Shown piece after piece: positions 1 to 23,261 of a DNA stretch of 23,261 bases. The notes beneath the pieces are model-generated. The model was not told the origin of the DNA. It saw only the letters and a list, made by a program, of their open reading frames with translations, and ran no database searches. Origin of the DNA: a virus; the IMG/VR virus record IMGVR_UViG_3300042876_000220, positions 1-23,261 of that record. One strand, given 5' to 3'. A program made the translations under genes and the position numbers. Position 1 is the first letter of the stretch, and each line of letters opens with the position of its first letter.

Positions 1-138
1 GCACCGGACATGTCCACGACAGCGGTAGCGCCGGGCCTCGTCCTCCGTAGCAAGACGCCACGTCGGATCGGGCTCAATGACCCACTGGTAGCCTTGGGCG
101 GGCCCCCACGTCGGTTGTGGTTCGCGGACTGCGGTCAT
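1..138 (-). CDS. Hypothetical early protein, cut by the left edge
   Basis: An open frame begins with ATG at 138 and runs off the left edge without a stop, giving 46 visible residues. Its start overlaps the TGA of the upstream HNH gene in an ATGA arrangement, the same coupling seen between most genes of this early operon, which is the main reason to believe it. The visible part begins MTAVREPQPTWGPAQGYQWV, is rich in Trp, Pro and Arg, and ends in an Arg/Cys-rich stretch. I recognise no family and assign no function. It is the last visible gene of the leftward early transcript. Confidence 0.5.
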   Translation of the reverse strand, partial: MTAVREPQPTWGPAQGYQWVIEPDPTWRLATEDEARRYRCRGHVRC

Positions 139-521
139 GCTGTGACTCCCTCCAGGTAGGCGCGGACCCGCTTGGCGGCCCTGGCCGCGCGGGCAGGAGC
201 GGTGACGATGCGGCCCTTCCGCTGGCAGTCCCGCATGTTGTCGAGCCGTGTTCCGAGGAACAGGTGATCGGGGCGCACACACGACGGGTTGTCGCAGGTG
301 TGGCAGACATCCATCCCGTCAGGGATGGGGCCATTGACCAGGACCCAGGAGACGCGATGGGCGCGCATGTGCCCGTTCCCTCGAGGGCCGAGGGTCATCC
401 GGCCATAGCTCTGCCCGTTGCGTGAGCCAGTCCAGAGCCAGCACCCATCTGATTTCTGGACCTTGGGCCAGAAGCGGTCGGCGACTGACTTAGGACGTCG
501 CGGGTAGACGCCGATCGGCAT
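135..521 (-). CDS. HNH endonuclease (HNH_3-like)
   Basis: This 128-residue protein has the layout of phage and homing-type HNH nucleases. An N-terminal FWPKV...CWLWTG segment (residues 17-32) is followed by HRVSW (55-59) and a metal-binding core (73-91) with Cys73, His74, Cys76, Asn78, Cys81 and His86, then the DNM...KGR tail typical of the family. Such proteins cut or nick DNA with a beta-beta-alpha metal finger; in phages they act as homing enzymes or packaging helpers. The start is well supported: GGAGG lies about six bases before the ATG at 521. The gene overlaps the preceding HNH gene by 32 bases and couples to the next gene by ATGA. Whether it is a free-standing homing gene or a phage functional gene cannot be told from sequence alone. 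Confidence 0.85.
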   Translation of the reverse strand: MPIGVYPRRPKSVADRFWPKVQKSDGCWLWTGSRNGQSYGRMTLGPRGNGHMRAHRVSWVLVNGPIPDGMDVCHTCDNPSCVRPDHLFLGTRLDNMRDCQRKGRIVTAPARAARAAKRVRAYLEGVTA

Positions 522-825
522 CGCTAACCTCCGCGAGATATGCGCGGACAGCCGCGCGGTTACGTTTGTCGGTGTTCCATTGATGGCCAGCCTTGGCCCC
601 GGACTCTGTATGGGCTTCGCACAGCGCCACGAGGTGGGCCATGTCGGACGGCGCGCGCTTGCCCATCCGGAGCGCGCTCTTGACGTGCTCGAGGGTCAGG
701 CGGCCGGCGCAGTCGGCCGGGTCCTCGCCGAGCCGCACGGCCACGCATCCGCGGTCGCGGGCGAACACGTCCAGCGCCGTCTGGGGGTCGACGGGATCCG
801 TGCGGCGGCGGCGCTTCAGCCCCAC
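490..825 (-). CDS. HNH-like nuclease, small
   Basis: This is a 111-residue protein starting at a GTG (825) that overlaps the end of the Erf-like gene by ten bases. After a basic N-terminus it shows FARDRGCVAV (residues 21-30), a second Cys near 39, LTLEHVK with a Glu-His pair, and a HLVALCEAH segment followed by WNT. This spacing of Cys and His residues around an EH pair fits a divergent HNH/zinc fold seen in actinophage early regions. It would bind and probably cleave or nick DNA. It shares no obvious sequence with the neighbouring HNH gene at 135-521, so the two are not a recent duplication. Function beyond the fold is inferred. Confidence 0.65.
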   Translation of the reverse strand: MGLKRRRRTDPVDPQTALDVFARDRGCVAVRLGEDPADCAGRLTLEHVKSALRMGKRAPSDMAHLVALCEAHTESGAKAGHQWNTDKRNRAAVRAYLAEVSDADRRLPATS

Positions 826-1613
826 AGCAAGGCGTCCAGATCGGCTTCGCGTGCCGCGTCTTCCTCCGTCGTGGCGTCGGGTGCCGCAATGGGCTCCGCC
901 TCGGCGTGTGGGGCATCCTGGACGGGCAGATCCCCGACCTCCGGCACGCGCACGCGCTCGGCCGAGAGCACCTGGTAACGCACCGGGGGCTTGCCCTTCG
1001 GGGTGAACTCGCGCTCCGCGATGGCACCCCACACCGTCACCCGGTGGGCGACCACCTTGTCCCGGTTCGCGTGCAGCTGGTCCGCGAGCGGGCCGCGCGT
1101 CTCCACGAGGATGCCGCCGCGCTCACCGCGGAGTCGGAACCCGAGGGCCGAGCCGTCGGGCGTCTGCCGGCGCAGGAAGTCGGACGATGCCTTGTCACCG
1201 ACCTCGGCCATGCCCACGAGCCCGCCATCGTCGCCGCGCTCCAGCTTGGGATCGGGCGCGCTCTTGGCGCGGATCTCATTGGCCGATGCGATGGACTTGT
1301 CAATGCCGATGCCGAGAGCGCCGATGGCCCGGCCCCAGGCGGAGGTTTCGGTGTTCTCGAGCTCGCTGCCCTTCGTGTAGGGGGTTGAACCCGGGAGCAC
1401 CATCCATGACCAGCCGCGCCCGGGGTGGGGGTCGTCGGCCGTGCGGAAGGCGGCGGCCTCGACCCACACCCGCGGCACGCCATCGGGATCGCTCGTGGCA
1501 CGCACGTCCGTCGTGACGAGCCGGCCGTCGGGGTGGGCCGCGTAGAAGAGCTTGATCCGATCCTTGACCTCGACATACCCCTCGAGGCGGTTGTCGAACT
1601 TGCCCGCGGTCAT
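816..1613 (-). CDS. Erf/Rad52-like single-strand DNA annealing protein
   Basis: A 265-residue protein whose ATG at 1613 overlaps the previous stop (ATGA). Residues about 87-103 contain an ETSAWGRAIGALGIG-type motif, the signature I associate with Erf-type phage recombination proteins. The N-terminal half (VEVKDRIKLFYAAHPDGRLV and following) resembles the mixed alpha/beta start of these annealing proteins. The C-terminus is acidic and disordered (Glu/Asp/Ala-rich, ending DLDALLWG), like the tails that recruit SSB or other replication partners. Such proteins anneal complementary single strands during phage replication and recombination. No exonuclease partner is recognisable nearby. The same frame stays open far upstream, to 2483, but that part overlaps other genes and was excluded. 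The family call rests mainly on one motif. Confidence 0.6.
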   Translation of the reverse strand: MTAGKFDNRLEGYVEVKDRIKLFYAAHPDGRLVTTDVRATSDPDGVPRVWVEAAAFRTADDPHPGRGWSWMVLPGSTPYTKGSELENTETSAWGRAIGALGIGIDKSIASANEIRAKSAPDPKLERGDDGGLVGMAEVGDKASSDFLRRQTPDGSALGFRLRGERGGILVETRGPLADQLHANRDKVVAHRVTVWGAIAEREFTPKGKPPVRYQVLSAERVRVPEVGDLPVQDAPHAEAEPIAAPDATTEEDAAREADLDALLWG

Positions 1614-1846
1614 GCCTGCACCCTCGCGATCAGCCCGCGGAACACATCCACGAGCGCCGGGGCCTCCACGCGGATCTCGTCTCGGCCTTCGATGCGGAGC
1701 CGCCCGACGAACGGCCCGTTCCGCGAGCGGGCGAGCAGCGAGAGCGTCCCGTCGGCCGGCCCCATGCGGAGCGCGTGCAGCGCCTCGGACTCCTCCTGCG
1801 TGACGCAGCCCCGCGTCCACGGGGTATCGATGACGCGGATGCTCAT
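1610..1846 (-). CDS. Hypothetical early protein, 78 aa
   Basis: A 78-residue frame beginning MSIRVIDTPWTRGCVTQEES. Its ATG at 1846 overlaps the preceding TGA, and its own TGA overlaps the ATG of the Erf-like gene; this double coupling is the evidence for translation. The sequence alternates short hydrophobic strands with charged residues and has one Cys, no transmembrane segment and no motif I recognise. Being immediately upstream of the annealing protein, it may act in recombination or replication, but that is guilt by association only. Confidence 0.55.
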   Translation of the reverse strand: MSIRVIDTPWTRGCVTQEESEALHALRMGPADGTLSLLARSRNGPFVGRLRIEGRDEIRVEAPALVDVFRGLIARVQA

Positions 1847-1968
1847 CGCGCCAGCCCCGAGCCCGTCCCGCCGCAACGGGGGCAGGTTTCGCGGACGCGC
1901 AGGATCCGGTTCCACAGGGTTCCGGCCCCGGAGCAGACGGTGCAGACGTGTGAGCTAAGCAGAAACAC
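1843..1968 (-). CDS. Tiny zinc-binding protein with paired CxxCxGxG motifs
   Basis: A 41-residue frame read from GTG at 1968, preceded by GGAGG nine bases upstream, which favours this start. It overlaps the end of the C2H2/HNH gene by 14 bases and couples to the next gene by ATGA. The protein is almost entirely one zinc site: CTVCSGAG, then a 16-residue loop, then CPRCGGTG. These two CxxCxGxG units are the type found in the DnaJ cysteine-rich domain and in small phage zinc ribbons. It may bind nucleic acid or a partner protein; no catalytic residues are visible. It is short, so confidence depends on the Cys pattern and gene coupling. Confidence 0.55.
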   Translation of the reverse strand: MFLLSSHVCTVCSGAGTLWNRILRVRETCPRCGGTGSGLAR

Positions 1969-2428
1969 GGCCGTGGGCCTCCATGTGGTGGGGCCAGCAC
2001 AGGAACCGGATATCGAGCGCGGCGGCACCGTGGTAGCCGTTCGGGTGGTGGATGGTTGACTTCGGATCGCCGCAGACCTCGCAGGCCTTCCGCTGGATCC
2101 GGCCCCTCTTGACGAGTGCGCGAGCCAGATTTCGTGCGCGAAGCGCCTCCTGACCCTCGGGCGTCGCGCGGATCTTGTGAACCGCCCGGAGGTTCGCGGC
2201 TAGGTATTTCTCGGTCTTGCGGCGGCGCCGGACGGACTCTTGGCCAGCCTCCGTCTGGTGGTAGGCGCGCTGCCGCCTCGCCTTGTCGGCGCGCTGTGCC
2301 TCCAGATATCCGGGCTCGTGGCGGCGACGATGGCGACCGATCAGGTTGCTCGTCATCACGCGCCCGCACTCGGGGCACTCCACTTTGGGATTGCGGAGAC
2401 CGGGGCCTAGGCCTCTCGACTTGGTCAT
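1955..2428 (-). CDS. C2H2 zinc finger plus HNH-like endonuclease
   Basis: The 157-residue product has two metal-binding ends joined by a basic helical linker. At the N-terminus Cys18, Cys21, His33 and His37 form a classical C-x2-C-x11-H-x3-H finger. The C-terminus has Cys116 and Cys119, a His127-His128 pair, then Cys144, His147, His148 and His152, the pattern of phage HNH-like nucleases in which C-x2-C and C-x2-H pairs hold zinc around the active histidines. The middle (40-112) is rich in Arg and Lys and probably contacts DNA. The ATG at 2428 overlaps the upstream stop. It could be a homing-type nuclease or a DNA-binding protein that has lost cleavage. Confidence 0.7.
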   Translation of the reverse strand: MTKSRGLGPGLRNPKVECPECGRVMTSNLIGRHRRRHEPGYLEAQRADKARRQRAYHQTEAGQESVRRRRKTEKYLAANLRAVHKIRATPEGQEALRARNLARALVKRGRIQRKACEVCGDPKSTIHHPNGYHGAAALDIRFLCWPHHMEAHGRVSA

Positions 2429-2745
2429 CGGTCACCCCATGCCGCGCGGCACTCGGCCTCGGTCCATGCCGCCAACGGAACATCCGGGAGCCCCTCCGCC
2501 TCGGCGAGGTCGGCGAGGTCCGCGTGCACGCTCTCGAACGCGGCTTCCTCGCGGAGGGCGTCCACGAGCAGGCCGAACCGACGGCGCACGTTCGTGTCGT
2601 GCCCGGGGGCCGAGCACGCAGCCCGCACCTGCCCCGAGGCGTCCAGCCATGAGCGCAGGCCCAGGACCCGACGACACGTCACGGCCCGGGAGCCGTGGGA
2701 GTCCGGGGTATGCCCGATGGTGGCGCCGCAAACGAGGGGCGTCAT
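2425..2745 (-). CDS. Hypothetical Cys/His-containing early protein, 106 aa
   Basis: The product starts at ATG 2745 (ATGA overlap with the gene before it) and its stop overlaps the next ATG. It begins MTPLVCGATIGHTPDSHGSR and has Cys6, His12, His17 and Cys24 near the N-terminus with Cys44 and His50 further on, so a small zinc site is possible. The C-terminal half is acidic and helical (ALREEAAFESVHADLADLAE). I know no family for it. Placement upstream of nuclease and recombination genes suggests an early accessory role, which is inference. Confidence 0.55.
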   Translation of the reverse strand: MTPLVCGATIGHTPDSHGSRAVTCRRVLGLRSWLDASGQVRAACSAPGHDTNVRRRFGLLVDALREEAAFESVHADLADLAEAEGLPDVPLAAWTEAECRAAWGDR

Positions 2746-3038
2746 GCCGTCACCCGCGTCCACTCCGCGACAACCTCGCGCTCCCCCGGTCCGCTGGCCT
2801 CTGCGATGGCTGCGAGCTCGTCGGCGCGGATGCGCTCCATGGCGGCGGTGCGGACCTCATCGAGGGCGGCGGTCAGCAGGTTGCAGGCCGCGATGCGCTC
2901 GGCGTCCGAACCCATGAGGTGCAGCGACAGGTCCGAGTCAATGCGGATCCACGCGAACCACCCGTCGCCGGTCTCCATGTTGTGGACGGTGATCTTGGAG
3001 TCCGACTCCAGGAAGGCATCGGCCGTGGTGTGTGCCAT
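2742..3038 (-). CDS. Hypothetical early protein, 98 aa
   Basis: The frame starts at ATG 3038 with AGGAG about eleven bases upstream. The first half (KITVHNMETGDGWFAWIRID) looks like a small beta sheet with aromatic residues; the second half is a long Ala/Glu/Arg-rich helical region (residues about 48-92). There are no Cys pairs and no membrane segment. I recognise no family. It is the first gene after the only sizeable gap in the early operon, a gap holding a strong hairpin (3063-3090), so its expression may be set separately from the promoter-proximal genes. Confidence 0.6.
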   Translation of the reverse strand: MAHTTADAFLESDSKITVHNMETGDGWFAWIRIDSDLSLHLMGSDAERIAACNLLTAALDEVRTAAMERIRADELAAIAEASGPGEREVVAEWTRVTA

Positions 3039-3062
3039 GAGGTTCCCCACTCCTGACGAGGC

Positions 3063-3090
3063 GGTCCGGCGGGAGGCGCGCCGCCGGACC
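3063..3090 (-). terminator. Strong GC hairpin in the early operon (attenuator or terminator candidate)
   Basis: Arms GGTCCGGCGG (3063-3072) and CCGCCGGACC (3081-3090) are perfect ten-base inverted repeats with an eight-base loop; the loop region also forms the GGCGCGCC palindrome. It sits 24 bases before the ATG at 3038 in the leftward transcript. A smaller hairpin, CCCGC/GCGGG (3101-3115), spans the preceding stop codon. No U-rich run follows on either strand, so a classical intrinsic terminator is not supported; an attenuator, RNA-processing site or non-canonical terminator is possible. Confidence 0.5.
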
Positions 3091-3106
3091 TGTCGATGGA
3101 CCCGCT

Positions 3107-3388
3107 CTAGGCGGGCTGAGGTGCCATACCGGCCACTCGCAGGGCGGACGAGGAGTGGGGGGTCTCGCGTCCGCCCTGCGGGGAGTCGGGCTGGCTGGTG
3201 ATGACGCCGCCCACCGCGCACGTCGGCAACGTGTGAGCGGCGGCGCGCCGGGTCCACGACTGCGGCTCAACTGCGGGGACGTCGAGGACGCAGATCGCGC
3301 AGTTGCCCTGGCACGCGTCGCAATTGGCCGAAACAAAGCCGAGGCGGACGTGGTTGTCGTGGACGTCGGGGAGGTCGGAGAGGATCAC
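3107..3388 (-). CDS. Hypothetical Cys-rich early protein, 93 aa
   Basis: The GTG at 3388 overlaps the stop of the winged-helix gene (GTGA). Near the N-terminus CDACQGNCAIC packs four cysteines within eleven residues (C-x2-C-x3-C-x2-C), suggesting a zinc or iron-sulfur site. The rest is Pro/Ser/Arg-rich and probably disordered. It resembles no family I can name. The Cys cluster and translational coupling support it; the low-complexity C-terminus is a reason for caution. Confidence 0.5.
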   Translation of the reverse strand: MILSDLPDVHDNHVRLGFVSANCDACQGNCAICVLDVPAVEPQSWTRRAAAHTLPTCAVGGVITSQPDSPQGGRETPHSSSALRVAGMAPQPA

Positions 3389-3657
3389 GCGAACACCCCC
3401 AACTGCTCGCCGACCGTCGGCTCAGGGCGGGGCTCGGCCAGCGAGTACCGCGCGTACCGGTCGCCGTTCGGGGCCCGCTCCATCACCTTGACGACGGGGA
3501 CGTGGTGCCAGTGGATGAGCTCCCAGACGCGCGCCGCGAACCGGTCGGAACCGATGGCCGCCCGGGCCTCTGCCGTGGTCACGCCATCCGCGCCCCGAGA
3601 GCGCAGGAGGCGCAGCGCCGCGGCGGTGTCGGGCTTGAGGGTCGCGTGAGCGGTCAC
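3385..3657 (-). CDS. Winged-helix DNA-binding protein, 90 aa
   Basis: GTG at 3657 overlaps the Cro-like gene's stop. The sequence fits a compact winged helix: helix 1 in DTAAALRLLRSRG, a VTTAEARAAIG turn-helix, a helix in FAARVWELIHWH, then a beta wing VVKVMERAPNGDRYARYSL. Similar small winged-helix proteins sit directly downstream of Cro-like genes in many temperate phages. There they act as early transcription regulators or replication organisers. The C-terminal PEPTVGEQLGVFA tail is short. DNA target and exact role cannot be read from sequence. Confidence 0.6.
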   Translation of the reverse strand: MTAHATLKPDTAAALRLLRSRGADGVTTAEARAAIGSDRFAARVWELIHWHHVPVVKVMERAPNGDRYARYSLAEPRPEPTVGEQLGVFA

Positions 3658-3887
3658 GGCGCGACGGCCTGCGCCAACTTCGCGGCCACGGCTGCATCCA
3701 CGGCGGCCCGGTAGGACTGGGCATCCACGTAGGACACCGGCCGGCCGGTGCGCTCGAGGCGACCGACCCACTGCCGGGCGGTGCGGCGGCTGAACTGAGC
3801 AGCGACCTCCGCCTGACTCAGGCCGGCCTGCTCACGGAGGGTTCGGAGGCTTTCGCCTGGAGTCGGGGGGTACGTCTGCGCTTCCAC
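3654..3887 (-). CDS. Cro-like XRE-family HTH regulator
   Basis: A 77-residue protein read from GTG at 3887. Residues 12-45 form a lambda-repressor-type HTH: SLRTLREQAGLSQAEVAAQF with the usual GLSQAEVA turn and recognition segment, followed by RRTARQWVGRLER. The remaining 30 residues are helical. It is the first gene of the leftward early operon and is divergent from another HTH gene across 144 bases, the arrangement of a phage cro/cI pair. The promoter at 3895-3924 would start transcription at or within one to two bases of the GTG, and no Shine-Dalgarno sequence precedes it, so translation is probably leaderless. Cro versus repressor roles are inferred from operon position. Confidence 0.75.
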   Translation of the reverse strand: MEAQTYPPTPGESLRTLREQAGLSQAEVAAQFSRRTARQWVGRLERTGRPVSYVDAQSYRAAVDAAVAAKLAQAVAP

Positions 3888-3894
3888 GATCCAA

Positions 3895-3924
3895 ACAATA
3901 CCGGAACGATCCCGGCACTGTCAA
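3895..3924 (-). promoter_or_regulatory. Early leftward promoter, leaderless
   Basis: On the minus strand a perfect -35 TTGACA (3924-3919) is followed after 18 bases by TATTGT (3900-3895), four of six matches to the -10 consensus. The predicted transcript start, about seven bases on, falls at 3887-3889, right at the GTG of the Cro-like gene. The spacer contains a CCGG...CCGG dyad (3901-3915) that a regulator could cover. Confidence 0.6.
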
Positions 3925-3953
3925 CGGCATTCCCGCACTATCCCGAACTGTTC
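3911..3953. repeat. Helically phased direct repeats in the divergent promoter region
   Basis: Three related words, CCCGGCACTGTC (3911-3922), CCCGCACTATC (3932-3942) and CCCGAACTGTTC (3942-3953), place the shared ACT at 3917, 3937 and 3947, that is 20 and 10 bases apart, on one face of the helix. They lie between the two -35 elements and overlap the leftward one. This is the arrangement expected for cooperative repressor binding, but copies are imperfect and few. Confidence 0.4.
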
Positions 3954-3965
3954 TGTTCTGTTCGG
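3943..3965. promoter_or_regulatory. Dyad operator candidate of the immunity switch
   Basis: CCGAAC (3943-3948) and GTTCGG (3960-3965) are perfect inverted arms separated by eleven bases. The left half also contains the nine-base palindrome GAACTGTTC (3945-3953), and TGTTC occurs three times in tandem (3949-3963). The site lies about midway between the two divergent promoters, as expected for a shared repressor/Cro operator. Confidence 0.5.
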
Positions 3966-3993
3966 CCATGTCCCCCAATGTTGCGTTAGCCCC

Positions 3994-4020
3994 TTGACAA
4001 CCTCGTTACTGGCCCATAAC
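3994..4020 (+). promoter_or_regulatory. Rightward promoter of the HTH/coiled-coil regulator
   Basis: A perfect TTGACA at 3994-3999 is followed by CATAAC at 4015-4020 (15-base spacer, four of six matches); TAACTT at 4017-4022 is an alternative with a 17-base spacer. Either places the transcript start within about six bases of the ATG at 4032, and no Shine-Dalgarno sequence is present, so the mRNA would be nearly leaderless. Confidence 0.5.
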
Positions 4021-4031
4021 TTCGTCGTGAC

Positions 4032-4514
4032 ATGAGCCGAGCCCCCATCGAATCCCGACCGTCAACGGCGCAGTGGTTGATCGCTGCCCGCGAGGCCGCG
4101 GGGTTCACGAACGCCACGCTGTTCCTGGCCGCGGTCAAGGAAGCCGAGGGCAAGGCGCCGTCCTACTCGACCTACGCGCAGTGGGAGTCGGGATCGGTCA
4201 CGCCCCGCCGGTCATCGCTCCGGATCGTTGAGCACTACCACGCGACGCATCAGACGGGGGCCGGCACGGCACCGGCCCCCGTCGCTGCGCCCGATCTCGC
4301 CTCAGCGCTCGTCATGCTGGCCGAGGAGATCGCTAATCTCCGTCTGGAGCGCGACGCGATGCGGGAGGAACGAGCTGCTGTCCGAGCGGAGGCAGAGGCG
4401 CTTCGACAGGAGCGAGAGGCATGGGCGCGGGGTGTGGTGACGGTCCTCCGAGCGGGCGCAGCAGGGCGAGTACCAGCAGCCCTGCTAGACGCCCTCGCGC
4501 CTCTGCCGTCCTGA
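4032..4514 (+). CDS. Putative phage repressor: N-terminal HTH, C-terminal coiled coil
   Basis: The 160-residue product has an N-terminal HTH-like segment (about residues 13-65: WLIAAREAAGFTNATLFLAA, then STYAQWESGSVTPRRSSLRI, the usual end of XRE domains). An Ala/Pro linker and a heptad-rich coiled coil (about 93-135: EEIANLRLERDAMREERAAV and on) follow, suggesting dimerisation. There is no LexA/CI Ser-Lys peptidase domain, so induction would not be by RecA-driven self-cleavage. It is divergent from the Cro-like gene and alone in orientation with the membrane-protein gene downstream, which fits a lysogenic regulator. It could instead be an activator; binding to 3888-4031 would decide. Confidence 0.65.
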   Translation: MSRAPIESRPSTAQWLIAAREAAGFTNATLFLAAVKEAEGKAPSYSTYAQWESGSVTPRRSSLRIVEHYHATHQTGAGTAPAPVAAPDLASALVMLAEEIANLRLERDAMREERAAVRAEAEALRQEREAWARGVVTVLRAGAAGRVPAALLDALAPLPS

Positions 4515-4727
4515 CGCGCTCGGCGATGATCGGATCGGTGACTAGCGCGGGCAATGAACGGGACCCCCGAGGGAGCAGCACCCCACGCCCGGACGTTGTG
4601 CTGGGGTGTGCCCTTCCGATGATGCTCTCCAACCGGCACTGTCGGCGAGGGACCTCCGGCCCGAGCGTCTACGTAATCGGGGTGACGCCGACCCGCTCGG
4701 CGCTGGTACGAATTGGGGAGGGACGAG
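4515..4727 (+). other. Intergenic region between the regulator and membrane-protein genes
   Basis: No credible gene was found in these 213 bases. A seven-base inverted repeat, CACCCCA (4579-4585) with TGGGGTG (4602-4608), has a 16-base loop and no U tract, so it is only a weak terminator candidate for the regulator. The 11-base word CCGGCACTGTC (4633-4643) also occurs in the divergent promoter region at 3912-3922. A weak promoter candidate for the next gene is GTGACG (4682) with TACGAA (4707). Confidence 0.35.
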
Positions 4728-5492
4728 GTGACTCACGGGGGGCGGTGGTACCGGCCGGTGATGGTGGGGCTGACGGCCCTCGGGATCGCGTGGTTCGTGT
4801 TCGTGCTCGTGGCGTCGCTGGCGAACCCGTCGTTTGGACTCGATTACCGCTGGCACGTGGACGCTGCGCGGCGGCTGCTGGACACCGGGACGCCGTACTG
4901 GTCCTGGCAGATCGCCGGCCCCTACGCCATCGGCAACGGCGCCATCCTCTACCCGCCGACGGCGTTCCTCCTGTTCGTGCCCTTCCTGTGGCTCCCGGCT
5001 GTCCTGTGGTGGGCGGTGCCGGTCGCGATCACGCTGGTCACCATGAGCCGCCACCGCCCGCCGCTCTGGGCGTGGCCCCTGACGGCGCTCCTGTTCGGGC
5101 TGGAGAAGTCGCTGAACGTCTACGTCTTCGGCAATCCCTCGATGTGGATCGTGGCCGCCGTCGCGGCCGGGACGGCGTGGGGATGGCCCGCGGTGCTCGT
5201 GCTGATGAAGCCGACCTTCGCGCCGCTCGCCCTCATCGGGATCCGGCGCCGGGGGTGGTGGGTCGCGCTGGGGATGCTCGGCGCCGCCTCGGTCGTCTTC
5301 GCTCCCGTGTGGCTCGATTGGCTCGCCGTGGCGAGGAACTCCGACGTCTCGTGGGCTTACAACCTCTCGACCGTGCCGCTGCTCATGGCGCCGCTGGTGC
5401 CGTGGGCCGCTGTGAAGGTCAGGGCCCGCTCAGGTCGCATAGCCCCAGGTGTGCACGATCTGCGGCCCCGCGCCCGACCCGCCGGAGCCTGA
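4728..5492 (+). CDS. Polytopic membrane protein, GT87/DUF2029 mannosyltransferase-like
   Basis: A 254-residue integral membrane protein with roughly six or seven hydrophobic segments (about 11-32, 77-106, 112-125, 138-160, 177-198, 213-230). The FGLDYRWHVDAARRLLDTGT segment after the first helix, the YPPTAFLLFVPF segment (75-85) and GNPSMWIVAAVAAG (135-148) followed by LMKPTFAPLALIG match my knowledge of GT87-type GT-C enzymes, which move mannose from a polyprenyl carrier to envelope glycans. Asp39 is a candidate catalytic residue. Full-length GT87 proteins are usually nearer 400 residues, so this may be a shortened form. GTG at 4728 was chosen because GGGGAGGG ends about five bases before it. 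The gene opposes all tail genes and its last 63 bases overlap the repeat-protein gene, so it looks like a lysogenic-conversion gene. Confidence 0.65.
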   Translation: MTHGGRWYRPVMVGLTALGIAWFVFVLVASLANPSFGLDYRWHVDAARRLLDTGTPYWSWQIAGPYAIGNGAILYPPTAFLLFVPFLWLPAVLWWAVPVAITLVTMSRHRPPLWAWPLTALLFGLEKSLNVYVFGNPSMWIVAAVAAGTAWGWPAVLVLMKPTFAPLALIGIRRRGWWVALGMLGAASVVFAPVWLDWLAVARNSDVSWAYNLSTVPLLMAPLVPWAAVKVRARSGRIAPGVHDLRPRARPAGA

Positions 5493-5735
5493 CTGCGTCG
5501 TGTCGCTGTAGATGACCTCGGCGATGACCTGCGTCACCCGGACGAAAGGCGAGGACTCCGCGACGATCGCCTCCACGACGACCTGCGTAACCGCCGCGTT
5601 GGCCGCGGTCGGTGTCGTCGGGCTGCGCGTGATCCACGGAATGATCGCCTCCACGACGACCTGCGAGACCCGGACCTCGGGCGAGGACTCGGCGACGATC
5701 GCCTCCACGACGACCTGCGAGACGATCGCCGGCAT
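5430..5735 (-). CDS. Small QVVVEAI-repeat protein at the end of the tail operon
   Basis: This 101-residue protein starts at ATG 5735, overlapping the lectin-like gene's stop by one base (TGATG). It is built from four repeats beginning VSQVVVEAI or VTQVVVEAI at about residues 5, 23, 49 and 67, the last degenerate (VTQVIAEVI). Repeats one and three continue VAESSPxVR (18-residue unit); repeat two carries a longer Thr/Pro insert (26 residues). The alternation of Val with polar residues predicts beta strands, so a small beta-sandwich or solenoid is likely. The tail is Gly/Ser-rich and ends HTWGYAT. Its position suggests a virion surface or tail accessory role; no function is known to me. The stop end overlaps the opposing membrane-protein gene. 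Confidence 0.65.
   Translation of the reverse strand: MPAIVSQVVVEAIVAESSPEVRVSQVVVEAIIPWITRSPTTPTAANAAVTQVVVEAIVAESSPFVRVTQVIAEVIYSDTTQSGSGGSGAGPQIVHTWGYAT
5511..5719 (-). repeat. In-frame tandem DNA repeats within the QVVVEAI gene
   Basis: A 23-base block beginning GATCGCCTCCACGACG on the plus strand recurs without change at 5565-5587, 5643-5665 and 5697-5719, spaced 78 and 54 bases, both whole codon multiples. A diverged fourth copy lies at 5511-5533, again 54 bases away. Exact identity, rather than only protein similarity, points to recent duplication or gene conversion. Confidence 0.85.
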
Positions 5736-6778
5736 CAGCTGACTTCCTTGTACCCGGTCTCCATCGCGTTGAACGTGGAGATATCCCACGCCGGCGTGCC
5801 TCCGACGGGCTGGAGGTCATAGCTCTGTTCGAGGAACTGGTACGAAGTCGAGAGCGCGACCCCGGTCCCCGCGTAGTCGGAGCCGCCGATCCGCAGCAGC
5901 GGCGCGATGGTGCGCGTGGCCCCCGACGACTGGCGCGCGACCAGGATGACGTCCACGTTGAAGACGGACCCCGACCCCGCCGGGAGATCCTGCGTGACGA
6001 ACGAGTCGATCTGGTTGGCCGTGCTGCTCTGGTTGAACGAGATGTCGCCGTCCTCGTACATCTCCGACACGTTGCCGAAGTTCGTGCCGCCGTTGGCCGT
6101 CCAGTCCGTGTGCGCTCCCGCGGCCACCATGAGCCCCGCGAAGATGCGAACCGGCCCGAGGAATGTGGTGTTCGTGCCGGTCGACGTGTCGAGGACGTAC
6201 AGGTCATCGAAGTAGCAGACGGCCGGCGCGACGGCGTTGCCGGGCCCGGTGAGCCAGAGCCCGTTCCACTGCACGTTCGCGGTCGACTTGGTGTTCTGCG
6301 TCGTTGACGTGCCGGTGACGTAGGTCAGGGTCTCGGTCACGCCGTTGACCTGCATCAGCACCGTGCCGGCGCTGGCGTGGATCGAGAACTTGAGCTCGAC
6401 GAAGTACCACGTCGAGCTGGACAGGACGGTCGTGCCGGTGGCGAGCAGCGTGGATCCACGGCTGACCGTGAGCACGTTGCTGGCGTTGACGCGGATGCTG
6501 ATCTGCTCAGACGTGCCGTCTAGGACCGTCATGAGGATCTTGCTAGCCTGCCCGGAACCGGACCAGGCGAACCCGATGCAGCCCTGCGTGTAGTTCGTGC
6601 CGAAGGACTTGTAGCACCCGCCCGAGTTGCCACCGGGGACGGAGATCCCCTGTCCCGACGGCGCACGGCTGAACCCCGGACCGACCGTCGGCTGGGTCGT
6701 CGACCCGAGCCCCGTCCATCGCTTCGCAAGGTCTGCCGTCGTGTACCAGTCCCATCCGTCCCGGAAGATGACCGCCAT
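5735..6778 (-). CDS. Minor tail protein with LamG/concanavalin-like lectin fold
   Basis: The 347-residue protein starts at ATG 6778, eight bases after TAGGAGG. It opens MAVIFRDGWDWYTTADLAKR, then has a beta-rich domain (about 40-205) whose order matches phage concanavalin A-like/LamG tail domains: GISVPGGNSGGCYKSF, a STWYFVELKFSI strand with a VLMQVNGVTE turn, and a CYFDDLYVLDTS segment. The 'WYFVELKF...VNG...FDDLYV' pattern is typical of these glycan-binding modules. The C-terminal 140 residues form another beta-rich region. It likely binds a host surface glycan at the tail tip or side. Sugar specificity cannot be predicted. Confidence 0.75.
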   Translation of the reverse strand: MAVIFRDGWDWYTTADLAKRWTGLGSTTQPTVGPGFSRAPSGQGISVPGGNSGGCYKSFGTNYTQGCIGFAWSGSGQASKILMTVLDGTSEQISIRVNASNVLTVSRGSTLLATGTTVLSSSTWYFVELKFSIHASAGTVLMQVNGVTETLTYVTGTSTTQNTKSTANVQWNGLWLTGPGNAVAPAVCYFDDLYVLDTSTGTNTTFLGPVRIFAGLMVAAGAHTDWTANGGTNFGNVSEMYEDGDISFNQSSTANQIDSFVTQDLPAGSGSVFNVDVILVARQSSGATRTIAPLLRIGGSDYAGTGVALSTSYQFLEQSYDLQPVGGTPAWDISTFNAMETGYKEVS

Positions 6779-6790
6779 GTGCTGAGCCTC

Positions 6791-7636
6791 CTATGGCCGC
6801 GAGTAGGCGAGGACGAGCAGCAGCCGGGTGATCCCGGTCGCGAACTCGAGGTGGAAGCGCAGGCAGTCGCCCGCGGTGACGGCCGTTGTCCAGTGCGACA
6901 CGGATGCGCTGGCCGTCGCGGCGCCCGACAGGGTCGGCTTCAGGCCGCCCGCGCCGGTATCGATGAGCGTGTTCGCGACGGTGGGCGGGTAGCCCGCGAA
7001 CGTCGTCTTCCAGACATCCACGCTCGCCGTGCCGGAGACGTCCGCGAGCATCGTCCAGCCCGTGATCGTCCCGGTGAACGGCGCCTGGACGTCCACATCG
7101 CTGCCCGGGTTGAGCAGGAACGGGGTGTTCTCCCAGCCGGCATAGAAGGCCCCTGACACGTCCCCGCCACCGCCGCCTGTCACGGCCCACGGCATCGGAT
7201 CGGTATCGAGGACGAAAGGCGTCGTGGCGGTGCAGGCGTAGATCTTGCTGCCGTTCAGCGTGCCGTCTTCGATCATGACCACGGCACCCGGGACCTCCGT
7301 GTCGAGGTCCATGTCCGGCGCGCGGGAAGGCGTGGCCCCGGCGAGGTAGATCCCGTTGTCCTCGGGCGCCGCCTGGTCCTTGACGAGGACCCGGTCACCG
7401 TCGGCGAGCGTCACCCCGTCGATCAGGTCGCCGACGTTCAGCGCCGTGGCGATCGTGATGGCGGCGGTCGTCGCGCAGCGCACCGGCTGCTTCCACTGGT
7501 CCGCCGATGAGATGGACGGGCCGACGGGTGACGTGTCCCAATCGATGTCGTCGCCCGTCACCACGCCCGGGATTGACTCTGTCGAGGCCAGCGGGCGGAC
7601 CGCGCCGATCCGGGAGGGGATGACGCCGCCGCTCAC
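6791..7636 (-). CDS. Tail fibre-like minor tail protein
   Basis: The GTG at 7636 overlaps the tail-hub stop (GTGA). Residues about 52-130 carry a module common in phage tail fibres: VRCATTAAITI, IDGVTLADGDRVLVKDQ, NGIYLAGA, SRAPDMD. After a Gly-rich hinge (GGGGGDVSG, about 154-162), a second beta-rich domain of about 115 residues resembles a receptor-binding or carbohydrate-facing jelly-roll. Its position between hub and lectin-like protein agrees with a tail-tip adhesion role. It is short for a fibre (281 residues) and lacks a long coiled-coil or collagen-like shaft, so 'minor tail protein with fibre domain' is the safest call. Confidence 0.75.
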   Translation of the reverse strand: MSGGVIPSRIGAVRPLASTESIPGVVTGDDIDWDTSPVGPSISSADQWKQPVRCATTAAITIATALNVGDLIDGVTLADGDRVLVKDQAAPEDNGIYLAGATPSRAPDMDLDTEVPGAVVMIEDGTLNGSKIYACTATTPFVLDTDPMPWAVTGGGGGDVSGAFYAGWENTPFLLNPGSDVDVQAPFTGTITGWTMLADVSGTASVDVWKTTFAGYPPTVANTLIDTGAGGLKPTLSGAATASASVSHWTTAVTAGDCLRFHLEFATGITRLLLVLAYSRP

Positions 7637-9261
7637 GGGCCGACCCAGACGACGGTGCCGCTGTTCATGACGATCGTCCCGCGCCCCACCCGGAGGTAGG
7701 TTTCGTTGACCCCGACGTTCGTGAATGCCTGGAACCCGGCCCAGTTGGAGAGGAACCCGCGGGCCCAGACCACATCCCCGGCGTAGAGCTGCACGTCATG
7801 AACGTCGACGGCGAGCCAGTCGCTCCACGCCTCCAGCGCCTCGTCGCCCGGGTATGACAAGCCATCGCCGCCAATGACGAGGTCGGCCGTCTCTCGCGTG
7901 ACGAGGACTTCATACGACGCGTAACTCCGGGGTGCGACCTGCGCCACGCCGCCAAAGTGAACCCGCGACTCGATACGCACGACGCAGTCGCGGCTGACGG
8001 TCAGGGGCGTGATCGGCCCGCGGGTGAGCTCGGCGAACCACCCGCCTTCGGGATGGTCCCCGTCGACGTTCCAAGTGATCGTCCCCGTCCCATCGCCGCC
8101 GACGTGGAGCATCGCGGCGAACAGGTCACCCGTCCAAGGCCCGGGCGCGTTGCCGGTGGACTTGGACAGTTCCAGCCCCAACTCGTACCGCGACCCTGCC
8201 GCGACGGGCTTGGGCGTGCAGTTGAGCACCCGGGTCCACTGGAACTCGGCCGAGTAATCGGGGAGGTGCGTGCCCTTGAACCGGATGCGCATGCCGGTGC
8301 GGATCTTGGTCGCGATCTCCTTTGGCACCTCCACCGTCGTCGTGATGCGGTGGTCCTGGGTGGCGAGGTCGGTGATCTGGCGAGCGGCTCGGGCTGCGGC
8401 CTTGGGCTGCGTCTTCACGTTCGAGATGGGGCTGATGAAGTCGCGCTTGAACGTCGACCACAGGGCGGGGTTCGTGCGGAACACGGCGCCCTTTTCGTAG
8501 GCGAGGTAGTTCCCGCTGTACTGGCGGCCCGGGTCGCGCTTCAACTGCGTCGCGGCACCGATGGGCCACACGAGCGACGTGCCGTCCTCGAGCTCGTTCT
8601 CCACCCAGTCGGCCGGGCTGTTGGACAGCGAGAGGGTCGAGACGTGCGCGGCGACCGAGTCCTTCCCGTACCACACGGTCAGGAGGTACGCGGCGCCGTC
8701 GTTGCGCAGCCAGGCGTACCAGTTCTTCCCCGAGGCGTTGGCGCAGTCCTCGACCACGCTGTCGAACATCTGACCCCGGTAATCCACCGCGTCCATGTTG
8801 ACCGGGGAGGCCGTGGACACGAACGTCGTGACGTCGTCGAACTCGCCCGCCTCGGCCGTGGAGAGCAGCCACTGGACGCGCTGGACGTCCGTCTCGGCCG
8901 GGCGCTTGCAGTCCGAGCCGACCATGACCCGGCGGCCCCAGAGGGTATTGACGTCGTTGATTTCGATCGTCCACACCCGACCCAGCGGTTCGTGGAGCTC
9001 GTCGCCGCTGCGGCTGATCGTCTGGGCCCCGGTGTAGCCGCAGTAGAGGACGTTGTCGGTGTCGGTGGACTCGTCTTCGATGACCAGCCATCGCCTGTGT
9101 CCGACGAAGTCCAGGTTCATGTCGGGGTCGTCGATGGAGATGGAGATGATGGGGCTCTCGCCTTCCTCTGCCGCTTCCCGGACCTCCCAGCCCTGCCGCA
9201 GGACGGTGGGGACTGCGACCATGTTCCCGGCATCGTCCTGGTAGTAGTGGCGGGCTACCAC
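7633..9261 (-). CDS. Tail hub / minor tail protein after the tape measure
   Basis: The 542-residue product is read from GTG at 9261, one base after the tape-measure stop. It starts MVARHYYQDDAGNMVAVPTV; a later start at Met14 cannot be excluded because the ribosome site is weak. The first 400 residues resemble baseplate-hub proteins (gpJ/gp44-like folds) of siphoviruses: short beta strands with DPDMNLDF, WTIEINDVNTLWGRR, then MFDSVVEDCANASGKNWYAW, a segment common in actinophage minor tail proteins. The last 130 residues form a separate beta-rich domain. In siphovirus order the gene after the tape measure or its neighbour encodes the distal tail/hub ring, which supports the call. No lysozyme or peptidase motif was seen. 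Confidence 0.7.
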   Translation of the reverse strand: MVARHYYQDDAGNMVAVPTVLRQGWEVREAAEEGESPIISISIDDPDMNLDFVGHRRWLVIEDESTDTDNVLYCGYTGAQTISRSGDELHEPLGRVWTIEINDVNTLWGRRVMVGSDCKRPAETDVQRVQWLLSTAEAGEFDDVTTFVSTASPVNMDAVDYRGQMFDSVVEDCANASGKNWYAWLRNDGAAYLLTVWYGKDSVAAHVSTLSLSNSPADWVENELEDGTSLVWPIGAATQLKRDPGRQYSGNYLAYEKGAVFRTNPALWSTFKRDFISPISNVKTQPKAAARAARQITDLATQDHRITTTVEVPKEIATKIRTGMRIRFKGTHLPDYSAEFQWTRVLNCTPKPVAAGSRYELGLELSKSTGNAPGPWTGDLFAAMLHVGGDGTGTITWNVDGDHPEGGWFAELTRGPITPLTVSRDCVVRIESRVHFGGVAQVAPRSYASYEVLVTRETADLVIGGDGLSYPGDEALEAWSDWLAVDVHDVQLYAGDVVWARGFLSNWAGFQAFTNVGVNETYLRVGRGTIVMNSGTVVWVGP

Positions 9262-9262
9262 C

Positions 9263-10993
9263 TCAGTCCATCCCGGACCGATGCGATCCGCCGTGCGCCG
9301 AGCTCGTGCGACCGGCCCGGTTGTGGACGGTCACCTTTTTCGTCACGTCGGCCGCGGAGACGTACACGCTCACGTTCGTCGTCACGTTGGCTTGGTTGGC
9401 GGCGATCGATGACGTGACCCGGGAGAACCCCGTCTCCGATGCGCGCTCGCTCGCCCGGAACGCCACGAGGGCCGCGGCCTGCTTCTCTTTCACCCCGTCC
9501 AGGCTCCGGCGGGTGGCGATGCCCTCGGCCTTCGTGTCGCTCGCGAGCCTGCCGAAGCTCCGATCGAGCCCGTCGGGGCCATGCTTGCCGCGGGGGTCGG
9601 TCGCCGGGGTCTTCTCCGCGACGACCTTCCTGATGAGGTTGCCGAGCCCGACGCTCACCATGGTCTGGTTGACGCTGTCGTTGAGTCCGAGCTTCCGCCC
9701 TGGCGCGAGCTCGTTGCCGCCCTTGGCCGACGCGAGAGCGGGAATGACATCGAACATGATCAGCGGCACGGCGATGCCGGCCACGAGCGTCGCGAACCCC
9801 GGCGCGAGCAGACCCCCAGCCGCCGCGGGCACGGGTGCCCCGGGAACACCCGGCGTGCCACTACCCGGCAGCCCGCCGCCGCCGTTGACGACGCCCGCGT
9901 TGATATTCACGACGCCCGCGTTCATGCCGAGGACGCCCTTGATCAGCCCCTTGCCGAGCTCGCCCACGATGCCGGTGAGCGCGCCGCCGGTGAGTTTGTT
10001 CAGCCCCCAGCCCGTGAGCGCGGCCTGCTTCACCCAGTCGGGCATTCCGTTGAACAGGTCGTATGCCGCCTTGGCACCCTGCCCGGTGAGCTTCATGGCG
10101 GTCCCAATCGATGACCAGTCGATCTGCTCGGCGAACGTGACGGCCTTGTCAAAGAACCCGGCGACCGATTGGCCGAAGCTGCGGATATCGGCGATGACGG
10201 CCGGGTCGGCGAGTTTCTTGCTGAGGACCGTGGCGACCCGTTCGATGACCGGCAGGAACCCCTCGGCGAGTGCCTTGCGGGCGTCCTCCGACACGTCGGC
10301 GAGGACCGACAGCGCCCGTTCATATGGACCCTGTGACGCGGCGGCCGCGCCCTTGGTCGTCTTCGTGAGGGAGTCGAGGATGACTTTCTGCGCCTGGGCC
10401 GTCTTCCCGGCCTTCATAAACGCCTTGATCTGGTCCTGCTGTTGTTTCGTCAGGACCACGCCCGAGCGCGCGAGCTTGCCAGCGGCCTTCGTCGGATCGG
10501 CGAGCGCCTTGGCGAGCAGGGTGGCGGCGCTGTCAACGGATCCCGTCTTCGTCGCGAGGTCGGTGATCACCTGCATCGCGGGACGGAGGTTGCCGGGCGT
10601 GACCTTGCCGAACCGGATCAGGGTCGCGGTGGCCGCGGTGATGGCCTTGTCATCGAACGCCGCGCCGATGCTGGCCTCGATCTCGTTCGCCCATCCCGCG
10701 ACCTGCGCTCCCGTGACCTTGCCGGTCAGCCCCATCTGGCGGATGGCGCCGTCAACCGAGGTCGTCGCCGTCTCCAGCGTCTTCAGGTCATCGAGCCCGG
10801 TCTTGACGGCGGCGGCCAGCCCGACGACGGCGACCCCGCCGAGCAGGCTGAGGTTGCGCCCAAGGGTCTTGACGCCGCTCCCCGCGCGTCCCGCGACGCG
10901 GTCCATTGTCGAGATGTCGCGGGTGACGGTCTTGATCGGCCCCGAGGCCTGGTTCTTGGCCGAGAGCAGGATCGCGAGGACCTTATTTCCCAT
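9263..10993 (-). CDS. Tail tape measure protein
   Basis: This 576-residue protein sets tail length and is ejected with DNA. It starts MGNKVLAILLSAKNQASGPI and shows the usual composition: long Ala/Thr/Lys-rich helical stretches (60-330), a hydrophobic Gly/Ala/Val patch near LSLLGGVAVVGLAAAV and a second near FATLVAGIAVPLIMF, and a Gly/Pro/Val-rich low-complexity linker between. Of two in-frame ATGs (10999, 10993) the second was chosen because GGAGG ends six bases before it but abuts the first. By the rule of thumb of about 0.15 nm per residue the tail would be near 85 nm. It directly follows the frameshifted chaperone genes. Confidence 0.85.
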   Translation of the reverse strand: MGNKVLAILLSAKNQASGPIKTVTRDISTMDRVAGRAGSGVKTLGRNLSLLGGVAVVGLAAAVKTGLDDLKTLETATTSVDGAIRQMGLTGKVTGAQVAGWANEIEASIGAAFDDKAITAATATLIRFGKVTPGNLRPAMQVITDLATKTGSVDSAATLLAKALADPTKAAGKLARSGVVLTKQQQDQIKAFMKAGKTAQAQKVILDSLTKTTKGAAAASQGPYERALSVLADVSEDARKALAEGFLPVIERVATVLSKKLADPAVIADIRSFGQSVAGFFDKAVTFAEQIDWSSIGTAMKLTGQGAKAAYDLFNGMPDWVKQAALTGWGLNKLTGGALTGIVGELGKGLIKGVLGMNAGVVNINAGVVNGGGGLPGSGTPGVPGAPVPAAAGGLLAPGFATLVAGIAVPLIMFDVIPALASAKGGNELAPGRKLGLNDSVNQTMVSVGLGNLIRKVVAEKTPATDPRGKHGPDGLDRSFGRLASDTKAEGIATRRSLDGVKEKQAAALVAFRASERASETGFSRVTSSIAANQANVTTNVSVYVSAADVTKKVTVHNRAGRTSSAHGGSHRSGMD

Positions 10994-11665
10994 CGTCATC
11001 CTCCGGCCAGAGGACGCCTTCGATGACGCGCAAGAGGCCCTGTGCCTTGGCGATGGCGTTCCGCGCCTCGAACGCATTCGGCCCCGTGGGCGCTGGCGTT
11101 CGTGCCGCAGCCGCGAGGTCCGGATCCCATGCGAGGCGCGCGAACACTCGCCAGATCAGCCGCCGGATCTCGTCAGCGGGTCGCCGTCCGATCTCTGTCC
11201 GCGTCCAGCCGGTGAGCACGGTGATCTCCGTCAGGTACGCCTCTAGGGCGTCGGGGTCGTCGGGGTCGAGGGCGCGCTCTCCCGTTGCGAGGGACGAGAT
11301 GGAGCGCCGGGTGCATTTGGGAGTGGCGCCGTGGCGCGGGTGTGCGCCGCGTTGACGTGCTCGGCCAGCGCCTCGAGGGTCTGCGGCTCGAGCAGGCGCA
11401 CCGTGGCTTCCGTGATCGGAACCGGGAGGAGCTTTGGTTCGCCGTCGACCGGGAACTCATCCACGAGGTTCCAGGCCGCGATGGCGCGGGTGACGAGGAT
11501 CCGCCGGCCGGCACCTTCCGAGGGGGCCCGGCCGATGTCCGTGAGGTCATCCCAGCCGATGACGTCGTACACCTCAGCCTCGTCACCGTCGGGGTGGGGC
11601 GTGCCCGGGCACTGGCACGCCCCGAGAGGGACCGTCGTTGTCGTGAGCCTCCGGAGCCTGCTCAC
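10983..11665 (-). CDS. Tail assembly chaperone, -1 frameshift product (gpGT-like), 227 aa
   Basis: Ribosomes reading the gene at 11665 can slip back one base at CCCAAAT (11321-11315) and continue in the -1 frame to the stop at 10983, giving 117 + 110 = 227 residues. The -1 frame is open from the slip site and reads coherently: TRRSISSLATGERALDPDDP, then EAYLTEITVLTGWTRTEIGRR and an IRRLIWRVFARL helix. A separate call starting at the GTG at 11219 would discard over thirty plausible residues. Long and short chaperone forms, made in a fixed ratio, coat the tape measure and recruit tail-tube subunits. Position between major tail protein and tape measure is the classic one. Frameshifting itself is inferred. 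Confidence 0.75.
11243..11665 (-). CDS. Tail assembly chaperone, unshifted product (gpG-like), 140 aa
   Basis: The ATG at 11665 overlaps the major tail protein's stop (ATGA). The protein begins MSRLRRLTTTTVPLGACQCP and has an alpha/beta core (about 30-105) of the type seen in siphovirus gpG proteins. After the slip site at codons 116-117, the in-frame tail is only a Pro/Ser/Thr-rich run ending STPTTPTP; that low-quality tail is expected when the conserved sequence continues in the other frame. The product is not part of the virion; it helps fold the tape measure and assemble the tube. Confidence 0.75.
   Translation of the reverse strand: MSRLRRLTTTTVPLGACQCPGTPHPDGDEAEVYDVIGWDDLTDIGRAPSEGAGRRILVTRAIAAWNLVDEFPVDGEPKLLPVPITEATVRLLEPQTLEALAEHVNAAHTRATAPLPNAPGAPSRPSQRESAPSTPTTPTP
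11315..11321 (-). promoter_or_regulatory. -1 ribosomal frameshift slippery site CCCAAAT
   Basis: The heptamer fits X XXY YYZ exactly in the zero frame: C CCA AAT, with CCA as codon 116 (11320-11318) and AAT as codon 117. Slipping re-pairs both tRNAs on CCC AAA. It lies 72 bases before the zero-frame stop at 11243, and the downstream mRNA is GC-rich and could form a stimulatory structure. Confidence 0.75.
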
Positions 11666-12693
11666 GGCAGGACCGTGATCGCATTCTGGACCTGGACCTG
11701 GACGCGCCCACCGAGCGTGGCATCGCGGACCATGGATCCCTGGATGGCGTAGACGGGCTCGCCGTCGCGCTCGCCCCGGCCGACCACGCGGTACCGGACC
11801 CGGGCGTCGGTGATGAGCGTCTTGGATCCCGACCCACCCGCGCGGAGGCGCCAGCGCTTCTCCGTCACGGGCGACCCCGAGGCGTTGAACGTGTCATGGA
11901 TCTTCGTCTTGGTGCCGGAGCTGATCTTGACCTCGGCCTCGAACGTGGCCCCCGCCTTGCCCGACAGGCCGTACCCCGTGGCGATGTCCGTCGTACCGCC
12001 GTAGATGCGCCGGACGTAGGGCCGGCTGGAGGTGACGCGGAACATGACGAGGGAGGAGCTGATCTCCGACAGCGATGCGAACGCCTCCGACGTCGCGCCC
12101 TCGGACAGCGTCGTGAGATGCCCCTCGACCGTCTCGAGGATCGTCGGTGCCGGGAGCTGCGTGGGCGGCGTGCCGGCGACCGTGGTGAGGGCGTGGATCT
12201 CGCGGTCGAGGGCGAGGATCGAGGCGTCCGCGGTCCAGGGCGCATTGCCCGGCGCCGAGAGCTGATCGAAGCCCAGCGTGAGCTCGTCCGCGCAGCAGCC
12301 GTAGAGCCGCCACTGGTCCGAAGCATCTTCCGAGCCGAGTTCGATCGTGTAGAACTTCGTCGTGCTGGCCGTCTCATCGGCGACGTACGGCCAGGTGTAG
12401 AGGCCGGTCGCGACGGAGGGCGAGACGTCGCCCGCGAGGTGCATCTCGAGGAGATGCATGATGTCCTCGAACCGCACGTCCGCAGACAGGCGGGTGGAGG
12501 CTCCGCGGGCGCCGTATGCGCCACGCCCGGGCTGCTCGTCCGACATCGTCCCCCAGTCCTCATCGGGATTGCGGTACGAGCGGTCGAGTTCGGGCGCCTG
12601 TGCCTTGCCCGGGAAGCGCGTCGACGCGGCAACCGCGGTCACCACGTCCGACTGCCTCCCCAACTGGATGATGTCGTACGCCATGTCGGCCAT
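11662..12693 (-). CDS. Major tail (tube) protein
   Basis: The 343-residue protein starts at ATG 12693, ten bases after AGGAGG, the strongest ribosome site in the tail block and fitting a highly expressed protein. The N-terminus (QLGRQSDVVTAVAASTRFPG) and the following beta-rich sequence match actinophage tail-tube proteins, where 'G.......A.....' loops precede an RGARGASTRLSADV-like segment. The C-terminal part (about 225-343) has an added beta domain ending VQVQVQNAITVLP. Gene order supports it: it lies between the HK97 gp10-like gene and the tail chaperones. It forms the hexameric rings of the non-contractile tail. Confidence 0.75.
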   Translation of the reverse strand: MADMAYDIIQLGRQSDVVTAVAASTRFPGKAQAPELDRSYRNPDEDWGTMSDEQPGRGAYGARGASTRLSADVRFEDIMHLLEMHLAGDVSPSVATGLYTWPYVADETASTTKFYTIELGSEDASDQWRLYGCCADELTLGFDQLSAPGNAPWTADASILALDREIHALTTVAGTPPTQLPAPTILETVEGHLTTLSEGATSEAFASLSEISSSLVMFRVTSSRPYVRRIYGGTTDIATGYGLSGKAGATFEAEVKISSGTKTKIHDTFNASGSPVTEKRWRLRAGGSGSKTLITDARVRYRVVGRGERDGEPVYAIQGSMVRDATLGGRVQVQVQNAITVLP

Positions 12694-12707
12694 GACAGCG
12701 GTACCTC

Positions 12708-13232
12708 CTAGAGCTTGGCGAGGGCCTCATCGATGACGCGGTCGATCGCTGCCAACGCAGCTGCCTCGCCGCTCTGGAAACCGCGTTCGACGAACGGGTT
12801 TGCCTTGGCTCCCGGGTGATGGATGACGCGCATGTACTGGCCCCCGGTGGGAGTCGTCGCGGGCCTGCGGATGTCATGGGGCTTCGTGCCCCCGATGACC
12901 ATGTGGCGGTAGAAGGCGACCTTCGGACGCGCGCTGACGACGGCGGCCGGCCGGTCCTTCCGCGCCTGGCGACTCGACACGGACCGGCGGAGGGCGCCGC
13001 GCTTGGTGTGCCTGTTGCCCGATGGCCCGACCGGGGCCTCCCCCTGGATCGGCGGCTTCAGCGCCTTCGCGCCCGCGGTGCTGGCCTTTTGGAGCAGCTT
13101 CTTTGCCGGGGCGTCCTCGAACTTCGCGAGCGCTGCCTGAAGTTCGGGGATGCCCCGGATGTCGACCCCGATACCGACGACCCGCCCGCCGACATCACGG
13201 CGCGATCCCTGTGTGCGCTGGGTGACCGGCAT
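12708..13232 (-). CDS. HK97 gp10-like tail-completion protein
   Basis: The ATG at 13232 overlaps the preceding stop by one base (TGATG). The 174-residue protein has the HK97 gp10 family layout: VDIRGIPELQAALAKFEDAP near the N-terminus, a KALKPPIQGEAPVGPSG segment, then TKRGALRRSVSSR, a YRHMVIGGTKPHDI strand region, and NPFVERGFQSGE before the C-terminal helix. The 'APVGP...G.LR.S....' and 'G.....NPF...A' signatures are those of this family. Such proteins join or complete the tail near the head-tail interface. A longer frame upstream of 13232 overlaps other genes and was excluded. Confidence 0.8.
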   Translation of the reverse strand: MPVTQRTQGSRRDVGGRVVGIGVDIRGIPELQAALAKFEDAPAKKLLQKASTAGAKALKPPIQGEAPVGPSGNRHTKRGALRRSVSSRQARKDRPAAVVSARPKVAFYRHMVIGGTKPHDIRRPATTPTGGQYMRVIHHPGAKANPFVERGFQSGEAAALAAIDRVIDEALAKL

Positions 13233-13681
13233 CAGGGCACCAGCGTCACGTTCTCTTCGGTCCAGACGTGGACCGTGATCGTGATCCCGTCGTATTCGTC
13301 CCCGGCGTAGAGGAGGGTGCCCATCGCCCAGCTGACCGGGAGCGCCTTCATGACCGCAGGGCCGAGGCCGAGCTTCGTCTGCGCGAACGTCTGGCCGAGC
13401 AGGACCCCGAGCCAGTCCTGGAGGGCGGCCGCCTCGCGCGGGATGTCCCCCTCGCGCTTGGCGAGGTAGAGGCAGACGCGCATCGTGTGCTCGCCCGCCA
13501 TCCGCCCCGACATCACCGTGACCGTGCCTTCGTCCGGCCACACGATCACGAACGGGGTGTTCGGGATGTTGTTGGGCGGCGTGCCCGTGGATCCCGTGAT
13601 GTTCGTCCGACCCGCCGGGGGAGTGACGTTGGCAGCCGCGTACCGCAGCGCTAGCGCCGTGGTGATGGCCTTGAGATCCAT
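13232..13681 (-). CDS. Tail terminator-like or head-closure protein
   Basis: The product has 149 residues, from an ATG at 13681 sharing one base with the adaptor's stop. It reads as a small alpha/beta protein: helix ITTALALRYAAA, strand FVIVWPDEG, strand MRVCLYLAKREG, helix AAALQDWLGVLLGQ, then YAGDEYDGITITVHVWTEEN. This strand-helix order is like the tail terminators (gpU/gp17-like) that cap the tail tube. Gene order (adaptor, this gene, gp10-like, major tail protein) allows either terminator or head-closure protein. I lean to terminator from the predicted secondary structure, without strong sequence motifs. Confidence 0.55.
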   Translation of the reverse strand: MDLKAITTALALRYAAANVTPPAGRTNITGSTGTPPNNIPNTPFVIVWPDEGTVTVMSGRMAGEHTMRVCLYLAKREGDIPREAAALQDWLGVLLGQTFAQTKLGLGPAVMKALPVSWAMGTLLYAGDEYDGITITVHVWTEENVTLVP

Positions 13682-14358
13682 CAGTAGCCGGTGACCATCC
13701 GGTTGCCACCCGCCGTTCGGGGGTGGAGGTCGTACCGGGCGAGCGTGTCCCGGTCACGCCCGGAGACGTAGCGCGACACGATCGGCTTGCCGAACTCATC
13801 CGAGCCGATGACGTCGGTCTGCCCCGCCTGGCGGGCGTGCCATGCCCGCACGACGGCCGTGATCGCAAGCTCGGCGATCTCGTCAGGGATGGCGGGCCAG
13901 CCCGCAAACCCCGCGGAGCCGCGGAGCCGGACGTTGCCGTAGCCCGGATAGAAGCGTCCCGCCTGGTTCGTCGGCGAGGGGATGTCGGTCATGCGAATGA
14001 CCGTGGCCGGCCAGCCCTGACGCCGCAGGATGGGCAGCGGGCGGAGGAAGCAGTCCGTGGCCGGGACCGTGACGAACGCGCCCCCGGTCTGGGGCGCCAC
14101 CTCGAGTGACGTCAGGCCGTTGAGCCCGAACGGCACGGGCATCACCCGGCCGTCCTCTTCGGCCATGAGCCCGTCCAGGACGATCTCCGTGTCTGCCCGC
14201 GGTGCGATCACCCGGCCCGTGGTCGTCTCGATCCATGCGTTGATCTGCCCGCACAGCGTGGTGATGAGCGCGTCGTCGGCGGCGCTGTAGGTCGCGTCCG
14301 AGCCGAGCCGGGCCTTGACCAGCGCCAGCGTCGCGTAGGTACCGATCGCGGTCGTCAC
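13681..14358 (-). CDS. Head-tail connector (adaptor, gp6/gp15-like)
   Basis: A 225-residue protein from GTG at 14358, with GAGGA about eight bases before. It begins with the helices of siphovirus adaptors (LALVKARLGSDATYSAADDA, LITTLCGQINAWIETTTGR); 'v+..lg......D..l..li..a...ie..tgR' is the connector signature. A central beta region and a C-terminal helix (EIAELAITAVVRAWHARQAG) follow, again as in adaptors, where this helix docks on the portal. It normally follows the capsid gene closely; here six other genes intervene. Confidence 0.75.
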   Translation of the reverse strand: MTTAIGTYATLALVKARLGSDATYSAADDALITTLCGQINAWIETTTGRVIAPRADTEIVLDGLMAEEDGRVMPVPFGLNGLTSLEVAPQTGGAFVTVPATDCFLRPLPILRRQGWPATVIRMTDIPSPTNQAGRFYPGYGNVRLRGSAGFAGWPAIPDEIAELAITAVVRAWHARQAGQTDVIGSDEFGKPIVSRYVSGRDRDTLARYDLHPRTAGGNRMVTGY

Positions 14359-14445
14359 GGCATCGTCCTCATGGGTCCCAGCATCGGAGCGGGGCGTGGC
14401 GGGAAACAGGCGGGCAACGGCAGGAAACGGCGGACAAGCGGCGAA
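14359..14445 (-). other. Short gap before the adaptor gene
   Basis: These 87 bases hold no credible gene. In the leftward transcript they are pyrimidine-rich with repeated CCGCC and CCGTT words, ending in the GAGGA ribosome site of the adaptor. No clear terminator or promoter was found. Confidence 0.4.
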
Positions 14446-14745
14446 CTACGCAAGGTCGAACCTCCGCCGCCAGTCGCGGACCGTGCGGGGTGAGCGATCC
14501 AGCTCTTCGGCGAGCGCCTCGACGGTGGGCTCGGCTCCGCGCCCGGTGACGACGGCCCGCGCCGCGGCGTAGCGCTCGCGGATGGCCGTGGCGTCGAGGG
14601 CTGGCCGGCCTTCGTCGTGCCGCTCGACAGGCACCTCGACGCCACGTTGAAACCACGGCCGGACGGGATCGGCGGCGCACTCGTCACACCGGTCCCGCGA
14701 GCAGGTGAGCAGGCCGCACCAGCCGCACCGGATCCGCTCGCTCAT
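14446..14745 (-). CDS. Zinc-ribbon plus helix-turn-helix protein, 99 aa
   Basis: The ATG at 14745 overlaps the DUF616 gene's stop. Cys7, Cys10, Cys15, Cys20 and Cys23 form a compact zinc site, and the last 30 residues (TVEALAEELDRSPRTVRDWR) are a clear helix-turn-helix with a basic end. It thus looks like a small DNA-binding protein, perhaps a regulator or a recombination-directionality-like factor, inside the structural operon. It is coupled to the glycan cassette and separated from the adaptor by 87 bases, so it probably travels with the cassette. No known family name comes to mind. Confidence 0.65.
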   Translation of the reverse strand: MSERIRCGWCGLLTCSRDRCDECAADPVRPWFQRGVEVPVERHDEGRPALDATAIRERYAAARAVVTGRGAEPTVEALAEELDRSPRTVRDWRRRFDLA

Positions 14746-15362
14746 GGCTTCCACACGTCGGGTTCGATGTGCCGACCCCAGCGCACCCAGCCCGCATCCA
14801 TCGGCGAGGTGTCGAACCATCGGTAGCGGACGTCGCTCCGGCGCAGGAGGACAGGCAGGCTCAGCTGGTCCTGGAGCGTCCAGCGGGTGATCTCGCCCCA
14901 CCACGCATCCATGAGGGCACGAACGGCTGGCGTGTTTCGGCGGACCAGCATCCCCGCGTGCATGAGCCCCCAGTGCTCGGGATGCCCGGCCCGCTTGTAC
15001 GCGCATGCCTGGTCGAGGATCGGCTGGCCGTCGTACTTGGCGAGGTGGATGCTGACCGCGGCCTCTTCGTAGATGTCGTCGCGGTTGGGGTGGCGGATGA
15101 AGATGGCATCCGCATCGCCCAGGGCCTGCTCGCATCGTTCCGCGAGGTCCGGCACGAGGACATCGAACGACCCATCGATCCAGACCGTGATGTCGGCGTC
15201 AGGGCAGGCGAGGTCGGGCCGGACCTTCCACCACTTGGCTGCAAGCCGCGGATCGGCATACGGCAGCGGGTGGGTCGCGTCCGTGAACAACCGGACCGGG
15301 ACGGGCTGTGGCCGGATCGTGTCGAACCCGCCATAGACCGCGCTGTAGATCACGGTCGTCAC
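14742..15362 (-). CDS. DUF616-type (TOD1/MUCI70-like) glycosyltransferase
   Basis: The 206-residue product begins VTTVIYSAVYGGFDTIRPQP, the start typical of DUF616 proteins, and continues with VRLFTDA, WWKVRPDL and VWIDGSFDVL (60-69), where the WIDGS aspartate is the usual metal/nucleotide-sugar ligand. IRHPNRDDIYEEA and a later WTLQDQLSLPVLL segment are also family-like. The family is a GT-A-type group of glycosyltransferases. GTG at 15362 overlaps the preceding stop (GTGA), so it is translated with the cassette. Its acceptor (capsid protein, host glycan, or another sugar) is unknown. Confidence 0.75.
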   Translation of the reverse strand: MTTVIYSAVYGGFDTIRPQPVPVRLFTDATHPLPYADPRLAAKWWKVRPDLACPDADITVWIDGSFDVLVPDLAERCEQALGDADAIFIRHPNRDDIYEEAAVSIHLAKYDGQPILDQACAYKRAGHPEHWGLMHAGMLVRRNTPAVRALMDAWWGEITRWTLQDQLSLPVLLRRSDVRYRWFDTSPMDAGWVRWGRHIEPDVWKP

Positions 15363-16090
15363 GGGAGGCGCTCCAGCCCGGCCTTCGCTGTCCAGTCCCG
15401 CCACCACGCCGCCAGGTCCCCATCCGACAGCGCGCCCCACTGGCGCCAGTGCCGCCCGACCTCGACGGGGGCACCGGCCGCCTCGAGGGCCGCGCGCCCG
15501 TGGCGGAGCTTGGCCGTTGCCTGGGGCAGGGAGCGGTACGGGTAGTGGCGGATCCCGAGGACGTGATGCGCCTCGCGCTGGGTACCGCTCACCTCGTGGG
15601 CACCGGCCGAGAGTGTTCGTCCGGGAAGCGGCCGGAAGGCGACCTTCGTGAACGCGCTCGTGGGTTCGCCCGGGCGGTAATGGACGATCCGCTGGAACGG
15701 GTTCGGCCACGCCCAGTCAGTCCGACGCGGGACCATGGTCCATTGGCCTGCGCGGACCGAGTCGTATCCGGGGTCGAGCGCGTCAAGCACAGCGCCGATC
15801 CGCCCGCCCGTCGCATACCACCACTCGTCCGCGTCGAAGGGCAGGATCCAGTCGGCACCATCCGCGGCCGCCGTAAGACGGGCGAGGACCGCTACCTGAT
15901 CGAACGCGAACCCCGGCTCATCGATGACCGTCAGGCGGGGGTCGGATATCGATCCGAGCAGCTCGCGCGTGCCGTCCGTGCTTCCGTTGTCGGCGACGAT
16001 CACGGCATCGCACTCATCGAGCATGTGGCGCACGACCCAGCCGATGACGTCGCCCTCGTTATGGACGCACGAGATCGCGGTCACGCTCAC
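15359..16090 (-). CDS. Family 2 glycosyltransferase
   Basis: A 243-residue GT-A enzyme from GTG 16090, overlapping the methyltransferase stop (GTGA). HNEGD (10-14) and DNGSTDGT (34-41) form the nucleotide-sugar site, and DADEWW (86-91) supplies the DxD-type metal ligand. HHVLGIRHYPYRS near 190 resembles the acceptor-side motif of this GT2 subgroup ('H..HY.yRS'). The length is standard for a minimal GT2 domain and no membrane segment is present, so it acts in the cytoplasm on a protein or soluble acceptor. It may build the first or a later sugar of the glycan made by this cassette. Confidence 0.85.
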   Translation of the reverse strand: MSVTAISCVHNEGDVIGWVVRHMLDECDAVIVADNGSTDGTRELLGSISDPRLTVIDEPGFAFDQVAVLARLTAAADGADWILPFDADEWWYATGGRIGAVLDALDPGYDSVRAGQWTMVPRRTDWAWPNPFQRIVHYRPGEPTSAFTKVAFRPLPGRTLSAGAHEVSGTQREAHHVLGIRHYPYRSLPQATAKLRHGRAALEAAGAPVEVGRHWRQWGALSDGDLAAWWRDWTAKAGLERLP

Positions 16091-16842
16091 TGGCCGACCG
16101 CTTTGGCGATGATCGCGAGGCCGTTCGCGTCGGCATAGGCAGCCGGGCCACGGACGAAGTCGTCGTTCAGGCTCACCCACTGCGGGGGTTCGGGCAGGGA
16201 GCCGATCCACTCGTGGAGCCCGGCCCGAACGCCGCCCTCTCCGGTCGCGTCCCACTGCGCCGCGAACTCGCTGGAGTCATGGAGGACCAGCATCCCGCCC
16301 GGCGCGAGGGAGGCGTGCCACATCGGCAGCTCGACCAGCGTCTGCCCGCGCTCGTGGGACGTGTCAAGGAAGACGAGCTCCGGGGCGCACCCGAAATGCT
16401 CCCGGACGGTCGCCTCCGAGGTGGAGTCGCGGCTGTCGCCGAGGACGATCCGAACGTACTCGCCGAGGTCGGCTCGCGCGATCCAATGGGCGGCGCGCTC
16501 GGTCGCAGCGGGGTCGATATCGAATGAAATCAGGCCGCCCCGAGCGCCCATCCGGCGGAGCATGAAGCCCACCAGGAGCGTGGTGTAGCCCTCGTACCGG
16601 CCGAGCTCAACGATCCGGCGCAGCCCGCCGCCTTCGATCAGCCCGTGGAGCACGCCGATCCCGGGCACGTTCAGCTCGCCCGGGCCGATCCCGGTCCAGG
16701 TCCACCACTCCTCCATGACCGTCCACTCGTCATCGGTCAGGAGCGCGAAGACGGGCGGCACATACCCGTTCCCCGGCAGCCGTGCCCACCAGTGGCGGGG
16801 ATGACTGTCCGCCAGTCGGGCCCATGCTTCGCGTCGGGTCAT
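16087..16842 (-). CDS. Class I SAM-dependent methyltransferase (Methyltransf_24/CmcI-like)
   Basis: The 251-residue protein starts at ATG 16842, overlapping the previous stop (ATGA); an apparent upstream extension lies inside that gene and was dropped. The Rossmann motifs are in order: IVELGRYEGYTTLL (77-90, SAM loop), SFDIDP (106-111, ribose-binding acid), LGDSRD (134-139), LVFLDTSHE (156-164) and PGGMLVLHDSS (181-191). The 'LD..H' and 'GG...hDs' elements are typical of the CmcI/Methyltransf_24 group, whose members often methylate sugars. With glycosyltransferases on both sides, O-methylation of a sugar is the likeliest role. Confidence 0.8.
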   Translation of the reverse strand: MTRREAWARLADSHPRHWWARLPGNGYVPPVFALLTDDEWTVMEEWWTWTGIGPGELNVPGIGVLHGLIEGGGLRRIVELGRYEGYTTLLVGFMLRRMGARGGLISFDIDPAATERAAHWIARADLGEYVRIVLGDSRDSTSEATVREHFGCAPELVFLDTSHERGQTLVELPMWHASLAPGGMLVLHDSSEFAAQWDATGEGGVRAGLHEWIGSLPEPPQWVSLNDDFVRGPAAYADANGLAIIAKAVGQ

Positions 16843-17282
16843 GGCTTGACCAGGAGGGCGTGGCCTTCCTGTCCCCATTCGCACTCGCGGACCGACCAAT
16901 CGGCCATCCGCCAATACCGGATCCCGTAGTCCGCGCCAGGGACGATGGCGCCGGTGAAGTAGTCGAACGACTCCCGAACCCAGACCGAGACGTGGGTCGG
17001 ATCCGCCACCCATCCCCAGCCGGCCCCGAACAGCGGCACGACCACCTCGAACTCGGCCCCCGGCGCGAGGACGCGCCATACCTCGTTCATGACGGCGATC
17101 CGATCGGCGGCCGGGATGTGCTCAAGGAGGTGAGAGCAGCGCGCCCGGGCGACCGATTCCGACGGCAACGGGATGCCGTCCTGGATGCGACGTTGGAACT
17201 CGCCCTCTCCGTGGACGGGATCGAGGTTGAGGTAGCCCCGGCTCGGGGTTTTGCCTCCCCCGATCTCCAGCTTCACATCCAC
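16839..17282 (-). CDS. Small class I SAM-dependent methyltransferase (Methyltransf_11-like)
   Basis: The 147-residue protein is read from GTG 17282, overlapping the preceding gene by ten bases. KLEIGGGKTPSRGYLNLDP (4-22) gives the SAM-binding glycine loop and the acidic residue; RCSHLLEHIP (48-57) and EVWRVLAPGAEFEVVVP (67-83) are the next Rossmann motifs. Proteins opening 'kLelGgG....GyinlD' are common in polysaccharide clusters, usually around 180-220 residues, so this is a compact form. Together with the adjacent methyltransferase it suggests two methylation steps on the glycan. Substrate is inferred only from neighbours. Confidence 0.8.
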   Translation of the reverse strand: MDVKLEIGGGKTPSRGYLNLDPVHGEGEFQRRIQDGIPLPSESVARARCSHLLEHIPAADRIAVMNEVWRVLAPGAEFEVVVPLFGAGWGWVADPTHVSVWVRESFDYFTGAIVPGADYGIRYWRMADWSVRECEWGQEGHALLVKP

Positions 17283-17941
17283 TGCTGTCGCTCGATCTTG
17301 GTCATGATCTCCACCGTGTGCGCGCCGTTGTTGGTCCCGCTCCGGCCCATCGCCCGGATGCGGGCGTGGCCGGCGAGTTGGCCGTCAACCGGGGTGATGG
17401 GGATGCCGGCGTCCAGACAGCGGCGGAAGAAACCGATGTCCTGGCCCCCGTACTCGGAGGGGCGCTGCATCTCGCGCAGCGTCCGCGTGCCGTCGGGGTG
17501 GCGGTCAATGGCGTAGGTGATGTCGGTTCGGAACCACGGGCGTTCGATCATCTCGAACACCTCGCGCCGGATGAGGGTGGCGCCGAGGCCGCACCAGTAG
17601 ACGTGACCCGTGTCATCGCGCGAGATGCAGGCCCACGACGGACGCTCGCCGACGGGGTAGTCGATCGCGGCTATGAGGGCCTCCGCCGTGAACGATGCGA
17701 CCAGCGCATCGTCGGCCGGGACCATGTCCTCTTCGACGAACCACAGGGCCTCGGCACCCGTGGCAAGGCCGGCCTCCGTGACGGCGTTGTCGCAGTCGGG
17801 GATGGGGAGGTCATGCGTCAGCCGCCAGCCACGGAACTCGTGACCGGCGGCTGACGCCGCGGCGACGTTCGCCATCACGGCCTCGATCGTCCGGGAGTGG
17901 ACGAGGCCGCGGGAGGGCGTCAGGACCGCGAACGAACCCAT
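17273..17941 (-). CDS. GT-A-like glycosyltransferase directly after the capsid gene
   Basis: A 222-residue protein beginning MGSFAVLTPSRGLVHSRTIE. Strand-helix spacing, ALWFVEEDMVPADDAL (65-80) with an acidic EED metal site, CGLGATLIRREVFE (117-130) and GGQDIGFFRRCLDAGIPI (165-182) match phage GT2-like enzymes, in which the last motif supplies the catalytic acid. The ATG at 17941 is thirteen bases after the capsid stop, but that spacer is C-rich with no Shine-Dalgarno sequence. Translation is therefore probably weak or dependent on ribosomes finishing the capsid gene. As the first cassette gene and capsid neighbour, it could attach the first sugar to capsid protein; that is a hypothesis. Confidence 0.7.
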   Translation of the reverse strand: MGSFAVLTPSRGLVHSRTIEAVMANVAAASAAGHEFRGWRLTHDLPIPDCDNAVTEAGLATGAEALWFVEEDMVPADDALVASFTAEALIAAIDYPVGERPSWACISRDDTGHVYWCGLGATLIRREVFEMIERPWFRTDITYAIDRHPDGTRTLREMQRPSEYGGQDIGFFRRCLDAGIPITPVDGQLAGHARIRAMGRSGTNNGAHTVEIMTKIERQQWM

Positions 17942-17954
17942 GGGGATGTGGGGT

Positions 17955-18872
17955 TCAGGACTTCAGGAGAAGGGTCTTCTCCTCGCGGAGGATCTTCCAG
18001 CCATAGAGGGCCTCGAGGGTGACGCGGACGCCGCCGTAGGTGGCGTCGTACGCGAGCACCGACCGAAGGACCACGCCCGACTGCGGGTCGCGGATGTTGG
18101 AGCCGACGGCACCTGACCCCGCCGGGGGCTCGGGAAGCCCACGGAAGGCGCAGATGATGCCGTCCCTGCGCCAGGCGAGGTTCTTGGTCGAGACGGGGGT
18201 GCCGGCCTCGGCCGTGAGCAGCTGCGAGACGAGGACTTCGTCGAACCCAGCCAGCGCCCCGAGGTTCATCGGGCCGGACGTGATCTGGTTGCCACGGCTG
18301 AACGCCGCCCAGTTCTGGAGGTCCGTGTCGCCGATCAGGGACACGATGTCCTTCGTGGAGACAGCCGCGAACCGCTGCCCCATCGGGCAGAGGTTGTCGG
18401 TCATCTCCTTCCACGCGCCGAGCATCCCATCGAAGGTGAGGTCGGTCCCGTAGGTGCCGGAGGTCTTGGTGGACGCCTCGGCCACGGCGATGCCGTCGGT
18501 CTCGATCTGGGTGGCGAGGGCGATGGCCGCGGCCTCCGAGTAGTTGCGGACCACGTCCTGGTTGCCCTGGGCGCGGACGATGTCCTCCACGATGAAGGAC
18601 ACGGCCTTGTGCTTGTCGAGCGTGACCTGGACCTCCGTCTCGCCGGTCGGCACGGCCAGGGTGTACGCGGTGCCCGCGGCCTTGTCGCTCGCGGCGAGCG
18701 TCCCGGGGTACGGGACGTGGAGCACGTCGCCGACGCTGAACGCGGCCACGTCCGAGTCGGAATAGACGCGGGGCGTCAGGACGATGTTGTTGCGGAGGAT
18801 CTCGAGGGCGGTGTTCGCCCAGATCTCGGGGATGAAGTACTGGGCCTGGGTGACGTCGATCGTGTCGACCAC
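17955..18872 (-). CDS. Major capsid protein (HK97 fold, P22 coat-like group)
   Basis: The 305-residue protein starts at GTG 18872, eight bases after GGGAG. The N-terminus (QAQYFIPEIWANTALEILRN) followed by VLTPRVYSDSDVAAFSVGDV and VPYPG matches the coat-protein group in which 'fiPeiwa....e.l.....' opens the N-arm. HKAVSFIVEDI and the LATQIETDGIAVAE helix are further landmarks, and IRDPQSGVVLRSVLAYDATY ends the fold. There is no long N-terminal delta domain and no protease gene upstream, so maturation likely uses a separate scaffold without cleavage. Its strict position after scaffold and portal supports the call. Confidence 0.85.
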   Translation of the reverse strand: MVDTIDVTQAQYFIPEIWANTALEILRNNIVLTPRVYSDSDVAAFSVGDVLHVPYPGTLAASDKAAGTAYTLAVPTGETEVQVTLDKHKAVSFIVEDIVRAQGNQDVVRNYSEAAAIALATQIETDGIAVAEASTKTSGTYGTDLTFDGMLGAWKEMTDNLCPMGQRFAAVSTKDIVSLIGDTDLQNWAAFSRGNQITSGPMNLGALAGFDEVLVSQLLTAEAGTPVSTKNLAWRRDGIICAFRGLPEPPAGSGAVGSNIRDPQSGVVLRSVLAYDATYGGVRVTLEALYGWKILREEKTLLLKS

Positions 18873-18954
18873 GGGTGGTTCTCCCGCGAGTAGGGAGGTT
18901 CCGCGGGTCCGCCTTCACTCGCACTCGGGCGGTCGCGCTGCGGCGTCCTCGCCG
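18873..18954 (-). other. Structured scaffold-capsid spacer with three hairpins
   Basis: In 82 bases three GC stems can form. GCGGCG/CGCCGC with a four-base loop (18940-18955) begins at the last base of the scaffold stop codon. CCGCC/GGCGG (18909-18932) has a 14-base loop, and CCCGCG/CGCGGG (18883-18907) a 13-base loop. The last stem partly covers the bases just upstream of the capsid ribosome site. No U tract follows, so a simple terminator is unlikely; setting capsid translation or mRNA processing is plausible. Confidence 0.45.
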
Positions 18955-19602
18955 CTATCCGTTCGTGATGCGGCCTTCCTTCATGGCGGCCATGATGTCG
19001 TCGCGGTTCTTTGAGAAGAACTCGGTGTCCCGGAGCTGGCTCCGGGTGTAGGTCCGCGCGGCCCCGGGGCGGCCGCCGCCGAGCCCGGTGTCGAATGAGC
19101 CCCCGGCCTTCGCTGCGAACAGCGTCGGGTGCGCGCCCTTGAACGCGGTGACGGCCTTGTCCAGCCCGTCGACCATGCCGTCGTCGCCGACGGCGAGGTC
19201 CGCGAAATCGCTCGCTCCCGCAGCCAGATCCACGCTGTCGGCGGGGACACCCGCCCCGGAGAGAGCCCGGCGGACCTCGGCCCGGCGAGCGATCTGCTGC
19301 GCCTTGCCGAGCACCTCCGTTGCTCCGGCCTTGCGGGCCTCGGCGATGGCCTTCTCTTGGTCCGTGAGGGAGGCTGCCCTGAGCGTGTCGAGCTCGCGCT
19401 GGAGATCATCGGCACGCTTCGTCGCGTTGCGCGCCGCGGTCCGCTCCGCCTCGAGTGCCCGCTTGCCGCCTTCGCCGAGCGGATCGTCGTTGCCCGTCGC
19501 GGGCGGCGGCATCGCCGGGGCGGCTGCCGGCTGGGCCGGCGTCTGGCCGGGCGTCGCGCCCGGCACGGCGGGCGTCGCGCCCGCGGATGCGTTGTCGGTC
19601 AT
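18955..19602 (-). CDS. Capsid scaffolding protein
   Basis: The 215-residue protein opens with an Ala/Pro/Gly-rich disordered region (about 1-40), then a long charged helix (about 48-110: LEAERTAARNATKRADDLQR, LTDQEKAIAEARKAG). A small helical part and a C-terminal FSKNRDDIMAAMKEGRITNG tail follow, a common ending in siphovirus scaffolds where it contacts the coat protein. It lies between portal and capsid genes, the standard position. TAGGAG precedes the ATG at 19602 by eleven bases. It guides capsid assembly and leaves the head; no protease domain is fused. Confidence 0.8.
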   Translation of the reverse strand: MTDNASAGATPAVPGATPGQTPAQPAAAPAMPPPATGNDDPLGEGGKRALEAERTAARNATKRADDLQRELDTLRAASLTDQEKAIAEARKAGATEVLGKAQQIARRAEVRRALSGAGVPADSVDLAAGASDFADLAVGDDGMVDGLDKAVTAFKGAHPTLFAAKAGGSFDTGLGGGRPGAARTYTRSQLRDTEFFSKNRDDIMAAMKEGRITNG

Positions 19603-19617
19603 TCTAGTACCGCGCTC

Positions 19618-21039
19618 CTATGCGATTACAGGGGCCATGTCGCCCGTCGGCGTACCGTCCATTGGCATCGCTCCGTCGGTCGGAGCCGGGGGCGCAGGGG
19701 TGGGTGGCTGCGCCTGGCGCAGCGCTACAAATCTCTTGATCTGCTGAGGCGTGTAGCCGGCGTCGGACCACAGCTGCTCATCGGGGACGCCCAACGCCTT
19801 CAGCTTCAGCAGGGCGTCGACATGCTCGGCCTCGCTGCGGTACTCGGGGTCCTTCCAGATGGTCTCAGCCTCTTCGTAGGCCGCCCGCTTGGCGTCGCCC
19901 ATCGCCCGGAAGCCGAGCCGCTCGATCTCCTCCCACGGCTCACCCCAGTCGCGCTGGTCCCGCTTGGCCTTGGCCGTCAGGCCCGTCTCGGTTGCCTTCA
20001 GGGACTCGCCGCTGGGGAACGTCCCCGACTGCCCGAGCAGGTAGTGAGCAGGCGTGCGCGTGGTCGTCGCCATGTGCTGGATGACCGTCTCGATCGCCGA
20101 CACGTAGGGCGCGAGGTCGGACTGTTCGAAGTCCCCGAACTTGACCTCCTTGTCCCGGGCCTGCCACACGCGCTGGACCGATGCCTTGAACACCTCCACC
20201 GGTTTCTGCGTCTCGGGATCGAGCGGGATCTCCATGCCCGTGACCCAGCGCTGGCGGAAGGCCGCGAACTCCGACGCCACGAGCATGTCCACGAGCAGCT
20301 TGTTGAGGGCGTCCTGGAGGGGCACGACAGACGCGATCTCGGACGTGCCGCAGTTGTCGAGATCGGGATCGTTGACGAGCGTGACGACGGGCACGGCCGC
20401 GAGGTCATGGGGCAGCGGCCAGGGCTCGCCCGGAACGATGCGCTGCTCCCAGCCGCCGAGGTCATAGCTCCGGCCGTACTGGTTGGCGTAACGGAGGGTC
20501 CGCGTCTGCTGGTACTTCTCGAGGCGGTCGGGGTAGTAGAGGGTCGCGAGCAGCCGATCGTCCTCGGTCTTCCAGCGCTTCAGGGCCACCTCGCGCACCA
20601 GCGGGTCGTCACCGTGGGCGACGATGACCTCCTCCGGTTTCTGGACCCGGATCACCGGCCACTTGCCGCCGTTGGGGTTGGGGCCGACGATGACCGGCGA
20701 GTACCCCGTGATAAGCGCGTCCCGGTGCGCTTTCTGCGACTGCGCGTCCATCTGGTTCGCCTGCCACATGCCCCACGCCTTGTTGGCGCCGGCGTCGTTG
20801 TCCCAGCGGAAGCCCTGGACCGTCAGCCGTTCCTCGACCGCCTGGACCACGAGGGCCACGAAGTTGTCCGCGAACCGCCCGTACGTCTGGCCGAACGCCT
20901 CCCGGAACTTGGCCGAGGCGAGGGCGAGCGGCTGCTGTCCGCTGTAGTAGAGGCGGAACTTCCGGATCTCGGCGGCGCGCTGATCGAGCCGTGACCCGAG
21001 GCGATCCAGCCACCATCCGGAGCTGTAGGGCTCAGCCAT
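19618..21039 (-). CDS. Portal protein (SPP1 gp6-like)
   Basis: The 473-residue product begins with the WWLDRLGSRLDQRAAEIRKF helix and YYSGQQPL, the opening of SPP1-type portals. FADNFVALVVQAVEERLTVQ, the wing beta region with RYANQYGRSYDLGG, and VVTLVNDPDLDNCGTSEI lead into the long crown helices (QDALNKLLVDMLVASEFAAF; then IETVIQHMATTTRTPAHYLL). The 'TPAHYLLG...G..PSGESLKATE' stretch is diagnostic. It forms the dodecameric DNA gate at one capsid vertex and docks the terminase. GAGGTGA sits five bases before its ATG, eight bases after the terminase stop. Confidence 0.9.
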   Translation of the reverse strand: MAEPYSSGWWLDRLGSRLDQRAAEIRKFRLYYSGQQPLALASAKFREAFGQTYGRFADNFVALVVQAVEERLTVQGFRWDNDAGANKAWGMWQANQMDAQSQKAHRDALITGYSPVIVGPNPNGGKWPVIRVQKPEEVIVAHGDDPLVREVALKRWKTEDDRLLATLYYPDRLEKYQQTRTLRYANQYGRSYDLGGWEQRIVPGEPWPLPHDLAAVPVVTLVNDPDLDNCGTSEIASVVPLQDALNKLLVDMLVASEFAAFRQRWVTGMEIPLDPETQKPVEVFKASVQRVWQARDKEVKFGDFEQSDLAPYVSAIETVIQHMATTTRTPAHYLLGQSGTFPSGESLKATETGLTAKAKRDQRDWGEPWEEIERLGFRAMGDAKRAAYEEAETIWKDPEYRSEAEHVDALLKLKALGVPDEQLWSDAGYTPQQIKRFVALRQAQPPTPAPPAPTDGAMPMDGTPTGDMAPVIA

Positions 21040-21047
21040 GACTCACC

Positions 21048-22676
21048 TCAGTACGCATAGAACGCGGGCCCGGCGGCCTTCGACATGGCGGCCACGAGGC
21101 CGGCCGCGATGGAGTCGTTGCGCGCTTCCCACGACAGGCAGCCGGCTACCGCGGCATCGATCTTCAGAGGCGAGTGATCGCGTTCCTTGCGGACCGACCA
21201 CAGGCGCTCGCTCTTGTCGTCGCGCTCCCGGAGCATCCGCCGGATGCAGTGCCCGATATGGGCCGCGAGCACCGGATCCCCACTGTGCGAGATCGAGCTG
21301 TCGGTCATCGCCTGGCTGTAGCTGCGGAGCGCGAACCCCATCGGGCGGTTGCGGTAGGTCTCCCACGGCAGGACGGTCCGCTCGCCATGCTTCGCGCGCC
21401 AGCCGGCGAGCTCTTCCTTCCAGTACGGCGGATCGGCGTACATCCGGGTCACGGTCCACTTGCTGAACGCCTCGTCAACGCCCAGCTCGACCGCTTCGAT
21501 GAACGCCTCGTCCCGCTCGTATGCGGAGGGGTCCCAGATGCCGACGGGCCACTGGTGCCCGGTCAGGATCTCGGTCGCGATCAGGGCCGTCCAGTCATCG
21601 GCCTTGGATCCGTCGAACCCGAGCGCGATCAGGGCCTTGGCGGGCACGACATGGTCGGGCTTCGCGAGCTCCTTCCAGCGCTCGGCGTCGAAGGCGCGTT
21701 CGTTGCGCCGGCGAATGCGGTTGAGCCACACTCGATCGAGGTATTCCTCGTCCGCCCCGGCCTGCGTCCACTGGTTGGCGATCCGGTCGACATCGCTGAT
21801 CGCGGCGATGCACGGACCCGAGGCGTCCAGGATGGCCTCGCGCAGCCCGGCCTTCGTCGTGGTGTCGATCCGCTCATCGGCCCAGCGGTAGAAGAACCAC
21901 ATCCGCGACTGCTTGGCGTCGTCGCCCACGAGCGCCCGCGCCGAGTCGTGCATCATCTCGGCCAGCGAACCCTCGCCCGGCGTGTAGGACGTGGTGACGT
22001 GCAGTTCCCACGGCTCGGCGATGGGGCGCTTGGCGAGGTTCGCCGTCATCGTGTGGTGCGCCTCGATCTGGCGCGCCATCGTCCAGCGGTGCGTCTCTTC
22101 CTTGACCTGGAACGTGGTCCGGCCGCCGTCGCGTGAGTCCGGGGCGTTGGACAGCGCCTCCGCCCGCCCGTCCCCCGAGCGGCGGATGATCCGCTCGAGG
22201 CCGATGTCGTACAGGTCTGCGGACGGACCCTCGGAGATCATCACGTAGAGCGCGGCGTAGGACGTGTCCTCGGCCTGCTTCTCGCTGAACGCCACGAGCG
22301 GGATGTAGGGGTCGGTCACCGGCCGGCCCACCGGGATCCATGCGCTGCCCTCGCGCCGGAACCCGTCACATCGGACGGGTGAGTCGGGGGCGAGCTCGGC
22401 CGCGGCGATCGCTCCGCCGCGCTCCGATTTCTTGGACCCCTTGCGGACCATCAGGACGCCGAGGTCGAACCGCCGTTTGCCGGCCCGCGGGTGACCGTGC
22501 GGGTAGACCTCGTACAGCGCGTCCAGGATCTCGCGGTCCTCATCGTCCAGCCGGTAGGGCTTGCCCCGGAGGTCGCCGGGGCCGAAGGACAGGCTGGCCT
22601 CCATCCACGCCGCGACATCCGGGCCGAGCGTGGGCCGCGGCCGGGGATCGAACGGCGGAATGAGGAGAAAGCTCAC
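21048..22676 (-). CDS. Terminase large subunit
   Basis: A 542-residue DNA-packaging motor read from GTG 22676, overlapping the small subunit's stop (GTGA); a longer open frame upstream was excluded as overlap. The ATPase shows a Walker A variant VRKGSKKSE (77-85), Walker B TFQVKEETH (188-196) with paired glutamates, and the coupling motif VTTSYTPGEGS (227-237). The RNase H-like nuclease has GFDGSKADDWTAL (353-365), YADPPYW (413-419) and KIDAAVAGCL (505-514), whose acidic residues bind metal. It cuts and translocates DNA into the prohead. Confidence 0.9.
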   Translation of the reverse strand: MSFLLIPPFDPRPRPTLGPDVAAWMEASLSFGPGDLRGKPYRLDDEDREILDALYEVYPHGHPRAGKRRFDLGVLMVRKGSKKSERGGAIAAAELAPDSPVRCDGFRREGSAWIPVGRPVTDPYIPLVAFSEKQAEDTSYAALYVMISEGPSADLYDIGLERIIRRSGDGRAEALSNAPDSRDGGRTTFQVKEETHRWTMARQIEAHHTMTANLAKRPIAEPWELHVTTSYTPGEGSLAEMMHDSARALVGDDAKQSRMWFFYRWADERIDTTTKAGLREAILDASGPCIAAISDVDRIANQWTQAGADEEYLDRVWLNRIRRRNERAFDAERWKELAKPDHVVPAKALIALGFDGSKADDWTALIATEILTGHQWPVGIWDPSAYERDEAFIEAVELGVDEAFSKWTVTRMYADPPYWKEELAGWRAKHGERTVLPWETYRNRPMGFALRSYSQAMTDSSISHSGDPVLAAHIGHCIRRMLRERDDKSERLWSVRKERDHSPLKIDAAVAGCLSWEARNDSIAAGLVAAMSKAAGPAFYAY

Positions 22677-23227
22677 CCGATCGCCTCGCGGGTGGCGATG
22701 TCGACGACCGAGGACGTGAGCGATGAGCCGCGGTTGGTCCGGCGGACGGCCGGGGGCGGGGCTGGGGCCACGACGGCGCCCTTGACCTTCTTGACCTCCC
22801 ACTGGAGCTGGCGGCGGGAGAGCGGCGACAGCCCGAACTCGCGCGACGCCTGGCGCATCTCGGCGTGGATCTTGGAGTCGCCGAAGGTCCAGAACTCGTC
22901 CACCAGCACGGCCAGCGCGAGCAGCCCCGGGACGTCGGCGTTGACCCATTCCTCGACCATCGGCGAGGCCCAGATCGTCTCCCACCAGGAGAGCGTCTGG
23001 GGCTTCCAGTCGATGGGCCGGGGGTCGTAATCGTGGGGCTCGACCTCGGCTTCGTCGAACCATCGGCGGGTGTGCGACCACTTGGCGAGCCGGCACTGGG
23101 CGCAGGTGATCGATGACCAGCGGCCGGCCGGGAGCGGGACCTTCGTGGCCGCAGTGGCGGAGAGCGTGGCGGCGGTGGACGTCCGGTTGCGTCGCTGGCG
23201 GTTCGGGTTGGGGGCGGGTCCGGGCAT
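22673..23227 (-). CDS. Terminase small subunit
   Basis: The 184-residue protein begins MPGPAPNPNRQRRNRTSTAA, the proline/arginine-rich start I associate with actinophage small terminases. A helical core follows (ETIWASPMVEEW, VPGLLALAVLVDEFW, then AEMRQASREFGLSPLSRRQL), of which the last part resembles the DNA-binding helix pair. It binds packaging sites and hands DNA to the large subunit, coupled by a GTGA overlap. The 34 bases between its ATG and the window edge show no clear ribosome site, so the start rests on the conserved N-terminus. Confidence 0.8.
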   Translation of the reverse strand: MPGPAPNPNRQRRNRTSTAATLSATAATKVPLPAGRWSSITCAQCRLAKWSHTRRWFDEAEVEPHDYDPRPIDWKPQTLSWWETIWASPMVEEWVNADVPGLLALAVLVDEFWTFGDSKIHAEMRQASREFGLSPLSRRQLQWEVKKVKGAVVAPAPPPAVRRTNRGSSLTSSVVDIATREAIG

Positions 23228-23261
23228 CGGTTTCAGGAACCCGTACGCAGAAATACGCCAG

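Follow-up and report, generated by a model that had tools for sequence, protein, structure and literature searches.

A glycosyltransferase and methyltransferase cassette in the head operon of an IMG/VR phage and its probable role in virion glycosylation

Architecture of the head operon

The window, which here means the whole stretch of DNA analyzed, is an IMG/VR record of 23.3 kb (23,261 nt) with a G + C content of 69%. Its structural genes lie on the minus strand in the order terminase, portal, scaffold, capsid, island, head–tail adaptor, and tail genes. According to the ORF list, the island spans 17941–14742 on the minus strand and consists of the genes gtA, mt1, mt2, gt2, and duf616. The features of the region are as follows:

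17955..18872, minus strand: major capsid protein, 305 aa (phrog_283, E = 1e-31; Phage_capsid_4 over cut-off)
17273..17941, minus strand: gtA, predicted GT-A glycosyltransferase of a virus-restricted family, 222 aa (closest solved structure: STIV A197)
16839..17282, minus strand: mt1, short SAM-dependent methyltransferase, 147 aa (Methyltransf_11 just under cut-off; phrog_6636)
16087..16842, minus strand: mt2, O-methyltransferase-like SAM enzyme, 251 aa (PF13578 Methyltransf_24, E = 3e-17)
15359..16090, minus strand: gt2, family-2 glycosyltransferase, 243 aa (PF13704, E = 1e-12; PF00535, E = 1.5e-9)
14742..15362, minus strand: duf616, TOD1/MUCI70-type glycosyltransferase, 206 aa (PF04765, E = 5e-10; phrog_26101)
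14446..14745, minus strand: sixth gene, 99 aa; paired Cys motifs and an HTH at the C-terminus (HTH_23 over cut-off)
13681..14358, minus strand: head–tail adaptor, the downstream border of the island (phrog_442, E = 4e-12)

The initial annotation described a coupled five-gene run directly after the capsid gene, and the coordinates agree: gtA begins 13 bases after the stop codon of the capsid gene, and the successive overlaps gtA/mt1, mt1/mt2, mt2/gt2, and gt2/duf616 amount to 10, 4, 4, and 4 bases. Its further statement that the cassette lies directly before the connector has to be corrected, as the 99-aa gene at 14745–14446 intervenes and the adaptor starts at 14358. This sixth gene, positioned between cassette and adaptor, overlaps duf616 by 4 bases. 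A homologue occupies the capsid–hth–adaptor slot in the related locus L013, where no glyco genes are present; hence, the sixth gene is probably a gene of the head operon and not a member of the glyco set. One more relative is found in L222. In L004, the adaptor follows immediately after the capsid gene with no cassette between them.

The cassette genes show dN/dS values of 0.09–0.32 among related contigs, meaning purifying selection, and their reading frames are thus real genes. The G + C content and GC3 of the island match the rest of the genome, so that composition gives no mark of a recent import. No membrane segment was found in gtA, mt1, mt2, gt2, or duf616. At the nucleotide level, the interval has no match among GenBank phages, and a promoter/terminator scan yielded nothing useful beyond chance level.

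Enzyme families and the composition of related cassettes

The three glycosyltransferases belong to different families, as first annotated. Two of them, gt2 (PF13704/PF00535) and duf616 (PF04765), have Pfam matches that exceed the curated cut-offs, and the same applies to mt2. The third, gtA, matches no Pfam family and is predicted to be a GT-A glycosyltransferase from its AF2 model, which was built on a 35-member alignment (pLDDT 96) and shows the GT-A fold. STIV A197 (2c0n) is found with the gtA alignment profile at E = 2.3e-8 and ranks first in Foldseek with the gtA model (E = 6.6e-8). The two structures superimpose in VIA-align over 164 residues with a Z of 17.7 and an rmsd of 2.5 Å, at a sequence identity of ~20%. 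The structural matches after A197 are the collagen glycosyltransferases LH3 and COLGALT1, mimivirus R699, and polysaccharide synthases. Among the 35 gtA relatives, E70, D72, and D168 are invariant and E71 is nearly so. The first acidic motif aligns with the DED site of A197, and D168 would, judging from its position, be the counterpart of Asp151 in A197.

A profile scan gives at least 45 viral loci with gtA relatives. Among 84,980 species genomes of a cellular collection that includes prophages, at least one contig, from a Shapirobacteria bin, carries a relative. Both counts are lower bounds, since the collection scans relied on short conserved patterns. No relative was found on plasmids by a single-sequence search, and the gtA protein has no match among GenBank phages. 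At 90% identity, the family falls into 44 groups, with the window and the Shapirobacteria contig counted in. Of these 44 clusters, 33 have a capsid gene in the locus, in 28 cases within 1.5 kb; in 10 viral clusters, no capsid gene was identified in the locus, and some gtA relatives are found among tail genes. The capsid genes near gtA represent three PHROG families (phrog_283, phrog_267, and phrog_10). Taken over all groups, gtA represents a virus-restricted family with a linkage to capsid genes. The family phrog_1574, to which no function is assigned, is matched by 25 of the 35 gtA members, by the gtA of the window weakly (E = 0.008).

The two methyltransferases are distinct from each other, again in agreement with the initial annotation. 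mt1 scores 20.6 bits against Methyltransf_11, slightly short of the cut-off of 21.2, and its homologue in L048 passes with 26.9. The mt1 model (pLDDT 72) resembles many type-11–like methyltransferases with a Z of ~10 and indicates no substrate. In addition to Methyltransf_24, mt2 has weaker matches to Methyltransf_3 (E = 4e-6) and, under the cut-off, RMNT_CmcI. Its best PDB matches are the putative, generic O-methyltransferases 8c9s (2e-6) and 5lhm (1e-5), so that a role on sugars is no more than putative for mt2. A search of viral contigs for mt2 relatives returned none. By comparison, gt2 has 110 relatives in viral contigs and matches GmaR at 1e-4. The family phrog_26101, which is matched by duf616, is annotated as glycosyltransferase, and the duf616 relatives in L034 and L088 belong to other glyco clusters.

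The composition of the cassette was compared across L003–L014, the relatives of the window's capsid gene, and further loci; short loci such as L006, L011, L042, and L043 were read by six-frame profile searches. L011 contains gtA alone of the cassette. In L005 and L006, gtA follows the capsid gene and a GT2 lies between portal and scaffold; L003 has the same arrangement plus a further putative glycosyltransferase without Pfam match. The portal–scaffold gap houses gt2–gtA in L009 and, in L007, mt1, a MycE-like methyltransferase, a GT–gt2 fusion, and gtA. A more extensive block is found in L047, whose capsid belongs to another family. It sits between capsid and adaptor and consists of a GT2, mt1, a MycE-like methyltransferase, a GT, gt2, an NTP_transf_3 protein, a gtA–GT fusion, and a GT1. 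L044, its capsid also of another family, has the same layout as annotated for L047. L046, L048, and L052 contain mt1, an additional putative GT, gt2, and gtA. The islands thus use two insertion points, portal–scaffold and capsid–adaptor, i.e., either side of the scaffold–capsid pair. A separate scan starting from mt1 agrees with these comparisons: after merging of duplicates, gtA is present in seven of the eight contigs with an mt1 of at least 50% identity; the eighth, L088, lacks gtA but encodes an epimerase and two duf616 proteins. The gt2 scan also brought up broader multi-glycosyltransferase blocks of other phages a few kilobases past the capsid gene, for example, in L169 and L192. The five genes are therefore not gained and lost together, a point that the initial annotation had proposed to check. 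gtA is nearly constant, mt1 and gt2 recur with it, and mt2 and duf616 are rare among the relatives or peculiar to the window.

The sister cassettes of L007, L044, and L047 carry a MycE/TylE-like family as their second methyltransferase; for its L047 member, the matches are MycE (E = 1e-27) and TylE, a demethylmacrocin O-methyltransferase (4e-18). MycE and TylE act on deoxysugars on macrolides. Judged by this kinship, sugar O-methylation appears to be the likeliest chemistry of these three cassettes. For the window, it is proposed by analogy, since its own mt2 matches generic O-methyltransferases. The NTP_transf_3 protein of L047 is a putative sugar nucleotidyltransferase.

Proposed function, acceptor, and alternatives

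The cassette is probably a late-expressed module that serves virion glycosylation with an O-methylated glycan, with the capsid as the foremost target. This reading is favored by the kinship of gtA with A197, the MycE/TylE-like sister enzyme, and the putative nucleotidyltransferase of L047, as well as by the lack of membrane segments, the capsid-linked, virus-restricted distribution of the gtA family, the recurrence of mt1 with gtA, and the precedent of the cluster O phages. It is weakened by the absence of detectable sequence similarity between the window enzymes and those of Che8 or Firecracker, by the 10 viral gtA clusters with no capsid gene identified in the locus, by the gtA relatives among tail genes, and by the generic matches of mt2. 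A dedicated pathway for such a glycan, as proposed in the initial annotation, therefore stands as the best reading on account of A197, the MycE/TylE-like enzymes, and the capsid linkage, whereas the capsid as acceptor and the identity of the sugar are what we infer.

The enzymes would work in the following order. The structural proteins and the five enzymes would be coexpressed in the cytoplasm, as the observed gene coupling suggests. gtA may transfer the first or core sugar from a host nucleotide-sugar donor onto the capsid protein, which would fit its capsid linkage and its kinship with A197. gt2 and duf616 could then elongate the glycan, and mt1 and mt2 could cap it by O-methylation of sugar hydroxyls. 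On the capsid surface, such a glycan might benefit the phage by shielding the particle or altering its binding partners.

The capsid protein is the likeliest glycan acceptor. A profile search relates it distantly to the Che8 capsid protein (E = 3e-35), and it ends in LLLKS, with Ser as the last residue. For mycobacteriophages, glycans have been reported at the C-terminal ends of the capsid and tail tube proteins (PMC12619734). Among 14 reference phages, a C-terminal capsid Ser occurs in six of six with a Che8-gp110–type enzyme, with tails such as SDGS, KGDS, IAGS, and EPAS, versus one of eight without (Fisher p = 0.005, for phages that are not independent and with shared ancestry uncorrected). 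MaAM05, which has one unlinked GT2 and a capsid ending in Ala, was excluded from this comparison. By hand tally, 23 of 33 gtA-linked capsids are Ser-terminal and 10 of 33 end in another residue, against a base rate of ~10%; Ser-terminal capsids also occur in several relatives without gtA in view. A serine at the extreme capsid C-terminus is hence offered as a lead for the acceptor, a weaker guess than the capsid protein itself.

That another virion protein, such as a tail tube, decoration, or collagen-like protein, is the acceptor instead of the capsid protein is unlikely, with a modest chance left to it. The tail tube of mycobacteriophages is reported to be glycosylated as well (PMC12619734), and some gtA relatives sit among tail genes; the putative tail-tube protein of the window, however, has a C-terminal Pro and not Ser. 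A collagen-like acceptor would agree with the collagen-like gene with GAT/GPT repeats directly after gtA in L006, with another such gene in the head operon of L007, and with LH3 and COLGALT1 being among the structures next-nearest to gtA, but no collagen-like run was found in the window. In most clusters, moreover, it is the capsid gene that neighbors gtA.

Phage glycosyltransferases for serotype conversion or superinfection exclusion are well known, and GT2 enzymes are frequent in envelope-modifying systems. That the five enzymes alter the host cell envelope is nevertheless improbable. There is no membrane-embedded flippase or transferase among them, the genes are locked in the head operon, and the gtA family appears once in the 84,980 cellular species, prophages within that collection.

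Two further readings are more improbable still. Hypermodification of the phage DNA with methylated sugars could draw on viral glycosyltransferases that act on modified bases, which exist according to work cited in PMC12619734. It is opposed by the nearest structures of gtA, which are protein and polysaccharide glycosyltransferases, by the lack of any visible linkage to replication genes, and by the scanned window proteins, among which no base-modifying gene was recognized in this fragment of a genome. The differing members of the cassettes and the two insertion points would also suit separate moron cargo at permissive gaps without a common pathway, which is very doubtful given that mt1, gt2, and gtA recur jointly beside head modules of differing capsid families and that tight overlaps and purifying selection oppose unlinked cargo.

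Starting from the preferred reading, virion glycosylation, a broader and more tentative proposal can be made for the gtA family. It may comprise virus-only, capsid-linked protein O-glycosyltransferases that start virion glycans, whose elongation and O-methylation would then fall to accessory enzymes specific to each phage. The family would be common to tailed phages of three capsid types and an archaeal turreted virus, and might act on the capsid C-terminal serine. Phage virion glycosylation has recently been reported, chiefly for mycobacteriophages. If the proposal is true, such glycosylation would be common among uncultivated phages and no peculiarity of mycobacteriophages, and the gtA family would be a marker of glycosylated virions across many of them. 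In addition, phrog_1574 would gain a function, tailed phages would be tied to an archaeal virus with a glycosylated capsid, and the C-terminal serine would become an acceptor prediction for mass spectrometry of virions. Sugar shields affect the recognition of particles and are hence relevant to phage ecology and therapy.

Comparison with known systems

STIV A197 is the closest known enzyme to gtA by both profile and structure. Both are small, single-domain viral GT-A proteins; A197, however, stems from an archaeal turreted virus. We know of no methyltransferase cassette that includes A197. STIV requires A197, and its capsid protein is glycosylated; A197 has been proposed as the enzyme responsible, with its acceptor unproven (PMC10551542).

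The closest parallel in gene arrangement is found in cluster O mycobacteriophages. The portal–protease gap of their head operon holds one O-methyltransferase gene and three glycosyltransferase genes, and modification of the capsid was suspected in the 2015 paper (PMC4351075). The genomes of Firecracker and Catdawg, through which cluster O was examined here, show this set. Corndog gp38, together with Che8 gp110, is described as essential for capsid glycosylation (PMC12363180). Corndog gp35–gp38 and Firecracker gp33–gp36 resemble the window in that an O-methyltransferase and glycosyltransferases lie inside the head operon. At least two glycosyltransferases are likewise clustered with an O-methyltransferase–type methyltransferase in the window. 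Compared with the window, the cluster O cassette uses the portal–protease site, has one methyltransferase and not two, lacks a gtA/A197-type enzyme, and accompanies a capsid of a different family. The Corndog capsid is reported to be glycosylated.

Che8 gp108–gp110 (cluster F) also combine glycosyltransferases with a methyltransferase, in this case a TylF/Methyltransf_24 domain fused into gp108. Unlike the cassette of the window, they lie at the right genome end, far from the Che8 capsid gene. Of the four Firecracker proteins, three have their homologues in Che8 gp108–gp110 (47–56% identity). The window enzymes gave no significant profile or blastp match to Che8 gp108–gp110 or Firecracker gp33–gp36. 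The cassette is therefore classed as a putative functional analogue and not as part of the same gene family. MycE and TylE resemble the second methyltransferase of L007, L044, and L047, whereas the mt2 of the window is of the different, Methyltransf_24 type. Serotype-conversion operons of the gtr type contain a membrane flippase and a membrane-bound transferase; the five proteins of the window have no membrane segment.

The Corndog group already provides a head operon that combines a methyltransferase with glycosyltransferases, so that such cassettes are known in kind; the window differs in its enzymes, in its gtA-family member, and in its make-up with two methyltransferases.

Genes adjoining gtA and the window cassette

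Collagen-like genes lie near relatives of gtA, the GT-A glycosyltransferase gene that follows the capsid gene in the window, and their products are possible alternative acceptors of the glycan. The window cassette itself is bordered by a small gene, for whose protein only two viral relatives (L013 and L222) were found.

L006 6265-6594: collagen-like gene with GAT/GPT repeats, directly 3' of gtA
L007 863-1288: collagen-like gene within the head operon, encoding a GXY protein with a Pfam Collagen match
Window 14446-14745: small Cys-motif/HTH protein, between the cassette and the head-tail adaptor gene

Recurrence of the cassette genes

On the 64.5-kb contig IMGVR_UViG_3300044904_000088, which contains both L046 and L052, the capsid gene and the run mt1 (short methyltransferase)–GT–gt2 (family-2 glycosyltransferase)–gtA are present twice in diverged copies: the contig either joins two tandem phages or was assembled as a chimera. 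Among cellular sequences, gtA has a single match, which comes from a Shapirobacteria bin (L039). A gene near this gtA relative shows similarity to a phage glucosyltransferase family; the locus is possibly a viral contig within the bin.

Blocks of several putative glycosyltransferases, some members of which have no Pfam match, occur between head–tail connector genes of uncultivated phages, and each block includes a gt2 relative. The distant capsid relative Streptomyces phage Keanu has a gene annotated as a methyltransferase, and its genome has no match to family GT2 or GT25.

L169 3883-7681: putative glycosyltransferase block
L192 3981-7472: putative glycosyltransferase block
L208 4932-5411: annotated Keanu methyltransferase gene, a short distance 3' of the capsid gene

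Comparison with the mycobacteriophage sets

Among reference phages, Ser is the last residue of the capsid and tail-tube proteins in all six with a Che8-gp110-type enzyme; seven of eight capsid proteins from those without it do not end in Ser. The Che8 and Firecracker glycosylation sets are homologous, and they differ in genome position and in the capsid family of the phage; in Che8, the GT2 domain and the methyltransferase form one fusion.

L038 4172-6674: Che8 gp108-110
L206 3941-6693: Firecracker gp33, gp35 and gp36
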